Part shown: positions 1 through 64,000 of the stretch, piece after piece
Layout of the letters: the number at the start of each line of letters is the position of its first letter
How positions within the stretch are numbered: the first letter of the stretch is position 1
NCBI GenBank assembly: GCA_002070095.1
Contig: MWCR01000001.1
Coordinates: 124,001 to 188,000 of the forward strand
Reading direction: 5' to 3'
Length of the DNA: 64,000 bases
Origin: Parcubacteria group bacterium ADurb.Bin192
GTDB taxonomy: Bacteria; Patescibacteriota; Patescibacteriia; 2-12-FULL-60-25
Made by a program: the position numbers and the translations under genes
The notes under the pieces: model-generated
Seen by the model: the letters and a program-made list of their open reading frames with translations, nothing else
What the model was told of the DNA's origin: nothing
The model's database searches: none

Positions 1-595
1 CCAATCTATCCCGTCTCTGACGATGCACGCTCCTGGTTTTTGAAATTTTTTCAAGTTGTTTTTTTATAGACCTTTCCTGCTCAGCTAAATGACGTTTCAT
101 GACTTCGATATTAGTTTCTCCCGATCCCCTGGTGCCGATGCCGCCGGCTTGCTGGCCCAGCTCCAAACCCATCCTGAAAATACGCGGTCCCATATGCCGG
201 ATGCCGGCTAAACGGATCTGCAACTTAGCTTCGGTGGTGGTGGCATGTTTCTGAAAAATTTTTAAAATCATGTCTATTCTGTCCCAGACCGCGATGCCTT
301 GGCGTTCGACTTGTTTTTCGATATTAAAAATTTGATGAGGTTTCAAAATATTGTTCAGTACCAGCAACTCCACTTTTTCTTTCTTGGCCAGATCCACAAT
401 TTCAGTTATTTTCCCGCTGCCCACAAAAGTTTTATAATCGGGAATTGATTTTTTTTGAATAATCTTAACCACCACCATGCCCCCGTAGGTCCGGGTTAAA
501 GATTCCAGTTCGAAAATTCTGCGATCAGCGATTTTTTTATCCAGGGAGGGCGGAATGACGTCGATTAAAATAGCTCTGGGTTTATTGGATGACAT
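1..595 (-). CDS. hflX: GTPase HflX, N-terminal part (cut by left edge)
   Basis: The reverse-strand frame opens with an ATG at 593-595 (MSSNKPRAILIDVIPP) and stays open to base 1, giving about 198 residues of N-terminal and middle HflX domain. The family hallmark TRGSGETNIE is readable around residue 158, followed by a basic coiled-coil stretch (HLAEQERSIKKQLEKISK). HflX is a ribosome-associated GTPase that splits stalled or stressed 70S ribosomes; the G domain lies beyond the window edge. A TGGACA-N17-TAGACT promoter places the transcription start on or next to the ATG, so the mRNA is probably leaderless. Identity is confident; the length is unknown. Confidence 0.88.
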   Translation of the reverse strand, partial: MSSNKPRAILIDVIPPSLDKKIADRRIFELESLTRTYGGMVVVKIIQKKSIPDYKTFVGSGKITEIVDLAKKEKVELLVLNNILKPHQIFNIEKQVERQGIAVWDRIDMILKIFQKHATTTEAKLQIRLAGIRHMGPRIFRMGLELGQQAGGIGTRGSGETNIEVMKRHLAEQERSIKKQLEKISKTRSVHRQRRDRL

Positions 596-601
596 GCTGA
601 C

Positions 602-630
602 AGTCTAGCTATCAGGCCGTTAAATGTCCA
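602..630 (-). promoter_or_regulatory. Promoter of hflX, leaderless
   Basis: On the minus strand TGGACA (625-630) is separated by 17 bp from TAGACT (602-607). Seven bases after the -10 box is base 595, the A of the hflX ATG, so transcription should start at the start codon. No Shine-Dalgarno sequence is present. Confidence 0.5.
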
Positions 631-638
631 TGACAATC

Positions 639-666
639 TTGACTTATGAGGGGAATTGCGTATACT
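639..666 (+). promoter_or_regulatory. Promoter of the gene at 699
   Basis: TTGACT (639-644), 16 bp, then TATACT (661-666). The expected start near 673 leaves a short leader carrying AAGGAGG at 687-693. It is divergent from the hflX promoter. Confidence 0.55.
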
Positions 667-698
667 GAACAACGCTTCGGACAAGCAAGGAGGAAGGC

Positions 699-1175
699 GT
701 GAATCAGAAACAAAAATCCGCTCTTGGCCGGTTGGCCCGCGAAATCCTTTTGGAGTGCCGCGATGAAAATACCGCGCGTGTCCATTCTTTGGAACTGATC
801 ATCGTATCAAAAACAATCGGTTTCGATGACCTGGGGATGGAGCCGGGAGAACTGCAAATGCACCTTCTGTGCCAAGCCAAAAAATTGGCCTGCAAATGCA
901 GACGCGACGCCTCCATCAAGGCCTCCATTGAACTCAATGTCATGCTTGGCTGTCCGCATTGGTGCCGAGGAGTAATCACTCTAAAGGCCGTCGGGCTAAG
1001 TTCAAAAGCCATGCGGCGTTTGCTGCGCGCTCAGATGATACAAGTTATCAAACAAGACTTGAACGGCGAACACCCGGACCTTTTATTAACCAAGGAGCTT
1101 GTCTGTAAACACCGCATCACGGCCAGAGAACTAGGTCTGGACGGCGGACGTTTCCGAAATCTGATAGCCTCTTGA
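699..1175 (+). CDS. Unknown protein with three degenerate helix-turn-helix-like repeats
   Basis: This 158-residue protein starts at a GTG, five bases after a strong AAGGAGG. I do not recognise its family. Three similar segments recur: around residues 40-57 (IGFDDLGMEPGELQMHLL), 97-110 (ITLKAVGLSSKAMRRLL) and 139-157 (ITARELGLDGGRFRNLI), each of the form hydrophobic-T/D-x-LG-hydrophobic-x5-R/L-x2-L. That spacing resembles winged or simple helix-turn-helix units, so a nucleic-acid-binding role is possible but is only an inference. It is basic, has six Cys and no membrane segment. It is GC-richer than its neighbours and forms a self-contained unit with its own promoter and terminator. Confidence 0.75.
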   Translation: MNQKQKSALGRLAREILLECRDENTARVHSLELIIVSKTIGFDDLGMEPGELQMHLLCQAKKLACKCRRDASIKASIELNVMLGCPHWCRGVITLKAVGLSSKAMRRLLRAQMIQVIKQDLNGEHPDLLLTKELVCKHRITARELGLDGGRFRNLIAS

Positions 1176-1182
1176 CTCTCTT

Positions 1183-1220
1183 GCGCTCCACCCAAGGCTT
1201 GGGACGGAGCGCATTTTTTT
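1183..1220 (+). terminator. Terminator of the gene at 699
   Basis: Stem GCGCTCC...GGAGCGC continued by CCCAAG/CTTGGG, followed by ATTTTTTT. The T run overlaps the 3' end of the convergent PAP2 gene. Confidence 0.85.
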
Positions 1221-1677
1221 ATTGCAAGCCGATATAGGATAAAAATACAGTGCAAAGGAGAGCGAACAAGACTCCGCCGATTACGTCGATGACATCATGC
1301 GCCCGCAGCCAAACGCGCGACCAACCAACCAGAGACGGCCAGGCTAAAAACAACCAGGACCACCACCGCAGTTCCGGAAACAACAAGACCCAAGCCGAAA
1401 CCATGACCGCGGCCACGGTATGCGAGCTGGGAAAACTGTAACCGTAAGTTTTCACCTTGACCTGTTCGCCTCTCATAACCGGGCGCGGTCTTTTAATCAA
1501 CATTTTAACGGCTTCGGAAAACAAGGTGGGCAAAAAAACCCAAATAAACAAATACAAAATTTTATGGATGGCTATGGGATGTATAAAATAAACCAAAATC
1601 ACGGAACAGATAATTCCCCACCAACTGCCTGCCAGGCTGATCAGATGAGCCAAAGAAGTTCTTTTATGTCCGGTCAT
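1219..1677 (-). CDS. PAP2-family membrane phosphatase
   Basis: A 152-residue membrane protein with the three phosphatase motifs of the PAP2 family: KMLIKRPRP (about 58-66), SFPSSHT (81-87) and SRVWLRAHDVID (119-130). The catalytic histidines of motifs 2 and 3 are present. Four or five hydrophobic helices surround the motifs. Such proteins dephosphorylate lipid phosphates or undecaprenyl pyrophosphate at the outer face of the membrane; the exact substrate cannot be read from the sequence. It is shorter than most PAP2 proteins but complete in its motifs. The window also has uppP at 7798, an unrelated enzyme with a possible overlapping role in carrier-lipid recycling. Confidence 0.85.
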   Translation of the reverse strand: MTGHKRTSLAHLISLAGSWWGIICSVILVYFIHPIAIHKILYLFIWVFLPTLFSEAVKMLIKRPRPVMRGEQVKVKTYGYSFPSSHTVAAVMVSAWVLLFPELRWWSWLFLAWPSLVGWSRVWLRAHDVIDVIGGVLFALLCTVFLSYIGLQ

Positions 1678-1693
1678 GAAAATATATTAACAT

Positions 1694-1723
1694 AAAACTC
1701 CCCAACGCGCGCCGGGGAGTTTT
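1694..1723 (-). terminator. Terminator of the beta-propeller gene
   Basis: Perfect inverted repeat AAAACTCCCC/GGGGAGTTTT just after the stop of the 1740-3686 gene. It is symmetrical, so it could also act from the other side. Confidence 0.8.
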
Positions 1724-1739
1724 AGGATCGGGAAACAGA

Positions 1740-3686
1740 TCAATTTTGAGGGTATTTAACTTGGCCGAGCTGATTCAAATCGTATAAATGATGAAACTGC
1801 AGCATGGCATCCGAGGCCGTAATCAAGGTGTCGTCCGCGTATAAAATACGATCCACGTTATTTTGATAATCGCCCCAATAATAGCCTGATTTCAGATATG
1901 CTTGGGAATCTTCATGATGGCTGATCCTGCCCAATAACTCAAATCCTTTGTCCAAAGTCAAACGGTAAATATATGCGCCTTGAAAAGTGAAATCCCCGTA
2001 TTCACTGCCGCTCCTGGCCGGATCGTTTTTGACAGACGCCGGGAGTTCGGCCAGCTGAATCGGCAAAGCCAATAATTGCTTGCCGGCTGAATATAAGAAG
2101 GCTTTATGATTATGCAAGGCCGGTGAATCAGTGCCGCGATCACCGATTTCCGTCTTCCAAAGCTCCTTGGGATTTTCCACATCAGACACATCAAAAACCG
2201 CCATTTTCATGCCCTGTTGCCAGGCAAAACTTTTATCTTCCGACTCTACCGCGTTTTTACCAATACCTATCAAATGATTTTCATCCATAGGATGCAGGTA
2301 ATCCGAATAACCCGGTATTTTAAGTTTGCCCAAAATTTTAGGCGCGTCCGGATTACCCAGGTCAAACACGAACAAAGGATCTATGGTTCTGAACGTAACC
2401 ATGTAACCTTTTTTACCCATAAATCTCACTGAGTAAATGGTCTCGCCCGGAGCTATGCCCTGGATATCTCCGCGCGGTTTGAGACCGGAGTCCAAAATAT
2501 AGACGTTATTCGTGGACTGCGACAGCCCCCAGGACGAGCCTTTGGTAGTGGCCACCCGTAAATTATTTTCGAATTCATCCAAAGAAAACTGATTCAACAA
2601 ACGTCCGGGCACAGAGCCTTGATGCTCAAAATTTATTTTGCCATTCTTCAAAGAAAACTTATAAATAACCGTTTTCTCTCCCTGATCTTGCATGTTCAAT
2701 GAGTCGCGAATCGGTGAATACGACCAATCCTGCCTGGCTACGTATAAATTTTCCAAAGAAGCGTAAATGGTTTCACTGGATCCCAGTATGACCTGCTTTT
2801 CAACTTCGCCCTCACCGGAAACAGGCACTGAAGCCACGGCCAAATACTGGCGGGTGGGCTGAAGATCAAAATAACTGACGTCAGCGCAACCGGCCATGGG
2901 CTTAAACTCATCACCTGATCGACTGTCTTTATAAGCCGGAACCAAATTCTTTTCATTAGGCATCAAATCCAAGGCATCCCAAGGCGACCAGGAGTTCATT
3001 ATCAGATAAACTCTGCCGGCTATCAGGCGTGAGCTGGATAACGAGCCGTCAAATTCAATGGTGCGAATTTTTTTTGGGTTGCTTCTGTCCGAAATATCCC
3101 AAATCTGAGCCAGAGTTACAGACTGACCTCTCCAAGGAGGCACGATGGAAACCGATCTTTCCATTAAGGGCATGGGATAAACTTCGGATTCCCATTTGCC
3201 GGCCATGAGAACCAACCTGTTGCCCGAAACATATATATCGCGGACATTTAAACCCTGATCCAAGTCAGTCGATGATTTGAGCTCGGCTTGAGAAGCGGGA
3301 TAAACTCTGGAAATGTTTAATTTTTGACCGGTTAAATGATAAACATACTCACCGTCTTGCTTGATAACATCCGCTTCATCAACTCCCTGAACCTGCACAT
3401 TGGTTTGTGAAAAATCAGCGGCGCCGGCCGTGGATTCTTGGGCCATGGGCGCGGCCATCATGTCAGTAACCATCACCTCCCTCAAGCCAAAATTTTTCGC
3501 GGTTTGAGCTTCAGCGATCTGCTGCTTTAAAGCTGTGCACGAGGCAAACTTGCCGACTCCGGCCTGAACCGCTTGAGATTGAGGCAAAGGAATATCGATT
3601 TTAGAAATGGGCGGAAAGCCATAGGACGCGCCCATGGTTGCCGCCAGCATGGCGGTTAGAGTTTTAAACAAAAATGCTTGAAACAT
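1740..3686 (-). CDS. Secreted C-terminal beta-propeller protein (Beta_propel family)
   Basis: A 648-residue exported protein. An N-terminal hydrophobic segment (about 5-22) looks like a signal peptide or anchor. The signature of the secreted beta-propeller family distantly related to WD40, QVQGVDEADVIKQDG, is at about 98-112; the rest is made of blade-like repeats with hydrophobic strands and DxxNP turns (for example DISDRSNPKKI, FDLGNPDAPKI, FDVSDVENPKEL). The molecular function of the family is not established; an extracellular scaffold or sensor role is inferred. It is monocistronic, without a Shine-Dalgarno sequence, and has its own terminator. Confidence 0.85.
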   Translation of the reverse strand: MFQAFLFKTLTAMLAATMGASYGFPPISKIDIPLPQSQAVQAGVGKFASCTALKQQIAEAQTAKNFGLREVMVTDMMAAPMAQESTAGAADFSQTNVQVQGVDEADVIKQDGEYVYHLTGQKLNISRVYPASQAELKSSTDLDQGLNVRDIYVSGNRLVLMAGKWESEVYPMPLMERSVSIVPPWRGQSVTLAQIWDISDRSNPKKIRTIEFDGSLSSSRLIAGRVYLIMNSWSPWDALDLMPNEKNLVPAYKDSRSGDEFKPMAGCADVSYFDLQPTRQYLAVASVPVSGEGEVEKQVILGSSETIYASLENLYVARQDWSYSPIRDSLNMQDQGEKTVIYKFSLKNGKINFEHQGSVPGRLLNQFSLDEFENNLRVATTKGSSWGLSQSTNNVYILDSGLKPRGDIQGIAPGETIYSVRFMGKKGYMVTFRTIDPLFVFDLGNPDAPKILGKLKIPGYSDYLHPMDENHLIGIGKNAVESEDKSFAWQQGMKMAVFDVSDVENPKELWKTEIGDRGTDSPALHNHKAFLYSAGKQLLALPIQLAELPASVKNDPARSGSEYGDFTFQGAYIYRLTLDKGFELLGRISHHEDSQAYLKSGYYWGDYQNNVDRILYADDTLITASDAMLQFHHLYDLNQLGQVKYPQN

Positions 3687-3765
3687 AAAATTTATAAATT
3701 AGTAAAATACATTATTAAAGATACACGATAATATAAAAAAACGGAATCAAGATAACAGCATGACA

Positions 3766-3798
3766 AAAATCCCCTCAGCAATAAGCCGAGGGGATTTT
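3766..3798 (-). terminator. Terminator of the tandem-repeat exported protein
   Basis: Perfect 11-bp stem AAAATCCCCTC/GAGGGGATTTT directly after the stop of the 3821-4570 gene, ending in a T run on the minus strand. Confidence 0.85.
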
Positions 3799-3820
3799 AC
3801 GCCTTGAGCAATGCAAAGAT

Positions 3821-4570
3821 TTATCGATTGCAATTACCCTTGCCTTGACCCAATCCATGCTTGGCGCCCATTTTTTGACCCCCCATGCCCGTCAAACCTA
3901 ACTCCTGTCTTAAGGCATTCGCCTTCTCAAAATCTTTGGCTTCCATGGCTGTATGCATCTCAACAAACTTGGCAAAGTTATCAGCTGTGATGGCTTGGAA
4001 TTGCTTTGGAATCTCACCGTTAATGGCGACTAATGACTTCCATTGTTCGTAGTTACCGGCCTTAACAGCTGCCATTATTTGCTCGCGCTGTTCAGGTGTA
4101 TGCAGCTGCGCACGGTTCATATTGCCCCTGCGCATATTCCCCTGCCCCATACCCGTCAAACCCAACTCCTGTCTTAAAGCATTCGCCTTCTCAAAATCTT
4201 TGGCTTCCATGGCTGTATGCATCTCAACAAACTTGGCAAAGTTATCAGCTGTGATGGCTTGGAATTGCTTTGGAATCTCACCGTTAATGGCGACTAATGA
4301 CTTCCATTGTTCGTAATTACCGGCCTTAACAGCTGCCATTATTTGCTCGCGCTGTTCGGGAGTGTGGAGCTGTACACGAGGAGCATTATTTCTCCAGCCC
4401 AAGTGCCGGCCATTTTCCATGCCTTGATAAGAAGCTCTGTTTTGACCATTGCCCGCCAACATGGAGGGTTGACTGTTAGGCGCGGCCACAGCGTAACCGG
4501 CTATACCTACAGAACCCACGATGGCCGAAAGAGCGGCCGCATTTCTCCAAAATTTGTATGTCATATTCAT
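3821..4570 (-). CDS. Exported protein with two nearly identical 79-residue repeats
   Basis: This 249-residue protein has an N-terminal export signal (about 8-29, ending AVAA) and then two almost identical domains of about 79 residues, each starting LHTPEQREQIMAAV and ending ALRQELGLTGMG. The units are predicted helical and charged, joined by a short Met/Arg/Gly-rich linker, with a Gly/Lys-rich tail. I do not recognise the domain. It lies about 70 bp downstream of the sigma factor and its membrane partner, so it may be the target or the extracytoplasmic sensor of that system; this is inference from position. The start at 4570 (MNMTYKFW) has no Shine-Dalgarno sequence. Confidence 0.8.
   Translation of the reverse strand: MNMTYKFWRNAAALSAIVGSVGIAGYAVAAPNSQPSMLAGNGQNRASYQGMENGRHLGWRNNAPRVQLHTPEQREQIMAAVKAGNYEQWKSLVAINGEIPKQFQAITADNFAKFVEMHTAMEAKDFEKANALRQELGLTGMGQGNMRRGNMNRAQLHTPEQREQIMAAVKAGNYEQWKSLVAINGEIPKQFQAITADNFAKFVEMHTAMEAKDFEKANALRQELGLTGMGGQKMGAKHGLGQGKGNCNR
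3882..4378. repeat. Tandem 264-bp duplication inside the exported protein gene
   Basis: Copies at 3882-4114 and 4146-4378 align with an offset of 264 bp and only a handful of substitutions. The protein change is nil over most of the unit, so the duplication is recent or is kept uniform by gene conversion. Confidence 0.9.
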
Positions 4571-4641
4571 AATAGATTATTAAACTTAATTAATTAATTA
4601 ATTAGCGGTACCGACTCTAGCTTATACGCCAACTTAATATG

Positions 4642-5382
4642 TTATCTTTCAATTACGGGAGGAGGCTGGGGCGGCATATGTCTGATGCCGCGCGGACAAG
4701 GCTTGATATCTCTGGCATCAGTGGTAAATATGGTACTACTGGCATCACCTAAAATTCTCACGCAATCTCCTATCTGAATTTTAAAATGTACCGGGATATT
4801 GGTTTCCCGATCCAATCTCACTTCCCACACACCGCCTCCGGGATCCCTAATCACCAGCCTGGAACCATCCATGGTCTGAACACGTCCGATGATAAAACCC
4901 GAGTCAGGTTTCATTAAATGCAACATGCGCGGTTTTGACAGTCCGTTGTATTGAGGAATGTTTTCATAAGCCATCTTGTCTATCGTGTCAGACACACCGG
5001 CCGAAGCCAGAGCCGCACCCAAGGCCAGAAAACCAACCAAACAAGCAGTCACCACATAAACTCTTCGATATTTATAACCACGGGCTGATTTAATAAAAAT
5101 AATAATGGCTAAAAATCCGCACAACAAAGCAATGACCACCCAAAACATGGGCAAGGCCTGTAAAAACAAATCAACCCAAGAGGCTCCGGCGGCCGCTCCG
5201 GATAAAGCCACCGGATCCGTCATAAACCAGGCGGCTACGCCGGCTGACAAAGATCCGAGAGAAACAACCAGGGCCAGAAAAATCCACAAAGCCGCCCTGG
5301 CCGCCGTGACCAAAAATTTGGGCACGGGCTTGGGCAGGTCTCCTTGATTGATTTTTTGTTCAAATTGTTCAGCTATGCTCAT
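4642..5382 (-). CDS. Membrane protein paired with the ECF sigma factor (putative anti-sigma)
   Basis: A 246-residue protein with a cytoplasmic N-terminus (about 1-24), three hydrophobic helices (about 25-55, 68-98 and 107-125) and an external C-terminal domain. The outer part, about 160-230, has the pattern GRVQTMDGSRLVIRD...IQIGDCVRILG, which resembles small OB-type beta barrels such as DUF5666. Its start overlaps the sigma factor stop by 4 bp, a translational coupling typical of sigma/anti-sigma pairs. No zinc-binding anti-sigma motif is visible, so the anti-sigma role rests on position and topology only. Confidence 0.7.
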   Translation of the reverse strand: MSIAEQFEQKINQGDLPKPVPKFLVTAARAALWIFLALVVSLGSLSAGVAAWFMTDPVALSGAAAGASWVDLFLQALPMFWVVIALLCGFLAIIIFIKSARGYKYRRVYVVTACLVGFLALGAALASAGVSDTIDKMAYENIPQYNGLSKPRMLHLMKPDSGFIIGRVQTMDGSRLVIRDPGGGVWEVRLDRETNIPVHFKIQIGDCVRILGDASSTIFTTDARDIKPCPRGIRHMPPQPPPVIER

Positions 5383-5960
5383 ATTATTTTTTCTTTATCC
5401 GCGAGTTTGGCGAATTTGATCTTCGCTCTCCTGATCCAAGTGGCTACCGTGCCCATGGGCGCTCTCAAAATATCACCGATTTCCTCATAACTTTTTTCTT
5501 CCATATAGGCCAAAATTAAAACCTCTTTGTCTCTGGGCGGCAGTTGATCCAAAATCTGTTTGACTTTTTGTTTGGTGATCGTGTTTTCCGCCTTTAACTG
5601 AATATCTTCATTGGAAGCCAAAACCCTTTCAAAACCCAAATCTTCATCGTCCGTAGAGTAGTTATTCAGACTATTGCGCTTCTTTCTATAAATCGAAATA
5701 GTGCGGTTATGCGTAATGCGGTAAATCCAGTTGGAAAATTTCAAATTATTATCAAATGAAGCGATATGGCGATAAGCGTCCATAAAAGCCTCCTGCAAAA
5801 CATCTTCCGCGTCTTCTTTGGAAAAACCGCTTATTCTGCGAATATATGCTAAAAGACGGGCCTCATAACGCCTTACCAAGGGGACAAAAGCATGGGGATC
5901 ATTAATGGCTAAAGCCGCTAATTGTTCATCATTTTTATCTTGATATTGGCCCGAATGCAT
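5379..5960 (-). CDS. ECF-type RNA polymerase sigma factor
   Basis: A 193-residue sigma-70-family protein. Region 2 is clear (about 22-90: YIRRISGFSKEDAEDVLQEA, then NWIYRITHNRTISIYRKK), and region 4 (about 135-185) carries a helix-turn-helix in KSYEEIGDILRAPMGTVATW. It lacks regions 1 and 3, as expected for group IV (ECF) factors. It directs RNA polymerase to a small regulon, usually for envelope stress. It is the first gene of an operon with the membrane protein at 4642 and probably the repeat protein at 3821. The linker between regions 2 and 4 is acidic and somewhat long. Confidence 0.92.
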   Translation of the reverse strand: MHSGQYQDKNDEQLAALAINDPHAFVPLVRRYEARLLAYIRRISGFSKEDAEDVLQEAFMDAYRHIASFDNNLKFSNWIYRITHNRTISIYRKKRNSLNNYSTDDEDLGFERVLASNEDIQLKAENTITKQKVKQILDQLPPRDKEVLILAYMEEKSYEEIGDILRAPMGTVATWIRRAKIKFAKLADKEKII

Positions 5961-6016
5961 GCTGGGAACTGTAAACTAATACGTAGTTTCGGACAAATTA
6001 CTTTCATGTAACACGT

Positions 6017-6080
6017 AACATGTAGCATGTAACAAACTACACAACCAATGAAATTTGCTTTGTGTTACATGCTACATGTT
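6017..6080. repeat. Inverted repeat, dispersed ACATGTAGCATG family
   Basis: AACATGTAGCATGTAACA (6017-6034) and its perfect complement at 6063-6080 can form an 18-bp stem. Related copies are at 12697, 15392, 15481, 19394, 43863 and 62549. Confidence 0.85.
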
Positions 6081-6102
6081 ACATGTTTCGTGTTTTGTGA
6101 TT

Positions 6103-6132
6103 AAAAAAAATGACCGCCTGTTTGGGGCGATC
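6103..6132 (-). terminator. Terminator of the gene at 6254
   Basis: On the minus strand GATCGCC...GGCGGTC forms a stem with one mismatch followed by ATTTTTTTT. It lies about 120 bases past the stop, giving an unusually long 3' UTR. Confidence 0.65.
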
Positions 6133-6140
6133 GAGAAGTC

Positions 6141-6181
6141 TGGATTCACAGTGGTTGGGCTAATGGATTCACAGTGGTTGG
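6141..6181. repeat. Direct repeat of 18 bp, period 23
   Basis: TGGATTCACAGTGGTTGG occurs at 6141-6158 and again at 6164-6181, inside the 3' UTR of the 6254 gene. Confidence 0.85.
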
Positions 6182-6253
6182 ACCACGGGATGTACCGGTT
6201 TTTACGGTCCGGCAACCATCTCTGACCAGCGTCGCAGGCGACGCCTTATCTCA

Positions 6254-7723
6254 TCATACAGTTGGCGGCCTCGTACCGGCTCGGCGTTCATCGAGCCACA
6301 GCCCGATTCTGGCGCGCCAGGCTTTGATATGCTTGATCACATCCTGACCGACACGCGTCTTGCGCATGTCATAGATCAGATAGACCAAGAAGATCAAGAG
6401 CAGGAACACGGCCGCCCACGAAGGCCATCCGGCGAACCACTGAACCCAATCTTGACCGGGTGGTCCGCGGTTGCCCGGATCTTGCGTCAGTGACATAGCC
6501 GGTGAAGCGTCTTCGACGGACGTGGAGCCCAGCGGGACATCCTCTGCAGACACATCCGGACCGGCGTCCGCTTCTTCCGGTGCTGCGGTCAAAGCTGAAG
6601 GCTCGACGGCCGGCATGGCAGAGACCGCAGGTGCCAGAGCCAAGGCCGGCGGAGCGGCAGGCGCGGGATCCTCGATGACTGCGACCGCGGGGCTTGGTTC
6701 GACAGGCGGCTCGCCGCTTGATTTCTCAACCGGAGGCGCGGCCGACGAAGTTGCCAGAGCCGGAATCTCGAAAGTCTGGCCGCCCTGCAAAGCGAAACGG
6801 AATTCACCGCCCCGCTGTTCGCAGTCTGCCACAAAGCTCGAGTTGGTCGGGCCGTTCAAAGCGGTCGCGTCGTAGGACTTCACGTGCATGCGAGCCTGGT
6901 CCAGCTCGACCGCGCGGCCGATGAAGCAGGCGCCTACAAAGTCCTTGTTCTGGTTGCCGGGGTGATTGTAGACCGTTTTCCAGTCCACATCGTACTTGTG
7001 ACGCAACCAAGACGAGCGGACCGTGTAGAACTGTCCTCCGGCTCGCGCGTAGACAACAGCTTTCCGGTCGTCCGCGCTGCGCAGTACCAGATTCGGACCC
7101 AGGCCGTCATCCGGTGTCGAGACGTGAGGAGCGGCAGGCGCGGGCAGTTCAGAAGGCGGCTCAACCTGATGCTGAGCAACTACCGTAGGCCCGGCCGGTT
7201 CCGGATACTCACGCACGATGGGCGAAGATGGACGGTTGTTGACCGCTACCGCCTCGCGAGCTCGCAAACGGTCTCTGGACGCGTGGAACTCACGGTCCCG
7301 TTCGGCCAAGTAAGCCTGCGTCTCGCGGCGGGCCATGGCCACTGACTGACGGCACAGGCGCGTGTCTGCCGGCGCGGCCAGATTCGGATCAGACTTGAAC
7401 AAGTCCAACAGGACTCTGGTCTGCTCCGCCTTGACCAGCTCCGGCTGGCGGCGATTGAAGTCGGCCAGGCATTGCCTGACCACAGCTTCACGGCGGGTAA
7501 CTCCGTTAACCAAACCGGGCGCGTAATGCATCCTGCCGGCTTGGCGCACGCAAGCAGCCGCCACCCGATCGTGGCAAGCCGCCTCAATCAGAGACGCGTA
7601 ATGCGTCTGGCGGCTGCCCACGTAGCTGCTGGTTGGAGATCTGCTTCTGGCCCAGACGCTCTTGCCGGCCACGATGATCATCAAAATGACGACCAAGCGT
7701 ACCAGCTGGTGAGCTATATTCAT
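6254..7723 (-). CDS. Unknown Pro/Ala-rich membrane-anchored protein
   Basis: About 489 residues when started at MNIAHQLV, which follows GAGAGAGG at good spacing; an in-frame ATG at 7738 lies inside that ribosome binding site and is unlikely. It has an N-terminal signal or anchor helix, a Cys- and Arg-rich region (about 35-155), a Pro/Ala linker, a middle domain (about 205-325; SADDRKAVVYARAGGQFYTV to FEIPALA), a long Pro/Ala/Glu-rich spacer and a C-terminal helix (about 430-455) with a basic tail. I recognise no family. It is far GC-richer than flanking genes and forms its own transcription unit. Confidence 0.75.
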   Translation of the reverse strand: MNIAHQLVRLVVILMIIVAGKSVWARSRSPTSSYVGSRQTHYASLIEAACHDRVAAACVRQAGRMHYAPGLVNGVTRREAVVRQCLADFNRRQPELVKAEQTRVLLDLFKSDPNLAAPADTRLCRQSVAMARRETQAYLAERDREFHASRDRLRAREAVAVNNRPSSPIVREYPEPAGPTVVAQHQVEPPSELPAPAAPHVSTPDDGLGPNLVLRSADDRKAVVYARAGGQFYTVRSSWLRHKYDVDWKTVYNHPGNQNKDFVGACFIGRAVELDQARMHVKSYDATALNGPTNSSFVADCEQRGGEFRFALQGGQTFEIPALATSSAAPPVEKSSGEPPVEPSPAVAVIEDPAPAAPPALALAPAVSAMPAVEPSALTAAPEEADAGPDVSAEDVPLGSTSVEDASPAMSLTQDPGNRGPPGQDWVQWFAGWPSWAAVFLLLIFLVYLIYDMRKTRVGQDVIKHIKAWRARIGLWLDERRAGTRPPTV

Positions 7724-7772
7724 GTGAACCTCTCTCAATGTTCATCCGCGGAACCATTTCCGAGGATTTTTC

Positions 7773-7801
7773 AGTTTGCAATATTAAAAGCCGCCTGTCA
7801 A
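7773..7801 (-). promoter_or_regulatory. Possible promoter of the gene at 6254
   Basis: A consensus TTGACA (7796-7801, minus strand) overlaps the uppP stop, 17 bp from a weak -10 CAAACT (7773-7778). Confidence 0.35.
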
Positions 7802-8580
7802 TTGAGAATGACTAAGGCCAGCACCAAAAGACCTAAAATTATCCGATACCAGGCGAAAGGCAAAAAGCTTTTTTGGCTGACATAAGCCAAAAACCATTTA
7901 CTGACCGCGAAAGCTACTATGAAAGACACGATAAAGCCGATGGCCAGCAACCCCAATTCTTGGCTTTGTATGGAAGATTCATATTTATATAAAGAATAAG
8001 CCGAAGCCGCCAGCAGAGTGGGAATAGCCAACAAAAAAGAAAAGCGGGCGGCCGCGGCTCGAGTGTAGCCCAAAAGCAACATGGCCACGATGGTGGCCCC
8101 TGATCTTGAAGTGCCGGGCACCAAAGCCAGGGCTTGAGCCGCTCCGATTATCAAGGCGTGACTATACACAATCTGCGAATGGGCGTACTCCATTTTTTTT
8201 GATTTTTCCAAAAAAATAAACACCAGTCCGTAAAAAATCAAAGCCGCGGCCACCACGGAGGGCGTAAATAAATATTTTTCAGTATAATCTCCGAGCAACA
8301 AACCAATGACGGCCGTGGGAATAAAAGCCGCGATGATCCTGCCCCATTTACTTTCCAACTCTTTCAAACTCCAAGTACTTGGCCAAAGATCTTTCCAAAA
8401 AATAATAATGACCGCCAAAATAGCACCGGACTGAATCACGATGTTAAACAGTTTGGTAAAATCTTCACCAAAAGCAAACCATTGATTGAATAAAATCAAA
8501 TGGCCGGTGGAAGAAATGGGCAAAAATTCGGTCGCGCCTTCCACGACACCCAAAACAACGGCCGATATCAGATCCATCAT
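7798..8580 (-). CDS. uppP: Undecaprenyl-diphosphatase UppP (BacA)
   Basis: A 260-residue polytopic membrane protein with both UppP signatures: GATEFLPISSTGH (about 15-27) and PGTSRSGAT (about 154-162), which supply the catalytic Glu, Ser and Arg. It converts undecaprenyl diphosphate to the monophosphate, recycling the carrier lipid for peptidoglycan and surface polysaccharides. The length is normal. The start overlaps the stop of the YkvA-like gene by 4 bp, so the two are translationally coupled; ATG-ATG at 8575-8580 leaves one codon of doubt. Confidence 0.95.
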   Translation of the reverse strand: MMDLISAVVLGVVEGATEFLPISSTGHLILFNQWFAFGEDFTKLFNIVIQSGAILAVIIIFWKDLWPSTWSLKELESKWGRIIAAFIPTAVIGLLLGDYTEKYLFTPSVVAAALIFYGLVFIFLEKSKKMEYAHSQIVYSHALIIGAAQALALVPGTSRSGATIVAMLLLGYTRAAAARFSFLLAIPTLLAASAYSLYKYESSIQSQELGLLAIGFIVSFIVAFAVSKWFLAYVSQKSFLPFAWYRIILGLLVLALVILN

Positions 8581-8858
8581 ACTTCATCTTGGTTATTTTC
8601 AATTTGAATTAATTTTTGATTTTCAGGTTTGGCCAAATATTTTTTTGAGGCGTAAATCAAGTAGGTCAAAGCTAAGGCCGTAAAACCTACATCATCCAGC
8701 CAGCCCAAAACCGGAGCCAGGTCGGGTACTAAGTCCAATGGCCAAATTAGATACAAAACCACCAAGACTAAAAAAAATTTCGGTTTCCAATCTGCTTTAG
8801 GGTCGCGTAAAAAATGATACAAGGCGCGCCAGTCAGGCCTGAAGTTTCTTGTTGGCAT
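8577..8858 (-). CDS. YkvA-family (DUF1232) small membrane protein
   Basis: A 93-residue protein with the DUF1232 signature LIWPLDLVPDLAPVLGWLDD (about 37-56) in a hydrophobic hairpin. The family has no proven function. It is coupled to uppP by a 4-bp overlap. There is no Shine-Dalgarno sequence; AT-rich TATAAG/GATAAT elements lie directly before the ATG, compatible with a leaderless or very short leader mRNA. Confidence 0.85.
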   Translation of the reverse strand: MPTRNFRPDWRALYHFLRDPKADWKPKFFLVLVVLYLIWPLDLVPDLAPVLGWLDDVGFTALALTYLIYASKKYLAKPENQKLIQIENNQDEV

Positions 8859-8880
8859 ATATTATCTTATAAGAAGAATA

Positions 8881-9345
8881 TCATAAATTATCCAATTTAT
8901 TTTGCAGCTCTTTATAGCTCATCTGCACCAGATGAAAATCATGAAACACATTGAAAGCCGCGGGATTGATCTTTTTGGGTCTGGGCACGATCATCAGATG
9001 AAGATGCGGGATGGTACCGCCGGAAAAAGGACCTAAATTCATGGCTAAGTTAAATGACTTGGTTTTAAACAGCCGGCCCAATATTTTTTGCGTCTGTAAT
9101 AAAACAATTTGCAAATCCGACCATTCCCCGGGAGTCACTTTTTCCATCTGCGTGATATGCCTTTTGGGCACCAGCATCAAATTGCCGTTCATGTAAGGAT
9201 ACTTGCAGGCCAGCACCCGCCAAAATTTACCTTCCAAGCGCTTGATTTGTTGGTCTTGAATGACTTTGGCGTCGCAAAAATCACAATGGTCTTTTTGGCG
9301 ATAAGTCCGTTTATAAGCGGACCTGTTTTGTTCCAAAATACGCAT
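8881..9345 (-). CDS. HIT-family nucleotide hydrolase or transferase
   Basis: A 154-residue histidine-triad protein. CDFC (21-24) is a partial zinc site; LMLVPKRHITQ (about 57-67) is the usual strand before the active site; the triad is PHLHLMIVP (113-121). The nucleophile histidine (second His, 116) is present, but the third triad position is Met rather than His. Relatives with HxHxQ act as Ap4A phosphorylase-like enzymes or nucleotidylyl transferases. The probable role is hydrolysis of dinucleoside polyphosphates or nucleotide conjugates; the substrate is unknown. No Shine-Dalgarno sequence is visible. Confidence 0.88.
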   Translation of the reverse strand: MRILEQNRSAYKRTYRQKDHCDFCDAKVIQDQQIKRLEGKFWRVLACKYPYMNGNLMLVPKRHITQMEKVTPGEWSDLQIVLLQTQKILGRLFKTKSFNLAMNLGPFSGGTIPHLHLMIVPRPKKINPAAFNVFHDFHLVQMSYKELQNKLDNL

Positions 9346-9386
9346 AAAAATACTGTGCCAATCATAGCACAGTGAGTAAAGACGGG

Positions 9387-9884
9387 CTATTTGGGCCCGT
9401 AACGCTCCAGGATGACCTTGATCAATCCGGAAGTGTGCGTGACTGAACGCGAAGACACTGAAACCATTTCCGCGCCCGCGGACTCAATCGTCAGCCGCCG
9501 ATCAAACGCGTCCTTGACCTTGGTGGTTGGAGAGACGACCACCACCTGCGGGCTGACAAGACGGATGAAAGCCGGCCAATCATGCATGATGACCGCGCAA
9601 TCCACGGACGACTGGGCGGCCACGACTTTCAAACGAACATCTTGTCCGCAAATCGGACGAAGAGCTCCTTTGTAACAAGCGACCAAGTCATCCGAGTCAA
9701 CACCCACGAACAGCATATCGCCATAGCGGGCCGCTTCTTCCAAGTAAAGGGCGTGCGCGTCGTGAAACAAGTCAAAGGCTCCGCTGGTGGCCACTAAACG
9801 CTGACCCGCAGCTCTCGCCCGATGAGCGATAATGGCCAAGCATTCCCAATCACAAACCACGTTGTCAATCTGCTTGCGGTCCAT
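9387..9884 (-). CDS. Cytidylyltransferase-like nucleotidyltransferase (RfaE2/TagD type)
   Basis: 165 residues from MDRKQIDN, chosen because GGAGG sits five bases upstream and a promoter lies within the longer in-frame extension to 9935. The Rossmann-type motif TSGAFDLFHDAH (33-44) corresponds to the GxFDxxHxGH signature, with Ala in place of the last Gly. VGVDSDD and a C-terminal SSRSVTHTSG segment fit the ISSTxIR-like site. Family members transfer a nucleotide to sugar phosphates or alcohol phosphates; this one could supply ADP-heptose-like or CDP-alcohol precursors, but no partner gene is adjacent. GC-rich, self-contained unit; a weak ACGGGC/GCCCGT hairpin overlaps the stop. Confidence 0.8.
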   Translation of the reverse strand: MDRKQIDNVVCDWECLAIIAHRARAAGQRLVATSGAFDLFHDAHALYLEEAARYGDMLFVGVDSDDLVACYKGALRPICGQDVRLKVVAAQSSVDCAVIMHDWPAFIRLVSPQVVVVSPTTKVKDAFDRRLTIESAGAEMVSVSSRSVTHTSGLIKVILERYGPK

Positions 9885-9906
9885 GTCAGCCTCCGATTCA
9901 CCAATC

Positions 9907-9935
9907 ATCTTAAAGATGAGGTTGAGCGTGGTCAA
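9907..9935 (-). promoter_or_regulatory. Promoter of the nucleotidyltransferase gene
   Basis: TTGACC (9930-9935), 17 bp, TAAGAT (9907-9912) on the minus strand; predicted start near 9900, 16 bases before the 9884 ATG. Confidence 0.6.
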
Positions 9936-9944
9936 GCTAAACCA

Positions 9945-9966
9945 AAAGCGCCCGGACGGGCGCTTT
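9945..9966 (-). terminator. Terminator of the lipoprotein gene
   Basis: Perfect stem AAAGCGCCC/GGGCGCTTT with a four-base loop after the stop at 9985; T-rich on both sides. Confidence 0.8.
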
Positions 9967-9984
9967 GTAAGGACTTAAAAACCA

Positions 9985-11283
9985 TCAACGGTCTGACGTA
10001 ATCAGACTTAAAACATCGGGCCTCATGTTGTTCTGCAATTTGTCGTAAGGAATGGTGACTTCCTGCGGACCGTCGGCATAAGAAGCTACTTGATAAGCCG
10101 GAAAAATAATAGTTAAACCTTGTTTGGTTAAATAATAAAGCTCGTAATTTTCCTTTTTCGGAGCCGCGCCGTTATTTACCCAATCGGTTTCCGATATTTG
10201 CTTTTTCAACAAATCCTGTATGCAATAATCTGAAATAATTTTTAAATAATCAACCTCCGGTTTAAACAAATCCCCCAATTCCAAAGATTTATGAGTTTTT
10301 AGATTAAAAATAAAAGTCTTGTGAATCGGCATCCCATGAACGCCTCCTGAATATTCATATCCGTTAAAAACAAAACTCAATATATCGGCTGCGGCCAGGG
10401 TCGCGTTGTATTCAACTTCCAGCATGTATGGACCGGGCCGGCCATCGTCGTTAACCGGCGTGGCGTAGTCTATAAAAGCGCCCGTGGTGGTGGCCACATA
10501 ATCCTGAATGGCGCGGTTCACAAAATTCCTGGTACTTTCTGAAGTGCCCAGCATGACCGGATATTTAAAATCCACAGCATAGTAGTGCAATTTCCGCTGG
10601 AACAATCCTGAATCAAAAAAATAGGCTTGATCTTTTTGAATCTCTGCCGGATACAACTTGAGTGTTCCAAGTATTTTATTCAACCAATCAGTATCCCTGC
10701 TCTCATCAAAAACCGCGCAGGTTTTACCATCCCCGACATTGCCGCAATTAACCGAGTGAACCGTATAACCAATGACTAAATATTTATCGTTTAGAGGCAA
10801 AGTGTGCCAGTAAGTATCATAATAATTGCCGGCGCCCGCGTCCCGGCCGTATGTTTTGCAGGCTTGCGCTCCCGCCAACTCTACCCGCTCGGTTTCGACG
10901 TTACCTGCCAGCTCATCATAACAACCATTGGATAAATTGTAGTGCTCTTTAACTTGAGTATTTTGTTCTATAACAAAAACTTCCAATGATGCTCCGGGCG
11001 CGTAATCCGCGAACGTTGAAGTCCCTAAATTCAGGGACAACAAATTAAAACTGGATGACAAGGCCGAATGCTCAACCTTGGCCGAAGCCGGGTATTTGAG
11101 CTCAAAGCCATAAAGATCATTGGCATAAGTCTGCCAATCGGCAACTATTCCGCTGGCCGTCCCCGGCTCTTGAGCCGGAGGCGGGATAATGGAGTTTATC
11201 TGATCGTTCGCTTGCTTATTGAGGCAACCCGCGCCCAATAACATTAAAGCCATTGATAAAATAAAATATTTTTTCATATGCAT
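9985..11283 (-). CDS. Lipoprotein with DUF3298-type domain
   Basis: A 432-residue lipoprotein: the N-terminus is a type II signal ending in LLGAGC, with Cys20 as the lipidated residue. The first half (about 45-215) contains a PsbP/YxxYPxxA-like segment (YGFELKYPASAKV). The second half (about 230-425) matches DUF3298/RsiV-like proteins, with FNGYEYSGGVHGMP and the final FPAYQVASYADGPQEV strand. Family members are extracytoplasmic and some bind sugars or lysozyme; the exact role is unknown. It is separated by only two bases from yvcK upstream, so they are probably cotranscribed. Confidence 0.85.
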   Translation of the reverse strand: MHMKKYFILSMALMLLGAGCLNKQANDQINSIIPPPAQEPGTASGIVADWQTYANDLYGFELKYPASAKVEHSALSSSFNLLSLNLGTSTFADYAPGASLEVFVIEQNTQVKEHYNLSNGCYDELAGNVETERVELAGAQACKTYGRDAGAGNYYDTYWHTLPLNDKYLVIGYTVHSVNCGNVGDGKTCAVFDESRDTDWLNKILGTLKLYPAEIQKDQAYFFDSGLFQRKLHYYAVDFKYPVMLGTSESTRNFVNRAIQDYVATTTGAFIDYATPVNDDGRPGPYMLEVEYNATLAAADILSFVFNGYEYSGGVHGMPIHKTFIFNLKTHKSLELGDLFKPEVDYLKIISDYCIQDLLKKQISETDWVNNGAAPKKENYELYYLTKQGLTIIFPAYQVASYADGPQEVTIPYDKLQNNMRPDVLSLITSDR

Positions 11284-11285
11284 GG

Positions 11286-12296
11286 TTAGTTTAATACGCT
11301 CGCGGCAGACAAAATAGCGGCTGCCAGCTTATTGGAATCATGACGCAGTAAACTGCGTGTTAATTTGTCGCCCGGTACGGGACTGGAGACACAGGATGCC
11401 AGCAAATCCCCCCGCCACACTTTAATCTTCTCTTCGTCCAAATCATCTTCTATTAAATGATCACCGGCCTGCCGATATCTTTCCAGAATATCATACGAAG
11501 GTTTGACGGAATTAATCAGTACCGTATCGATCTTGGCAGGATGGATATGTTTGGCCACCACCCCGCAAAAATCACCGGCTTTATAGCCTTGAGTCTGGCC
11601 GTTTTTAGAAGTCAGGTTAATGACCAACAAACGTTTGGCCCGGCTTTGAGCCAGGGCTTGAGCCAGCCCCTGAACCAACAAAACCGGTATCAAGCTGGTG
11701 TATAAATCTCCCGGACCCATGACGATAATGTCCGCCTCTTCAATGGCCCGCAAAGCCTCGGGGTTGGCCGGGACTTCGGGCGACAAAAAACATTTTCTAA
11801 TGGGCGCGCGTACATTCTGCGGTTTATCAATGGCATGCTCGCCCTTAACCACGGTCGCGTCCTCCAATTCGGCATATAAATCGGCGGCTCGGGATGAGAC
11901 GGGGATGACTTTGCCTTTGACATTCAATATTCGATTAGCTTCACGTACGGCCGTAAGTGAATCGCCGGTCACCTTTTCCAAGGCCGACAAAAAAATATTG
12001 CCAAAATTATGACCGTCCAAACCCCCTTGAGTGAAACGATAATTAAACAAGTCTCGCAAAACCTGATCGCCGGCCGACAAAGCTGCCAAGCATTGTCTGA
12101 TATCGCCCGGAGGCAAGACGCCCAATTCGTCGCGCAGGATGCCGGTCGATCCGCCATCATCCGCGATGGAGACCACGGCTGACAAATCCACGGAATTATA
12201 TTTAAGCCCGGATAAGACCGTAAAAGTGCCGGTTCCGCCACCCAAGACCACTATTTTTTTAGGCGACCCGTCAGCTGACGCAGTATTGATATCCAT
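11286..12296 (-). CDS. yvcK: YvcK/CofD-family gluconeogenesis factor
   Basis: A 336-residue protein of the YvcK (UPF0052) family. GGGTGTFTVLSGL (about 19-31) and SIADDGGSTG (about 42-51) form the UDP-sugar/nucleotide pocket; PGDIRQCLAAL and GHNFGNIFLSAL follow in order. In other bacteria YvcK binds UDP-GlcNAc and is needed for cell-wall synthesis on gluconeogenic carbon. The length is typical. No Shine-Dalgarno sequence precedes the ATG. Confidence 0.93.
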   Translation of the reverse strand: MDINTASADGSPKKIVVLGGGTGTFTVLSGLKYNSVDLSAVVSIADDGGSTGILRDELGVLPPGDIRQCLAALSAGDQVLRDLFNYRFTQGGLDGHNFGNIFLSALEKVTGDSLTAVREANRILNVKGKVIPVSSRAADLYAELEDATVVKGEHAIDKPQNVRAPIRKCFLSPEVPANPEALRAIEEADIIVMGPGDLYTSLIPVLLVQGLAQALAQSRAKRLLVINLTSKNGQTQGYKAGDFCGVVAKHIHPAKIDTVLINSVKPSYDILERYRQAGDHLIEDDLDEEKIKVWRGDLLASCVSSPVPGDKLTRSLLRHDSNKLAAAILSAASVLN

Positions 12297-12312
12297 AAAA
12301 TTTTAAACTAAC

Positions 12313-12336
12313 AAAAAGGTGTCTGATGACACCTTA
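12313..12336 (-). terminator. Terminator of the small gene at 12356
   Basis: AAGGTGTC ATCA GACACCTT followed by TTTTGTT on the minus strand, between the stop of the 12356 gene and yvcK. Confidence 0.8.
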
Positions 12337-12355
12337 CTCCCAAGTTATTAAATTG

Positions 12356-12625
12356 TCATTGGGTCTTTAATTTACTCATTTCCTGCTGTCTGTCCTGTTT
12401 ATAAGCCTCCATATCTGCTTGAGACAAGCCCAATCCACGGCATTTTTCAGTTGCTTCATCCAAACGTTTTCGCGCCCTCTCCAAGAATACATCCTCAAAT
12501 TCATGATCCTGTTCCTGAATATGATGCTTAACATCATTAAGCACGTCATTGGCATAAATCCATTCCTCCAAAGCCAACTTTTGTTCTTTGGACATTTCAG
12601 GAGAAGCAAACTTTTCTTTTTCCAT
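12356..12625 (-). CDS. Small charged helical protein, unknown
   Basis: An 89-residue, acidic and Lys/Glu-rich protein with no membrane segment, predicted to be almost all helix (KEQKLALEEWIYANDVL, then FEDVFLERARKRLDEATEK). I do not recognise a family. It has a terminator directly downstream and lies between yvcK and the repeat-rich stretch at 12.65-12.85 kb. A second frame is open over the same interval, but this one starts cleanly and has a normal amino-acid composition. Confidence 0.6.
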   Translation of the reverse strand: MEKEKFASPEMSKEQKLALEEWIYANDVLNDVKHHIQEQDHEFEDVFLERARKRLDEATEKCRGLGLSQADMEAYKQDRQQEMSKLKTQ

Positions 12626-12677
12626 ATGAGTTTATTATAACATTTCTTAGAGGTATTACGCACCTAACGTCCTCTCG

Positions 12678-12748
12678 CGTACATAACGTCCATTTCATGT
12701 AGCACGAAGCATGTAACATGCAACAAACGTAATGACGTACTTAACGTC
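12678..12748. repeat. Left copy of 71-bp inverted repeat
   Basis: Begins CGTACATAACGTCCATTTCA and ends GACGTACTTAACGTC. The reverse complement of 15370-15440 matches it at 69 of 71 bases. Between the two lies the PEP-synthase-like gene pair. The repeat itself is a composite of the ACGTACATAACGT and ACATGTAGC motifs. Confidence 0.9.
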
Positions 12749-12756
12749 GCTCGTCC

Positions 12757-12780
12757 TCCCTCCTTTCGCGAAAGGAGGGA
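12757..12780. repeat. Perfect 24-bp palindrome
   Basis: TCCCTCCTTTCG followed by its exact complement CGAAAGGAGGGA, next to the left inverted repeat. No T run follows, so it is not a typical terminator. Confidence 0.85.
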
Positions 12781-12850
12781 TCCTGCGTCATACATCAAAC
12801 CCATTATGCCAATGAGAGTGGAGTGTCATAAAGACGGCTGATTAGATCTA

Positions 12851-14284
12851 TTATTTCTTGGTTATTATTCGGACAATGCCTTTATCAGCATCCACCTCCA
12901 CCTCATCGCCATCGTGCAGGACTTTGGTCGCGATTTTAGTACCGATGATGCAAGGCTTGTTTAGTTCGCGGGAGACGATGGCAGCATGACAGGTTATGCC
13001 TCCATCATTAGTTACTATGGCAATGGCTTTCTTAATGGCAGCCATAAATTCCGGACGAGTAAATTGAGAGACCAAAACATCGCCTTGCTCTACTTTTTCC
13101 AACTCGTTCATGGACTGAATAACTTTAACCTTTCCTTTAGCTACGCCTGAGTGTGCAGTCGTGCCGGCTATTTCGTCCACGGCCATAAATGACCTGAATT
13201 TTTTGATAAAGAGTTCTTTTTCAGCTGATGTTAATTCATGGCTTATTTTACCTGAATATAACATGCCTGGATGACCGATCCGTTTAGGAAGTGGCGAACC
13301 ATGCTCGAAAAAATCCACAACCTCGTCTCGCGTAACATTGCCTACCTGCATACGATTCAGTCCTGATTTGTCCATGAGATAATCATAAAATGGTGTAAGC
13401 ATGGAAAATCCATGAGATAATTTTTCGCTCCTCTGATTTCTGAAATTGATATTAAAATTAATCAAATCAATAATTTCCAAAATTCGCTTATCCTTACACG
13501 ACTGACGCAGCACCTCTAACGATTTTTCATTTTCAGCTAATTCATCGGTTATTGAAAGCGCCTGCTCTACATTGAGATCTTGATAAGCCTTGCGTATATA
13601 ATGCTCGTCGAGACCGTAATCCTCCGGAGAATAAATTCCAAGATATCGATATTTTTGCTGTGTAGACTGTAACACAGAGTCTGGTAAGTCATCACCATAT
13701 TCCCTCTTAAGATTGGCTAGTTCTATTCTAAATTTTTGCTCATCTGAGAGCTGAGTTGGTGCTGTAATAATTTGCCAGAAAGAATCATAATTATTTCCAA
13801 AAAAAGTCTTCAAAATCTTCTCAAATTCCGGGACGACCTTCTGCTCGAATGACCAAACTGATAGGCCAAAATAAAATGCAGTATCATCCTTGAATGGATA
13901 GGCATAATATTTTTTTATTAAATCTAGCGTTTTCTCAGAAGAATGTTTGGCTGGGTCAGAAAAATGATCCTTCATTTCCCTGCATAGTTCGAACCAAGTC
14001 TCAAAATATTCCTCACTTCTTCTTTTATACTCTTTATAAAAACCCGGTTTGAAAAATTCCTCAGCTTCCTCAGCTAAAAAAAGTTCCGCGCCCTGTTTAT
14101 CAAAATACCACTCAACATCAGTCTCTGATACAGGCATGTTTAACAGATACTTTATCGAGTGAAATCGATTATTAGTAACATGTCCTCCATAAAATGACTC
14201 ACGCTGAATTGAACTGGGACGAGCTGTAAATAGATACAGGCTATCTAGGATATCCTCGAACTTATCCGTAATATTTTTATTCAT
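12851..14284 (-). CDS. Phosphohistidine-domain subunit of a PEP synthase/rifampin phosphotransferase-like enzyme
   Basis: A 477-residue protein. Residues 1 to about 385 form a helical region of the kind found between the two catalytic parts of PEP-synthase-type enzymes. The C-terminal 80 residues are the swivelling phosphohistidine domain, with TNDGGITCHAAIVSREL (about 427-443); His in TCHAA is the phospho-carrier. The PEP-binding TIM barrel of true PEP synthase and PPDK is absent. This gene begins three bases after the ATP-grasp gene stops, so the pair is equivalent to one split enzyme. The substrate of the middle region is unknown. Confidence 0.85.
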   Translation of the reverse strand: MNKNITDKFEDILDSLYLFTARPSSIQRESFYGGHVTNNRFHSIKYLLNMPVSETDVEWYFDKQGAELFLAEEAEEFFKPGFYKEYKRRSEEYFETWFELCREMKDHFSDPAKHSSEKTLDLIKKYYAYPFKDDTAFYFGLSVWSFEQKVVPEFEKILKTFFGNNYDSFWQIITAPTQLSDEQKFRIELANLKREYGDDLPDSVLQSTQQKYRYLGIYSPEDYGLDEHYIRKAYQDLNVEQALSITDELAENEKSLEVLRQSCKDKRILEIIDLINFNINFRNQRSEKLSHGFSMLTPFYDYLMDKSGLNRMQVGNVTRDEVVDFFEHGSPLPKRIGHPGMLYSGKISHELTSAEKELFIKKFRSFMAVDEIAGTTAHSGVAKGKVKVIQSMNELEKVEQGDVLVSQFTRPEFMAAIKKAIAIVTNDGGITCHAAIVSRELNKPCIIGTKIATKVLHDGDEVEVDADKGIVRIITKK

Positions 14285-14287
14285 AAC

Positions 14288-15223
14288 TCATAAAGTCGTT
14301 ATCGGCCGGCTCTGCACAACATAAAACTCCCCGGCTTCCATGCCCCACTCTATATCGCAAGGAAAGCCATAGTGCTTTTCTATGTTCGTGCAAACCTCTG
14401 CCAATTGAGCTATTTGCGCACCGTCAATTTTTTGTTTGTCTTTAATGTCGCCCGGGACTTTAACCTCTTCATTGCCATCCGCCCCGCGTTTTAACATAGT
14501 TTCTTGTTCAGCAACGTTAACATCAATCAATGAACCGTTGCGCTTGTCAATCACATAAGAGTCGGGTGTAACAATACCCCCCACAATATACTCGCCCAAA
14601 CCCCAGCAAGCTTCAATGATCATCTGATTAACATCTTTAGTAACCGGATGAACCGTAAAGCTGATGCCCGAGACATCGGACTGCACCATTTTTTGCACCA
14701 CAACCGCGACAGACACATGCGTGTCGCGCATACCCTTTTCGTTGCGATAGACGATGGCACGAGGAGTAAACAATGATGCCCAGCATCTTTTGACGTTAGC
14801 CAACAAAGTTTCTTGAGTGGTATTCAAATAACTTTCCAGCTCCCCGGCCCAACTGGCGACCGATGAATCTTCGGCGGTGGCTGATGAACGCACCGCTACA
14901 AATTCCGCGCCCAAACTTTCGAACTCGGAGATGATATCTTTTTCCAAATCTTCTGGGAACTTGGCATCATGAATCAAATCCTGGATAACACGCGAAGCAC
15001 GATCTACGCTGGCAACATCTTCGTAATTTACTTTATCCAATTGCGCTTCAATTTCTTGAGTGAGATCGGTTTCAGCTAAAAATCGATCAAAGGCCGATGC
15101 TAAAACCACAAAGCCCGGAGGCACGGGAATGCCGGCCTGCGTCATCTCGCCGAGTGAAGCTCCTTTGCCTCCGGCTTCGCCCACATCTGACTTGGATAGT
15201 TGTTTGAAATTTTTGATAAACAT
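14288..15223 (-). CDS. ATP-grasp (PPDK_N) subunit of a PEP synthase/rifampin phosphotransferase-like enzyme
   Basis: A 311-residue stand-alone ATP-grasp domain. GEAGGKGASLGEM (about 16-28), VAVRSSATAEDSSVASWAGE (about 110-129) and the final DIEWGMEAGEFYVVQSRP are the classical PPDK N-terminal motifs for ATP binding and histidine phosphorylation. In ordinary enzymes this domain is fused to a phosphohistidine domain; here that part is in the next gene, 12851-14284. Together they total 788 residues, close to rifampin phosphotransferase (about 870) and shorter than PEP synthase by one TIM barrel. Confidence 0.9.
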   Translation of the reverse strand: MFIKNFKQLSKSDVGEAGGKGASLGEMTQAGIPVPPGFVVLASAFDRFLAETDLTQEIEAQLDKVNYEDVASVDRASRVIQDLIHDAKFPEDLEKDIISEFESLGAEFVAVRSSATAEDSSVASWAGELESYLNTTQETLLANVKRCWASLFTPRAIVYRNEKGMRDTHVSVAVVVQKMVQSDVSGISFTVHPVTKDVNQMIIEACWGLGEYIVGGIVTPDSYVIDKRNGSLIDVNVAEQETMLKRGADGNEEVKVPGDIKDKQKIDGAQIAQLAEVCTNIEKHYGFPCDIEWGMEAGEFYVVQSRPITTL

Positions 15224-15369
15224 AACTATAAAAACAAAATATCAATTTTTAAAATATAAAATATTAATGATGGAAAGTTGATTAGCGAGATTGCCACGCT
15301 TCGCTCGCAATGACAATGTTGGTTTTGACGCAGAACGCGGGGCAGTCGTTCGCGAACGACACCCTGTGT

Positions 15370-15440
15370 GACGTTAAGTACGTCATTACGTTTGTTACAT
15401 GTTACATGCTTCGTGCTACATGAAATGGATGTTATGTACG
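15370..15440. repeat. Right copy of 71-bp inverted repeat
   Basis: Reverse complement of 12678-12748 with two mismatches. It is followed by two extra copies of the ACGTACATAACGT-type motif up to 15474. Confidence 0.9.
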
Positions 15441-15553
15441 TGAGAGAACGTTATGTACGTGATGTACGTTAGGTCCGCTGCTACGTGCTACATGTTATAT
15501 GCTACATGTTATATTGGCAATTTAATTGACCATTGCATTACACACCAGTCCGC

Positions 15554-15582
15554 TTGACCGGATGACTAAAAAATGGTAAACA
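15554..15582 (+). promoter_or_regulatory. Promoter of the HAD hydrolase gene
   Basis: TTGACC (15554-15559), 17 bp, TAAACA (15577-15582), ahead of the AGGAGG ribosome binding site at 15600. Confidence 0.5.
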
Positions 15583-15609
15583 CGGCGCACCATCAACCCA
15601 GGAGGAGAG

Positions 15610-16368
15610 ATGACCAACCCGCTCTTTAACCAAGACTTCGATCTTATCACACTGGACCTTGGCCACACCCTGATCTGGCCCGACTATGGCAAGCTGGCGG
15701 CCTGCATGAGCGAATACTTCGACATGCCCATCACGCCGGCCATGGTGTGCGCCGCGGAAATCCTGTTCCGGCAGACTATTCCGGCTTTTGATACGCGCGA
15801 CCACGACCGCATTCCCATCCCGCGGAACGCGTACAACTACTACGCGGCTCTGGTGGAGTACTGTCTCAAGCAACCGGTTTACGAGATGGAAGAGCACTTC
15901 CGTCCCTTTGCCATTGAGGCGCACCGCTACCATGTGAACAAGAACTGGTTCATGGTGCTGGGTCCGGACGCGGTGCCCGCGCTCCGGCTGTTGTCCAAGC
16001 ACTGCCGGCTGGGAGCTATCTCCAACGCTCACGGCACTCTGGACCGCGACCTGGAGATTCTGGGCATCCGTCACTTCTTCGAGTTCGTAACCGACAGCCA
16101 CCTCGAAGGAGTTTGCAAGCCGCATCCGGCCATCTTCGAACGCTCTCTGCAGAGAGCGGATGTGAGACCGGACAGAGCTGTGCACATCGGAGACCAGCCT
16201 GCGGCCGACGTGGGCGGAGCCTTGTCGGTCGGCATGCGGGCCGTGCTCTATGACGCGCAAGGCATCTACGACGACATCAAAGTCCCGGGTGTGCCTTGTT
16301 TCCGTAACTTGCTGGACACGGCCCGGTCTCTGCTCGGCGAACCGGACTTTGTGATTCCGCCTATCTGA
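15610..16368 (+). CDS. HAD-superfamily hydrolase
   Basis: A 252-residue HAD phosphatase-like protein. Motif I is TLDLGHTL (about 14-21), with the nucleophile Asp kept and Gly in place of the second Asp, as in YihX-type HADs. Motif II is the S of GAISNAHG (about 137-144), motif III the Lys of CKPHP (about 169-173), and motif IV is HIGDQPAADVGGA (about 192-204). A helical cap lies between motifs I and II. It should act on a small phosphorylated metabolite; which one cannot be read. GC-rich, with AGGAGG six bases before the ATG. The PRPP synthase gene follows on the same strand under a separate promoter. Confidence 0.88.
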   Translation: MTNPLFNQDFDLITLDLGHTLIWPDYGKLAACMSEYFDMPITPAMVCAAEILFRQTIPAFDTRDHDRIPIPRNAYNYYAALVEYCLKQPVYEMEEHFRPFAIEAHRYHVNKNWFMVLGPDAVPALRLLSKHCRLGAISNAHGTLDRDLEILGIRHFFEFVTDSHLEGVCKPHPAIFERSLQRADVRPDRAVHIGDQPAADVGGALSVGMRAVLYDAQGIYDDIKVPGVPCFRNLLDTARSLLGEPDFVIPPI

Positions 16369-16385
16369 CCTTCGGGTCTTTTTTT
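16367..16385 (+). terminator. Terminator of the HAD gene
   Basis: GACC TTCG GGTC followed by TTTTTTT, overlapping the stop codon. The stem is short but is closed by a stable TTCG tetraloop. Confidence 0.7.
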
Positions 16386-16386
16386 C

Positions 16387-16415
16387 TTGCCATGAAAAAT
16401 TCAGAGTGCTAATCT
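16387..16415 (+). promoter_or_regulatory. Promoter of prs
   Basis: TTGCCA (16387-16392), 17 bp, TAATCT (16410-16415), immediately after the HAD terminator; start expected near 16422. Confidence 0.6.
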
Positions 16416-16440
16416 GGCGCCAACAGCAAGGAGGATGCTG

Positions 16441-17463
16441 ATGGACTTTCTCATTTTTTCCAACTCCTGCAACACGGTCCTGGTAAAACAACTGCTCAAT
16501 GCCCTGCGCGACATACCCGGATACGGAGAGTGCCGCCAGGCCGAAGCAACCGTGCGCTTCCACTCGGACAAGGAGCCTTTCGTGGAAGTTCTGGACAACG
16601 TCCGCGGACGGCGCTGTATCGTGCTGGCCTGCTTGAGCAACAACAGCCAGGGATCGGTCAACGACCACGGCATGGCCATCCTGGCTCTGCTCGACGCCCT
16701 GCGCCGGGCCAACGCCAAGATCGAGACTTTGGTTCTGCCCTACATCCCCTATGCGCGCCAAGACCGGCGCAAAGGAGAGAGGACCGACCGCACGGCCATC
16801 ACGGCCGAACTGTTCCCGCGATTGCTGACTTGCGCGGCTCCGCAGCTGCCGCACGTTTGCGCGCTCGAACCGCACGACGTGCACATCGAGGGCTTTTTCC
16901 AGTGCCCGTTCGACCGCATCCCGGTCATCCACGAATTCGTGCACCCGATCAAGGAAATCTACCGCGGATCAGATAAGATCGTAGTCGTATCCCCGGACCG
17001 CGGAGGCTGGGAAAGAGTCTCAGCCTTGGCCACCATGCTGGGCACGGAACAGCCCATCGCCTGGATCGACAAGCGGCGGCTCAAGCCGGGCGAAGCCAAG
17101 GCCCACCAGCTGGTGGGTGAAGTGGCGGACTGCGACGCGGTGCTGGTGGACGACATGATCGACACGGCCGGCAGTATGTGCGAGGCCGCCCGTATCATGC
17201 GGGAAGAAGGCGCCCGGCGGGTAATTGCCTGCGTGGTTCACGGCCTGTTCAGCGGACCGGCGCTCGAGCGCATCCAAAACAGCGACTTCGAGCAAGTGCT
17301 GGTAACATCTTCGGTGGAACAACGTCCCGAAGTTCTGGCCTGCGACAAAATACGGGCCATTCCCGTGGGCGGACTGCTGGCCAAGGCCATTCAGCGCCAT
17401 GTAGCCGGCGAATCTCTGCGCGAACTGGGCAAGCAAACCACTTGTCCGAGCAAAACTTGCTGA
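16441..17463 (+). CDS. prs: Ribose-phosphate pyrophosphokinase (PRPP synthase)
   Basis: 340 residues from the ATG at 16441, six bases after AAGGAGG; the in-frame ATG at 16435 abuts the ribosome binding site and is unlikely. Makes PRPP from ribose 5-phosphate and ATP for nucleotide synthesis. The flexible-loop motif YARQDRR (about 102-108), the catalytic IDKRR (about 200-204) and the PRPP-binding VLVDDMIDTAGSM (about 236-248) are all present. The middle of the protein (CALEPHDVHIEGFF) corresponds to the usual DLHAxQIQGFF strand. GC-rich, with its own promoter and terminator. Confidence 0.93.
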   Translation: MDFLIFSNSCNTVLVKQLLNALRDIPGYGECRQAEATVRFHSDKEPFVEVLDNVRGRRCIVLACLSNNSQGSVNDHGMAILALLDALRRANAKIETLVLPYIPYARQDRRKGERTDRTAITAELFPRLLTCAAPQLPHVCALEPHDVHIEGFFQCPFDRIPVIHEFVHPIKEIYRGSDKIVVVSPDRGGWERVSALATMLGTEQPIAWIDKRRLKPGEAKAHQLVGEVADCDAVLVDDMIDTAGSMCEAARIMREEGARRVIACVVHGLFSGPALERIQNSDFEQVLVTSSVEQRPEVLACDKIRAIPVGGLLAKAIQRHVAGESLRELGKQTTCPSKTC

Positions 17464-17493
17464 CCATCCGGTCGGCTCTTTTTTTATTTTTTT
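17459..17493 (+). terminator. Terminator of prs
   Basis: GCTGACC ATCC GGTCGGC stem (one T-G pair) followed by a long T run. The stop codon lies inside the stem. Confidence 0.75.
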
Positions 17494-17867
17494 AAAGCCT
17501 GCTCAACTTTTTCCATCACCTTTTCCAAAGACCAGGCGGCCTTTTCCAGATAATAGGCGGGTTGTAATTCCAAAATTTGTTTATCCATGGCATCGTCAGC
17601 CACCACATTGGTTAATAAAATCATAGGCGTCTGCTTGCCCCAGACAGTTTGACGCAAATCCCTCATCATGGATAAGCCATCCTTTTTGGGCAGTAAAATA
17701 TCAATAATAATCAAATCCGGATGATGCCGGTTGGCCAAAGCCAAGCCCTGCTCACCGTCCATGGCTTTAAAAACCTTATAGCCCCGGTCATTTAACTTGA
17801 TGGCCAAAGCTTCGAGCATGGGCAGCTCATCCTCCACCACCAGAATCACAATTTTGTCATTTAGCAT
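17484..17867 (-). CDS. Single-domain response regulator (CheY-like)
   Basis: A 127-residue receiver domain without output domain. The acidic pair is VVEDE (about 9-13), the phospho-acceptor Asp is in IIIDILLPKKDG (about 54-65), followed by ILLTN (Thr) and the conserved Lys in YYLEKA. It lies 12 bases downstream of the histidine kinase and is the obvious phosphorylation target. Lacking a DNA-binding domain, it must act by protein contact or pass phosphate on. Its place between the kinase and the type IV pilus cluster suggests, but does not prove, a role in motility or attachment. Confidence 0.9.
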   Translation of the reverse strand: MLNDKIVILVVEDELPMLEALAIKLNDRGYKVFKAMDGEQGLALANRHHPDLIIIDILLPKKDGLSMMRDLRQTVWGKQTPMILLTNVVADDAMDKQILELQPAYYLEKAAWSLEKVMEKVEQALKK

Positions 17868-17879
17868 AAAAAATAAAAT

Positions 17880-19301
17880 TTACTTCCTCCCCAAGGGGAG
17901 TTTGATATAAAAAGACGTACCCTTACCTTCTTCCGACTCAAACCAGATATCGCCTCCGGATTTATTAATAATGGCCTTGGCAATATACAGACCCAAGCCC
18001 GTGCCGGCCGGCTCCACCAAAACTATATTGCTGCCCCTAAACATTTTTGTAAATACTTTGGCCTGCTGCTGTTTGGGAATGCCGTAACCCGTGTCTTTAA
18101 AGACCAACAATAACCATCGTCCATCGCGCCGGCATTCAATGGAGATTTGACCTCCGGCCGGAGTATATTTGACGGCATTCAGCAAAATATTTTGCAAAGC
18201 GGTTTGCACCAACTGTTGATCTAAAACTATTTTGGGCAAAGCCCGGCAATATTTAATTTTTAATTGCAGATTCTTGGATCGCAGATCCGGCTCAAACTCA
18301 CGGCAGCACGCGTCGATAAATTTTTTCACGTCTACCGCGCTGCGTGACAATTTAAGATGCCCGGTTTCTATGCGGGAAACTTGCAAAAGCGCATTGACCA
18401 GGTCTACCAAACGCACGGCTCCGGCGCTGATTTGATTGACAAATTCATTCTGTCTTTTGGTTAAACGGCCGGCATCGCCTTTGAGCAGCATCTCCGTGTA
18501 CCAATTAATGGCCGTCAAAGGCGTTTTCAACTGATGAGAAGCAATGGATAAAAATTCGGACTTGGCTTTATCAATGGCCTTTTCTTCGGAGATATCAAAA
18601 AAGACCACAATCCCGCCCGCGATTTTACCATCCATCAAGATAGGCGTGGCCGTGGCGGCCAAAGGAAACACGGACCCATCCCGACGGCGCAAGATCAATT
18701 CACTGTCAGGTGCCATTACGGAAACCCGGCGTTTGTATTTCATGGCCGCGAACAACGGCCTTTTGTTCAAAGGCACGGGCTGTTCGTTTTGATCCAATAT
18801 GGGGATTAAAGCCGCCACTTCCCGTCCGCGCACTTCTTCGGATTTCCAGCCCAATAATTTTTCGGCTTGTTTATTGATTTTAATAAAACGACCATGTTTA
18901 TCACTCACCACAACACCTTCACCGATGCTGGAGAATATGGCCTCACTCATTTTATTACTGATTTCCAAAGCCCGCGTCTTATCCAGCAATTCAAAATTAA
19001 GACGATTTATGCCATGCGCATGGTGATACAAATCCCAAATAGCGGCCACAAACAACAGCATGCCCAAAATGATAAAAATACTGTGCAAATCCAGATAAAC
19101 AGAATGCTCTAAAGACAGAGAAAAATAGACCATGACAAAAGAAGCGGACATGGCCAAGACCATGCCTACCAAAGCATAATTAAAAACCCTGTTTCTTTTG
19201 ATGCCTAAAAACTTTTTAAGGGTCAACAAAAAATAGACGGATAAGATACCCAGGATCAAAACGCCCAGATCTATCACAATGTGCCAAAAATCCATAACCA
19301 T
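17880..19301 (-). CDS. Membrane PAS-domain sensor histidine kinase
   Basis: A 473-residue kinase. Three hydrophobic helices (about 6-28, 38-60 and 70-92) precede a PAS domain (about 118-235; FSSIGEGVVVSDKHGRFIKI). HisKA follows with the phospho-accepting His in ASHQLKTPLTAINW, then an ATPase domain with an N box (LLNAVKY), DTGYGIP (G1) and GTGLGLYIA (G2). It autophosphorylates and passes phosphate to the response regulator at 17484. No obvious extracellular ligand domain is present, so sensing is by the membrane region or the PAS pocket. Confidence 0.93.
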   Translation of the reverse strand: MVMDFWHIVIDLGVLILGILSVYFLLTLKKFLGIKRNRVFNYALVGMVLAMSASFVMVYFSLSLEHSVYLDLHSIFIILGMLLFVAAIWDLYHHAHGINRLNFELLDKTRALEISNKMSEAIFSSIGEGVVVSDKHGRFIKINKQAEKLLGWKSEEVRGREVAALIPILDQNEQPVPLNKRPLFAAMKYKRRVSVMAPDSELILRRRDGSVFPLAATATPILMDGKIAGGIVVFFDISEEKAIDKAKSEFLSIASHQLKTPLTAINWYTEMLLKGDAGRLTKRQNEFVNQISAGAVRLVDLVNALLQVSRIETGHLKLSRSAVDVKKFIDACCREFEPDLRSKNLQLKIKYCRALPKIVLDQQLVQTALQNILLNAVKYTPAGGQISIECRRDGRWLLLVFKDTGYGIPKQQQAKVFTKMFRGSNIVLVEPAGTGLGLYIAKAIINKSGGDIWFESEEGKGTSFYIKLPLGRK

Positions 19302-19470
19302 TAACAGTATACCTTAACTATAACAACTTAGAAACGTACCGGCTCGCATAACGCGCAACGTACAACGTGCTTAGTGACCATCACGCATCTAGCGTCCTAC
19401 GTCACAAAGCACATAGCACATAGCATGTAGCAAGCAACAAACAACCAAGCATACTGCGTCAAAACCAATA

Positions 19471-19588
19471 TTGTCATTTCGACTGGAGCGCAGGTGGAAT
19501 GGAGAAATCCCTTTTCCGTGTGTTTATAGCTTAAGGGATCTCTCCACAGAGCCTGCCCTGAGCGTAGTCGAAGGGGTCGAGATGACAA
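19471..19588. repeat. MITE-like hairpin element 1
   Basis: Ends TTGTCATTTCGAC and, inverted, TTGTCATCTCGAC (12 of 13 matching); inside, GGAGAAATCCCTT pairs with AAGGGATCTCTCC. It includes a 25-bp stretch (19551-19575) that recurs exactly at 44073-44097. Confidence 0.75.
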
Positions 19589-19598
19589 ATAGACTAGC

Positions 19599-19723
19599 GT
19601 CATCCTGAATTCAGTTCAGGATCTCTGCACTCAAGAAATCCTGTTTTTCCGTTAATTGGAAGCGAGATGCTGAACCCCCACTATGTCTTACGACTTCGAG
19701 GGGCACGTAAATTCAGCATGACG
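19599..19723. repeat. MITE-like hairpin element 2
   Basis: Ends CGTCATCCTGAA and, inverted, CGTCATGCTGAA (11 of 12 matching). It is of the kind that litters many environmental genomes and has no coding capacity. Confidence 0.65.
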
Positions 19724-19770
19724 GAAGAGTTTAAGTTGCATTACTCAACCATTGTGAGGAATAACAGACT

Positions 19771-19805
19771 AAAACAAAACAACCCGATCATGAGACCGGA
19801 TTGTT
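19771..19805 (-). terminator. Terminator of the pilus operon
   Basis: Minus-strand stem AACAATCCG...CGGGTTGTT followed by TTTGTTTT after the major-pilin-like gene. Confidence 0.7.
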
Positions 19806-19821
19806 TTTACTTAAGATGGTA

Positions 19822-20271
19822 CTATTGAGTGACTTGTATACCACCAGTAGCCAATTCGGGCGTAGCCATAATTGTTATGCGACTTGAAGTAGCATTACGG
19901 ATTATTGAATATTGAGTGTCATAATTATCGCAATCAATATAGCTGGCTCCAGTTGCATTTGGATCAAAAGGCAAGGAAGCTAAATTGTTTGGCACCAAAC
20001 AATCACATAAATCATAACCACCTGCACTTGCAATTGTTGTTGTCACCGTAGGTATCTCGGTACATGTCCATACACCTCTATTTTCGGCAATATTTTGTTG
20101 GATTGCGTTTGAAATAACCGATACATGGCTCCAACGTTCTGAATCGCGGGCTTGTTGGAATTGACGAGCCGGGTTAAGGGCGATAATGACGGCACCGGCC
20201 AAGACCGCGATCAAGGCGATGACAATGAGCAGTTCGATCAAAGTGAAACCGCTTTTGAGTGTGTGTTTCAT
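19822..20271 (-). CDS. Type IV pilin (major pilin candidate)
   Basis: 149 residues starting MKHTLKSG; the processing site is SG|FTLIELLIVIALIAVLAG, with the Glu5 equivalent present. The 23 codons upstream in frame look like leader sequence. The conserved NPARQFQQARDSERWSHVSVISNAI segment is the alpha-1 C-terminal half typical of Gram-positive and CPR pilins. Four Cys (CTE, CDC, DCDN) could form disulfides in the globular part. It is the last gene of the pilus cluster, preceded by a hairpin (AAGAACG/CGTTCTT at 20281-20310) and no Shine-Dalgarno sequence. Confidence 0.88.
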   Translation of the reverse strand: MKHTLKSGFTLIELLIVIALIAVLAGAVIIALNPARQFQQARDSERWSHVSVISNAIQQNIAENRGVWTCTEIPTVTTTIASAGGYDLCDCLVPNNLASLPFDPNATGASYIDCDNYDTQYSIIRNATSSRITIMATPELATGGIQVTQ

Positions 20272-20358
20272 AGAAACTGGGAAAGAACGGATTTTAAAAA
20301 AGCGTTCTTCCAAAATATAAAATAAATTATTAGCAAGCATTAGTATAGCACATTCTCA

Positions 20359-20772
20359 CTAAAATGTCGCAACCTCTTGCCAAGATTCAATATAGACGGG
20401 TGTACGGCTGGTGAGCACCACTCTGTAACGAGCCACCTGATTATTAACCCAAGAATAAGTTTCTATGGTCCAAGCCGCGCCGTCATAAACAATGGGCCTG
20501 ATAACGCAGTTCATATCCACCACATCCAGCACCTCATCTCCCGCGTAATCAATATCCCTGCCCAACCTGTCCATGGCCTGTTCCATGCAAGCCGTGGCCG
20601 CGGCCGAAGCCAAAGCTTTATTTTCCATGGCCGAAGTTGATTGCGATTCCCTGACAATGGCCGTGATGCCGATAATGATTGATCCCAAAGTCAAAAGGCT
20701 TAAAATCAAAATGGAAATCAACATGACTTGCCCCGGCGCTTTGTTTTGAGTAAATGGTGGACGCATAATCAT
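20359..20772 (-). CDS. PilX-like minor pilus protein
   Basis: A 137-residue protein with a single hydrophobic segment (about 14-38; GQVMLISILILSLLTLGSII), a pilin-like N-terminal helix without the usual GFTLxE motif, and a globular C-terminus. Position and layout match PilX/GspK-like minor components in CPR pilus loci. Its ATG overlaps the stop of the upstream pilin gene. Family assignment rests on context rather than on a sequence signature. Confidence 0.7.
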   Translation of the reverse strand: MIMRPPFTQNKAPGQVMLISILILSLLTLGSIIIGITAIVRESQSTSAMENKALASAAATACMEQAMDRLGRDIDYAGDEVLDVVDMNCVIRPIVYDGAAWTIETYSWVNNQVARYRVVLTSRTPVYIESWQEVATF

Positions 20773-21263
20773 TGTCTGACCACAGCCGTAGTGGTAACCG
20801 TTAAAGAAGGATAAGAAGGGTGCGCGTCGCGCAAAGCGCCGGACATGACCACCCTGACCATGGGAATGGTGCTGCTGGCTCTGATGAATTGCAAGCTGTC
20901 AATGTCCACTTCTTCGGAAGTCAGAGCCACGGGCTGTCCGGCTCCTTGACGGACAAAAACCACTCCGTCTTGAGTATTGATAACCGTGGGATTAACCGCC
21001 GGCTCTCTCATGATTAAAATTATTTCTTGACCCGTAAATCCTGTAAGCGGTTCGGTGATGCCGACCGCGCCGTTGATCAGGGACACAATCCTGTTAGTGG
21101 CAAAACGATAATTTTCTTCCAAGATAATGGAAGCGCGCACCTGACTGCGTACGGACAAGGCGGCCGTGGCCAGCAAGGTGACTCCAACCATAACCACGGC
21201 CACGGCGGCCGTATAAATAAGTATTTCTATCAGAGTAAACCCGGGCGCCGGCCGCATCCGCAT
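20769..21263 (-). CDS. Minor pilin (prepilin with GFTLIE motif)
   Basis: A 164-residue prepilin: MRMRPAPG|FTLIEILIYTAAVAVVMVG, followed by a beta-rich globular domain. Probably a PilW/GspJ-like priming subunit. It is separated by three bases from the pilin-propeller gene upstream and overlaps the next gene by 4 bp. Confidence 0.85.
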   Translation of the reverse strand: MRMRPAPGFTLIEILIYTAAVAVVMVGVTLLATAALSVRSQVRASIILEENYRFATNRIVSLINGAVGITEPLTGFTGQEIILIMREPAVNPTVINTQDGVVFVRQGAGQPVALTSEEVDIDSLQFIRASSTIPMVRVVMSGALRDAHPSYPSLTVTTTAVVRQ

Positions 21264-21266
21264 AAG

Positions 21267-22697
21267 CTATTGAGACGTGATTATTCTCAAGCCGTCATTG
21301 GAACGCACAGCCGTATAAATAATATTATCTTCAAAAGTCATGTCCATGCCCATTTGCGGAAAGTTCAAACCCACCCAATATTCGATGTTGGCCGGATTGG
21401 TGACATTGAACACTTGAAATTCCTCGGAGCTATAAGTCGATCCGATAAACATCAGATGATCGGCCGCGTAAACCGCGTTAATGTCATTGGCAAATTCCTT
21501 GGAGCCCAACAAAGTCGGAAAATCGGGGTTGGCAATGTTGTAAACATTGATTTCAGGCGAGTTAACCGCGCTATTCGCCTTTCTGGTGATATACATGCGG
21601 TTATCCTGATGGTTCAGATAGATGGCCATGGCATCGTTGGTATTGGGCAGGTTCAAAGTCGCGGTGATGGATGGATTGGTGGGATTGGATATATCCACGA
21701 CCAGCACTTCTTTATCATCATGCGAAGTGGCCAAATAAGCGCGCGCTCCCTTGATGTGGATCCGATTGATATCCCCTCCCACTTCCAAAGTACTCAAAAC
21801 CAGAGGCGTGGACGGATTAGCCACGTTCACAAAATAAATTTCCGGGCCCGCGTCATTTTTAGTGCCCACAATGGCCACGGTGCCGGTGACGGCGATACTT
21901 AAAGCCGGAGAAATATTGCCGGCCAACCGATAGGAGCTTATCAGGTAAGGATTGTTGTTTTGACTGATATTGATTATCTGCAAATGATTGGTGCCGTCCT
22001 GATTGGCTACGTAGGCCAAATTGTCTTTTATATCCAAGTCATTCAAAGCTTGAGATGTGTTAATCTGACCGACCACTTGCGGGCTCATGCCATTGGTGGC
22101 GTCGATCACGAAAAAATCGGGCTTGTCGGCTGATGAGGCTTGAGCCGTCATATATACGATCTTGTTGCGCACAAACAAACTGGTCGGCTGATTGCCCGGA
22201 CCCAAGTTAATAGAGCTCAAAGTACGCGGACTGTTCCAATTACCGGCCAACAAAGGCTCCACCACTTCACGCCAATTGGTTAAATTGGTAGCTAGAGCTA
22301 TGGAACGGACACCGGCCGTACCGGGCCAAGTAACCAACGAGATGACCTGACGTTCATTTTCGCTCAAATCACCCACGGAAATGGTGCGGGTGAATTTACC
22401 GATCAATTCATGCGTGCCCGCGAAACTCCAAGAGCTGTCATCGTACAACAAACCGTGCGTGCCCGTGGCCAGATACTCCCAGCCGATATCCCTGATTGAC
22501 CGAGAAGCTTCCAACCCTTCTTGCGCCAGATATATAGCCTCCAACGCGCTTTGACCGCGGGTCATGTAGGCCAGCTGATTATTCAGATAAACCGATAAAG
22601 TGGAAGCGAAAATTGCCAGCAGAGCCACGGCCAGTATAACTTCAACCAGAGTCTGACCGGATAATTTGATGATCTTTCTTTTGTTACAATGTTGCAT
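21267..22697 (-). CDS. Pilin-like protein fused to an LVIVD beta-propeller
   Basis: A 476-residue protein. Residues 13-35 (SGQTLVEVILAVALLAIFAS) form a prepilin-type N-terminus, followed by the usual amphipathic helix (YLAQEGLEASRSIRDIGW). From about 165 onward come repeated strands of the type FVIDATNGMSPQVV, FVNVANPSTPLVL, VVDISNPTNPSI, VYNIANPDFPTLL and VFNVTNPANIEY, which are LVIVD repeats and should build a complete propeller. Such a fusion would place an adhesive or ligand-binding propeller on the pilus, most likely at the tip. The whole frame is intact, so it is not a pseudogene. Confidence 0.85.
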   Translation of the reverse strand: MQHCNKRKIIKLSGQTLVEVILAVALLAIFASTLSVYLNNQLAYMTRGQSALEAIYLAQEGLEASRSIRDIGWEYLATGTHGLLYDDSSWSFAGTHELIGKFTRTISVGDLSENERQVISLVTWPGTAGVRSIALATNLTNWREVVEPLLAGNWNSPRTLSSINLGPGNQPTSLFVRNKIVYMTAQASSADKPDFFVIDATNGMSPQVVGQINTSQALNDLDIKDNLAYVANQDGTNHLQIINISQNNNPYLISSYRLAGNISPALSIAVTGTVAIVGTKNDAGPEIYFVNVANPSTPLVLSTLEVGGDINRIHIKGARAYLATSHDDKEVLVVDISNPTNPSITATLNLPNTNDAMAIYLNHQDNRMYITRKANSAVNSPEINVYNIANPDFPTLLGSKEFANDINAVYAADHLMFIGSTYSSEEFQVFNVTNPANIEYWVGLNFPQMGMDMTFEDNIIYTAVRSNDGLRIITSQ

Positions 22698-22698
22698 A

Positions 22699-23142
22699 TT
22701 AATTTATTTCTATGGCCCCGGACTGATTGACCGTGATCACGGATGAAATATTAAGTTCATTATCCGCAATGGTTATCTGAGCCGGCGCGGATACCTGGCC
22801 GAAAGGACGGGTAAAAGCCACGTCCACTGTTCCGCTTATTATAACTTGATTTTGGAAATCAGTAACCAAGTCAAAAACCGGATCTCTGGTGATAAAGCTG
22901 TCTCCCTTGTAGCGCGTGATGGAATTAGGAAAAAAAGCCACGCCCCAGGCCGAATCGCGCGTGCCGGCCATGGTATCGGCTTGAGCCGCGAACAACTCTC
23001 CACGGATTGTATCACGAACGCGGTCAAACTCACTGCTTCTGATGGATCTGCCGCTGATGGCGGCCGTCAGTCCCACCAATAATAACATGATGCCCATGAC
23101 CATCAGCATTTCCACCAAAGTAAAACCGGGTTTCATTAACAT
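22699..23142 (-). CDS. Minor pilin (GspH/FimT-like)
   Basis: A 147-residue prepilin, MLMKPG|FTLVEMLMVMGIMLLLVG, with a beta-rich C-terminus resembling GspH/FimT. It starts three bases after the PilC stop, in the same operon. No Shine-Dalgarno sequence is visible; the first or third codon could be the start. Confidence 0.85.
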   Translation of the reverse strand: MLMKPGFTLVEMLMVMGIMLLLVGLTAAISGRSIRSSEFDRVRDTIRGELFAAQADTMAGTRDSAWGVAFFPNSITRYKGDSFITRDPVFDLVTDFQNQVIISGTVDVAFTRPFGQVSAPAQITIADNELNISSVITVNQSGAIEIN

Positions 23143-23145
23143 AAA

Positions 23146-24231
23146 CTACATGTGAATGCCTTGTGTGATCTGATAAATGGGCGTCACGATGGACAAAGCC
23201 ACAAAACCCACCATGATGCCAACCAGCATTAAAGTTATGGGCTCGATCAAAGTTGAAAGATTGCGCGTCATATCGTCCACTTCGCGTTCCGTGAATTCAG
23301 CCATGTTAATCAAACTTTCGGACAGCTTGCCGGTTCTTTCGCCCACGCCCACCATGCTGGCCGAAATTCTGGAAAATAACTGGGGATGTTTTTGCAATTC
23401 CTGACCAATGGTTTCCCCCCGGTCCACAGAGGCCGTGATGATTTCCAACTCTTTTTTATAAACCGGATTATCTACTGATTTGGCCGTAACTTTTAAGGCC
23501 GGCACAATGGTCACGCCGCTGGATAGCAAAGTACCGAGTATTCTGGAAAATTGAGCGGTTTGCATTTCGCGCAACAGGCGCCCGAAAACCGGTATGACCA
23601 TCAAAAATTTATAAACATGATATCTGAAAGCAGGCACGCTCCGCATCAAGAGATTGAAACACACCAAAAATACGGCTAAGCCCATCAAGACCCATGGCCA
23701 ATAAGCGGTCAGCCAGCTACTGATGGCCAGCAAAGCGCGGGTGGTGGGAGGCAGCTGCACATCCAAGGTTTTAAACAAAGGCAAAATCTTAGGCAGCATA
23801 AAAAATGCCAGATACGCGCCGATGCCGATCGAACCCATAAAAACAATCACCGGATACAACAAGGCGGAACGGACTTTACTGCGCAGTTCATTCGCCTTTT
23901 CCAATTGGACCGCCATATAACGCAAAGTGCCAGGCAAGGTGCCGGAAGCTTCTCCCACGCTGATGGAATTGATAAAAAAAGAATCAAACAATTTGGGGAA
24001 TTTTCCAAAACTGACGTGCAGAGGCAGACCGTCCGCCAAATCAATCAAAGCTACGTCTATCACGTATTTTAATGATGGCTGGGCGATCTGGTCTTTTAAA
24101 ACACTCAAAGCCTCATGCAAAGGAATGCCCGCGTCCAGCATGGAAGCTAAGTGCTGGGCAAAGATGACTTTCTCTTTGGGCGCTAAAGATAACCAGAACG
24201 GTTTTTTTAAATTGTTTTTTAAATTGGCCAT
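23146..24231 (-). CDS. pilC: Type IV pilus inner-membrane platform protein PilC/GspF
   Basis: A 361-residue member of the type II secretion F family with two repeated cytoplasmic helical domains and three membrane helices (about 127-150, 175-200 and 335-357). FAQHLASMLDAGIPLHEAL (about 25-43) and SRILGTLLSSGVTIVPAL are the paired signatures. It is the rotating platform that adds or removes pilins, driven by the PilB ATPase encoded four bases upstream. Confidence 0.95.
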   Translation of the reverse strand: MANLKNNLKKPFWLSLAPKEKVIFAQHLASMLDAGIPLHEALSVLKDQIAQPSLKYVIDVALIDLADGLPLHVSFGKFPKLFDSFFINSISVGEASGTLPGTLRYMAVQLEKANELRSKVRSALLYPVIVFMGSIGIGAYLAFFMLPKILPLFKTLDVQLPPTTRALLAISSWLTAYWPWVLMGLAVFLVCFNLLMRSVPAFRYHVYKFLMVIPVFGRLLREMQTAQFSRILGTLLSSGVTIVPALKVTAKSVDNPVYKKELEIITASVDRGETIGQELQKHPQLFSRISASMVGVGERTGKLSESLINMAEFTEREVDDMTRNLSTLIEPITLMLVGIMVGFVALSIVTPIYQITQGIHM

Positions 24232-24235
24232 ATAA

Positions 24236-25531
24236 TTAATCTCGAATAACTCTAAGTAATTCTTCCAGAGAAGTCACACCGTTAACCGCTTTGATGAACG
24301 CGTCTTCCAGCATGGAGGTCATGCCGTTTTCTTGAGCGGCTTTATGGATCTCATCCGCGCTGGCCCGGCGCATAATCAAGCGTTTTATCGCCTCGTTGAT
24401 TTCCAGAACCTCGTATATGCCCACGCGTTTGGCATAACCCGTATGATTGCAGGCCGCGCAGCCTTCGGCCCTCCAAGCTTTGTCCAGCGAGGACACTAAT
24501 TTTTCAGGTATAACATCACCCAAAGCCGTCCGTTCTTCGGGCGTGGGCGTGTATTGCACTTTACACTTTTCACACAACTTTCTAACCAATCTTTGACCGA
24601 TGGCGATATTAACGGTGGAAGCGATCAAAAACGGTTCAATGCCCATGTCCAGCAAGCGAGGCAAAGTCGTGGCCGCGTCATTGGTATGGATAGTGGACAA
24701 CAATAAGTGGCCGGTCATGGCCGCGTTCACGCCGATGGCCGCGGTTTCGTTGTCTCTGATCTCTCCCACCATGATGATATTGGGATCTTGGCGCACAATG
24801 GAGCGCAGACCGGCCGCAAAAGTCAGATTGGTTTGGGGATTGACTTGGATTTGAGTAATACCGGGCACTGAATATTCAATGGGATCTTCAATCGTGATAA
24901 TGGAAACATCTCTTTTGTTTAAAATCTGCAAAATGGAATACAAAGTGGTGGTTTTACCCGAGCCCGTGGGGCCGGTGGCCAAAATCATGCCATATGGTTT
25001 ATGGATGTAGTGTTTGATCAGTTCCAAATCTTTGGCCGAAAAACCCAAATCATCCAAACCGATCAAACGAGCTTCCCCCACCAGCAAACGCATGACTACG
25101 TCTTCTCCGCTGTAGGTGGGCACAATGGACACGCGCAAATCCATATCCACTTCGTTTTCATGAATACGGAAACGGCCATCCTGGGCCATGGCATGTTCGT
25201 CGGTTCTCAAGCCCGATAAAACTTTGATGCGCGTGACCACCAAGGGCTGATCTTCTTTGGGCAAAGACAGAACATCATAAACAATGCCGTCTATCCGGTA
25301 TCTGATCAGCAAGGCGTCGCCGGTCGGATCGATATGAATATCAGAAGCCTTGGCCTGCCAGGCCTTGAGAATGATCAAGTTAACCAGTTGAGTGATGGAA
25401 GTGGCTTTTTCCAATTCTTCAATGCCCGGAACCAATTTCATATTTTTGGTTCTGGCTATGCTCTCGCTGATAATATCCTTGAGGGAGCCTTGGGTTTTTA
25501 CATTTTTATCCTCTTTTTTGGCGATAGGCAT
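24236..25531 (-). CDS. pilB: Type IV pilus assembly ATPase PilB/GspE
   Basis: 431 residues when started at MPIAKKED; an upstream ATG at 25579 is also in frame. It has the N2 domain (ASDIHIDPTGDALLIRYRID), Walker A ATGPTGSGKTTTL, the Asp box (TIEDPIEY), Walker B (IIMVGEIRDNETA) and the His box (LLSTIHTNDAA), plus a four-Cys zinc site (CEKC...CAAC). The long N-terminal MshEN domain common in PilB is missing, as is usual for shorter CPR homologues. It powers pilus extension. No PilT, PilD or PilMNO is found in this window. Confidence 0.94.
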   Translation of the reverse strand: MPIAKKEDKNVKTQGSLKDIISESIARTKNMKLVPGIEELEKATSITQLVNLIILKAWQAKASDIHIDPTGDALLIRYRIDGIVYDVLSLPKEDQPLVVTRIKVLSGLRTDEHAMAQDGRFRIHENEVDMDLRVSIVPTYSGEDVVMRLLVGEARLIGLDDLGFSAKDLELIKHYIHKPYGMILATGPTGSGKTTTLYSILQILNKRDVSIITIEDPIEYSVPGITQIQVNPQTNLTFAAGLRSIVRQDPNIIMVGEIRDNETAAIGVNAAMTGHLLLSTIHTNDAATTLPRLLDMGIEPFLIASTVNIAIGQRLVRKLCEKCKVQYTPTPEERTALGDVIPEKLVSSLDKAWRAEGCAACNHTGYAKRVGIYEVLEINEAIKRLIMRRASADEIHKAAQENGMTSMLEDAFIKAVNGVTSLEELLRVIRD

Positions 25532-25621
25532 AGACTTTCCAAGCTCAACAAGTATAACACTTTTTCGGACTTGGCGCATCCCGTCAGCATCAAAAATCAG
25601 ATCATTGCTGATTATAAATAA

Positions 25622-26143
25622 TTAAATTTTTTCCACCGCCAAAGTAATCAGTCCCAAATAATGCAAAGGCATGGCCAGCAAAGCCAAACTGCCGATGACA
25701 AACAACAGATGATCAACCCAGCCGCCCGTATCCACGCATAAAAATTTGGGGATCAGACGATAATTTTTGGGATTGGGAAACAAATATTCGCAGCCTTGAG
25801 GGTTGAATCCGTCGATCAGAGGATGGCTGACATAGCCCCAAAAAAAGACCAGCGGCAGTAAAGGATAGATCGGAAATAAAAAAAATGACAGCAGAGCGAT
25901 AAACGGCAAGACCAGCAAAGAATGGGAAAATCCTCTATGTCTCAAAATTTTGTGCAACAATAAAATACGCGTCAGACCCTGGCTTTTTTGGTGAATGGTG
26001 GAGGCGGGCGTATCAATATCCGGCAACAGACCAGCCAAACCCCCGGCCGCTACCAGAGGAATCAGCCAGATATTCATGGGCTGAAATAACAAAGCCAGCC
26101 AAGCGACATTGGCTCCGATGATAAAATGGGTGCGGCCGGTCAT
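25622..26143 (-). CDS. YdjM-family membrane-bound metal-dependent hydrolase
   Basis: A 173-residue membrane protein of the YdjM/DUF457 family: RTHFIIGANVAW (4-15), LLPDIDTPAST (about 39-49), HRGFSHSLL (about 69-77) and VSHPLIDGFNPQG (about 104-116) carry the His/Asp residues presumed to bind metal. Its substrate is not known; relatives include LexA-regulated and phospholipase-like proteins. The first 64 bases are duplicated at 28744-28807, 2,664 bp away, with a peptide/radical SAM cassette in between. Its ATG overlaps the stop of the HExxH gene by 4 bp. Confidence 0.88.
   Translation of the reverse strand: MTGRTHFIIGANVAWLALLFQPMNIWLIPLVAAGGLAGLLPDIDTPASTIHQKSQGLTRILLLHKILRHRGFSHSLLVLPFIALLSFFLFPIYPLLPLVFFWGYVSHPLIDGFNPQGCEYLFPNPKNYRLIPKFLCVDTGGWVDHLLFVIGSLALLAMPLHYLGLITLAVEKI
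26080..26143. repeat. 64-bp direct repeat, copy A (5' end of the ydjM-family gene)
   Basis: Matches 28744-28807 in the same orientation at 61 of 64 positions, and similarity stops abruptly at both ends. The right boundary is exactly the ATG. Confidence 0.9.
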
Positions 26144-26886
26144 ATGGCCAAACTTGGTGGATCATCCTCAACGGCTTTTATGACTGCCTTGGTAATCATT
26201 AGGGTTTTCAAATTTTCTATACTCGGCATTCTAGATTTAAGATTGTTCAAGATATTTTCATGCACAGGGTATTGCATGGATGGCTGTTTAAATACAGAAA
26301 TCCATGCATCTGAATTCTGGACGAAAGAATTAAATATTTCTGAAATATGCCAAACCTTAAAATCATCCATTTTATTTAAATAAGGCAATTTATCAAACGC
26401 GAAAGCATACCAGATAAAATGCAGCATTTCATGCGCGATAACGACTGGAACATAACCCTTAATCTGATGCTTCCACGGAATCTGAAACGTGCAAGTTTCC
26501 AAAAAACGAGGGTACATGCCCCAAATAGTCAGATATGCAATATATTTTCCGTTCGGCCAATGCGCATCTTCAAACAAATCCTTTGTCAATTTCTCAAATC
26601 TCGGAGACAAGGCATCCCAATCCCGCTGATAAACGATAAGATTAGATGCCATTTCTTTTGCATGACTATTATATTTTAGATTAACAAAACGACATACATC
26701 ATCGCGAGTGGCAGTCAGCTCCGTTCCTTTAAACCAAGAAACAAGCTCCGGATATGGTTTTAAGATGGCCCATTTGATATTTTCACCATCATCATATTCC
26801 GCATCACGCACAAAACAAAAAAAAGTTTCAACATCGCGTTCGGCGGAAATTTTAAACTCAATTGTGGGCAAGATATTATTTTGCAT
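26140..26886 (-). CDS. HExxH metalloprotease-like protein
   Basis: A 248-residue soluble protein with VVIAHEMLHFIWY (about 141-153), a zincin HExxH site; a downstream Glu in WHISEIF (about 173-179) could be the third ligand. I do not recognise the family. It is AT-rich and follows the radical SAM gene, ending on the start codon of the ydjM-family gene. It might cleave the modified peptide's leader, but this is inference from position. A GGGAGG lies seven bases before an in-frame ATT (26914-26916), 30 bases upstream of the ATG, so a ten-residue longer form cannot be excluded. Confidence 0.75.
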   Translation of the reverse strand: MQNNILPTIEFKISAERDVETFFCFVRDAEYDDGENIKWAILKPYPELVSWFKGTELTATRDDVCRFVNLKYNSHAKEMASNLIVYQRDWDALSPRFEKLTKDLFEDAHWPNGKYIAYLTIWGMYPRFLETCTFQIPWKHQIKGYVPVVIAHEMLHFIWYAFAFDKLPYLNKMDDFKVWHISEIFNSFVQNSDAWISVFKQPSMQYPVHENILNNLKSRMPSIENLKTLMITKAVIKAVEDDPPSLAI

Positions 26887-26890
26887 AACT

Positions 26891-26914
26891 GAAAATAGCG
26901 GAAGAACTCCGCTA
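26891..26914 (-). terminator. Hairpin after the radical SAM gene
   Basis: TAGCGGA GTTCT TCCGCTA followed by TTTTC on the minus strand; a short terminator or attenuator between the radical SAM and HExxH genes. Confidence 0.55.
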
Positions 26915-26954
26915 ATAAAGATACCTCCCGGTTAAGTTGTTGAAAAGGCACAGA

Positions 26955-28316
26955 CTACAGCCGTGCGTGCGTGGACCAGATAAGCCATTCCAAAGACTGA
27001 AGGCTGTAAGGACAGACCCGCGAATCAATGTTCCACTTGTTACCGGTAACGATTTCAGCATTAGCCGGGCATCCGCCTCCGCAAATACCGATCGCCGGAC
27101 AAGATTCGCAGGCTTCCATGAACAACGGTGAGCGCTTAAGCCAGTCACCGAACAAGCCCGTCTTATAAGGATCGAAGTCAGTATCAAATACTGACCCTGA
27201 AAAGTATTGACGAGGTTTTACAAAATCCTGACACAGACCAACGACGCCATCTGGCGCGACGACGATCTGATTGCCAGGAACACCGCAGTCAGCATACGTG
27301 GGACGACGCTGGATAAACGCCTGAGCACGCCTCATCATACGCTCCTCATAAATCCCCAGCTTGGTAAACAGCTCGAAGGCTTTTACCATGCAACCGGCCG
27401 CTTCTTCCGCGTATGCTGAAGATGTCTGGAACCTGGGATGACGATGCAAGATATTGAAACATATTCCATCTTGGATACCAAGATCCTCAACGAAAAATTT
27501 CAATCCCGCATCAAAATCTCGAACCAGTTCGGGTGTTAATGTAACGGAAAGACCAACCTTGACACCACGCTCTCTTAAGGCTCTGTATGCCGCCACAACG
27601 CGCTCGTAGACGTTTATACGCCCATGCCGCGAGAGCCTATGACGATTCGTAAGGTCTTCATGTCCATCGATTGAAAGACCAACGCTGACTTGATTCTCTG
27701 CAAATGTATCAGCCAACTCAGGAGTCATCAGTGTCCCGTTCGTGACAATGGTCAACAACGTATTCCGAGGAAGCGCTCCTGAATTCATGAATTTACGTGT
27801 CTGATTTATGGCATGGCTAACTCCATGGGGATTGAGAAGCGGCTCTCCCCCATACAAGTGCACCATTCGCGGTTCACTGGGATGACCATACATGGCGCTC
27901 AGTCGTCCAAAAAGAGATAAAGACTGTTCAATGACTTCATCACTCATGGCGCTGGGACGATGCATGGGAGACGGAGCAACATCTTCAAAGCAATATGCAC
28001 ATCGAAGATTGCAACCGTCGTGCAACAAGAGGTATAGCATGTCCAAATAACGTCGTTTTGACAGCTTCTCACGAAGCCGCAAAAGATCCTCCTTGTCATC
28101 ATGTTCCAACGGAACAAGTAATCCCTCTTGAACAAGTGCCATGCGCTTCTCTTGGTCAATACCTTCTATCAAGGGCAGGCCATCGGCACCGCAGGCAACC
28201 TTGTTAAAAAAGGCCAGACCAAAGTTCAGGGCATGGAAACAAGCTACTGTCTCCCCGTGATTAAAGGTGTGTACCCAAGCGGAAAAACGCAATGATTCTG
28301 AACTAAGCGCTTGCAT
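26955..28316 (-). CDS. Radical SAM/SPASM peptide-maturase-like enzyme
   Basis: 453 residues from MQALSSES, picked because GGAGG lies five bases upstream; a longer frame to 28364 has no such signal. The radical SAM motif is CNLRCAYC (about 103-110), followed by VHLYGGEPLLNP (SAM-binding GGE) and TIVTNGTLM. The C-terminal SPASM region has CGVPGNQIVVAPDGVVGLC, then CESCPAIGICGGGC and a final CPYS, enough Cys for two auxiliary iron-sulfur clusters. The first 85 residues are a variable domain that may bind the peptide. Such enzymes install thioether or carbon-carbon links or epimerise residues in ribosomal peptides. The Cys-rich peptide gene lies just upstream. Confidence 0.9.
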   Translation of the reverse strand: MQALSSESLRFSAWVHTFNHGETVACFHALNFGLAFFNKVACGADGLPLIEGIDQEKRMALVQEGLLVPLEHDDKEDLLRLREKLSKRRYLDMLYLLLHDGCNLRCAYCFEDVAPSPMHRPSAMSDEVIEQSLSLFGRLSAMYGHPSEPRMVHLYGGEPLLNPHGVSHAINQTRKFMNSGALPRNTLLTIVTNGTLMTPELADTFAENQVSVGLSIDGHEDLTNRHRLSRHGRINVYERVVAAYRALRERGVKVGLSVTLTPELVRDFDAGLKFFVEDLGIQDGICFNILHRHPRFQTSSAYAEEAAGCMVKAFELFTKLGIYEERMMRRAQAFIQRRPTYADCGVPGNQIVVAPDGVVGLCQDFVKPRQYFSGSVFDTDFDPYKTGLFGDWLKRSPLFMEACESCPAIGICGGGCPANAEIVTGNKWNIDSRVCPYSLQSLEWLIWSTHARL

Positions 28317-28345
28317 GCTGTCCTCCATTCTTCTGCAACTGAAAA

Positions 28346-28390
28346 GGACGGGCCCGTGAGGCATCCGTCCGAAGTAAACGCAGTCTCACG
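28346..28390 (-). promoter_or_regulatory. Mutually exclusive hairpins between peptide and radical SAM genes
   Basis: GGACGG (28346-28351) can pair with CCGTCC (28365-28370), and CGTGAG (28355-28360) with CTCACG (28385-28390); the two stems overlap and exclude each other. Such an intercistronic element could let the peptide be made in excess over the enzyme. Confidence 0.45.
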
Positions 28391-28397
28391 GATAATA

Positions 28398-28604
28398 CTA
28401 GTCCTCAATAGGACTATCCTCCGTCAACGAACCAGACCTGCAACGTGTGCACGACGTGTAGCAAGTACACTCCTGTGTACTCTTCGAGGCTTCTTCGGCC
28501 AACTTGGCCATCACGGAAAGCCGCTGTTCGGAAGAAGGAATGGTGCAAAGAGGGGCGGAACTTTGATATCCCGCTGCGGAAGAGTAATTAGGATACGATG
28601 GCAT
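28398..28604 (-). CDS. Cys-rich small peptide, candidate precursor of the radical SAM enzyme
   Basis: A 68-residue peptide with AGGAGAC at good spacing before the ATG and a consensus promoter 60 bases upstream. The N-terminal half is Ser/Tyr/Pro-rich, the middle (26-45) is a charged leader-like helix (EQRLSVMAKLAEEASKSTQE), and the C-terminal part has C46, C48, C52 and C55 in CTCYTSCTRC, followed by an acidic tail. One more Cys is at 20. Size, layout and adjacency to a SPASM enzyme fit a RiPP precursor; I cannot place it in a named family. Any cross-links are conjecture. Confidence 0.75.
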   Translation of the reverse strand: MPSYPNYSSAAGYQSSAPLCTIPSSEQRLSVMAKLAEEASKSTQECTCYTSCTRCRSGSLTEDSPIED

Positions 28605-28663
28605 GTCTGTTGTCTCCTGCTGAAGGTGGAAGGTGCCGGCGTCAAGTAAAGAACGCCAACGTT

Positions 28664-28692
28664 AAAATAAAGCCTGACGCTTTATTTGTCAA
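28664..28692 (-). promoter_or_regulatory. Promoter of the peptide/radical SAM operon
   Basis: TTGACA (28687-28692), exactly 17 bp, TATTTT (28664-28669) on the minus strand. This is the best housekeeping-type promoter in the window; start expected near 28657. Confidence 0.7.
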
Positions 28693-28743
28693 GATGCGCG
28701 AACTTAAAAATTATTCACCTTCAAATATCTATATATCTTTAAT

Positions 28744-28807
28744 GCTGAAATAACGAAGCTAGCCAAGCGGCATTGGCTCCGATGATAAAATGGGTGCGGC
28801 CGGTCAT
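28744..28807 (-). pseudogene. Duplicated 5' fragment of the ydjM-family gene (64-bp direct repeat, copy B)
   Basis: Encodes MTGRTHFIIGANAAWLASLF and stops two codons later. It differs from 26080-26143 at three bases, two of which change the protein. It lies 17 bases after the stop of the 28825 gene, so this is probably the original position of the ydjM-family start, now cut off by the cassette. Confidence 0.8.
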
Positions 28808-28824
28808 GCTTTAAAATCCATCAA

Positions 28825-31107
28825 TCAATTGCCGCACAAACCCGGATTGAAGGCGTTGATGTTGAAATAACTAAAAAAGTCCGTGTTGACGATAAAATCA
28901 TTCACCTGCCGGCCGGTGACGGCCAATTCCAAAAAGCTGTCTTGATCCTCCCAATAAACATACACGGCCTCCGGATTTTGATATTGATCAGCAATCAAAC
29001 GTTTGCCGTTTCTTTCTTGATCACGGGAGCTGGTGATGGTGCCGGGTGTCCTGGATGCTTGCTGGCGGTAAAAATCATCTAAAGTCATTTTTCCGGAGGC
29101 GTGAGACGTTACCGAGAGAGCGATATTATCGCCATGGAATTTGGCGTCCGGCGAATTTAGATCGGCAGTCACGGTTGTCCAGCGTGCCGGATAAGCCAAG
29201 GAGTAATTATAAGCACAGCTATGGTAAGTTTTGACATCCGTCCCGGCCGTCCAATCCACCGCAGAGGGCGCTTGGCTGACAGGCGCTGATTTAAAAGTTT
29301 TAATAATGGTCTGCATGTCCCAGACGGCCTGCTCCGGAATATCCGAAGGCTGAATTCCGTTAAAATGCGACCAGCCAAAAACATATTCTTGATTGCGTCC
29401 AGCCTCTTCTTCCCAGCACAAATCCATGGATTCACATTCTTGACGGTAGGCTTGCCACGACGCTTGATCATAAACAGACATGACAAACATTTTCATATAA
29501 CCGGGTTTATCCGAATACTCTGAATCTTCGGCGGTCGGCAAATAAAAATTAATCACGGCTTGCGAATACACATCGTCCACCGGTAATTCTTCGGCTAAAT
29601 AATTCTGCCAAGCCGGAGTAAAACTTAATTCAAAACCATACTTTTGATTAATATAATGGTTTGAAGATGAAGAAGCGGCCGCCGTATCATCAGCCTGCCG
29701 GACAACGGGAGTCGCTGGAGACGCCTCATCAGACCGAGGAGGCACAGTCCTTAGATCAGAACCTTTTTCGGTCTGATGACCGGCGTACCTGACAGCCACC
29801 AAGCCCAAACCAATAAAACCCAATAACATACTGCCAACCAAAAGGCTGACGGCCAGAGATTTTTTATCCTTTTTTATAAAATACAGAAACAAGAAGACGG
29901 CCAGCGCGAAAAAGGCCAAGGCCGCCATCAGACCGAAAAATGACCAGGCGTCAAAAGTCGGTTCAAAATACAAAGGAAGATATTCATTGGATATAAGCTG
30001 ATTCGATTGATAATTAGGATACAAACCGGAAGCGGTCTGCATGATGAGATCGACTCCGTCGCGAGTGATTCCCTTATCAGCCAAAACCGGTACGATCGCC
30101 CGGCCGTCAACTGATAACTCAGACGGCGCATCCGTGCCGCTGACTGACAAGGTTAAGATGGAACCATTGACCACTTCTCCGCCCTCATATTTATACACCT
30201 CGAATTCACCCTGATCATTCGGTCTGGAAGTCAAAACTGTCACCGAACCCTGCCCCGTGCCCACGGCTGAAATCTCATATTCTTGATCTGTTGGCACAAT
30301 AAAATACGCAACGCTCTCGCCATTAGCATATTCTCTTATTTCCGGATAAATCTCCGGATCTTGCGATACAAAGTTGCCCTTGGCATCATAGCCCACACTC
30401 AAACCCGTGGCCTTATTGGTCAGCAAAACATTTAAAGGGCACATGACCAACACCCTGACTTTATCCTTAACGTCATAAGCCATCATTTTTTGAATCAAGT
30501 ATTTCAGCTTAGCATCCTGAACATCATTTCTGGCGCGATCCCGAATGGAAGCATTTACTTTTGCTTTAACCTCAGATGGTAAATTATCATAATAAGCTTT
30601 TTCTTGAGCTGTCAGTTCATATTCCGAACGCAAAACCTGCTGATAGTCGGCTCCGCACACCGGATAAAAGGCGGCTGTGTCACATTGAAAACCGCGCGCC
30701 TGACCATGCACTTCAAATTCCCAATCTTCGATAGGATAAATATCATGCGCATTTCTGAGCCAAATATCCAGGACCCGTCCGTTATCAGGCCAAAAACCAC
30801 CCTTGTCATATACCACGGCCGCCAAATGTCCGGCCAATGGATTTAAAACATAAGGCGCCATCACTTCTATGGGTCCGTAATCAAAATACTTGGCAATGAT
30901 TTCTCTTTCGGTCGCGTCACTGCTCAAACGCAAGCCGTCCAGCATATTGATGACACGAGTCTGATGTGAACCGCAAACCCAAGGCTCATACTGATCCTTT
31001 AAACGCTTGGTGTAATCAGCCAGTTCTTGATTATTAAATAGATTAATCTCTTCATAGGCCATGGCTTTAAGCACCCGATTATTGGTCGGACAGCTGGCAC
31101 ACCACAC
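28825..31107 (-). CDS. Large surface protein, C-terminal part, separated by TGA from 31207-32235
   Basis: 760 residues if started at the GTG 31105-31107, but the frame is open up to an in-frame TGA at 31207-31209 and continues the frame of the upstream gene. The sequence has a Cys pair (WCASCP), an alpha/beta region of unknown type, two adjacent membrane helices (about 392-415 and 422-445) and a Ser/Ala-rich linker. Two related C-terminal domains follow (from about 487 and 640; YGFELSFTPAWQNY and YNYSLAYPARWTTV), similar to PsbP-like lipoprotein domains. I see no enzyme motif. The mature product is probably membrane-anchored with outside domains. Confidence 0.7.
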   Translation of the reverse strand: MWCASCPTNNRVLKAMAYEEINLFNNQELADYTKRLKDQYEPWVCGSHQTRVINMLDGLRLSSDATEREIIAKYFDYGPIEVMAPYVLNPLAGHLAAVVYDKGGFWPDNGRVLDIWLRNAHDIYPIEDWEFEVHGQARGFQCDTAAFYPVCGADYQQVLRSEYELTAQEKAYYDNLPSEVKAKVNASIRDRARNDVQDAKLKYLIQKMMAYDVKDKVRVLVMCPLNVLLTNKATGLSVGYDAKGNFVSQDPEIYPEIREYANGESVAYFIVPTDQEYEISAVGTGQGSVTVLTSRPNDQGEFEVYKYEGGEVVNGSILTLSVSGTDAPSELSVDGRAIVPVLADKGITRDGVDLIMQTASGLYPNYQSNQLISNEYLPLYFEPTFDAWSFFGLMAALAFFALAVFLFLYFIKKDKKSLAVSLLVGSMLLGFIGLGLVAVRYAGHQTEKGSDLRTVPPRSDEASPATPVVRQADDTAAASSSSNHYINQKYGFELSFTPAWQNYLAEELPVDDVYSQAVINFYLPTAEDSEYSDKPGYMKMFVMSVYDQASWQAYRQECESMDLCWEEEAGRNQEYVFGWSHFNGIQPSDIPEQAVWDMQTIIKTFKSAPVSQAPSAVDWTAGTDVKTYHSCAYNYSLAYPARWTTVTADLNSPDAKFHGDNIALSVTSHASGKMTLDDFYRQQASRTPGTITSSRDQERNGKRLIADQYQNPEAVYVYWEDQDSFLELAVTGRQVNDFIVNTDFFSYFNINAFNPGLCGN

Positions 31108-31206
31108 GCCTTGGCGCGCGTATGGATTCAGAGGCAGAGCCTGATATTTTTGTACAATATAATCCCAAGCCTGTTCCTTGGTGATGGCGCGCGGACAGTC
31201 TTCCGG

Positions 31207-31209
31207 TCA
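31207..31209 (-). other. In-frame TGA interrupting one long gene
   Basis: The frames of 31207-32235 and 28825-31107 are the same and only this TGA separates them. The context CGNWDCQTGENHDN-stop-PEDCP matches the usual repeat CGNGxCxxGENxxNCPxDCP, so the TGA stands where a Cys codon (TGC or TGT) is expected. Confidence 0.85.
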
Positions 31210-32235
31210 ATTATCATGATTTTCCCCGGTCTGACAGTCCCAGTTGCCGCACCAAAGATTCAAACCCGGTGTTAAAGTTATGCGCGCCACGGGATTGCCC
31301 TTGGGATGAACCGCCTGCAATAACAAAGTGGAAGTGGCAAAATCGCGATCCTGTTCGGATGTTTGATACACGAATTTAATCTGCCCGTTTTTATCCGTCA
31401 CTGAAGACGTTTGAGTGACGTGCCCCTCTTTGTCATCAGGCACCGTGTTACGTTCATCATTTAAACGAAATTCGATTTTTTCACCGGCCAACGGCCGTCC
31501 ATCTTGAATCAGGCTAACCGTAAACTCCATTTTGGTTTGACCATCCGCCACCATTGATACTTCTTGCGGCGAAAGGCTGACCGAAATATCAGACGGACAA
31601 GCAACTCCACAAGACCCTCCGCAATCAATACCTTGTTCATTTCCGTTCCTGACTCCGTCAAAACAATCGGCAGGCTCCGGTCCGGAAGGAACGCGGTCTT
31701 TAAGAGCTTCACAACATGTTTGCAAGACCTGAATGGGACTTTCCATACTCGCTTCTTCGGCCGCTCCAACGTCTTGGCAGACGCGCTTGCAATCCAGCAT
31801 TATTTTTTCGATTTCGTTGGGACGTTTGATGTATCCGTTGGTACAATCCGCGCTTAAACCACGGGCCGCTTCCGCAGCTTCGCAATCACGAGTGCACTTT
31901 TCCAAACAAGCGGCGGTTTTATGCCAGCCGTAATTCGGATCCAAATAGTAATCACGGCGATGCTTGAGGGCCGCATCTCTTTTTGCCACGCATTTAACAG
32001 CCTGATTCTTTTCTTCGATATTCAAGCGATTGACGTCGATCCATTGACCGCAAGGAGCCCAAGGATCTTGCCCAAGCCATTCGCCGTAAACAATGGCCGG
32101 ATCAAAATCCGCTTCCGTGGCCAGAGGCTGGGCCCGTGTAATTTGAATGGATAAATAAAAAACCGACATAACGCCGAATAATAAACCGAAAAAAATCGCC
32201 CCCCAATAATATTTTTTAATGGAAAAAGAATACAT
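31207..32235 (-). CDS. Large surface protein, N-terminal part, ending at the TGA
   Basis: 342 residues. It has an N-terminal signal or anchor (about 10-33), a Cys-rich region with many short helices (ACLEKCTRDCEAAEAA), the motif GVRNGNEQGIDCGGSCGVAC (about 192-211) common in surface proteins of environmental bacteria, then an Ig-like Big_1 domain (about 213-320; MVADGQTKMEFTVSLIQDGR). The end, CGNWDCQTGENHDN, is half of a Cys-rich repeat whose other half lies past the stop. It is either a freshly broken gene or one read through at UGA. Confidence 0.75.
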   Translation of the reverse strand: MYSFSIKKYYWGAIFFGLLFGVMSVFYLSIQITRAQPLATEADFDPAIVYGEWLGQDPWAPCGQWIDVNRLNIEEKNQAVKCVAKRDAALKHRRDYYLDPNYGWHKTAACLEKCTRDCEAAEAARGLSADCTNGYIKRPNEIEKIMLDCKRVCQDVGAAEEASMESPIQVLQTCCEALKDRVPSGPEPADCFDGVRNGNEQGIDCGGSCGVACPSDISVSLSPQEVSMVADGQTKMEFTVSLIQDGRPLAGEKIEFRLNDERNTVPDDKEGHVTQTSSVTDKNGQIKFVYQTSEQDRDFATSTLLLQAVHPKGNPVARITLTPGLNLWCGNWDCQTGENHDN

Positions 32236-32300
32236 AAAAGAACCGGGAATAATGATTATTACTCATCAGTGTAACATGCTTTTGCGGTCTGAATAAACCG

Positions 32301-33242
32301 TCAAAAATTTTTTACCAAAATATAAACGCAAAAAAATAAAAACACCGCGCCATGGATGTAAACATTGGCCCATCCCATGTCCTTAAGGTCCGGAGGCCGT
32401 CCGGAACCGCCAACCACGGGGATATTGATAACCGATCCGTCCGGCGCGTAACAATCCCCTCCCAAAGCCATGTCTCTGGCGCCCGCGAAAGTCACGATTG
32501 GGATACCGCCGTTGGGCGATGGACCTTTTTGCGAGTCGCGCAGCCAAGCCCTGACGGCTTTGAACGGATGATGAAAGAAGAAGACTGAACACAAAACAAT
32601 CAAAATACCTGTCAGACGGGCCGGAATCAAATTGACCGCATCGTCAGCCCTGGCCGAAAACCAGCCAAAATCTTTATATTTTTCATTTTTATAACCAACC
32701 ATGGAATCCAAAGTATTAACCGCTTTGTAGGCCAGGGCCCAGGGGCCTCCGCCCAAGGCGGCAAACAATAAGGGCGCGATAATACCGTCACTCAAATTTT
32801 CAGTCAGTGTTTCAATCGCGCCTCTGATAATTCCTCGTTGGTCCTCACGCGAACAATCACGGCTGACAACGGTCTGCAGGCGTTTTCCGGCTCCCGCCAA
32901 ATTACCTGACTGTAGATGACCTCTGATAATACGGCCTTCAGCTGTTAAAGACTTGATGGCCAAGGCATAAAAAATCATCACGACATTGACCGCTGAACCC
33001 AAAATCCAATGTATTTTGAAAGTGACGGCCAAAACCGCGTAAGACAAAAACAGAGTTCCGCCCACCAGCATGAACCATAATAAAACACCGGCCAGGCGCA
33101 AATTATTAACATTACGGCGTAAAAAAATCTCCAATTTATTAATAAAAAAACCCATCCATCTGACGGGATGCGGCAGCCAAAGAGGATCGCCGATTAACAC
33201 ATCCAAAACCACGGCCAACCCCATGATCCAAGCCTGTTCCAT
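32301..33242 (-). CDS. cbiB: Adenosylcobinamide-phosphate synthase CbiB/CobD
   Basis: A 313-residue membrane protein of the CobD/CbiB family: LDVLIGDPLWLPHPVRWMG (about 13-31), the cytoplasmic GGGPWALAYKAVNTLDSMVG (about 164-183) and WFSARADDAVNLIPARLT (about 194-211) are the conserved blocks. The enzyme joins aminopropanol or its phosphate to adenosylcobyric acid. Its start is 61 bp from the divergent cbiZ gene. No other corrinoid biosynthesis gene is in the window. TTGCAT-N16-GATAAT lies right before the ATG, so the leader is very short and lacks a Shine-Dalgarno sequence. Confidence 0.92.
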   Translation of the reverse strand: MEQAWIMGLAVVLDVLIGDPLWLPHPVRWMGFFINKLEIFLRRNVNNLRLAGVLLWFMLVGGTLFLSYAVLAVTFKIHWILGSAVNVVMIFYALAIKSLTAEGRIIRGHLQSGNLAGAGKRLQTVVSRDCSREDQRGIIRGAIETLTENLSDGIIAPLLFAALGGGPWALAYKAVNTLDSMVGYKNEKYKDFGWFSARADDAVNLIPARLTGILIVLCSVFFFHHPFKAVRAWLRDSQKGPSPNGGIPIVTFAGARDMALGGDCYAPDGSVINIPVVGGSGRPPDLKDMGWANVYIHGAVFLFFCVYILVKNF

Positions 33243-33245
33243 GAG

Positions 33246-33274
33246 TTGACATTATCGTACAAAACCGCAAGAAT
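33246..33274 (+). promoter_or_regulatory. Promoter of cbiZ
   Basis: TTGACA (33246-33251), 17 bp, AAGAAT (33269-33274). It overlaps the divergent promoter region of cbiB. The 61-bp gap is too short for a cobalamin riboswitch. Confidence 0.5.
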
Positions 33275-33303
33275 GCAAGTCGCTGTTAAACAAAGGAGGG
33301 TCA

Positions 33304-34041
33304 ATGTATACCCTGAACAGCACTCCGGGCCAGACCTTGATCAGCTTTAATCGGCCCATGGCTTGCTTGAGCTGGGCTCCGCACAACGGGGGACGGCGTA
33401 ACGGCATCAGCCACATCTTGAACCGCACCTTGCCAAGAAACGAACTGCGTACCTTGCCTCAGCTTCAAGCCGACCTGGCGCGCAACCTGCGTGACTCGGC
33501 ACTGAACCCCGCGGCCGTAGTGGCCATGCTGACCACGGTTCCGCAAGATTACCTCGGCCTGGCCGAGCGTGAAGGCTCCAACGAGTTCATGGTAACCGCG
33601 GCCTGCACCGTGGGCTTGGGCAATGCCCTGGCTCCGGGCGAGCACGCGGCCTATGACGAAGAAAGCGGGTCGCAGACTTACCGGGCCGGCACCATCAACA
33701 TCATGGTGTTCATCAACCGCCGGCTGGAAGAATGCGCGGCCTTGGAATTATCCAACATCATCAGCCTGTCCAAAGCCGCGGTCATGGCCGATCTGAGGCT
33801 CACCGGCCGCCGCCATGGTCGGCTCAAGCTCGCGACCGGCACGGACTGCAACGCTGTATGCTGGGATCCGGACCATGGGGTCCGCCTGCAATATGCCGGC
33901 CTGCACACTCGCTTGGCAGAACTAACAGCCAACGCGGTCCGCTCGGCCATGCTCAAGTCCCTGTCACTGCGTCTGGGGCTGCCGGACCAGCCCGAGAGCC
34001 GCTTGCTGACCTTGGCCCACTCCCGCCTCACCGCTTCTTGA
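33304..34041 (+). CDS. cbiZ: Adenosylcobinamide amidohydrolase CbiZ
   Basis: A 245-residue CbiZ-family protein. The core GTINIMVFINRRL (about 118-130), the helix with AALELSNIISLSKAAVMADL and the ATGTDCNAVCW strand (about 174-184) are typical of the family, which in archaea and some bacteria removes the aminopropanol side chain from cobinamide to give cobyric acid. With cbiB next door the pair can remodel imported corrinoids. AAAGGAGG lies five bases before the ATG. It is GC-rich, unlike the cbiB gene, and has its own promoter and terminator. Confidence 0.85.
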   Translation: MYTLNSTPGQTLISFNRPMACLSWAPHNGGRRNGISHILNRTLPRNELRTLPQLQADLARNLRDSALNPAAVVAMLTTVPQDYLGLAEREGSNEFMVTAACTVGLGNALAPGEHAAYDEESGSQTYRAGTINIMVFINRRLEECAALELSNIISLSKAAVMADLRLTGRRHGRLKLATGTDCNAVCWDPDHGVRLQYAGLHTRLAELTANAVRSAMLKSLSLRLGLPDQPESRLLTLAHSRLTAS

Positions 34042-34054
34042 GGCGGATTTTTTT
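34023..34054 (+). terminator. Terminator of cbiZ
   Basis: CCGCCTCA CCGCTTCT TGAGGCGG followed by ATTTTTTT; the stop codon is in the right arm. Confidence 0.85.
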
Positions 34055-34072
34055 ATTATGAGTGAAGCCAAT

Positions 34073-34101
34073 AAAAAATCCGCCGAGCCGCGCCCGACGG
34101 A
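34073..34101 (-). terminator. Terminator of the CDP-alcohol transferase gene
   Basis: Imperfect stem TCCGTCGGG...GAGCCGCCGGA-like (TCCG...CGGA arms) followed by TTTTTT on the minus strand, directly after the 34105 stop. Confidence 0.5.
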
Positions 34102-34104
34102 GAG

Positions 34105-34827
34105 TCAGATGTCCTGATGCTTGAATAAGCCGTTGGCCCGGCTCAATACCTTGCCCAGGGCCGAGCCTTGAGACAGCCGCAGATAGACGCTCAACACGCC
34201 CAAAACCAAGGCCAGCCCAAATATGATGTCGACCGGATAGGTTTCCGGATACCAGCCCAGCTCATTGGGCACGCAGGTCAGCAAGCCCAAGGCCTGAAAA
34301 AGAGCTTTGATCTTGCCGATCCAGTTGGCACCCGAATCACCCAGATCCTTCAGGAAGGGCTCGCGCATGAAGGTCCCGAACACATCCACCATAATCACCA
34401 GCCAACCCAGCCAATGATGGATGTACCCCAGGTACATATACAAACCAATGGCCGGCAAGAGGGTGATCTTGTCGCAGAACGGATCCAGGATCTTGCCCAG
34501 TTTGGCCCAGAACTCGGATCTGGGGATTTTCCACAGGATCATGAACTTGGCCAGCTTGCCATCCATAACATCCAGGATCTCGGCTACGACCACCAAGAGC
34601 AAGCCCGCGTAAAAAGCACTGGTCAGATGCAGATACACCCCCAGAGCAAAGAGCGGAACATGCGCCAAGGTCAGAGCCGTAGGCGCGTCGAAAGGCAATT
34701 GCGCAAAACGCTTGAGCCAAGACCTGGGCGTATACAGTATGCCGACACTGATGAGCAGGGCCGGCAGTAAAGCGATGACCGCTTTCCAGGCCCAAGGCAT
34801 GGGATTAGACCTCAAGAACTCATCCAT
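34105..34827 (-). CDS. CDP-alcohol phosphatidyltransferase family protein
   Basis: 240 residues from MDEFLRSN; CAGGAGG is five bases upstream, whereas the longer frame to 34869 has no such signal. The family motif is spread over DVMDGKLAK...GKILDPFCDK (about 86-120), which keeps the four Asp of the D-G-x2-A-x(n)-G-x3-D-x3-D site, with a Lys in place of the usual Arg and a long insert. Six membrane helices surround it. It should transfer a phosphoalcohol from a CDP-linked donor to a second alcohol, as in phospholipid synthesis. Located next to cbiZ but no cobalamin synthase motif is seen. GC-rich unit with its own promoter. Confidence 0.82.
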   Translation of the reverse strand: MDEFLRSNPMPWAWKAVIALLPALLISVGILYTPRSWLKRFAQLPFDAPTALTLAHVPLFALGVYLHLTSAFYAGLLLVVVAEILDVMDGKLAKFMILWKIPRSEFWAKLGKILDPFCDKITLLPAIGLYMYLGYIHHWLGWLVIMVDVFGTFMREPFLKDLGDSGANWIGKIKALFQALGLLTCVPNELGWYPETYPVDIIFGLALVLGVLSVYLRLSQGSALGKVLSRANGLFKHQDI

Positions 34828-34878
34828 GGCGCCCTCCTGTAATACGGACACGCCCATGTGTCCGCTCATGGCTCATGA

Positions 34879-34907
34879 GTATTAACAAATTTATGGCCAT
34901 AAATCAA
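34879..34907 (-). promoter_or_regulatory. Promoter of the CDP-alcohol transferase gene
   Basis: TTGATT (34902-34907), 17 bp, TAATAC (34879-34884) on the minus strand; start near 34872. Confidence 0.55.
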
Positions 34908-35051
34908 TAGCCCAAGGCAAACAATTTGACGGTTATTAGTTATGGGTATATATTCATAATATCAAATAACCTAACAATCGGTATCACGGACTTGGCCAAT
35001 TCGTGAAATTGATGATTGATTATTTGGTGATTAATTATTAATTATTTATAT

Positions 35052-35291
35052 ATGCCTAATTTTGATGGAACAGGACCCATGGGCAGAGGCCCGGGTTCAG
35101 GCAGGGGCAATGGCTCTTGCGCTGGCACAGCCTATCCCAGAGGCAGGTTTACCCGCAGATCGGGTTATTGCCCCAGATACGCCGATTTACACGACACTGC
35201 GGCCTCTCTGGAACAAGAGGAAAAACTCTTGGAACAAGAGCTGGCCATGATCAAAAAACAAAGACAAGATTTACAGTCAAACAAAAATTAA
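35052..35291 (+). CDS. DUF5320 small Gly/Arg-rich protein
   Basis: A 79-residue protein starting MPNFDGTGPMGRGPGSGRGN, the N-terminal signature of DUF5320, followed by a Cys-containing basic region and a C-terminal coiled coil (ASLEQEEKLLEQELAMIKK). The function is unknown; the family is nearly always found beside DUF134 regulators and NifX/NifB-like proteins in anaerobes. Here DUF134 follows after a strong hairpin. No Shine-Dalgarno sequence. Confidence 0.85.
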   Translation: MPNFDGTGPMGRGPGSGRGNGSCAGTAYPRGRFTRRSGYCPRYADLHDTAASLEQEEKLLEQELAMIKKQRQDLQSNKN

Positions 35292-35347
35292 AAGAAGGCT
35301 TGGGAATCGTCCCTCCGGCTTAAACCGGAGGGACGAGCAGCCTTCTT
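35292..35347 (+). terminator. Strong two-part hairpin between DUF5320 and DUF134 genes
   Basis: Outer stem AAGAAGGCT/AGCCTTCTT and inner perfect stem GTCCCTCCGG/CCGGAGGGAC. Only a weak T run follows, so it may be an attenuator, processing site or partial terminator. The motif TTTGGCC occurs twice just after it (35346-35372). Confidence 0.6.
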
Positions 35348-35391
35348 TGGCCAAAACATAACATTTGGCCTAAAATATTTCAATCCCGCCT

Positions 35392-35676
35392 ATGCCCAGA
35401 CCAAGACTTTTCAGAAAAGTAAATTTCAATCCAATGGCTACCTATTTTAAACCGCAAGGCATTCCCATGCGTGAACTTGAAATAGTGGAGCTGACCATTG
35501 AAGAAATGGAGGCTTACAGATTAAAATATATTCTTGATCTGGAACAAATCCAAGCGGCCGAAAAAATGCAAACTTCACAGAGCACCTATCAAAGAATTTT
35601 ATCAGCTGCGCATAAAAAAATAGCGGACGCTTTGATAAACGGAAAAGCCATCAAAATAATCAACCGCCAAGACTAA
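35392..35676 (+). CDS. DUF134 helix-turn-helix protein
   Basis: A 94-residue protein of the DUF134 family: MPRPRLFRKVNFNPMATYFK, then LTIEEMEAYRLKYILDLEQI and the helix-turn-helix AAEKMQTSQSTYQRILSAA (about 57-75), ending ADALINGKAIKI. The family is predicted to bind DNA and to regulate genes linked to iron-sulfur or redox metabolism. Here it is in line with a thioredoxin-like membrane protein seven bases downstream, which is a plausible target. Confidence 0.9.
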   Translation: MPRPRLFRKVNFNPMATYFKPQGIPMRELEIVELTIEEMEAYRLKYILDLEQIQAAEKMQTSQSTYQRILSAAHKKIADALINGKAIKIINRQD

Positions 35677-35682
35677 AATACT

Positions 35683-37059
35683 ATGACAAATTTATTAAAA
35701 TCCCTGCTAGCCATTTTGATCTGCCTCTGGATCTTTCAATCTTTGCCGGCCAAAGCCGAAAGCAGTGTCAATGCTTATTTTTTTTATGGTGACGGCTGTC
35801 CGCATTGCGCCAAAGAAGAAGTTTTTTTAAGCGAATTGTTAAACAAATATCCATCTTTGACGGTTTATACCTATGAAATTTATAAAAACCGCGGCAATGC
35901 CGATCTGTTGATGAAGGCCGCCGAAAATTTGGGCGTGGGCGTGGATGGCGTGCCTTTTTTGATTATTGGCGATCAATCTTATGTGGGTTATGCCGAAGGT
36001 ATCAGTGATCAGGAAATCGAAAACTTGGTCAAACAATGTTTAAGTGGCACCTGTTCTGACAACACGGGAAAAATTTTGGGGTTGACTGCCCCACCGCCGG
36101 CTCAAGAGCCGACAGTGACGCCTGAAGAACCGAATAGTTATCCTCCCAAAGAAACAATCAAGGAGCCGCCCGTACCGGCGGAAGTCCCGGCTGCCAGCAC
36201 CGAGCCTGAACCCGAGCCTATATTGGAACAAGACTCAAAGACTGAAACACCTGAGCTGACGGCTCATGAGCCAGCTGACGCGAGCGCACCGCTTCAAGAA
36301 AAAAAACCCGAACGCTGGGTCAACCTGCCTTTTTTCGGCAACGTCAATGCCATGCTCTTTTCTTTACCGGCCTTGACCATCACCCTGGGCGCCTTGGACG
36401 GCTTTAATCCTTGTGCCATGTGGGTTTTGCTGTTTTTAATCAGCTTGCTTTTGGGCATGGCTGACCGCAAAAGAATGTGGATTCTGGGTTTGGCCTTTAT
36501 TCTGTCTTCAGCCTTTGTCTACTTTTTATTCATGGTAGCCTGGCTGAAATTGATTCTGTTTTTAGGTTTTGTGATTTGGATCAGAATCCTCATCGGCCTG
36601 GTTGCTTTAACCACCGGCGGTTATAACTTGAAAGAATTCTTGTTTAATAAAAATCCCACCTGCAAAATAGCCGGCGCCGAAAAAAGACAGGCCACCTTCG
36701 CCAAACTAAAAGACATCGTGCAAAAAAACAGTTTGTGGCTGGCCTTGATGGGCATCATCCTTTTGGCTTTTATGGTTAATCTGGTGGAACTGATCTGCTC
36801 CGCCGGATTACCGGCCATCTATACTCAAGTGCTGACTTTAAACAATTTGCCTGCTTGGGAGTACTACGCTTACATTCTGCTCTACGTCTTCTTCTTTATG
36901 CTGGATGATTTGCTGGTTTTTGTGGCGGCCATGATCACCTTGCAAGTCACGGGCGTCACCACCAAATACACGCGCGCCGCCAAAATAATCGGCGGTATCA
37001 TCATGCTTTTAATCGGTATCGCCTTGATCTTCAAACCCGAGTGGGTGATGTTTGGGTAA
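35683..37059 (+). CDS. Thioredoxin-like domain fused to a DsbD/CcdA-like membrane domain
   Basis: 458 residues. A signal peptide (about 5-25) is followed by a thioredoxin-fold domain with the redox motif GDGCPHCAKEE (about 35-45) and the cis-Pro VDGVPFLIIG (about 88-97). A Pro/Glu-rich linker (about 145-215) leads to a membrane domain of seven or so helices with DGFNPCAMW (about 240-248) and LICSAGLPAIY (about 372-382). These Cys match the electron-carrying pairs of DsbD/CcdA in position though not in exact motif. The protein probably moves reducing equivalents from the cytoplasm to its own outside thioredoxin domain. Confidence 0.85.
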   Translation: MTNLLKSLLAILICLWIFQSLPAKAESSVNAYFFYGDGCPHCAKEEVFLSELLNKYPSLTVYTYEIYKNRGNADLLMKAAENLGVGVDGVPFLIIGDQSYVGYAEGISDQEIENLVKQCLSGTCSDNTGKILGLTAPPPAQEPTVTPEEPNSYPPKETIKEPPVPAEVPAASTEPEPEPILEQDSKTETPELTAHEPADASAPLQEKKPERWVNLPFFGNVNAMLFSLPALTITLGALDGFNPCAMWVLLFLISLLLGMADRKRMWILGLAFILSSAFVYFLFMVAWLKLILFLGFVIWIRILIGLVALTTGGYNLKEFLFNKNPTCKIAGAEKRQATFAKLKDIVQKNSLWLALMGIILLAFMVNLVELICSAGLPAIYTQVLTLNNLPAWEYYAYILLYVFFFMLDDLLVFVAAMITLQVTGVTTKYTRAAKIIGGIIMLLIGIALIFKPEWVMFG

Positions 37060-37095
37060 ACTATTTTTTTTAAAAAAAACAATTTTGAGTTCAAT

Positions 37096-37119
37096 AAAAC
37101 TCGCCGTCCGGCGAGTTTT
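37096..37119. terminator. Bidirectional terminator
   Basis: Perfect AAAACTCGCC GTCC GGCGAGTTTT between the convergent genes ending at 37059 and 37136. Confidence 0.85.
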
Positions 37120-37135
37120 ATAATTTTATTATACT

Positions 37136-38137
37136 TTATTCAGACGGAAAAATATCATCCGTTCCTTCAGCATAAAATCTTCCATCATCCGGATTCTCAA
37201 CGTACATTTGTCCAGTTGCAGGATCGGTAACCAATCTTTGCGAAGGATTTGTTGTGACCCAATTATCCAGATTAGGATAAATCATCTTTGTCTGACCATA
37301 ATAATCAACCATGAGACTGCCGGGCTTTAAAGTTAATTCTGATGCATCTTTGTATAAAACCGCACGCGGAAACTCGCTTTCCTCCACCCAGGCAACATCA
37401 GTATCCCAAAACCAAGGCGTACCCAATTTTGACTCAAAGTCAGAACCGATACGCGTTCCATTCTTTAGAGCCGGCTCCACTCTTTCATAAAAAATGGGTG
37501 CCTGATTCTTCAAACGTGTAAAATTTCGGAAATGACCATTGTTCCTAAAAGCGAAAGAGATTCCCTCTAATGATTTGGGTTGACCGTCAACAAAATAATA
37601 CCAAATTCCGGTTGTCGGATCTTTCGCAGTCATGCCATTAGGGATCTCCCGAATATCTAACGGCTCGCCAATGGTATAGGTGCCGTAAAAAGAATCAGAC
37701 ACATCATCAATTCGCTTGTTCCAATCATCTCCCACAAAAACCTGCATCCATTCTTCATTGGGAATAGCTCTTAAAACCCCGCCCGGCTCAACGGCATAGA
37801 CGGTATTAGTGGTTTCAAATTTTACGTATCTGGTACCCGGGTTGTAAGTAACGGTCCCGGCTAGAGGAAACTGACTTAAATCAGTGCAACTGACATTTAA
37901 AACATCCGAAAAATCCGGGTAATAAGTAAAAAATGTCTTGCTGTTAGGAAAAACATAACGCTTGGCGTCAGGGCCAATGTAATAGACCGCTGAGCTGTCC
38001 GGGCAGACAACCAGTTGATTCCAACCCGCGTAAGTCCGATCAGTGAATTTTTCTACTTGGGGATTAAACGCGGCTTGACCCATGAACGGCAGTAACAAAA
38101 ATACTGATATCATTAAAGTAAAAAATGTTTTTTGCAT
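37136..38137 (-). CDS. Secreted repeat protein of CPR type
   Basis: A 333-residue exported protein with a signal peptide (about 1-22). Residues 40-150 hold the recurring pattern VVCPDSSAVYYIGPDAKRYVFPNSKTFF...TYNPGTRYVKFETTNTVYAVEPGGVLRAI (split here for clarity), found in many Patescibacteria surface proteins; a second, degenerate copy covers about 165-330. The function is unknown; a cell-surface or S-layer-associated role is assumed from export and repeats. Confidence 0.75.
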   Translation of the reverse strand: MQKTFFTLMISVFLLLPFMGQAAFNPQVEKFTDRTYAGWNQLVVCPDSSAVYYIGPDAKRYVFPNSKTFFTYYPDFSDVLNVSCTDLSQFPLAGTVTYNPGTRYVKFETTNTVYAVEPGGVLRAIPNEEWMQVFVGDDWNKRIDDVSDSFYGTYTIGEPLDIREIPNGMTAKDPTTGIWYYFVDGQPKSLEGISFAFRNNGHFRNFTRLKNQAPIFYERVEPALKNGTRIGSDFESKLGTPWFWDTDVAWVEESEFPRAVLYKDASELTLKPGSLMVDYYGQTKMIYPNLDNWVTTNPSQRLVTDPATGQMYVENPDDGRFYAEGTDDIFPSE

Positions 38138-38260
38138 ACCTATAAAGCAATTAAAAAGTTATTAATGATGATTATAACACAAGACGGCTTGAATCTATAA
38201 AGCTTATTTAAGAGCAAGAAACAAAACCCAAGTTCGTGGCTCGGTTTCTGCTCTGGCTCT

Positions 38261-38305
38261 GAGGCTCCGGCCTCGCGCTTACTCCGCTGACAATAGTCAG
38301 CGGAG
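38261..38305. repeat. Two adjacent hairpins at the 3' end of the 38297 gene
   Basis: GAGGC TCCG GCCTC (38261-38274) and CTCCGCTGAC AATA GTCAGCGGAG (38282-38305). The second includes the last codons and stop of the minus-strand gene, and a T run follows it only on the plus strand. Confidence 0.75.
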
Positions 38306-38644
38306 ATTTTTTATACTTTTATATCTGTCGATGGCTAACTTGATAAATAACGGAGTCATGAACATCCCGGCCAACATTAAAATCCAAAACGGCCAAATAT
38401 ATATGTTTCTGTATATTCCTTTAATATTCATGTAGGCCAATAAAATAGCGGTCACCGGCGAAAGCACGGCCCACATGGCTGCCCAAGCAAAATCCGTCCA
38501 ATCTGTTTTGGAATGATGCCTTTGTTTTGTCTGTTCAATAATTTTTTTAGCTTCTACCTCATCCCCCCGCTCCTTGGCTTGCTGAGCTTTTTCAAAATCT
38601 GACATAACGCTGCCCAGTTTGGAAGAGAAATCCTGTATTTTCAT
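38297..38644 (-). CDS. Small two-helix membrane protein, unknown
   Basis: 115 residues from MKIQDFSS; a longer frame to 38689 starts inside the divergent promoter region. A charged coiled-coil N-terminus (DFEKAQQAKERGDEVEAKKI) is followed by two membrane helices (about 50-70 and 78-100). No family recognised. It overlaps the region of the divergent leaderless promoter at 38679. No Shine-Dalgarno sequence. Confidence 0.55.
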   Translation of the reverse strand: MKIQDFSSKLGSVMSDFEKAQQAKERGDEVEAKKIIEQTKQRHHSKTDWTDFAWAAMWAVLSPVTAILLAYMNIKGIYRNIYIWPFWILMLAGMFMTPLFIKLAIDRYKSIKNLR

Positions 38645-38678
38645 ATGGTTTTTAATATTATAGTGGCTATCTACTGAA

Positions 38679-38707
38679 TTGTGAAACACCGGACAAGATA
38701 ATATAAT
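38679..38707 (+). promoter_or_regulatory. Promoter of the gene at 38716, nearly leaderless
   Basis: TTGTGA (38679-38684), 17 bp, TATAAT (38702-38707). Transcription should start at about 38714, two bases from the ATG. Confidence 0.55.
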
Positions 38708-38715
38708 GCCCGCAT

Positions 38716-39750
38716 ATGGAAAAGTTCATACCTCAGAACCCATTTACGGAAAATAAAGAAAAACAACTGATCCGTACCGTAATTGATCAAACCAGTTTTG
38801 ACGAGGAGCCCATGTATAGCCTTGTTTTGGAGTATGAAGAAACAAAACCGGGTGCGGAAAATAGAATTAAAACTATAAAATTAAGATCCCCAAAAGGGCA
38901 AGAGGCAGATTTGGCGGAACTGACCGGCGTGGAGATTGATGGGCCAAACAGCGTGCAAATTCGTTGCTTGACTGAAAGCCAAGCTAAGAAACATTATGCC
39001 GGTAATTATAATGACCGCAGTAAATCAATAACCATGGTTGGCATGCCCGATAAACCGCATGTTATAGCCGTGTTACTGCATGAACTGGCGCATGCCAAAC
39101 AATTCGCCGATCAGTCGCTGGAAAAGCTAACCTCTCTTTATGATGAGTGTCTATACGGAGTCATGGGCATGGATTCACTGGATGCCCCTCAACGGTATTT
39201 ACTCATGAAGATAGCTGCCGCCGTTCCCGAAGGAGAGGAGTTGATACAAGACCCGGATCTGCAAGAATACATGAAGGTTCTGGATAAAACGGATACGTTT
39301 GAAAAAGGTATGGACGCCAATTACGACCAACGCCAGGCACTTAGTCAAAAGTTAACCGAGTTGGAGAAAAAATACGTCTTAAAATTTTTAGCCAAGATTG
39401 TATCACCTGAATACCGCAAGGCGACTGTGGAATACAGACAACTTAGAAAGGAACTCGGGGTATTGATGGAACAATGGGAAAAGATGTTGAATGAAGAACT
39501 GCCGGCTGTTGGTAAAAGATTAAACATCAGAAGATTTCGTTTTTTGCCGGTTATAATGCTGGAAAGAGATGCCAATGCTCAAGCCTTCGCCTGGATAAAC
39601 ACCTTAAAAGATAAGGGCATTGATTTATTTAACGACTTTAAAATAGAAGAAGACGGCCACCTGTTCGTAGAAAATGCTCAATCATTTTTGGAAAACGGTT
39701 TAAGAGCGCATGAACGCAGCGCGGGCATTGGCTCAAGCAGGACATGGTGA
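38716..39750 (+). CDS. HExxH zinc-peptidase-like protein, unknown
   Basis: A 344-residue soluble protein with VLLHELAHAKQF (about 118-129), an HExxH zincin motif, and a late ERDANAQAFAW segment (about 281-291) that could give the third ligand. A long helical stretch (about 195-270) lies between. No signal peptide is visible. I do not recognise the family. It is one of two HExxH proteins in the window (the other at 26140), and the two are not evidently related outside the motif. Start chosen at the ATG with the promoter directly upstream. Confidence 0.72.
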   Translation: MEKFIPQNPFTENKEKQLIRTVIDQTSFDEEPMYSLVLEYEETKPGAENRIKTIKLRSPKGQEADLAELTGVEIDGPNSVQIRCLTESQAKKHYAGNYNDRSKSITMVGMPDKPHVIAVLLHELAHAKQFADQSLEKLTSLYDECLYGVMGMDSLDAPQRYLLMKIAAAVPEGEELIQDPDLQEYMKVLDKTDTFEKGMDANYDQRQALSQKLTELEKKYVLKFLAKIVSPEYRKATVEYRQLRKELGVLMEQWEKMLNEELPAVGKRLNIRRFRFLPVIMLERDANAQAFAWINTLKDKGIDLFNDFKIEEDGHLFVENAQSFLENGLRAHERSAGIGSSRTW

Positions 39751-39792
39751 ATTGGAAGCAAAAATATACTCTCGATTATTCGAGGGATATTG

Positions 39793-40038
39793 CTACATCA
39801 ATCTTTTCCTACTAAACGCGAATCCTGATCCGGATTTAAGATACTTTTCGAAATCTTCAGCCAATTTTTTAGATGAAAAACCGGCGTACCAAATAAGTTT
39901 CCACGGACCGCCGCGCGAGGTTGTGATGCATTCACCTCGATGATGTTGCTGAAGACGTAGATTTATATTGGATGTTGAACCGTGATAGTAGAATTTGTAT
40001 TGTTCGCTTTGGAGTATGTAAACAAAGTGCATATACAT
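39793..40038 (-). CDS. GIY-YIG domain protein
   Basis: 81 residues from MYMHFVYIL, with GGAAGG just upstream. HFVYILQSEQYKFYYHGSTS carries the GIY-YIG strand pair in the form VYI...YHG, followed by the Arg of NLRLQQHHRG and a late Glu in AEDFEKYLKSG. The family (UPF0213-type) comprises stand-alone nuclease domains of unknown role, often in DNA repair or mobile contexts. Complete length for the family. Confidence 0.85.
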   Translation of the reverse strand: MYMHFVYILQSEQYKFYYHGSTSNINLRLQQHHRGECITTSRGGPWKLIWYAGFSSKKLAEDFEKYLKSGSGFAFSRKRLM

Positions 40039-40111
40039 ACTACCTTCCATGTTTTGGGAGTTGGGTCAACTCCACTTCGATAAAGCGTTGTCGAGCTTCT
40101 GGAAATAAACT

Positions 40112-40141
40112 AAAAACCCCTGAGGTTGTCAGAGGTTTTTT
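40112..40141 (-). terminator. Terminator downstream of tRNA-His
   Basis: AACCTCTGA CAACC TCAGGGGTT followed by a T run on the minus strand; it is nearly symmetrical and may serve both strands. Confidence 0.7.
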
Positions 40142-40242
40142 AGGTTCGGCCCCCCTTCGCTCCTTCGCAATCCTGCTCCGGAGCTTCGGGGGACACTCCC
40201 CATAGCTCCACATAGCCAAAGGCGTCGTGGAGCGACGGGGAG

Positions 40243-40318
40243 TGGGGTGGCCATCGGGAATTGAACCCGAATTGCGAGAGCCACAATCTCGCGTGTTAAC
40301 CATTACACCATGGCCACC
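40243..40318 (-). tRNA. tRNA-His (GUG)
   Basis: The minus strand folds as a tRNA with an extra 5' G (position -1, typical of tRNA-His), acceptor stem GTGGCCA/TGGCCAC, D arm GTG...CAC, anticodon arm CGAGA TTGTGGC TCTCG with anticodon GTG, T arm TCGGG TTCAATT CCCGA, discriminator C and an encoded CCA. Confidence 0.95.
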
Positions 40319-40373
40319 ATGTTTAGCTAAAAGCACCTTTTTAAAATCTTTTGACGTGTTTTTAGCAATGATA

Positions 40374-40402
40374 AATATATATCAAAACCCATGATTTGGC
40401 AA
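40374..40402 (-). promoter_or_regulatory. Promoter of tRNA-His
   Basis: TTGCCA (40397-40402), 17 bp, TATATT (40374-40379) on the minus strand; start near 40367, giving a 48-base 5' leader to be removed by RNase P. Confidence 0.5.
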
Positions 40403-40507
40403 TAGTATAAATAACTCATGAAATTGAAGCTGATGTGTAAAAAAACGGCCTATATTGAAGACTTTTCAAGTCCTGCTCTCCCCCGTCGCCGTCATTGGCA
40501 GGACTCA

Positions 40508-42322
40508 CTAAGAGCGCGCCTTAATAATCAGCCTGGCCAACCTGATTTCATCATAATCATATTCCTCGCCCAAGAGCGCGCGGGCGGGTGCCAATAAAAA
40601 TCCGCCCGAATTCTTGAAGGCTTCGGCGATATTCGCGAGGCGCTGTTCGGGCACGTAGAGACCTGACCAATCAAACTTCTCACCGCCTTCCAAAGCTGTT
40701 TCCAAATGGGTAATGATTTGCGCGGTTTTCAGACCCCGAAGATCGGCTGTTTGTTTGAGAGATTTATTGGATTTAAACAAATCCAAAGTCGCCAAGACCG
40801 TAGACGTGACGGCTGTTTTAACAGCTCTGTCAGAAGTAACCGGACGCGGTGTTTTTTCCGGCAAATTCAAAGGCACACAATACTCTTTGATGATATCAAT
40901 GAAAATTTGGCCGTACCGTTCCAATTTTTCTCTGCCTACTCCAAAAATACCAGCCATACTTGATACGGTTTGCGGATAATATGCTGCCATTTGCTGTAAA
41001 CTTTTATCCGCAAAGATGACGTAAGGGGGTACGCCTTGGTCTTCGGCCAAGCGCCGGCGTGCGTCGCGCAAAATCTCAAACAGAGCTTTATCATAAACCA
41101 GAGATTGCACTTCGGGTGTCTTCACTTCGGCTTTGGGGCAGCAAATATCACAGGCTCCGCAATTTTCCCGCAGTGACGTCTCGCCGAAATACCCCAGCAA
41201 ATATCTGCGCCGGCAAGTCTTCAATTCTCCGTATTTGATAACGTCGTTTACTTGACGGCGTAAACGATCGCGCTCATCCATATCTTGGATCTGGCAGATA
41301 AAATACTCGTGTTTAAATACATCACCCTTTGAAAAAAATAACAGGCACCGGCTAGGTAAACCATCGCGTCCGGCGCGCCCGGTTTCCTGATAATAACCTT
41401 CCACTGACTTGGGTAAATCCACATGCGCCACCAATCTCACATCCGGTTTATCAATACCCATGCCAAAAGCAATAGTGGCCGTAATCACATCCACCCGGTC
41501 GCGGATAAAGGCTTCCTGCGCTCTGGATCTTTGAACTCCGGTCATACCCGCGTGATAACAGGCGGCCTTAAAACCATTCTTGTTGAGATCCAGCGCCATT
41601 TTTTCCGCCCGTTTTCGCGACAGACAATAGACGATGGCTGATTGCTTGGGGATTTTTTCCAATTCCTTAACCAAGTTCTGCAAAACCTGTTTTTTAGGCA
41701 AAACCTCATAGCTTAAATTGGGGCGATCAAAGCCGGATTTAAATACGCGGGCCCGGTTTAAATTCAATTGCCGCAGAATATCCTGTTCCACCCTTTGATT
41801 AGCCGTAGCCGTCAGTGCAATTATCTTGGCCTTGGGGCAGATGGCCCGCAAAACATGCAAATTACGATATTCCGGTCTAAAATCATGCCCCCATTCAGAA
41901 ATACAGTGAGCTTCATCAATGGCCAATAAACTAACCTCCAGAGTTCTTAAAAAACTTTGCACGCGCGGCAAGGCCAAACGTTCAGGCGCCAGATACAAAA
42001 GTTTAATCTCACCTCGGGCAACTTGGCTTTCAACCATGGCTATCTCCGAATAATCCAAACTGCTGTTAATATAGGCGGCCTTAATGCCATTGGCTGACAA
42101 GCCATCCACCTGATCTTTCATCAAAGCGATGAGCGGAGAAATCACCAAGGTAACACCCGGCAATTCCAGAGCCGGCAGTTGATAGCACAAAGACTTGCCT
42201 CCGCCCGTGGGCATGAGCACCAAAGCTTCTTGCCCGCGCATAATGTGATCAATCACTTCTTCCTGCAGAGGCAGAAACCCGTCATACCCAAAATATTTTT
42301 TTAATTTATCGAGCATAGTCAA
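40508..42322 (-). CDS. recQ: ATP-dependent DNA helicase RecQ
   Basis: A 604-residue RecQ helicase. The Q-motif region, Walker A PTGGGKSLCYQ (about 40-50), DEAHCISEWGHDFRPEYR and a second RecA domain with IAFGMGIDKPDVR and QETGRAGRD are present. The zinc-binding domain has CRRRYLLGYFGE...CGACDICC. An HRDC domain (about 425-490) and a C-terminal helix-turn-helix (about 515-600) follow. It unwinds DNA forks and recombination intermediates. The length is normal for bacterial RecQ with an HTH_40-type tail. No Shine-Dalgarno sequence. Confidence 0.95.
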   Translation of the reverse strand: MTMLDKLKKYFGYDGFLPLQEEVIDHIMRGQEALVLMPTGGGKSLCYQLPALELPGVTLVISPLIALMKDQVDGLSANGIKAAYINSSLDYSEIAMVESQVARGEIKLLYLAPERLALPRVQSFLRTLEVSLLAIDEAHCISEWGHDFRPEYRNLHVLRAICPKAKIIALTATANQRVEQDILRQLNLNRARVFKSGFDRPNLSYEVLPKKQVLQNLVKELEKIPKQSAIVYCLSRKRAEKMALDLNKNGFKAACYHAGMTGVQRSRAQEAFIRDRVDVITATIAFGMGIDKPDVRLVAHVDLPKSVEGYYQETGRAGRDGLPSRCLLFFSKGDVFKHEYFICQIQDMDERDRLRRQVNDVIKYGELKTCRRRYLLGYFGETSLRENCGACDICCPKAEVKTPEVQSLVYDKALFEILRDARRRLAEDQGVPPYVIFADKSLQQMAAYYPQTVSSMAGIFGVGREKLERYGQIFIDIIKEYCVPLNLPEKTPRPVTSDRAVKTAVTSTVLATLDLFKSNKSLKQTADLRGLKTAQIITHLETALEGGEKFDWSGLYVPEQRLANIAEAFKNSGGFLLAPARALLGEEYDYDEIRLARLIIKARS

Positions 42323-42394
42323 GACATTTTTAGTTAAACCATCTTAATACCCCGTTCCATGCCACGCATCTTATGTCAAGGGCAAGGGTTGTGC

Positions 42395-42427
42395 AAAAAA
42401 AATACGGTCCTTTTGGAACGTATTTTT
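42395..42427. terminator. Terminator between tig and recQ
   Basis: AAAATACGGTCC TTTT GGAACGTATTTT, one mismatch, T-rich on both sides; serves tig on the minus strand. Confidence 0.8.
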
Positions 42428-42445
42428 TATAAAATACAACTTAAT

Positions 42446-43816
42446 TTAGTGCTGGCAATTGGGACCGTGAACATGCCCGTGCTTGGCTTCCGATTCTTTC
42501 TCTTCTTTGGCAAAACGGTTCATGAACTCCTGATATTTTTTAATGCCTTTTTCTTTCAAGTGCTCCAAAGCCTTGCGATTACGCATAACCGTATTTACGT
42601 ATTCACGATAATCCGGCGAGCTGATGCGTTCACGTGTATTCGGATCTTCGGTCATGGAGAGCAAACGATCTATCTCATCGTCCAGTTCTTTGGGCATGAC
42701 CTCCAGCTTCTGATCTTTGACTACATGCTGTACATAAACCGATGTCTGCAGGCGTTTGATGGCTTGCGGAATCATGTCCAGTTTAATTTCATCAGCCGAC
42801 TTCTTGATGCTGGCCAAATAATCTTCCATGCGGCCGCCGCGATGCTCAATATCGTTCCTCAACTCTTCATACATGCGGCGTGTTTCTTCTTTGATCAAAA
42901 TTTCCGGCACTTCGGTGAATGAGCTGTTTTTAACCAAAGATTCCAGCAATTCTATTTCCGCGGCTTCCATGGCATGATGCTCATTTTCCGAAGACATGTT
43001 TTTACGCAACAAATCGCGCAAAGCCTGTACGCTCTCAACGCCCAAAGACTTAGCGAATTCATCATTCACTTCGGGCAGCTTGATCTCATAGACTTCTTTA
43101 ACATTCACTTCAAAATCAATGTCTTTGCCCGCGTACATTTTTTGATAATGTTCAGCCGGAAAAGGCAAGGTAAACTTTTTCTGATCACCTTTTTTCAAAC
43201 CCATCAGCTGATCCGCAAACTTGGGAATATAATGTTCTTCCTGCAGATACACACGATAACCATTGGCTGTCCCGCCTTCCAAAATCACTCCATCTTTGGT
43301 CATAACCAAATCCACCACCACCATATGATCCTTGGTAGCGGGCTCCGCGGTCACCACTTCTTCGTGCTTCATCTTGCGCAAATCTTGAACCGCCTTTTCA
43401 ACGTCCTCATCTTTAACCTCTTTAATTTTGAGTTCAACAAAAGGCTCTTTGATTTCTTCAACTTTGGTGATAACGGGCATGACGGCCACGGTGCAGGTAA
43501 ATTTAAGCTCCTGACCGGGCGTCAGCTGATCCACGGATATTTCAGGCGAGCCGACTGTTTGCAGTTGCTTGTCCAAAACCGTCTTTACAAACCATGCTCT
43601 AACTACGGCTTCCAAAGCATGCTCCCAAATAACCATTTCGCCCACCGCATTTTTAACTTCGGCGTAAGGGGCTTTACCCGGGCGAAAACCCGGGATGGTT
43701 TTTTCGGTGCTGATTTCCTGAACAACTTTATCAATATAAGGCTGTGCCTCTTCGGGCGTGACCGTGAATTTTAACTCCACTTTCGAGCCCGGCAAATGGG
43801 TGATAATCGGTTCCAT
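42446..43816 (-). CDS. tig: Trigger factor
   Basis: A 456-residue ribosome-associated chaperone and peptidyl-prolyl isomerase. The ribosome-docking signature GFRPGKAP is at about 43-50; the FKBP-like domain is about 155-240 (KKGDQKKFTLPFPAEHYQK), and the helical C-domain follows to about 430. The end is His-rich (HGHVHGPNCQH), as in some trigger factors that bind metal. It receives nascent chains at the exit tunnel. Single gene with a terminator downstream. Confidence 0.95.
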   Translation of the reverse strand: MEPIITHLPGSKVELKFTVTPEEAQPYIDKVVQEISTEKTIPGFRPGKAPYAEVKNAVGEMVIWEHALEAVVRAWFVKTVLDKQLQTVGSPEISVDQLTPGQELKFTCTVAVMPVITKVEEIKEPFVELKIKEVKDEDVEKAVQDLRKMKHEEVVTAEPATKDHMVVVDLVMTKDGVILEGGTANGYRVYLQEEHYIPKFADQLMGLKKGDQKKFTLPFPAEHYQKMYAGKDIDFEVNVKEVYEIKLPEVNDEFAKSLGVESVQALRDLLRKNMSSENEHHAMEAAEIELLESLVKNSSFTEVPEILIKEETRRMYEELRNDIEHRGGRMEDYLASIKKSADEIKLDMIPQAIKRLQTSVYVQHVVKDQKLEVMPKELDDEIDRLLSMTEDPNTRERISSPDYREYVNTVMRNRKALEHLKEKGIKKYQEFMNRFAKEEKESEAKHGHVHGPNCQH

Positions 43817-44255
43817 ATAAGTCCGCCCAGTTTAACCAAAATAAGCCCGGGTGTCAATCATGTCTCATGTAGCATGTAGCACGAAACATGTAACAAAAAA
43901 TACGCGTTAACATCAGCCTGCTCATACCACACATATAGCTCCGTTTATTCCCGTTTCCCCACTTACGCTTCACCAACAAGGCTCCGGTGAACACAGTACG
44001 GGAATGACGGTTGGTTTTTCGTCATCGCGAACGCGGGGATCCAGTTCATAAACTCACCCTATCCTCTCTTAAGCCTGCCCTGAGCGTAGTCGAAGGGATT
44101 AAGAGAAGGTAAAGCCATCGGAAGAGACTGGCTTATTAACTAAAAACCCCCTTGCTACGCCCTCCGTAGCTTTAGCGAAGGGGGGTTAAAGGGGGAATCA
44201 AAGGGGGATTAAGCCCTGACGTAGGGCGTTATGTACGCTAAGTACGCTATTGCTC
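43817..44255. other. Repeat-rich intergenic stretch, no gene
   Basis: Contains an ACATGTAGC-family run (43863-43892), a CATTCCCG/CGGGAATG-type inverted motif (about 43945-44010), the 25-bp unit shared with 19551 (44073-44097) flanked by CCTCTCTTAA and TTAAGAGA as inverted arms, a terminator-like AACCCCCTT...AAGGGGGGTT hairpin (about 44145-44187), and ACGTACATAACGT-type motifs at 44216-44250. Confidence 0.6.
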
Positions 44256-45581
44256 TTATCTGATATAAAGCAAAGGATTGACCCGCTTGCCGTTAACGTA
44301 AACTTCAAAGTGAATATGCGGACCCGTGGAACGGCCGGTGGAGCCCATCATGGCAATCACCTGCCCTCGCTTAACCTGGTCGCCCGCGCTGACAAACAGT
44401 TTGGAAGCATGCGCGTAGCGCGTCTTCATGCCATTGGGATGTTCAATCAAAACCTGATAACCGTAACCGCCGGAGTTCCAACCGGATATGGCCACCACTC
44501 CATCATCAGCCGCATACAAAGGATTGGTATGATCGCCGGCAATATCCAAACCCGTATGTCTCCAGCCGTAATACTGTGTGATGATCCTGGCTGACGTAGG
44601 CCACAGCAGACGTGTCTTAGGGGCTTCGGGTTTTTCCACGGCATCATTTGGTTTTTGAACAGGATTTTCTCCGGGAGCCACTTCTCTGGTTGTTCCCGGT
44701 TCTTTCAAGACATAGTTGGTCGAGGCCACGGTGCGCACAGGCACAACCGCCGGAGGTTCTCCGCCGGGGATAATCAACTCCATACCCACTGTTACTTTTT
44801 CGTCGGAAAGATTGTTCTGCTTGATGATTTCCTCCACATTGCCGCCGTATTTCTTGGCAATACCGGAGAGAGTCTCTCCCTTGCCAACCTTGGCTAAAAC
44901 ACCGGAAACCGGCAAAATTTTCAAATTATCTCCGGGTCTGATGTATTGTCTTTCGGTTAAATTATTGGCCCATAATACAGTACCTACATTAACGCTATGA
45001 TCTCGCGCGATGGTTCCCAGCGTGTCTCCGGCTTTAACCGTATAGTTCTCGACTTCCGTACGCTTGGGTTTGACGGGCGATGATTCTTCGGCCCGATGAT
45101 CCAGAGGCGCTAAAACCAAGGTTCCCGGAATTTGACCGGATACTCCATCCATCTCCTCTTCATCCATGGCATGATAATTAAAATCAATATAAGGAACAGC
45201 CTCTATGGTTCCCGGACCAAAACGATTGGCCGAAGCAGGTTTAACACTTTCAACCAATTTTTGTTCGGTCACTATTTCAACCGTTCCTTCGGTCATCAAA
45301 GAATACAAAATACTGCGCTTGCCGATATCTTGAGCCAAGACTTGTTTGGTCTGCACATTGAACCAAATAGCAACCAAGGAAGCCGTGACCACAGCCGCGT
45401 GAAATAAATATCTATTGGTTACGAAAAATAGGATAAAACCTCTGGCCGGTAAAGCTAAGCGCTGTAATCTTAATTTGGAAAGCACGATTAGCTTGTATAA
45501 CGGCAGAAAAACAAAACGCAAGAAAAAACGAGCCGCGGGTTTCAGAATAGATCCTAAAACCACTACAAAAAAATACTCCAA
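44256..45581 (-). CDS. LysM and M23-peptidase cell-wall protein
   Basis: A 441-residue protein with one membrane helix (about 48-75), two LysM domains (about 175-220 and 225-270; YTVKAGDTLGTIARDHSV and VGKGETLSGIAKKYGG), and a C-terminal M23 metallopeptidase (about 325-441). The zinc ligands are in HTGLDIAG and HIHFEV, with the catalytic His in RYAHASKL. It should bind and trim peptidoglycan at the cell surface. The first 45 residues are basic and amphipathic. Long AT-rich gap upstream. Confidence 0.92.
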   Translation of the reverse strand: MEYFFVVVLGSILKPAARFFLRFVFLPLYKLIVLSKLRLQRLALPARGFILFFVTNRYLFHAAVVTASLVAIWFNVQTKQVLAQDIGKRSILYSLMTEGTVEIVTEQKLVESVKPASANRFGPGTIEAVPYIDFNYHAMDEEEMDGVSGQIPGTLVLAPLDHRAEESSPVKPKRTEVENYTVKAGDTLGTIARDHSVNVGTVLWANNLTERQYIRPGDNLKILPVSGVLAKVGKGETLSGIAKKYGGNVEEIIKQNNLSDEKVTVGMELIIPGGEPPAVVPVRTVASTNYVLKEPGTTREVAPGENPVQKPNDAVEKPEAPKTRLLWPTSARIITQYYGWRHTGLDIAGDHTNPLYAADDGVVAISGWNSGGYGYQVLIEHPNGMKTRYAHASKLFVSAGDQVKRGQVIAMMGSTGRSTGPHIHFEVYVNGKRVNPLLYIR

Positions 45582-45877
45582 AGCCTTTTTTAAGGCTCTT
45601 ATGGCTCTAAATATCTTGATGCCTACCAGTGTCCAAAAAGGTGATGGTTGACGGTTTTGTTGTATATCGCCCCCGTATAAAGAAAGGTAAATTCCAGCCT
45701 ATCTGCCAATTATTCCGCTTAATTTGGCCAAAAAATGCCCCTCATTAAGTATTAAATTTACTGATCGACTTTATTTAATGGTGACATCAACGCTAACAAA
45801 GGTTAAAGAGCGTGTCAATCAAGTTATACCCACTTATGTCAGACAACTGACATGATTTAATATTTATTCGCTTAACA
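45582..45877. other. AT-rich intergenic stretch, no gene
   Basis: No ORF of interest. It contains a perfect operator-like palindrome ATGTCAG ACAA CTGACAT at 45836-45853 and otherwise looks like a promoter region for the M23 gene. Confidence 0.5.
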
Positions 45878-46402
45878 AAGCTGAAAAAAGAACGCGCAAA
45901 ACCGATTGAATCAGGCGGCTACGGGCACCACCACGGGTTCCGCCTTACTTTCTTGGACTGTTTTGTCTTTTTGTTTAGGATGCTCGATCGTATAGATCAG
46001 AGAAGACAACATCTTCTGAATAATGGTGTTAGTCTCTCTTAATTTTTGTATTTCTTGATCTTGCTTGGGGTACAATTCCTGTAGCAAGAGAAGATAGGTC
46101 TCGCATTCCGCGGAATTGCCGTTGGCATAGTTCAAGTGGCGGACAAATTCGGTTTTATTGCGCTTGCGTTGACCTTCCGCGATTTGAGCCGGCATGGCCA
46201 CGGCCGCCCGGCACAAATGAGAGGCTACACCGTAGCGGTCTTCGGCCGGCACATTTTTTACCAAGGCGTAAACACATTTAGCAAAGTCAAAACTTTGTTG
46301 CCAAACCACCATGTCCCTGAATGATTGAAACGACATATATATTATTGATAATTATTAGATACGAACATTAATTAATTGTTTTGCGCGTTCTTTTTTCAGC
46401 TT
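45878..46402. mobile_element. IVS-type element: four-helix-bundle gene inside perfect 25-bp inverted repeats
   Basis: The ends AAGCTGAAAAAAGAACGCGC (first 20 of 25 bases, 45878-45902) and the exact complement at 46378-46402 enclose one gene of the 23S rRNA-intervening-sequence protein family. In rRNA genes such elements fold into a stem and are cut out by RNase III. Here the element lies between two protein genes. Confidence 0.75.
45911..46336 (-). CDS. Four-helix-bundle protein (23S rRNA-intervening-sequence family)
   Basis: A 141-residue protein: FRDMVVWQQSFDFAKCVYAL (about 6-25), RYGVASHLCRAAVAMPAQIAEG (split; about 34-55) and AECETYLLLLQELY mark the S23/four-helix-bundle family. These proteins form pentamers and are encoded by intervening sequences in 23S rRNA or as free-standing genes; their molecular function is not settled. 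The gene fills an element with perfect inverted ends. A short Lys/Val/Pro-rich tail is added. Confidence 0.92.
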   Translation of the reverse strand: MSFQSFRDMVVWQQSFDFAKCVYALVKNVPAEDRYGVASHLCRAAVAMPAQIAEGQRKRNKTEFVRHLNYANGNSAECETYLLLLQELYPKQDQEIQKLRETNTIIQKMLSSLIYTIEHPKQKDKTVQESKAEPVVVPVAA

Positions 46403-46417
46403 CAAGCTTTTAATGAT

Positions 46418-47926
46418 CTATATTTGTTGGCGGTACTGCAAAGCTTCGGCGATATAAACTTCCCGAATGGTTTGATCAGCAGCCAAATCGGCTATGGTTT
46501 GAGCCACTCTCAATAAACGAAAATATGCTCTGGCCGATAAACCATATCTATCAGCCGCCTGACGCAATAGATTCTTGGCCTCTGGCGATAAAACCAAAAA
46601 TTTTCTGATGTGATCGCTCCTTAGCTCGGCATTGCACCCCACACCCAAGTCGGCGGATCTGACCGTTTGCAAATCTCTGGCCGCCTGCACTCTTTGCCTG
46701 ACAACCGAAGTGGATTCTCCTTGCTCGATTTTTATGAGTTCCGTGGTCGGCACGCGCGGAACACTGACTTTCAAATCTATTCTGTCCAAAATCGGACCGC
46801 TCAAACGCTTGGTATATTTTTGAATTTGAGCCGAAGTGCAAATGCAGTGGCGCTCCGGATCCGAAGCATAGCCGCAAGGACAAGGGTTCATGGCCGCCAG
46901 CAAAGTAAACCCGGCCGGAAAAACCACCGTGCCTTGAGCGCGCGAGACTGAAACATAACCATCTTCCAAGGGTTGTCTTAAATTTTCCAAAACGGTCCGG
47001 GAAAACTCAGGGAACTCGTCTAAAAACAAAACTCCGCGATGAGCCAAAGATATCTCTCCGGGCTTGGGCACGGTTCCTCCGCCCACCAAAGCCGCGCCGC
47101 TGGCCGTATGATGAGGACATCTGAAAGGACGCGTAAAACAAAAACCATCGCGCGGCAAAACACCGGCAATGGAATGAATGCGCGTTACTTCAAGCGCCTC
47201 ATTGGGCGTCAGGCAAGGCAGAATGCCCGGAAAAGCCCGGGCCAGCATGGTCTTACCCGATCCCGGAGGACCAAACAGCAACACGTTATGCCCGCCCGCG
47301 GCCGCGATTTCCAAAGCGCGTTTGGCATGCGCCTGACCTTTGATTTCGCTAAAATCCAAAACCTTGGCGTTCTGCACCACGGATTCCAACTTAACACCGG
47401 TCCATGGCGACATAGCCGCCCGCCCTGACAGATGCTTGACCACTTGGTCGATATTCTCGGCGGCCAAAACCCTGACTCCGCTCACCAAGGCCGCTTCATT
47501 GGCATTGACCTTGGGTACGATCACGGTCCGATTACGGCTGCTTTGGGCTGACATGGCTACCGAGAGCGCTCCTTGCACGGCTCTGACCGTGCCATCCAAA
47601 GCCAACTCTCCCACCATCAGAGGCCAGCCCTGATCCGGTTCCAGCAAATAATTCATGGCAGACAATATGGCGATGGCAATCGGCAAATCATAACCCGAAC
47701 CGCCTTTGCGTAAATCAGCCGGCGCCAAATTAATGGTTATCTTGGTATAAGGGAAGGGCAGATCAGAATGCTTCATGGCCGACCTGACCCTTTCGCGAGC
47801 TTCTTGCACCGCGGCATCGGGCAGGCCCACCACGATAAAGGCGGGTAAACCATTAGATATATCCGCTTCCACGGACACGGCCTTGGCTTCTATGCCCATG
47901 AGCGCGGCAGTAGGTATGGGATGCAT
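46418..47926 (-). CDS. comM: ComM/YifB Mg-chelatase-like AAA+ ATPase
   Basis: 502 residues from MHPIPTAALMG, the usual family start, with a weak AAAGGT upstream. An Lon-like N-domain (about 1-165; VVGLPDAAVQEARERVRSA) precedes the AAA+ core with Walker A GPPGSGKTMLARAFPG, Walker B GVLFLDEFPEF and the zinc-like CPCGYASDPERHCIC. The C-terminal Mg-chelatase domain ends with RLLRVAQTIADL. In naturally competent bacteria ComM is a branch-migration helicase for incoming DNA, consistent with the type IV pilus genes here. Confidence 0.93.
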   Translation of the reverse strand: MHPIPTAALMGIEAKAVSVEADISNGLPAFIVVGLPDAAVQEARERVRSAMKHSDLPFPYTKITINLAPADLRKGGSGYDLPIAIAILSAMNYLLEPDQGWPLMVGELALDGTVRAVQGALSVAMSAQSSRNRTVIVPKVNANEAALVSGVRVLAAENIDQVVKHLSGRAAMSPWTGVKLESVVQNAKVLDFSEIKGQAHAKRALEIAAAGGHNVLLFGPPGSGKTMLARAFPGILPCLTPNEALEVTRIHSIAGVLPRDGFCFTRPFRCPHHTASGAALVGGGTVPKPGEISLAHRGVLFLDEFPEFSRTVLENLRQPLEDGYVSVSRAQGTVVFPAGFTLLAAMNPCPCGYASDPERHCICTSAQIQKYTKRLSGPILDRIDLKVSVPRVPTTELIKIEQGESTSVVRQRVQAARDLQTVRSADLGVGCNAELRSDHIRKFLVLSPEAKNLLRQAADRYGLSARAYFRLLRVAQTIADLAADQTIREVYIAEALQYRQQI

Positions 47927-48064
47927 AATTTCGACCTTTATGAGGCTTAATATGACCTCAATATACCCCTGCCATATTTTTATTCGGACACGCAAACAAG
48001 CTGACAAAAAAATAAAAGTCTCGGATTTTCCGAGTTAATTCAAATCAATATTTGTTACCGATCT

Positions 48065-48616
48065 TCAACAATCCCCAGTCTGTTTTGTATTTTCAGCGGG
48101 AGCACCGCCTTTCATCTGACTGTAAACATATATAATGATGCCGGCCGTAATCATGATGTCGGCCAAATTGATAACCGAAGTATTGAACAGCAAAATCCAA
48201 TCGTAAACATAGCCGTGTACCAAGCGGTCGGTCAGATTGCCCAAAGCACCGGCCAAGATAAGCGACAACCCCGCCATGCCGGCCTTATCTTTTTGCCGAC
48301 GAGCGGCGACCAAGGCTTTAACCACCAACACCAAGGCTGCCAGCGTTAAAAGAACGATAAGATATCTGGGCAAAGGAAAATTACCAATCAGACCGTAATT
48401 TTGATGATCTGTCAGACTCAAAAAACCGGGCACCAATACCTGATCTGCGGGCGACCGGCTAAAAAAATATTTGCTAGCCAAATCAAGGGTCCAGCCCAAC
48501 AGCGCCAGCCACATAAACCGGCCGCCGGACGTCGTGTTTTTTACCAATCCGAAATCATCTTCGGATACTGTGCCGTGTTCAAATATTTTTGGAGCAGACC
48601 CAAAATCATTTGTCAT
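48065..48616 (-). CDS. lspA: Lipoprotein signal peptidase LspA
   Basis: 183 residues from MTNDFGSA; an in-frame TTG at 48661 would require translation through the upstream terminator hairpin. Four membrane helices surround the aspartyl-protease motifs GNLTDRLVHGYVYDW (about 126-140) and NLADIMITAG (about 152-161), with the two catalytic Asp. It cleaves lipoprotein signal peptides such as that of the lipoprotein at 9985. The N-terminal cytoplasmic part of about 35 residues is longer than usual. There is no Shine-Dalgarno sequence; the ATG abuts the T run. Confidence 0.93.
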   Translation of the reverse strand: MTNDFGSAPKIFEHGTVSEDDFGLVKNTTSGGRFMWLALLGWTLDLASKYFFSRSPADQVLVPGFLSLTDHQNYGLIGNFPLPRYLIVLLTLAALVLVVKALVAARRQKDKAGMAGLSLILAGALGNLTDRLVHGYVYDWILLFNTSVINLADIMITAGIIIYVYSQMKGGAPAENTKQTGDC

Positions 48617-48648
48617 AAAAAATACATCCCCTATCTTAGAGGATGTAT
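48617..48648 (-). terminator. Terminator between the DksA/TraR gene and lspA
   Basis: ATACATCCTCTA AGA TAGGGGATGTAT followed by TTTTT; the T run touches the lspA start codon. Confidence 0.75.
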
Positions 48649-48666
48649 GGTAAAAAGCCAAATAAA

Positions 48667-49032
48667 TTACATTTCTTGAGTTAATGTTTTTTTGCAGGGA
48701 ATACAGCTGGAAGAAGCGGGCCGGGCTTCCAATCTTTTTTCATCAATTTCTTTGCCGCAATACTTGCAAATCCCATAGGTACCCTTGTCCATGGATTCCA
48801 GGGCCTTATTCACGTCTTTCAATTCTGATTCCAAGCGGGCTTCCACGGAAATCATGTCTGCGTATTCGGTAATTTCGGCCGCGTTGTCTTCGTCCGAATT
48901 ACTGCCCGATTCCGGGTATTCGGCATCCGGTCTGTTTGGATCTTTGGAACCCAATTCATCCAGCTCTTGCTGAATTCTCTGTTTTTCTTGAATGAGCAGT
49001 TCTTTAAAATGCTCTTGCTTGATCGTATCCAT
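48667..49032 (-). CDS. DksA/TraR-family zinc-finger regulator
   Basis: A 121-residue protein: coiled-coil N-terminus (about 1-35, EEL-rich), an acidic turn (PESGSNSDEDNAAEITEYAD) and a C4 zinc finger CKYCGKEID...CIPC (about 92-114). DksA/TraR proteins bind the RNA polymerase secondary channel; the acidic tip here has several Asp/Glu as needed. Typical of many CPR genomes. No Shine-Dalgarno sequence. Confidence 0.9.
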   Translation of the reverse strand: MDTIKQEHFKELLIQEKQRIQQELDELGSKDPNRPDAEYPESGSNSDEDNAAEITEYADMISVEARLESELKDVNKALESMDKGTYGICKYCGKEIDEKRLEARPASSSCIPCKKTLTQEM

Positions 49033-49085
49033 AGTAATTGATTAGGCTTAGTATATCCCGAATAGTCTACATAATAATAGATAAA

Positions 49086-49793
49086 CTAGCAAGAATCGGG
49101 CATAACGGCCACATAGGCTCCCAAGATGGCCGCGGTTTCAGCTCTTAAGACCAAAGGAGATAGGCTTTTAAAGACCAACCCCTTACCCTTGGCCTCAGCC
49201 ACCTCTTTCTCGGACCAGCCGCCCTCGGGCCCGATAAAAATCCCGGTCGTTTGAGACTTGTACCGGTTCTTAGCATCCGACAAATAACCTGTGTGAAAAA
49301 AATAATTCACCTCATGGCCGGCGGCGTGAGCCAAAGCCGTTGACCAGTCCATAACAGGATGAATAACCGGCAAGCTGACGCGGCCCGACTGTTCCGAGGC
49401 TTCTTTGGCGATTATCCTAAGCCGGTCAAGATTGACGGCCTGCTTAACCGTGCGCTCGGTTATCAAAGGAATAATATTCTTAATGCCAATTTCCGTGGTT
49501 TTTTGCACCACCAAAGCAAAATTTTCTTTTTTTAAAACAGCACAGTATAAATATGTGTCGCCCTTTGGTTCCCGTTGCGGTTGGCGCGGGCTGTCTAAAC
49601 TGACTTCAACCTTCTCCGTGCTTAGATAATCAATAACCCCTTCGGCTTCGAAACCCTCTTGATTAAACAAAACCAGGCCCTGCCCCGGCTTAAAACGCAA
49701 GACCTTATTTATCTGATGACACAAATCCGGATCTTGAATAAGCAACTTACCCGGCTTCAGTTCATTTAAAACGCAAAAACGATGTTGTTTCAT
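49086..49793 (-). CDS. rsmE: 16S rRNA (uracil-1498-N3)-methyltransferase RsmE
   Basis: A 235-residue SPOUT methyltransferase. The N-terminal PUA-like part (about 1-70; HQINKVLRFKPGQGL) is followed by the knotted domain with TEIGIKNIIPLITERT, the SAM loop FIGPEGGWSEKE (about 187-198) and SLSPLVLRAETAAI. It methylates U1498 of 16S rRNA. The length is normal. Confidence 0.94.
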   Translation of the reverse strand: MKQHRFCVLNELKPGKLLIQDPDLCHQINKVLRFKPGQGLVLFNQEGFEAEGVIDYLSTEKVEVSLDSPRQPQREPKGDTYLYCAVLKKENFALVVQKTTEIGIKNIIPLITERTVKQAVNLDRLRIIAKEASEQSGRVSLPVIHPVMDWSTALAHAAGHEVNYFFHTGYLSDAKNRYKSQTTGIFIGPEGGWSEKEVAEAKGKGLVFKSLSPLVLRAETAAILGAYVAVMPDSC

Positions 49794-49853
49794 AAAAATA
49801 TATTGACCTAAAAGACAACAGCCTTCAAGTATAAAAACGAGTACAAATTCAAA

Positions 49854-50387
49854 GAGCCACGAGACACCCTTAATTTTTTAAAATATGTGGCGCCGTGGCT
49901 CCAAGCCAAGACGCGGATCCGTTTTCGTCGAGTGACAAATCTCGCGAGCTGCGAGACATTAGTTTAATAGTCGCTGACAAAGGGGATACTTGCGTATTCC
50001 TGGCTTTAAGAAGACTGCTGGCTCGTCCCATTCCTGGCGTCAGCTCCGAGATCTGCATAGACCTCATAATGGAGAGTAGCCTTAGTGGGTTGCACGTCTA
50101 AGACGCGCTGGATTTTGCTTTTTGATTTTTGATTTCTGTTTCCCGATGAGAATCGGGAGGGAACGAGACAATCCATGCGATGGATCTCCATGTGAACAGG
50201 ACATGGATGACCCATCTTTTTAGCAGTGTAAAGGTACGTTGAGGTTGTCCGGCCATGCTAGCCGCCGCTTAGCGCCATAACAGACGCCAGCTTGCCCCTC
50301 GGGCAGTCTAAAGAGAAAAAAAGATCGTACGCGCTTGGGATCAGCAAGCGACAAAAAAGGACAAATTACAGAAGGTACGATGTGCAT
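49854..50387 (-). ncRNA. Candidate structured non-coding RNA of about 530 nt, unknown class
   Basis: The 729 bp between rsmE and the 50523 gene hold no convincing protein gene but a consensus promoter on the minus strand and a dense series of local stems: ATCGTAC/GTACGAT with CGCTTG/CAAGCG (50324-50381), TGCCC/GGGCA (50294-50304), CCATGT/ACATGG and ATCCAT/ATGGAT (about 50173-50207), CCCGAT/ATCGGG (about 50143-50158), GAGATCT/AGACCTC (about 50048-50065), GGATAC/GTATTC (about 49983-50000), TCTCGC/GCGAGA (about 49938-49955), ending in GAGCCACG/CGTGGCTC (49854-49904). A U7 run follows the first hairpin. tmRNA, RNase P and SRP hallmarks were sought and not found. Confidence 0.5.
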
Positions 50388-50391
50388 AAGT

Positions 50392-50420
50392 ATTATACCT
50401 TGAATCAGAGGGTTAATCAA
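50392..50420 (-). promoter_or_regulatory. Promoter of the candidate ncRNA
   Basis: TTGATT (50415-50420), exactly 17 bp, perfect TATAAT (50392-50397) on the minus strand; start expected near 50385-50387. Confidence 0.65.
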
Positions 50421-50522
50421 TCATTGAAGGTAAGCCGTTTTGACGGCTAAAAAACAAGCTTTATATTAGGGAAAAATCAAATGAACACCAAATTTAAAAA
50501 AAGAAATCCACATGTTGATAAT

Positions 50523-51620
50523 TTAATCAAAACAAAAATTAATATATTGCTCCTGTCTGTTGATAACTAAAGACTTTAATTTAATAAAACAAATGTCAGA
50601 CCATGAACAAATATTTTTGAGACTTTGTTCATCAAAGGCGGCTAATCTCTGACCCTGACAGGCTAAGTCACCGGCTGACGAGCCGGTATAAATTCCCGGC
50701 AGATACGGCAAGTTGTATTTAATCGAATCGGACCGGGTTTGAGTGGCGTAGGACGCCGAGCCAGAAAGTTCCAAGACCTGAACCAGATAATCATCCGGCA
50801 ATAACAGACTGCCCACGGTCAATGTTTGGCCAATATAGCCCGAATCCGCGGCTTGCCTTGTCTTAAAAGACAAAGTCAGACCGTCGCTATGCTCCCAGTG
50901 CACCCAATCTTGAGCACCAAACCACTGTTCACCGAAAAAAGCTGTAAAATTAGCCAAATAATTATTATTTTCAGAGGATAAACTCAAATAATTAGTACTC
51001 CAATCAGGTTCTTGGTCCGTGAACTGTTCGGACGGCGCGGTCACCTTCCACGTTCCATTTTGAATATACCCCTCCAGAACAGGCGGCAATTCGGCTTCAT
51101 TACCTAAATTAAGCACCTTGGCCGGCCTGAGGCTCAACCAGAGCAAGGAACCTTTATCAGACCATGGATTGCCAAAAACTTGAAAAGGACTCTTGAATTC
51201 GACGGCAGAAGACGTATTTTCAGCTAAAACCCGCCACACGCTCCAGCCGTCAGCCGCTTGGCCGGTAAAATCCAAGACCCTGACCGCAAAAGGCGATAAT
51301 TGCTTGCCGGACTGATCTTCTGCCTGCAAACCGACCACCGCGGGCAAGGGATAGTTGTGTTCCACAGCCTCCCGCCACACAGCGGGCACACTGCTTGGCA
51401 GTTTATAACCAGGCGGAACAATGACCATGACCGCACTGTCAGACGGCAATGGCAAGCTTGTGAAGAACCAAAACCAGATACCGGCTCCCAAAACCAGCAA
51501 CCCAAAACTCCCCGCTGCTAGAGCGAGGAGTTTTGGCCACTTGTGACGGGCGCTAAATTGACCATAAGACATTATGGGAGAGCCCGAAAAAGCGGAGTCG
51601 CGTATCAATGGTTCGTTCAC
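50523..51620 (-). CDS. Unknown single-pass membrane protein
   Basis: A 365-residue protein with a cytoplasmic N-terminus, one membrane helix (about 30-54), and a large outside region without recognised motifs (VMVIVPPGYKLPSSVPAVW; later WSTNYLSLSSENNNYLANFT). Three Cys lie near the C-terminus. Its start overlaps the pnp stop by 4 bp, so it is the second gene of the pnp operon. Such anchored proteins of unknown role are common in CPR genomes. Confidence 0.75.
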   Translation of the reverse strand: MNEPLIRDSAFSGSPIMSYGQFSARHKWPKLLALAAGSFGLLVLGAGIWFWFFTSLPLPSDSAVMVIVPPGYKLPSSVPAVWREAVEHNYPLPAVVGLQAEDQSGKQLSPFAVRVLDFTGQAADGWSVWRVLAENTSSAVEFKSPFQVFGNPWSDKGSLLWLSLRPAKVLNLGNEAELPPVLEGYIQNGTWKVTAPSEQFTDQEPDWSTNYLSLSSENNNYLANFTAFFGEQWFGAQDWVHWEHSDGLTLSFKTRQAADSGYIGQTLTVGSLLLPDDYLVQVLELSGSASYATQTRSDSIKYNLPYLPGIYTGSSAGDLACQGQRLAAFDEQSLKNICSWSDICFIKLKSLVINRQEQYINFCFD

Positions 51621-53938
51621 AGTTTTATGGCCAACGGGTCATGCCCGGCCGGACCGGGGGGTGTCTGGTTAAAGGGTCTGGCCGGCGGTCTTCTGTCGCT
51701 CCCACCCGAACCTCGGGGACTGTCATAGCGCTTGCCGCCAAAACCGCCTCCGCCGCGTCCGCCTGACGGCCTGCCGCCCGAACGGTCGCTCCTGTCGCTC
51801 TCTTTATAATCAGCCTGCGTGCGCTTAATGGATAAATTAATACGGCCCATGGAATCTATTTCGTAAACCTTAACCGTGACCTCGTCTCCGATATTGACCA
51901 CGTCAGTGACTTTTTCCACTCTGAAAGGTGCCATTTCACTGATATGCACCAAACCCTCTTTGCCTGGCAGGATCTCTACGAAAGCTCCGAAATCCATAAT
52001 ACGTGTCACCTTGCCCGTAAAGGTCTCGCCCACTTCCACTTCGCGTGTCAGGTTCAGAATCATTTGCTTGGCCAGGGCCATGCCCTCTGAAGACACGGAG
52101 GTGATATAGACACTGCCGTCATCTTCAATATCAATTTCCACGCCGGTTTTTTCAATAATATCATTGATAACCTTGCCGCCCGGACCGATAACTTCGCGAA
52201 TCTTTTCAGGATTGATCTGCATGGTTTCGATGCGCGGCGCCCACTTGGAAAGTTCCGCTCTGGGAGCTGCGATGCAAGCTTCCAACGCATCCAATATGTG
52301 CAAACGCGCGGTCAGGGCTTTGGCGAACGTTTCCTTGACCACTTCCATGGGCAGGCCATGAGTCTTGGTATCCATCTGAATAGCGGTTATACCTTGCCTG
52401 GTGCCGGCCACTTTAAAATCCATGCCTCCGGAGCCGTCTTCCAAATCTTGCAGATCGGTTATCACGCGCCAACGATTGTTAGCTTCATCTGAAGCCACTC
52501 CCATGGCAATGCCGGCTACGGGCGCTTTAATGGGTACGCCCGCGTCCATCAAAGCCAAACTCGAAGCCGTGGCCGAACCCATGGACGAAGACCCGTTGGA
52601 ACCCAAGACTTCGGACACTACGCGGATGGTATACGGAAAGGTTTCCTTGTCCGGCAAAATACCCAGCAAGGCCCTTTCAGCCAAGGCTCCATGGCCGATT
52701 TCACGTCTGCCCGGTCCGCGGTTGGGTTTGGTTTCGCTGACCGCGTAGCTGGGAAAGTTGTAATGATGGAAGAAGCGGCGGGTGGTTTGATATTCCATGG
52801 TATCAATGGTTTGCGCCAAACCAGGACCGCCCAAGGTTACAGCTGACAGCACCTGTGTACTGCCGCGCATAAACAAACCGGAGCCGTGAGTGCGGGGCAA
52901 TAAGCCGACCTGCGTGTGCAAGGCTCGGACTTCGTCCAACCCGCGGCCATCCGCCCGGCGGCCCTCGTCCAAAATCATGCGCGTAACTTCGGCTTCCACA
53001 AATTCATCCAGCACTTCGGCCGCCACCTTACGCTTGTCTTTGCCGATTTCTTGCGCCACCAAGTGAGCTTCCAATTCCAGTTTTAATTGATAAACGGCTT
53101 TTTTGCGGTCAGCCTTGGTTTTAAGCGGCTCGGCAAATAAAACGGCTGAAGAACGTGATTTTAAAAATTCCAAAGCTCTAGCATGCAGTTCTTGTCTTTC
53201 GATGGCCGCGGCTTTTTCTTCTTCGGTTTTGGGAGTCAACAAATCAGCCTTGACCTTGCCGTGCGCAGCCACCACTTGTTTGATCAAATCGATTACAGGC
53301 TGAAGATTATCCAAAGCAAATTGCACGGACTGAATGGCATCCTGCTCGCTGATTTGACCGGCGCCCGCTTCCAACATAACGGTTTTATCAGCCGTACCGG
53401 CCACCACCAGATCCAAATCTCCTTCTTCCACTTCTTTGTAGGTGGGATTCAAAATCAACTGACCATCTTTACGGCCCACGCGCGCGGCCGCGATAGGACC
53501 GTCCCAGGGGATGTCTGACATGGCCAAAGCACAAGACGAACCGATTAAACCCAAAATATCACCATCATTTTCTTGATCATGACTCAAAACCGTGGAAATA
53601 ACCGCCACCTCATTGCGCATACTGTCAGAAAACATGGGGCGCAAAGCGCGGTCTATCAGACGTCCGGACAAAACCGCTTCATCGGACGGACGGCCTTCAC
53701 GCTTGATGAAACGCGAGCCTTTAATGCGGCCGGCCGCGTAAAACTTTTCTTCAAAATCAACTTGCAAGGGGAAAAAATCCAAGCCCTCGCGCACGCCGCC
53801 CATGGTGGCCGTGCATAAAACCAAGGTATCGCCATAGCGTACCGTACAAGATCCGCTGGCCTGTTGAGCCAAGAGATCGACCCCAATGGTCAGCGTCCGG
53901 CCACCCCATTCAACGGAGTATTCTTTAGACTGTTGCAT
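51617..53938 (-). CDS. pnp: Polynucleotide phosphorylase
   Basis: A 773-residue exoribonuclease with two RNase PH domains (about 10-140 and 315-540), the all-alpha linker, a KH domain with [18 protein letters not shown] (about 562-579) and an S1 domain (about 625-690; [18 protein letters not shown]). [15 protein letters not shown] and the Asp cluster of [19 protein letters not shown] are the catalytic signatures. The C-terminus is a Gly/Arg-rich tail (about 705-760). It degrades RNA 3'-5' using phosphate. A structured leader lies upstream (54029-54073). Confidence 0.96.
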
Positions 53939-54028
53939 ATCATAAATGACCCGCTGTCAAAAACACATCCCGCCCCGTTTAAAAACAAGGAATGATTATG
54001 TTTAAGCGGCAAATCATGTTGTTTAACT

Positions 54029-54073
54029 GGTCCCGAAACTCAATCCGCGCCATGCGGATCCTTGTCTCGGGGC
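54029..54073 (-). promoter_or_regulatory. Structured region upstream of pnp
   Basis: Nested stems GGCCCCGAGAC...GTTTCGGGACC and ATCCGC/GCGGAT about 90-140 bases before the pnp ATG. In other bacteria the pnp leader is an RNase III-processed hairpin used for autoregulation; the same use here is conjecture. Confidence 0.45.
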
Positions 54074-54112
54074 CAATACAATAAATTATTAATGACTAGG
54101 CCATTTTGGCAT

Positions 54113-54139
54113 AAAAAAAGCCCCCTGTCAAAGGAGCTT
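54113..54139 (-). terminator. Terminator of the 54163 gene
   Basis: AAGCTCC TTTGACA GGGGGCTT followed by a run of seven T on the minus strand. Confidence 0.75.
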
Positions 54140-54162
54140 GGGCCTAAAAATAGGCTAAAATT

Positions 54163-54579
54163 CTATTTGGAAAAATCCTGAATAGCCTTAACCACTTTGG
54201 AATCGCTTTTTAAATCTTCGATGAATAAAACATGTTGCCGGTTGATTTCCATACGGTCTTCGGGACCGTGCAATTCATTGCCCAGCTTGATGAGCTTAAT
54301 GTCCTGCTGAGACTCCAAATTAGCGGCATTATTGGCCGCTCTGTCCGACTGCAAATAATAAATATCCGAGAGGACAATCTGACCGCTGTCTTTGGATTGA
54401 ACCACTCCAAAATAAACTTGGCCGTTGGTTAAAAAGACGGCCTGACGACCATAAGGCTTGTATACGGCGCTGTTCGTAAACCAAACATAGCACCCGGCTA
54501 TTAAACCGCTGGCCAAGGCCATAACAGCCAGACCCATAAGAAAAGGTTTCCAGTGGAAAAAAGGTTCGTTTTTTGACAT
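54163..54579 (-). CDS. Small single-TM protein, unknown
   Basis: A 138-residue protein with one membrane helix (about 11-34) and an outside domain starting AVFLTNGQVYFGVVQSKDSG (about 47-66), a beta-hairpin pattern seen in many short CPR proteins. The end is charged and helical. No function is known. It is monocistronic with its own terminator. Confidence 0.75.
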   Translation of the reverse strand: MSKNEPFFHWKPFLMGLAVMALASGLIAGCYVWFTNSAVYKPYGRQAVFLTNGQVYFGVVQSKDSGQIVLSDIYYLQSDRAANNAANLESQQDIKLIKLGNELHGPEDRMEINRQHVLFIEDLKSDSKVVKAIQDFSK

Positions 54580-54603
54580 ATTGATTCCAATTATACCACA
54601 TCT

Positions 54604-54633
54604 AAAAAGACCCGGCCTAACCGAGTCTTTTTT
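54604..54633 (-). terminator. Terminator of the giant surface protein gene
   Basis: AAAAGACTCGG...CCGGGTCTTTTT just after the stop at 54643. Confidence 0.75.
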
Positions 54634-54642
54634 GCTGGTGGT

Positions 54643-57600
54643 TTATATTTCAGCTTCCCCGCCTTGATCGGTTTCCACCGCCGGTTCCGGCTCCTCTGTC
54701 ACGGCTTGTTCCGTGACTTCGGGTTCGGAAGCGGGCGGGACCTGATCGGTTTCTTCTTCAGTCGGAGCAACCTCGTCTACAGCTCCCTCTTCGGGAACAT
54801 CGGACGGCTCAACTGTTTCTTCCACCGGAGCCGGTACAGCCGACTGTCCATTGGCATTAATCTGGGTTTCCAGCTTGGAAGTACCCATGTCCGTCATCTC
54901 AATCTCCAAGGTGGTACCGTTGCTGACAAAAACCTTGGCTTCGCGATTACCGAATGCGTGCCAATTAAAGATAATGTCTTGATACTGGATGGGATCGATC
55001 ACGATATCAAAGCCGGTCAAGGATACATTTTCCACGCCGTAATCCATGCGCTTGGCGCCGAAAGGAGTAACAGTGACAATCGGTAATTCATCATAAGGTA
55101 CTTCAAAGGAAACCGTAACTCTATCTTCACCTGTCAAAATCATGGCTTGCCCCACAGCATCACGGCTTAATGTTACATGACCCATAACCGTTACATTGCC
55201 TTCAAATATGGCATTACTGACAGCCAAATCCACAACTTCCAAATTGGTGTCTCCGCCTTGCAAAGATGTACCCGCAACAGAAGATTGCATGTTGCTCTTA
55301 TCAAATGACTCAAAGAATACAGAGATCTTCTTATGCTTAACACCATCGATTTCAGTCGTCACACTTGACCAATCAATCGATTCGGCGGCTTTGGCAATGA
55401 TATGACTGACAATAAACTCACCCGTATCTTTCTGCGCATGACCTGCAACATCCGAAGATATAAGGTAATCACCGATATTGATATTTTCACCCTTATCGGC
55501 AACCCACACTTCTCCATTACCAACAGCCATAATCAAATGCGGGTTGGATTCATCATAAGCTTTGTTGGATTCCTGCAGAGCCAAGTACGAGCCCATAACC
55601 TTGGAGTCATTGGCGATAGCCGTCTTGGTAACTCCGTAAACAATTTCCGATTGAGGATTGTTATGTAAGTTGCGATTATCTCCGGTCAAAGAAACTAACA
55701 TTCCACGTTCCATCAACTCATCAGTCCAAGCATAGTGAGAACCCGTAAAAGCATTGTAAGAAACCGTTGTACCGGAAACTGAAATTGTGCCCTCTTCCAC
55801 ACCTGCTTGGCGTAAAGAGATAATAGTACCGTCACTGGTAGTACGATCAAACACAGCCACCGTATTGGCGGATTGCGTGGCATGAAAACGCGCGGCCGGA
55901 GCATTGGTGCCGATACCCACGCGATCATTGGCGGCATCCGTATATAACAAGTTGGCTATGGTATCACCCTCAACTCTTAATCCAACACCCGTAACACCGC
56001 CTTCATTGATAACCAAGCCCGAATTGGTAAACATACCAACGCGAGTGGTGTAATCCCTGAATTCAATGGCACCGCCGTTGCCCGTGGCATTATAATCCCA
56101 AATCATCAAATTACTTCCCGTGGGCAAATAGACCCTATGATCCACATCTCCGCTTCCTTCCAAGCGCAAATAATTATAATCAGCCGCTGATCCTGCAGTT
56201 GTGCCTCCAACATGCAACTTGGCCAAAGGAGTTGTTTGATCAAAACCCACGTTTCCATTGGTAGCATCAACAAACAAGGCATGTGTATTGGTATCACTTT
56301 CCACGCGGAAATCAATACCGGCCGTACTGCCGTCATTAATAACTACTCCGTTAAGCATGAACTTGGCGACTTGAGTCGTTCCATCTAAAATTGACAAGGC
56401 ACCGCCGTTTCCACTGGAATTTACGTTCCAGTTAGTGGCATTACCGCCGGCTGAAAAATATATTTCACTTTGAATATCATTATCATTGGTAGCTTGGAAT
56501 TTTAACAAGGTAACATCAGCCAAGGACGCATCTCCGGCAATTTCCAGCCTGGCATCCGGCGAAGCGGCACCGATACCCAAATCTCCATTGGCTGTTAAAA
56601 CAAACGGCGTGGAATCGGAAGCTTCATCGGTAATGTAGAATGAATGACCACTCCCTGTGTTAGCAAGCTTGATAGCTGCCCCAGACGAAGAGTGTGCAAT
56701 ATCAAGACTATCTCCGGTTCCGCTGTTAGAGAGGCGTATCAGATCGCCTGAACCGCTGGGTTTGGAAACATTAATTGATGCCTTACCCAGGGTATCATCA
56801 ATATAGATGCCGGACCCATCCGTATCATTATCAATGCGTATACCATTACTGCTATTGCCTGAATTTTGAACATTCATACCGTTTCCCGTACTGTTAGTTA
56901 CCAACACAAAGCCGTTATTAGCCGTATTGTTATCCAATTGCATACCTATGCCCGCATGTTGACGAATATAAATACCTTGTCCGGCACCCGATTGCGGAAT
57001 CGTTATACCATTACCCGAACCGTTATTATCAATTAACAAACCCGCGCCTGCACTGGCATTGTTTAAATCTATCAAATTACCGCCGGAAGCCGAATCATTA
57101 CGTATAGCCATACCGGCAACACCGGAAAAATGATCTATATTGATACCATAACCATCGGAACTGTTATCAATATACAAAGCACTGATTCCACTGCCATAAT
57201 TGTTCAAACGCATGGCATCACCGGTGGAATTGGCATCAACATAAATACCATAATTACCGGTATTATTTTCCACCACCAAACCGGTTCCACCATTTTGTCT
57301 GACATACATGCCTACGCCTGATCCTGTTTGTGATACAACAAAACCTTTTCCCGTACTGCCGTTGGCAACAGTAATAGCATCACCGGAACCGGAATAATCA
57401 ACCTGCAAAGCCGTGCCATTGCCTGCATCGGTCAACCAAACAGCGCCGGAATCAACGCGAATTTGTCTGCCCACGCCCGAACCACCCGCATCATAAGCCC
57501 TGTCCAAAGTAATCAAATCTTGAGAAGCTAAAGCTTTCCAAGCGGTTCCATTCCAATAGAAAGGTGTGGATGAAGCCGTATTATAAATCATGGCACCCGC

Positions 57601-60600
57601 TTGCAAACCGCTGGCCGGATTCAAGGCATATTGACCCAACATAAACTGAGCCGTTAAGCGCGCGTCGCCGGTAATGTCCAATTTATAAGCCGGGGACATA
57701 TTGACGATGCCAACATTGCCGCTGTTATCAATGATTAAACGATTGTCATCATTAGTGCTTAAAAGCATACTATCGTTAGAGTGGCTATACATAATGCCTC
57801 CCACATCGACATTGTCCGGATCCGCAAACCTTACTCCACCCGCACTATTTATACCGGATCTTATTGTCATGCCGGCATGACTATTGTTTTCCAAAACCAA
57901 CAAAGCCATTCTGCGATCAATACTTGTTCCGCCAACAGAATTATAAACCACATGCAAACCATATTCACCGATATTGGAAAAACCTCCGTCATTAAAAGTT
58001 GGGTCGATTCTTAAACCGGCTAAAACCTGATCGTCGGTACTGGCCTTAATTGTTTGTTGGAATAAAACACCGGGATATCCATTTTCCGTACCTCTGCGCA
58101 CGTCCAATCCCGCAGCCGGAGTTTGGACGCCTATGCCCACATAACCCTGATTTGCCAAAGTCATTACATTCTGTGAATTGGAATTGAAATCCAAATTTCT
58201 TTGCCATTCAAAAACCGAATTTCTATCATCGGTTGAACTGACATACATACTGATATATCCGCCGTTCAAACCCGCTTCGGCGCGGAACAAATTATTACCG
58301 GCTGTAACGCCTCCATCAATATGCAATTTGTAGGACGGCACCGATTCACCGATACCAACATTACCGGAATTTTCCTGCAAAACAACATAATCGCTGTCAC
58401 CGTCAACACGAAGATGTGTATTAGATTTGGGTGCATTATAAACCTCGAATACGGAAGTATCTTCACCGACCGAGAAATACGCATTACCCGCCACATTCAA
58501 TCTATAAGCTCCCGGCAATTCAGTTCCGATGCCTACATTGCCATTGGTCAAAATCCTCATAGCTTCACTGCCTCCGGCGCGAGTGACTGTTAAGGCGCCA
58601 TTGGCGGCCTGCGCCAAATCCCAAGTTGAAGTACCGATATGGACATTCGCTCCCCAAACATCAGACCAGCGTCTGGACGAACTGCCCAAAGCATAAGTAT
58701 TATTGGCACCCGGAATGATTGTACCCGTCGAAGTACCTCCGGCAAATTCAATCCAATTGGTAGTGATATTGCCGTTATCCGTCACTTGCTGCAAATTCAA
58801 TGCGCCGGCTGTTCCGGTGGCAAAAGCCGACCAACCCGTATTGGTGGCATCTCCGGTTTCCTTAATATACATAACGCCCGAAACCGAATCCACCGCCAAA
58901 TCACCAACCGAACCCGTGATATAGCCTTCAGGATCCGCATCCGAATTAAAAATCATAAAGCCGGTTGAAGAATTATTTAAGGCTATAGCCGGATTACCGA
59001 TTCCTCCCGCAACATCGATATCCAAAGGAGCTAAAGCCGTATGACCCGCATGTTCACCGATATACAGACCCTCGGAATCAATGGAAACTCTTTGTCTTAA
59101 AAATCCTCCGCCCAATTCCGTAGTGTAAAATATTAAATTGGCTCCATTATTTACTCCATCCCAATCACCGACCGCACGGCTCAAAATCACTGATCCCGGA
59201 TCAAAAGTCGTTCCATTGTAACCCTGAAAAACCATGGCGCCCAATGTTTTACCCGAATCAACCGCCTCGACAACATTGCTGTTACCTTGAGCGGCTTTAA
59301 AGGTGATGCCCGGAAAATCCGCCAAATTGGATGAATAATTTTCAATACTCAAAGCGCTGTTTGCCGTAGCACCCTCACCGCTCACGGTTAAACGCGCATC
59401 CGGTAAGATCGTATTTACACCAATATAACCGGTAGCTGAATTGATATACATGTTCCTGCCGCTGCCGCTGGTATGCAAATTAAACGATCCATCGCCGTCC
59501 ACCAATACACTGGCCCAATCACTGCCTCCGTCGGACGTCATACGCAATTCCGTAGCTCCGGCATTACCCTGCAAATACATAATCGCATCCGAATCACCGG
59601 AAATCACACTGAAATGAGTTTCCGCATTTGGTCGAATGATTGCAAAATCATTGGTGCTGGTTCCTCCGGCAAACTCGATCCAATTGGTGGTGATATTGCC
59701 AAGATCGGTTACTGCCTGCAAATCTCCGGCTCCAGCTCCCGTGCCTGTAGCAAAAGCAATCCATTCAGTGCCATCCCAGAAAAACGGAGTGGATGAAGCC
59801 GTGTTGTAAACCATGGCTCCGGCCTGCAATCCGGCTAAAGGATTCAGAGCATATTGGCCGAGCATCAATTGATTGCTGACGCGCGCGTCGCCCACCACAT
59901 CCAAACGATACATGGGGGATGAAGTTGATAAACCAACAAACGCATTTTGATCAACTCTAATTGCATCTTGATGATTATTGACAGCTACATTAAAACTCTG
60001 CCGGCCAATACTCATGGAGGATTGGTTACTGGCATAGTACAAAGCAAAACCTTCTTCCGGATTAAAGTTAAACACCAGATCTCCGCCAAAAGCATTCAAA
60101 ACATCAGCCGCCCGAATTTCGAAATGATCATATTCATCATTGATATTTTGCAAAATCTTAGCATAGCCTCCCAATGTACTGTTGATTGATACCAACGGCT
60201 CACCCAAGGTCGGATCTATTCTCATGGCTTCGTAACCTGCTACATCAAACCTGATAATATCTTCGTCCGCCGATTCTTCAACTTGCACACCCGTATCCGA
60301 ATCCGCATCCCAAATTGAATTGGCCACACCGGCACTACCCAAAGCCACCCAACCGGTATTTGTTCCATTTCCGGTTTCTTTAATGTATAAACGACCATTA
60401 GCTGAATCTATGGCCAAATCACCGCGCGAACCGGTCACCAAACCTTGAGGATTGGATGTAACCAAGAACTGCTGATAATCACCGGCATTATTTTGATACG
60501 TAGCTATCGCTGTTGTTGAAGCGGCGTCTGAATTTACATGTAAACGAGTAGAGGGTGTAATGGTGCCAATACCAACTCTACCTGTTGCATTGGTGATATG

Positions 60601-62523
60601 TACACGAGGTACACCGGTTGTAACAAAATCCAAATCATAACCACTATCAGCACCTATAGCAAAAAAATCGTAACCGTTCCATCCGGAATTCATCACACCT
60701 CTTTGCACTCCATTTTCTTGAAAACTGAATGAACCTTCCGCACCACCAGCACGATCATAGTCCACAATTACGTAAGCATTCTGACCACCACCCGAAGAAA
60801 CTCTCAAAGCCGATGAGCGTGTATCGCTGTAAACATGTAATAAATCAGTTGGCGAGTTGTGGCCTATGCCAACATTGCCCGTCGGCGCATCAGCCCAAAT
60901 TGTGTTCGTGCCTCCGGCCACCATGTTAAACGAACCATTGGATGCGATCTCGAACGTCGCATAATCACTGCCTCCGTTGGATGACATTCTAAGAGCTGTT
61001 GCGCCGGCATTACCGATTAAGTCAAAATAAGCATCGCTGTTGCCCGAACGAACCGTTAAATATGCTTCGGCGCTTGGTCTGTCGATTAAGAAATTACCGG
61101 TCGATGTTCCACCCGCGAACTGAATCCAATTGGTGGTAAGATTGCCGACATCTGTAACAGCTTGCAAATCCCCGGCGCCCGCTCCTGTTCCGGTGGCAAA
61201 AGCGATCCAAGAAGAACCGTCCCAGAAATACGGGACCGAGTCCGCGGTGCTGAAAACCATGGCTCCGGCTTGATAGCCCGCGGCCGGTAAAACCGCGTAT
61301 TGACCCAACAAAAATTGTTTGGCCACCGCGAGATTGGTGCCCGTGGCATTAACAAAAAATGCATCACCCGAAATATTTAAGTCGCCTGTAATGGCCAAAT
61401 CAGCGGTGCTGGTGCCGCCCGCAAACTCAATCCAGTTGGTGGTGATATTGCCCAGGTCAGTCACTTGTTGAAAATCCAAAGCTGACGAAGAAGCTCCGGC
61501 GCCAATCAAAGTTCCATCCCAATAAAGATCCCCGCCAACATTATAAAGTAAATTAGTGGTAACACCCGGAGCTGAAGTGGTGGACATGCGGATACTGCCG
61601 TCATTATTAACCACAAAAGCATCGTCTTTAGTGGTATTACCCATACGGATCAATTCCCCGGAACCCAATTGTTTGCCCCAAAGTAAAGGATCGGACGAAA
61701 AATATTGGCACAAAGTCGCGCTTTCAAACGGACATTTGGGCGTCACACAAGTACAAGTGTAATTTGAGCCGCCATCCGTACAAGTACCGCCTGCGTCCAC
61801 GGCACAGCTCCAAGTGCCTGTTAAACCTCCGGCACCCGTACAAGCGCCCGCGCGATAAGCTTCACAGCCATTGCCCAGTGTCACACCGGAAGCATCGCAA
61901 TCATAATAGCTGGTATTACATCTCACATCGGCCGCATCGCAAGTGGTTCCATAATGGTTGTTGCCGCCCGTGGGATAGGTGGTTACGTTTTTTTGCACTT
62001 CGCACTTGGTATCACCCGTACAATCCAAATGCGTGGTCAAACAATCTCCGCAAGTGAAAGCGCTGGCGCCTTCATAGGCCCAGGTTCCGGCCAAACAAGT
62101 GGTCAAACGATTGTTGCCTCCTCCGTAACAAGAAGCATCGCGATTACACCAAGCCGCGCCATTGTTATCGCAATACGGCGAGCTTGAATCCGAGGCCGTA
62201 AAACAATTGATTACATAACCTCCGGTCAAGGCCGAGGCGTAAAGCACCGAAGAATTGACGCTGACGGCCGGAGCTGAAATGGAAGCCGTATTGTAACACT
62301 GCGCGATACCCGAGGAATCTCCGCACATGTTGTTGGGAGCGCAATTCTGGCCCGGAAAATTAGCCGGGTCGCTTTGCGGACACGAGGCCGGATTGGCCAC
62401 CCAATTGACCGCGGCATTAGCTTCCGCCGGCATCAAAGCCATGGCGACAGTTAAGGCGAAAACCATCCCGAGTGCAAAGGCCAGGATGGACTTGGTCTTA
62501 AACTGTAATTTAGAGGAGTTCAT
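54643..62523 (-). CDS. Giant surface protein with tail-fibre-like repeats
   Basis: 2,626 residues. A signal peptide (about 1-38, ending AEANA) is followed by a Cys-rich domain (about 45-275). The long body has two repeating themes. One is the phage-fibre-like NVGIGTxxPxxxLxV unit, seen ten or more times. The other is a block of about 60 residues combining QAGAMxYNTASSTPFxWxG with TTNWIEFAGGTST, at roughly 390-490, 875-960, 1255-1275 and 1625-1665. Residues about 1680-1925 are a beta-helix-like array of short GxGIxI repeats. A conserved end domain (about 2200-2500) resembles fibre C-termini with a possible chaperone function (MERGMLVSLTGDN, then SHIIAKAAESIDWSS), and the last 65 residues are an acidic Pro/Glu tail. 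Probably an adhesin or fibrous coat; no sortase motif is seen. Confidence 0.85.
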   Translation of the reverse strand: MNSSKLQFKTKSILAFALGMVFALTVAMALMPAEANAAVNWVANPASCPQSDPANFPGQNCAPNNMCGDSSGIAQCYNTASISAPAVSVNSSVLYASALTGGYVINCFTASDSSSPYCDNNGAAWCNRDASCYGGGNNRLTTCLAGTWAYEGASAFTCGDCLTTHLDCTGDTKCEVQKNVTTYPTGGNNHYGTTCDAADVRCNTSYYDCDASGVTLGNGCEAYRAGACTGAGGLTGTWSCAVDAGGTCTDGGSNYTCTCVTPKCPFESATLCQYFSSDPLLWGKQLGSGELIRMGNTTKDDAFVVNNDGSIRMSTTSAPGVTTNLLYNVGGDLYWDGTLIGAGASSSALDFQQVTDLGNITTNWIEFAGGTSTADLAITGDLNISGDAFFVNATGTNLAVAKQFLLGQYAVLPAAGYQAGAMVFSTADSVPYFWDGSSWIAFATGTGAGAGDLQAVTDVGNLTTNWIQFAGGTSTGNFLIDRPSAEAYLTVRSGNSDAYFDLIGNAGATALRMSSNGGSDYATFEIASNGSFNMVAGGTNTIWADAPTGNVGIGHNSPTDLLHVYSDTRSSALRVSSGGGQNAYVIVDYDRAGGAEGSFSFQENGVQRGVMNSGWNGYDFFAIGADSGYDLDFVTTGVPRVHITNATGRVGIGTITPSTRLHVNSDAASTTAIATYQNNAGDYQQFLVTSNPQGLVTGSRGDLAIDSANGRLYIKETGNGTNTGWVALGSAGVANSIWDADSDTGVQVEESADEDIIRFDVAGYEAMRIDPTLGEPLVSINSTLGGYAKILQNINDEYDHFEIRAADVLNAFGGDLVFNFNPEEGFALYYASNQSSMSIGRQSFNVAVNNHQDAIRVDQNAFVGLSTSSPMYRLDVVGDARVSNQLMLGQYALNPLAGLQAGAMVYNTASSTPFFWDGTEWIAFATGTGAGAGDLQAVTDLGNITTNWIEFAGGTSTNDFAIIRPNAETHFSVISGDSDAIMYLQGNAGATELRMTSDGGSDWASVLVDGDGSFNLHTSGSGRNMYINSATGYIGVNTILPDARLTVSGEGATANSALSIENYSSNLADFPGITFKAAQGNSNVVEAVDSGKTLGAMVFQGYNGTTFDPGSVILSRAVGDWDGVNNGANLIFYTTELGGGFLRQRVSIDSEGLYIGEHAGHTALAPLDIDVAGGIGNPAIALNNSSTGFMIFNSDADPEGYITGSVGDLAVDSVSGVMYIKETGDATNTGWSAFATGTAGALNLQQVTDNGNITTNWIEFAGGTSTGTIIPGANNTYALGSSSRRWSDVWGANVHIGTSTWDLAQAANGALTVTRAGGSEAMRILTNGNVGIGTELPGAYRLNVAGNAYFSVGEDTSVFEVYNAPKSNTHLRVDGDSDYVVLQENSGNVGIGESVPSYKLHIDGGVTAGNNLFRAEAGLNGGYISMYVSSTDDRNSVFEWQRNLDFNSNSQNVMTLANQGYVGIGVQTPAAGLDVRRGTENGYPGVLFQQTIKASTDDQVLAGLRIDPTFNDGGFSNIGEYGLHVVYNSVGGTSIDRRMALLVLENNSHAGMTIRSGINSAGGVRFADPDNVDVGGIMYSHSNDSMLLSTNDDNRLIIDNSGNVGIVNMSPAYKLDITGDARLTAQFMLGQYALNPASGLQAGAMIYNTASSTPFYWNGTAWKALASQDLITLDRAYDAGGSGVGRQIRVDSGAVWLTDAGNGTALQVDYSGSGDAITVANGSTGKGFVVSQTGSGVGMYVRQNGGTGLVVENNTGNYGIYVDANSTGDAMRLNNYGSGISALYIDNSSDGYGINIDHFSGVAGMAIRNDSASGGNLIDLNNASAGAGLLIDNNGSGNGITIPQSGAGQGIYIRQHAGIGMQLDNNTANNGFVLVTNSTGNGMNVQNSGNSSNGIRIDNDTDGSGIYIDDTLGKASINVSKPSGSGDLIRLSNSGTGDSLDIAHSSSGAAIKLANTGSGHSFYITDEASDSTPFVLTANGDLGIGAASPDARLEIAGDASLADVTLLKFQATNDNDIQSEIYFSAGGNATNWNVNSSGNGGALSILDGTTQVAKFMLNGVVINDGSTAGIDFRVESDTNTHALFVDATNGNVGFDQTTPLAKLHVGGTTAGSAADYNYLRLEGSGDVDHRVYLPTGSNLMIWDYNATGNGGAIEFRDYTTRVGMFTNSGLVINEGGVTGVGLRVEGDTIANLLYTDAANDRVGIGTNAPAARFHATQSANTVAVFDRTTSDGTIISLRQAGVEEGTISVSGTTVSYNAFTGSHYAWTDELMERGMLVSLTGDNRNLHNNPQSEIVYGVTKTAIANDSKVMGSYLALQESNKAYDESNPHLIMAVGNGEVWVADKGENINIGDYLISSDVAGHAQKDTGEFIVSHIIAKAAESIDWSSVTTEIDGVKHKKISVFFESFDKSNMQSSVAGTSLQGGDTNLEVVDLAVSNAIFEGNVTVMGHVTLSRDAVGQAMILTGEDRVTVSFEVPYDELPIVTVTPFGAKRMDYGVENVSLTGFDIVIDPIQYQDIIFNWHAFGNREAKVFVSNGTTLEIEMTDMGTSKLETQINANGQSAVPAPVEETVEPSDVPEEGAVDEVAPTEEETDQVPPASEPEVTEQAVTEEPEPAVETDQGGEAEI

Positions 62524-62548
62524 ATTTTTATTTTTGTATTGGTTTTTT

Positions 62549-62586
62549 GCTACGTGTTTTGTGCTATATGCTTTGTGTTACATGTT
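62549..62586. repeat. Dispersed ACATGTAGC-family repeat
   Basis: GCTACGTGTTTTGTGCTATA followed by TGCTTTGTGTTACATGTT, filling the gap between the two surface-protein genes. Confidence 0.7.
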
Positions 62587-62588
62587 GA

Positions 62589-64000
62589 TTATCTGCAACA
62601 ACTGATCTTTCTGGTAACCTGGCAATTATTCAGCCAGCCCATGCCTCCGCCGTTCGGATCATAAGCCCAGAAAGCACCCAAGCTGGTATTTGAATTGCTG
62701 GTATAACCCGCACAGTCATTGGAATTGGCCGTGTAACCCGGAGGACCTTCAGCTATCCAGCCATAAGTCGTAGCCGCAAACAAAGTGGAAATATCCACCG
62801 CGGCTATGGTGGCGATAATTTCATCGGTTCTACAAAAATGGCTGCCCGGATACTCGTTAAGGCAGATATCATTAGCCGCCTGATAACCAACTTTACCGCC
62901 ATAATTAAACGCTCCATCATAAGCTGAAGCGGTCAAACCGACAAAAACCGATGTGCTGGCCGAACCAAAGGTCAACATGGCATCAATGGCTTTTAACGCG
63001 GCCTGGACAGTAGTGGCATTAAAATTCGCAAATTCATCAAATGTACCAACAAGATAAGCACCGCTGACTAAAGGATTTGTTCCCGAAGCGCTTAATCTGA
63101 TTCCATTGATTGATAATTCACCGGTAACTTCCAAAGAAGCTGTGGAAGTGCCGCCGGCAAAAATAATTGGATTGGTTGTAGAGGCACCGCGGTCAGTAAC
63201 CGTCTGCAAAGTATCAAGTTCAGCCAAAGTCCCCGTGGCAAAAGCGACCCATTGCGTGCCGTCCCAATAGTACGGGACCAAATCCGTAGTGTTGTAAATC
63301 ATGGCACCAGCCTGATTGCCCAACGCCGGATTGACTGCGTATTGACCGATCATGAGTTGAGCGCTCACACGCGCATCGCCGACCACATCAACACGATAGG
63401 CGGGAGTTTCCGTAAAAAATCCAAAATTGCCCAAACCGTTCATAAACAATTTTGTAGTAAAACCCGATGCAATTTGAAATTCCGAAGTGCTGGTTGGCAT
63501 CCAAATGGAAAAGTTATCAATACCTCCGGATAATTTTGTGCTGTATACTCCATTATTTAAAAATACAATATACGGGTTATCGGATCCATTGATATTATCA
63601 GAATTAATAATAATGCCCGCATCATTACCTGCTCCGCTCCCATCATCTGAATCAATGGTTAATAACGCATGATCACTTAAACCACCCTGCAGATGCAAAA
63701 GACTGGAAGGTGCACTTGTTCCCAGACCTAAACGGCCCACCTCATCCAATCTCATGCGTTCCAAATTATCCGTTCTGAATACCAAGGGCTGGGTATCTAT
63801 GGTACCGAGAAAATTAATATTTGGATCTGTTCCCGTATTACCAATTAAATTCCAGCCAAAATCCAAATCATCAAAAGTAATAATTTGATCCCACTGCGTT
63901 CCATCCCAGATATGAGCTGTCGAATCTAAAGATCTAAAAAGCATTGCGCCCGGTTCCACGCCTATCATGGGCAATAAATTACTTCTACCCATCACCAATT
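62589..64000 (-). CDS. Second tail-fibre-like surface protein (cut by right edge)
   Basis: At least 469 residues are visible; the frame appears to continue past the window end, so the ATG at 63998 is unlikely to be the true start. It shares with the giant protein the LxGQYAVNPALGNQAGAM block, WDGTQWVAFATGT, FAGGTST and LGLGTSAPSSLLHL units. The last 120 residues form a different, Cys-containing domain (CLNEYPGSHFCRTDEI...DCAGY...NNCQVTRKISCC), reminiscent of small lectin-like C-terminal domains. It precedes the giant gene on the same strand with a 65-bp gap. Confidence 0.8.
   Translation of the reverse strand, partial: LVMGRSNLLPMIGVEPGAMLFRSLDSTAHIWDGTQWDQIITFDDLDFGWNLIGNTGTDPNINFLGTIDTQPLVFRTDNLERMRLDEVGRLGLGTSAPSSLLHLQGGLSDHALLTIDSDDGSGAGNDAGIIINSDNINGSDNPYIVFLNNGVYSTKLSGGIDNFSIWMPTSTSEFQIASGFTTKLFMNGLGNFGFFTETPAYRVDVVGDARVSAQLMIGQYAVNPALGNQAGAMIYNTTDLVPYYWDGTQWVAFATGTLAELDTLQTVTDRGASTTNPIIFAGGTSTASLEVTGELSINGIRLSASGTNPLVSGAYLVGTFDEFANFNATTVQAALKAIDAMLTFGSASTSVFVGLTASAYDGAFNYGGKVGYQAANDICLNEYPGSHFCRTDEIIATIAAVDISTLFAATTYGWIAEGPPGYTANSNDCAGYTSNSNTSLGAFWAYDPNGGGMGWLNNCQVTRKISCCR

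Follow-up and report, generated by a model that had tools for sequence, protein, structure and literature searches.

A candidate ribosomal peptide cassette in a Parcubacteria genome: Cys-rich precursor, radical SAM/SPASM enzyme and HExxH protein

Gene content and insertion site of the cassette

The window (the whole 64,000-nucleotide stretch of DNA analyzed here, from Parcubacteria group bacterium ADurb.Bin192) carries three minus-strand genes that make up one conserved cassette, encoding a precursor peptide, a radical SAM/SPASM enzyme and an HExxH protein. The first-pass annotation had listed a 68-aa peptide, a SPASM enzyme and an HExxH protein on one strand, and all three open reading frames (ORFs) were found on the minus strand where it had placed them. 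The cassette and its surroundings comprise the following features:

25622..26143, minus strand: YdjM-like membrane protein gene, the insertion target (PF04307, E 1.4e-26)
26080..26143: direct repeat copy 1, which comprises the initial 64 bp of the intact YdjM-like gene (95% identity with copy 2)
26140..26886, minus strand: HExxH protein, 248 aa, gluzincin-like, of an unnamed family (AF2 model, pLDDT 93.5)
26955..28316, minus strand: radical SAM/SPASM peptide maturase, 453 aa from an ATG with a GGAGG site (PF04055, E 1.7e-17)
28398..28604, minus strand: precursor peptide gene, 68 aa (ORF; top profile match in the leave-one-out search)
28664..28692, minus strand: candidate promoter TTGACA-17-TATTTT (10/12 consensus positions)
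28744..28807: direct repeat copy 2, a truncated remnant of the start of the YdjM-like gene, adjoining the ancestral upstream gene
28825..31107, minus strand: upstream host gene, 760 aa

The start of the YdjM-like gene is present on both sides of the cassette, and the remnant in copy 2 matches over 23 codons at 83% identity and contains a stop. In sister genome L025 a distance of 2 bp separates the homologue of the 760-aa gene from the YdjM-like gene, and in two sister genomes no cassette intervenes between the two host genes. The enzyme was not found in eight congeneric genomes. The 64-bp repeat of the neighboring gene start, the cassette-free sisters and the absence of the enzyme from eight congeners together show that the cassette is inserted DNA, which entered as a unit between the 760-aa and YdjM-like genes, with 64 bp of the YdjM-like gene start being duplicated.

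Two routes of transfer were considered and rejected. For integration linked to tRNA genes, as a route for the other cassettes, seven loci were inspected and none contained a tRNA gene. For viral or plasmid carriage, no relatives of the enzyme or the HExxH protein were found in viral contigs, the enzyme was not found in phages, and the HExxH protein was not found in plasmids.

The precursor peptide

The precursor has the sequence MPSYPNYSSAAGYQSSAPLCTIPSSEQRLSVMAKLAEEASKSTQECTCYTSCTRCRSGSLTEDSPIED. An AGGAG precedes its ATG, in agreement with the ribosome binding site claimed earlier. A consensus promoter had also been claimed; the 10/12 match is present, but the region has 5 such matches where 4.7 are expected by chance, so the promoter is plausible and is not taken as evidence. 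The peptide had been left without a named family, and it matched nothing in Pfam or NCBIfam. When a profile was built from the other loci only, the window peptide was the top match among the 777 ORFs of the window (E 3.4e-11). Comparison with its relatives allowed two segments to be predicted:

28500..28544, minus strand: predicted leader recognition motif TIPSSEQRLSVMAKL, residues 21-35 (P-S-x-E-Q-R-x-x-V block conserved in relatives)
28440..28469, minus strand: predicted core C-T-C-Y-T-S-C-T-R-C, residues 46-55 (alignment of the five closest members)

The leader motif common to the relatives reads V-P-S-x-E-Q-R-x-x-V-L. In the five closest members, as aligned, residues C46, C48, Y49, T50, C52, R54, and C55 fall in invariant columns; the four Cys, together with C-Y-T-[SQ]-C-x-R-C, are kept in all five, with the first of the four moving by one position. 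Across the relatives the core sequences diverge strongly while the leader stays, and CxC/CxxC spacing is repeated in many of their peptides. When the L013 and L014 precursors were compared over 37 codons, dN/dS was about 0.17, a value in favor of the RiPP reading.

The radical SAM/SPASM enzyme

Position 28316, where GGAGG-acagc-ATG is found, is a more likely start of the enzyme than 28364, where the longest ORF begins. Three regions were recognized in it:

27990..28013, minus strand: radical SAM cluster motif CxxxCxxC (C102, C106, C109), invariant in 11 sequences
27012..27287, minus strand: SPASM region C344-x12-G-x4-C362 ... C403-x2-C406-x5-C412-x3-C416 ... C435 (11 sequences)
28056..28292, minus strand: predicted N-terminal peptide-recognition domain (RRE, PqqD-like), residues 9-87 (modeled as beta strands followed by helices)

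The enzyme thus carries both the cluster motif CxxxCxxC and the SPASM pattern CX9-15GX4C ... CX2CX5CX3C ... C, and the seven SPASM Cys and G357 are invariant in the 11 aligned sequences. The AF2 model of the enzyme (pLDDT 87) was compared with the thioether-forming maturase CteB (5wgg), which gave a Z score of 32.7 over 411 residues with the N-terminal domain included. In the CteB alignment the first paired residues are 12 of the model and 1 of the chain, and the alignment with TigE begins at residue 5. The model therefore points to a CteB-like N-terminal peptide-recognition domain.

An anti-phage defense system was rejected as a candidate, as the PADLOC models gave no system-specific match and only those for viperin were weakly cross-matched, by way of the radical SAM core.

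Conservation of the cassette across CPR loci

Co-occurrence of homologous peptide and enzyme genes, a check proposed in the first-pass annotation, was examined in the eleven CPR loci of the enzyme clade (the window locus and ten further loci), and the pair was found to recur in other CPR loci. An HExxH-family gene is adjacent in all eleven, and a small Cys-rich peptide with the leader motif is present in 10/10 loci having upstream sequence. In each of these ten, a leave-one-out profile ranked the peptide first among all ORFs, and the right ORF was still ranked first in 10/10 loci when the core had been removed and the leader alone was used. A conserved leader, a variable core and a position beside the modifying enzyme, the marks of a RiPP precursor, were therefore found together in 10/10 loci. 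The annotation had made its RiPP reading depend on enzyme homologues having a similar peptide upstream and on conservation of the four C-terminal Cys. The peptide was found with all ten assessable same-clade relatives of the enzyme and the Cys were kept in the five closest members, which supports this reading of peptide and enzyme.

From any one locus, a small ORF could be an unrelated neighbor of two enzymes. However, the arrangement recurs in differing genomic contexts and the leave-one-out tests succeeded in 10/10 loci, which makes chance neighbors extremely improbable; a chance ORF was rejected by these tests with both the whole precursor and the leader only. The pairwise similarities of the enzyme and the HExxH protein across loci were weakly correlated (rho 0.34, p 0.06), and co-inheritance of the two is consequently not used as support.

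We consider it likely that the cassette is a genuine RiPP system acquired by horizontal transfer, a CPR variant composed of peptide, maturase and HExxH protein.

Comparison with known peptide systems

On sequence, the nearest named family is FibroRumin, with scores below its cut-offs (400 bits for the enzyme model TIGR04136 and 45 bits for the precursor model TIGR04135). As in FibroRumin, a short Cys-rich precursor lies upstream of the enzyme. Of all models, TIGR04136 gave the window enzyme its highest score, and it was matched by 11/11 sequences, and the L068 precursor showed weak similarity to TIGR04135 (E 4e-4, 20.4 bits). The cassette could on these grounds be a plain FibroRumin member instead of a separate variant. 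However, the enzymes scored 225-263 bits (window 228, L068 263, L017 226, L046 225), no precursor other than that of L068 matched TIGR04135, the window peptide included, and a profile search of the related Clostridia locus L017 revealed no HExxH-family gene. The CPR loci also differ from FibroRumin, which was compared by its models alone, in the HExxH partner, the VPSxEQR leader and the CPR host. Searching the literature revealed no published account of FibroRumin. Plain membership seems rather unlikely to us, and we retain the reading as a CPR variant.

The enzyme resembles CteB, the SCIFF sactipeptide/ranthipeptide maturase (PDB 5wgg, 5why), in its predicted N-terminal recognition domain, radical SAM barrel and SPASM region, but the identity is about 20%, the precursor is another one, and the score with the SCIFF model TIGR03974 was 83 bits, where the cut-off is 425. 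PapB (NF047865) was the second-best NCBIfam match (127 bits); it likewise has a Cys-rich, leader-bearing substrate, and the same thioether chemistry with a loss of 2 Da would be expected. However, the cut-off of 340 was missed. PapB joins Cys to Asp or Glu in CX3D (PMC9413430), whereas the window core C46-C55 contains no Asp or Glu, so the PapB-like C-x3-D spacing is absent. The cassette is also similar to the graspetide clusters of CPR genomes, which are RiPP loci, some with SPASM enzymes and zincin peptidases (PMC8939145); those peptides are modified by ATP-grasp ligases, and the cassette has no such gene.

The HExxH protein

Two features of the putative metal site were located in the HExxH protein:

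26419..26433, minus strand: HEMLH motif (H152-E153-x-x-H156), from alignments of the family
26338..26340, minus strand: E183, candidate third metal ligand in W179-x3-E183-x-F185-N186 (invariant in 22/22 aligned family members)

In the AF2 model E183 lies on the helix following HExxH. One relative, in L069, has HEIISH in place of HExxH. All genomes in which the family was found here are CPR genomes, and its members also adjoin other radical SAM enzymes (L047, L051, L057, L080). The protein had no match in Pfam, nor in NCBIfam up to E 1, and searching the sequences of solved structures with the HExxH profile yielded no useful match. Structurally, the model came closest to M1/M4/M61 gluzincins, at Z scores of 5-7 that lie below the reliability level of the tool; the Foldseek E-values were not significant.

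With its weak gluzincin-like fold, the protein is probably a hydrolytic leader peptidase. It is possibly an oxidase: the same RiPP cassette could use it as an oxidative tailoring enzyme of the alpha-ketoglutarate/iron HEXXH type that hydroxylates the peptide or cleaves it oxidatively. The SPASM enzyme next to it in 11/11 loci and the other radical SAM neighbors fit such a role, and the alpha-ketoglutarate HEXXH enzymes of RiPP pathways (IPR026337; ChlBH, BpmH, PflC, PosC; PMC12636437) share a zincin-like fold. However, the HExxH protein gave no NCBIfam match up to E 1, in a library that presumably holds TIGR04267, a RiPP HEXXH family model, although a distant homology may still exist, and the best structural matches were peptidases of gluzincin arrangement. 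None of the alpha-ketoglutarate enzymes was among the structural matches of the model, a result compatible with either role. Many CPR organisms are probably anaerobes of limited metabolism, which makes an O2-dependent step less likely. An oxidative role is thus unlikely in our view, and a leader peptidase is preferred.

Proposed maturation and role of the product

As conservation indicates, maturation would begin with a precursor, encoded just upstream of the SPASM enzyme, whose N-terminal part carries the leader motif and whose C-terminal core is rich in Cys. The N-terminal domain of the enzyme, judging from its modeled structure, may bind the leader and so present the core to the radical site. 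Core Cys could then be joined to nearby residues by thioethers in sactipeptide/ranthipeptide style, with a loss of 2 Da per link, as the enzyme family suggests. Finally, and here we lean slightly in favor, the HExxH zincin would remove the leader and leave a product of about 10-25 residues.

The product may instead be an intracellular metal-binding peptide or redox cofactor precursor. No exporter or immunity gene is present in the cassette, which bears out the earlier remark that no transporter is adjacent, and no Peptidase_C39 exporter domain was found in the genome. The cassette is single-copy, with no second copy of the enzyme or HExxH gene in the genome, and the repeated CxC/CxxC spacing suits metal binding. 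However, the cores diversify while the leader stays, as in secreted RiPPs, and mobility and a patchy distribution (6/380 genomes) are unlike a core cofactor. An intracellular product therefore appears somewhat improbable. The role of the product, which we can only guess at, might be interference with rival microbes or signaling to a host. The CPR cell carrying the cassette is tiny and probably parasitic or symbiotic, and the cassette offers a candidate molecule by which such tiny, probably host-dependent cells could affect hosts or rivals.

Few peptide natural products are known from CPR. In one survey the Patescibacteria genomes yielded no biosynthetic clusters (PMC11613949), another reported nine (PMC8692599), and graspetides have been predicted in CPR (PMC8939145). 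The cassette adds a compact three-gene, horizontally moving system that recurs across CPR groups. We propose tentatively, with somewhat more doubt than confidence, that CPR bacteria own a mobile radical SAM peptide class, defined by the shared leader and by a CPR-centered HExxH enzyme. Several other radical SAM peptide systems would have this enzyme in common with it, and the step carried out, either leader removal or oxidation, would be new to named enzyme families. Whether this HExxH family acts as peptidase or oxidase bears on current RiPP enzymology, and the leaders and cores described here are supplied for heterologous expression.

Gene organization of the cassette and its precursor peptide

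The cassette is real and functional-looking, and it is a new variant of an already known RiPP type. Its conservation, synteny, structure class and insertion are demonstrated, and roles in leader binding, thioether formation and HExxH processing are predicted. The peptide, SPASM-type radical SAM enzyme and HExxH protein described on one strand by the first-pass annotation were all found as open reading frames:

28398-28604, minus: precursor gene, ORF with an AGGAG ribosome site before the start
26955-28364 (longest ORF), minus: radical SAM/SPASM enzyme, start put at 28316 by a GGAGG site
26140-26886, minus: HExxH protein gene, ORF

The AGGAG sequence ahead of the precursor agrees with the ribosome binding site claimed for this gene. 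The consensus promoter claimed with it is plausible, but similar matches occur at the chance rate. A perfect inverted repeat at window 28665-28687, AAATAAAGC-GTCAG-GCTTTATTT, occupies the spacer of this promoter-like site, overlaps its second hexamer and is a possible operator. The precursor had no match in Pfam or NCBIfam.

Because the Cys-rich ORFs had been chosen by eye, the precursors were examined by a leave-one-out test, in which a profile from the remaining loci was run against every ORF of each locus. The expected ORF ranked first in 10/10 loci (E 3e-11 to 8e-5), and the next-best ORF had E 0.03 or worse. The leader block alone (21 columns) also placed the right ORF first in 10/10 loci, with weak E-values at some of them (0.23 in the window, 1.2 in CPR locus L069). 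The precursor of another CPR locus, L080, was detected (E 2.4e-10) by a profile built before that locus was known. The motif C-Y-T-[SQ]-C-x-R-C was invariant in five precursors, with a fourth Cys just ahead of it; the four C-terminal Cys, whose lack of conservation would have counted against the system, are kept in these five. Comparison of the L013 and L014 precursors, a small sample of 37 codons, gave dN 0.12 and dS 0.67.

Conservation of the cassette in CPR genomes

A scan of genome contigs showed five CPR loci with enzymes 43-47% identical, in Portnoybacteria (L012), Moraniibacteriota (L013, L014 and L015) and Paceibacterota (L016), and one Clostridia locus (L017) with an enzyme 34% identical. 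In L012-L015 a small peptide lies upstream of the enzyme and the HExxH gene downstream; the L016 contig begins inside the enzyme, and the HExxH gene is present. Five further loci (L046, L054, L068, L069 and L080) came from profile searches of genomes sampled across the phylum. The window genome is itself presumed to be CPR, judging from its named relatives and the small genome sizes in that phylum. HExxH-family genes adjoin the enzymes of L068 (E 2e-15) and L069 (E 2e-14), as detected with a profile that included neither locus. The HExxH gene is adjacent in 11/11 CPR loci of the enzyme clade, divergent in L054 and convergent in L069, where its motif reads HEIISH. The precursor is present in all ten of these loci that have upstream sequence. 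Locus L070, whose enzyme is 26% identical and which has neither HExxH gene nor precursor, was excluded from these counts as an outlier. No HExxH-family gene was found at L017; an extremely Cys-rich peptide (CDCICHCDC..CHCDC..CNCDCDC) lies upstream of its enzyme (L017:5424-5774).

The radical SAM/SPASM enzyme

In Pfam and NCBIfam the enzyme hit PF04055 as well as a group of peptide maturase models, and every radical SAM and SPASM cysteine was invariant in 11 sequences. Its model (pLDDT 87) resembled the SCIFF thioether-forming maturase CteB (Z 32.7 over 411 residues); this match begins in the N-terminal recognition domain. TigE followed with Z 29.8 over 409 residues. TIGR04136 (FibroRumin maturase) was the top-scoring model for the window enzyme and matched all 11 enzymes; the scores recorded, 225-263 bits, were below the cut-off of 400. 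One CPR precursor, that of L068, reached the FibroRumin peptide model TIGR04135, at 20.4 bits against a cut-off of 45. By the curated thresholds the cassette does not count as FibroRumin proper. It is predicted to work like a FibroRumin/SCIFF-type RiPP system; the enzyme would bind the leader and form thioether links.

Our literature search, which did not reach most subscription journals, found no FibroRumin paper and no description of a Cys peptide modified by a radical SAM enzyme in CPR. Predictions exist of CPR graspetide clusters that include SPASM enzymes and zincins (PMC8939145). Of two surveys that covered Patescibacteria, one reported no clusters there (PMC11613949) and the other few (PMC8692599).

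The HExxH protein

The HExxH protein had no match in Pfam or NCBIfam. Its model was confident (pLDDT 93.5); Foldseek gave no significant match, and the top ranks of a second structural comparison went to gluzincins of families M1, M4 and M61. With Z 5-7 this signal is weak, though consistent. Judged from the alignment, H152, E153 and H156 with the invariant W179 and E183 would suit a His/His/Glu metal site. Removal of the leader is the favoured role. The strongest alternative is that it acts as an oxidative HEXXH enzyme, because several HEXXH-motif proteins in RiPP clusters turned out to be alpha-ketoglutarate oxygenases; PflC, one HEXXH-motif protein of such clusters, is also able to hydrolyse (PMC12636437).

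The family was present in 16/380 sampled genomes, and some members adjoin other radical SAM enzymes (L047, L051 with two copies, and L057). In three distant members (L058-L060) both motif His are lost (FELLCF) and W179 and E183 are kept, which suggests non-catalytic relatives; no radical SAM neighbour was seen beside them. At L057:3770-6060 the gene of a radical SAM enzyme is followed in a row by that of a 43-aa CYCHCACACH peptide, whose end reads ACYCHCACACHVTG, and by an HExxH-family gene; the peptide is a candidate for another precursor type. Another HExxH protein without a family name, about 305-320 aa long and marked by ..NLSEWHFS..GPLS..EE, adjoins a different radical SAM enzyme near the cassette-type family (L047:3906-4850, L051:11498-12463, L080:8786-9703), and this looks like a separate CPR system.

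Insertion of the cassette

A 64-bp direct repeat, 95% identical, lies on both sides of the window cassette:

26080-26143: repeat copy 1, start of the intact YdjM-like gene
28744-28807: repeat copy 2, truncated second start of the YdjM-like gene

A gap of 2 bp separates the two host genes in L025, a sister genome; in another sister, L026, a small unrelated gene alone lies between them. At a threshold of E 1e-30, no such enzyme was found in the eight congeneric genomes searched. In L015 the cassette lies behind a histidine-kinase gene, and past its far side comes a second copy of that gene's 3' end, 70% identical (L015:5436-5557 and L015:8170-8312), as if brought in from a donor. In L054 direct repeats of about 90% identity (L054:283-384, L054:4083-4254) surround the cassette and a methyltransferase gene. 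Taking the window, L015 and L054 together, there is more than one locus at which a cassette was acquired and part of the target gene duplicated; an assembly artefact in the window is a remote possibility.

The L026 gene (L026:4386-4748, 120 aa), in the same intergenic place between the 760-aa and YdjM-like homologues, looks by eye like a four-helix-bundle protein. Sister genomes L025 and L026 have a single continuous ORF, 1131-1150 aa long, where the window has a 342-aa (31207-32235) and a 760-aa (28825-31107) ORF. The break, at window 31107-31207, reflects either a frameshift or an error of assembly. At L015 and L054, which belong to different CPR genomes, the cassette has a Bro-N domain gene after it (L015:8368-9321, L054:4243-5127).

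Follow-up and report, generated by a model that had tools for sequence, protein, structure and literature searches.

The comM-M23 locus

In the window, by which we mean the whole 64,000-nucleotide stretch of DNA analysed here, a 525-bp element lies between comM and a gene for a LysM/M23 peptidase, and the element and both genes are on the minus strand. The preliminary description of a gene with exact 25-bp inverted ends is accurate: the two arms (45878-45902 and 46378-46402) match at 25 of 25 positions and are 475 nt apart, and a single minus-strand ORF of 141 aa (45911-46336), belonging to the PF05635 family, is the only gene between them. On the strand that carries the gene, comM is followed by a 15-nt gap, the 5' arm, an A/T-rich leader, the gene, an 8-nt gap, the 3' arm and the M23 gene, in detail:

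46418..48007, minus strand: comM (Mg chelatase-like ATPase; Mg_chelatase family), the upstream neighbour, outside the element; the lspA-comM-M23 order is kept across the family
46378..46402, minus strand: stem arm on the 5' side, reading AAGCTGAAAAAAGAACGCGCAAAAC on the gene strand and lying 15 nt past the comM stop codon; paired in the predicted fold, with position and pairing kept in six orthologous loci
46337..46377, minus strand: A/T-rich leader from the 5' arm to the start codon, placed from the sequence and the predicted fold
45911..46336, minus strand: 141-aa ORF for a four-helix-bundle protein of PF05635/TIGR02436, with the lineage-specific C-terminal tail ...EPVVVPVAA
45878..45902, minus strand: stem arm on the 3' side, reading GTTTTGCGCGTTCTTTTTTCAGCTT on the gene strand and lying 8 nt past the stop codon; paired in the predicted fold
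44256..45581, minus strand: LysM/M23 peptidase gene, the downstream neighbour, outside the element, placed from the ORF and a profile match

A search for the ends in the same genome, the 23S rRNA included, had been suggested. A pattern search allowing up to three mismatches found no second occurrence of the 25-mer arm in the 1.44-Mb genome, and the 23S rRNA gene of this genome, located elsewhere, holds no PF05635 gene and no copy of these ends. No transposase or other recognisable recombinase gene was found inside the element, and a Y1 transposase is encoded elsewhere in the window genome (none in G008, a genome rich in PF05635 cassettes). A gene for RNase III is present in the window genome and in six of the six congeners tested. 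A second inverted repeat near the element (45900-45920 and 46553-46573; 81% identity) was taken as a chance match because it is not seen in the orthologs. Two other, distant PF05635 genes are adjacent on contig 7 of the same genome (48.0-49.0 kb), each with arms of the heptamer type described below and of related sequence.

The encoded protein

Proteins of the common PF05635 family, which takes its name from its rRNA copies, have no known function. The 141-aa protein is a strong member of this S23p/IVP four-helix-bundle family, scoring above the curated cut-offs of both PF05635 (23S_rRNA_IVP; E 3.6e-27, 95.1 bits against a cut-off of 33.8, residues 7-111 on positions 1-105 of the 106-position profile) and TIGR02436 (E 2e-26, 92.3 bits against 24); the earlier assignment of an IVS-type protein gene within an inverted-repeat cassette is thus confirmed. 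A profile of the family also hits the solved structure 2gsc (E 5.6e-36), cited in PMC4990558 as a ring of five four-helix bundles. By its family, the window protein could be a ring-shaped, nucleic-acid-binding pentamer that may act on its own stem. Avd, of the diversity-generating retroelements, is a related four-helix-bundle protein (PDB 4dwl; PMC10053308). The reverse transcriptase expected of such a retroelement does not accompany the window element, RVT_1 having no match in the window genome, nor in G008, with its at least 12 PF05635 genes.

The orthologs from six congeners are 58-76% identical to the window protein. Among the orthologs, dN ranges from 0.09 to 0.43, and no dN/dS ratio is given because synonymous distances are saturated; this slow change of the protein, set against saturated silent sites, shows that it is under purifying selection in this lineage. 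A C-terminal tail ending in (E)EPxVVxVAA, or nearly so, is present in all seven orthologs (window 45911-45990) and absent from the other PF05635 proteins sampled, and the orthologs are 136-143 aa long against a sample median of 121 aa. Conservation of the tail in this lineage suggests that the protein has retained a function. Following the idea that a tail in ...VAA might mimic the tmRNA tag, the locus was scanned with ARAGORN, which found no tmRNA in it.

A single insertion at the comM-M23 junction

Thirty comM loci were read for filled and empty sites. The element stands between comM and the M23 gene in seven of the seven genus members that have comM, whereas in 18 other genomes of the family comM adjoins the M23 gene without a PF05635 gene, so that the comparison with an empty site in relatives, suggested at the outset, could be made. 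Two congeners without the element (G002 and G003) gave no match to comM and are therefore uninformative as empty sites. With seven filled sites in the genus and 18 empty ones elsewhere in the family, the simplest reading is that the cassette was inserted once, in an ancestor that predates the radiation of the genus, and has been passed on vertically ever since. Moreover, because it carries no gene for movement and lies in sense orientation 15 nt behind comM, the cassette is probably co-transcribed with comM, on whose transcript it most likely rides.

The neighbourhood of comM holds other cassettes as well. In G011, an unrelated PF05635 gene occupies the same comM-M23 junction, and further unrelated cassettes, with arms of their own, are found on one or both sides of comM in G008 (L027), G006 (L026), G007 (L028) and G011 (L058). 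The presence of unrelated cassettes in these four genomes implies that the region has been struck several times independently.

A stem maintained by paired changes

In comM RNA, the arms would pair into a perfect stem of 25 bp, looping out the entire gene. The inverted repeat encloses the gene at the same position in all six orthologous congener loci, that is, in every relative with the gene, and the doubt first raised, that repeat and gene might not be conserved together, is settled. The arms vary in sequence between species, except for a core motif of the AGCGCG type, and within each species they match. They pair, closing the stem, in all seven predicted folds. In a 16-pair alignment of the seven orthologs, cut by hand around the core in a manner that favours pairing, 98.2% of the cells are standard pairs, and 10 of the 16 pairs are altered on both sides. 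Cutting does not explain the number of double changes, which are seen in 25 cells against 8.6 expected from shuffles (none of 500 shuffles was as high), and the signal is lost when the arms are slid by one to three columns. Thus, the stem has been kept by paired, two-sided changes while its sequence drifted, and the long RNA stem proposed in the preliminary description finds support both in the predicted folds and in covariation. The seven orthologs are the whole basis of this stem evidence and of a further count, made by eye: the orthologs have 11 transition-type arm mismatches, which on the sense strand read as G.U in 9 cases and as A.C in 2 (p 0.065), a lean over 11 cells that fits, weakly, with selection on the sense RNA.

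These results bear on two other explanations of the repeat. A run of T within the 3' arm could point to an ordinary transcription terminator, or the repeat could have arisen by chance, in either case unrelated to the gene; the partner arm, however, lies 475 nt away across the gene, and the position and pairing of the arms are kept in every ortholog and in most of the 159 PF05635 genes examined in this study. Conservation and covariation refute this explanation, which we regard as extremely improbable. To our knowledge, no regulatory role is known for any PF05635 protein, and this counts against a second explanation, by which the stem would be a putative binding site for control by the protein of its own mRNA, or of the comM/M23 transcript, in a cassette domesticated as a regulator. 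The retention of the element in all seven genus members with comM, the purifying selection, the conserved core of the stem, the lineage-specific tail and the greater length of the protein would suit a regulator, but the outer sequence of the stem changes freely, so that any recognition would have to be of shape and not of sequence. On balance, we consider a regulatory stem quite unlikely.

PF05635 cassettes as a class

Inverted repeats were scored across 79 PF05635 genes drawn from 57 related genomes. A score of at least 12 was reached by 91% of these genes, compared with 8% of the 331 ORFs used as controls and 4% of mispaired flanks. The arms consist mostly of tandem 7-nt units, with an identity of 0.58 at lag 7 and 0.57 at lag 14 as compared to 0.27 in control flanks, and with no rise at other lags. 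The same architecture is found in most of 80 more loci from named genomes, an uneven sample because the loci were chosen by similarity to the query alignment, which span the Bacteroidota, Bacillota, Planctomycetota, Acidobacteriota, Spirochaetota, Pseudomonadota, Fibrobacterota and CPR lineages. The heptamer varies from element to element and is weakly more alike in elements with more similar proteins (rank correlation 0.24, over pairs that are not independent); the units tend to hold AG (67 of 91, against 45.5 expected). A single query against 50,697 phage records gave no PF05635 match.

The cassettes are also placed in a characteristic manner. As a rough definition of neighbours, the longest ORFs near each cassette were taken. 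Where both neighbours are co-directional, 79 cassettes have the same orientation as they do and 5 the opposite one; for 106 elements, there is a co-directional ORF upstream whose end falls no more than 60 nt from the start of the arm, with a median offset of -6 nt. The sense orientation and the closeness of the arms to the upstream stop indicate that the cassettes sit in the transcripts of host operons, directly after a stop codon. In the genomes examined here, PF05635 cassettes are far commoner outside rRNA than within it, and a free-standing copy, first presented as the exception, is in the usual place for a gene of this family. The window copy is tied to the heptamer class only by its protein, the position of its arms, its orientation and the context of its insertion, 7-nt units not being apparent in its arms or in those of its orthologs.

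Two sets of loci illustrate the range of the arms. In Vreelandella sedimenti (L138:1766-2635), a PF05635 gene lies between arms of about 212 nt made of GTGAGTG/GTGAATG-like repeats, by far the longest seen. In two Hymenobacter species (L124 and L163), cassettes at the same operon junction have different heptamers, AGAACTT and AGTATTG, each matched in both of its own arms; either there were two insertions or the arms changed together.

Heptamer-type elements overall show no excess of G.U among their arm mismatches (100 G.U against 144 A.C). As a mark of selection on RNA, mismatches favouring G.U therefore fail for the class, and the counts speak against selection on the sense-strand RNA across the class as a whole. 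Since the G.U/A.C count runs the other way in heptamer-type arms, a DNA-level process may keep those arms alike.

Mobility in cyanobacterial plasmids

Filled and empty sites can also be compared in cyanobacterial plasmids. A cassette present in Trichormus variabilis and Scytonema is absent from three other plasmids with flanks about 97% identical; GTAAT flanks the insert on both sides and occurs once in the empty sites. At a second site, in Nostoc, three plasmids have a cassette and others are empty, and at a third (Aulosira) site a cassette of the same kind is present and two relatives are empty. The cassettes at these three unrelated sites are about 80% alike and have similar arms. A consistent target-site duplication was not found, GTAAT marking one clean site and duplications being ambiguous or absent at the other junctions compared. 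The cas6-cas4 junction is occupied by a cassette in two plasmids, of Anabaena sp. 90 and of Pseudanabaena galeata, the two cassettes and their heptamers being unrelated, and other plasmids have none there; this pattern fits insertion at a tolerated junction. Judging by these comparisons, the wider PF05635 class appears to move, or to have moved, as a unit. The proposal of a mobile element can thus be kept for the class, whose cassettes are present or absent in near-identical records; the window copy, single in its genome and at the same junction in all seven genus members with comM, bears no trace of recent movement.

Reduced forms are also seen in these plasmids. At the Trichormus site, Nostoc sp. 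C052 plasmid pC052_E (L183:1245-1376) has a truncated cassette, with one arm and the start of the gene left and the rest and the other arm lost. The cas6-cas4 gap of a Pseudanabaena sp. ABRG5-3 plasmid (L194:577-612) contains a short, gene-less AATTACG array.

Taken at the level of the class, these findings raise the possibility that a mobile element that is still active has the arms as its recombination ends, and that a process at the DNA level, either foldback copying or conversion of one arm by the other in the course of transposition, keeps them complementary, with RNA folding incidental. Such an origin would account for the presence and absence of cassettes at near-identical plasmid sites, the similar elements at three unrelated sites, the GTAAT on both sides of the insert at the clean site, the arms that differ between elements and match within one, and the heptamer-type arms without G.U excess. 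It sits poorly, however, with a window copy that is single, has its ends nowhere else and occupies one site throughout the genus, with an element that has no recognisable recombinase gene, with a window stem whose pairing is kept without the heptamer pattern, and with the other cyanobacterial junctions, at which no clean duplication is seen. For the window element, we find it unlikely.

Discussion

We think it probable that the window element is an old, vertically inherited cassette of the IVS type, with an mRNA stem that is under selection, most likely as a site for the host RNase III. RNase III would cut the stem and thereby free the cassette mRNA, or insulate it from its neighbours, as happens with the IVS of 23S rRNA, and cleavage would limit the effect of the cassette on the neighbouring genes. 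Arm-to-arm gene conversion could be an alternative keeper of matched arms in the absence of any selection on RNA, and counts against the RNase III reading, as do the G.U/A.C counts in the class at large and the reported, probable lack of translation of the Coxiella IVS protein (PMC4990558).

An IVS element is taken out of its transcript by RNase III, and the remaining pieces are not ligated. Leptospira, like Coxiella, has a 23S rRNA IVS with an S23p/IVP ORF. The 23S rRNA IVS of Coxiella burnetii is cut by the host RNase III, as classical IVS are (PMC4990558), and by analogy a perfect 25-bp stem would be the type of substrate cut there. The self-excising RNA first envisaged is not upheld, given that Rfam has no match at the window element and that classical IVS depend for cleavage on the host enzyme (PMC4990558). 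The window element resembles the Coxiella IVS in its protein family, in its terminal inverted repeats, which can form a stem of about 25-28 bp around a single, looped-out ORF, and in its length (525 bp against 428 nt; PMC4990558). In contrast, it lies between two protein genes and not inside 23S rRNA, and its gene is under purifying selection, whereas that of Coxiella is reportedly decaying and probably not translated in vivo (PMC4990558). Moreover, the Coxiella IVS has 7-nt direct repeats before its ORF, like most free-standing copies and unlike the window copy.

PF05635 genes have been found in other settings. They occur in cas operons, and are listed among CRISPR-Cas-associated functions (PMC3936711), near CRISPR/DGR loci (PMC10053308) and, in CPR bacteria, within rRNA insertions (PMC11270868); those in cas operons are of the same family as the window gene and likewise lie between operon genes. 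The heptanucleotide repeats of cyanobacteria and the TAACTGA heptamer repeats have been described as gene-less direct repeats (PMC4679880). They resemble the cassettes in being intergenic arrays of 7-nt repeats close to genes and differ in that the cassettes are inverted arrays that bracket a gene. The ABRG5-3 array, gene-less and at a junction that elsewhere holds cassettes, may be the remnant of a cassette, and suggests a possible link between the two kinds of repeat. In the open-access literature (subscription papers lay outside the search), we found no account of free-standing PF05635 genes flanked by inverted heptamer arrays.

A more general picture, to which we give slightly less than even odds and which we advance tentatively, is that PF05635 genes are the cargo of unrecognised mobile elements that span phyla and are borne on transcripts, with inverted 7-nt arrays, inserted in the sense orientation at operon junctions by stop codons, each element having an arm sequence of its own and its two arms being homogenised together. 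The rRNA IVS, and perhaps some of the cyanobacterial heptanucleotide repeats, would be special cases of such elements, and the window copy a domesticated one with a stem held by selection. If this picture holds, PF05635 genes usually reside in cassettes that have inverted heptamer arms and settle within operons, which would account for the recurrence of these genes in cas and other operons and would give a concrete, testable frame for the origin of rRNA intervening sequences. It also poses the question of how distant arms stay matched while their sequence changes, and the genus of the window offers one copy in which the single insertion, the empty sites and the compensatory changes in the stem can all be read.
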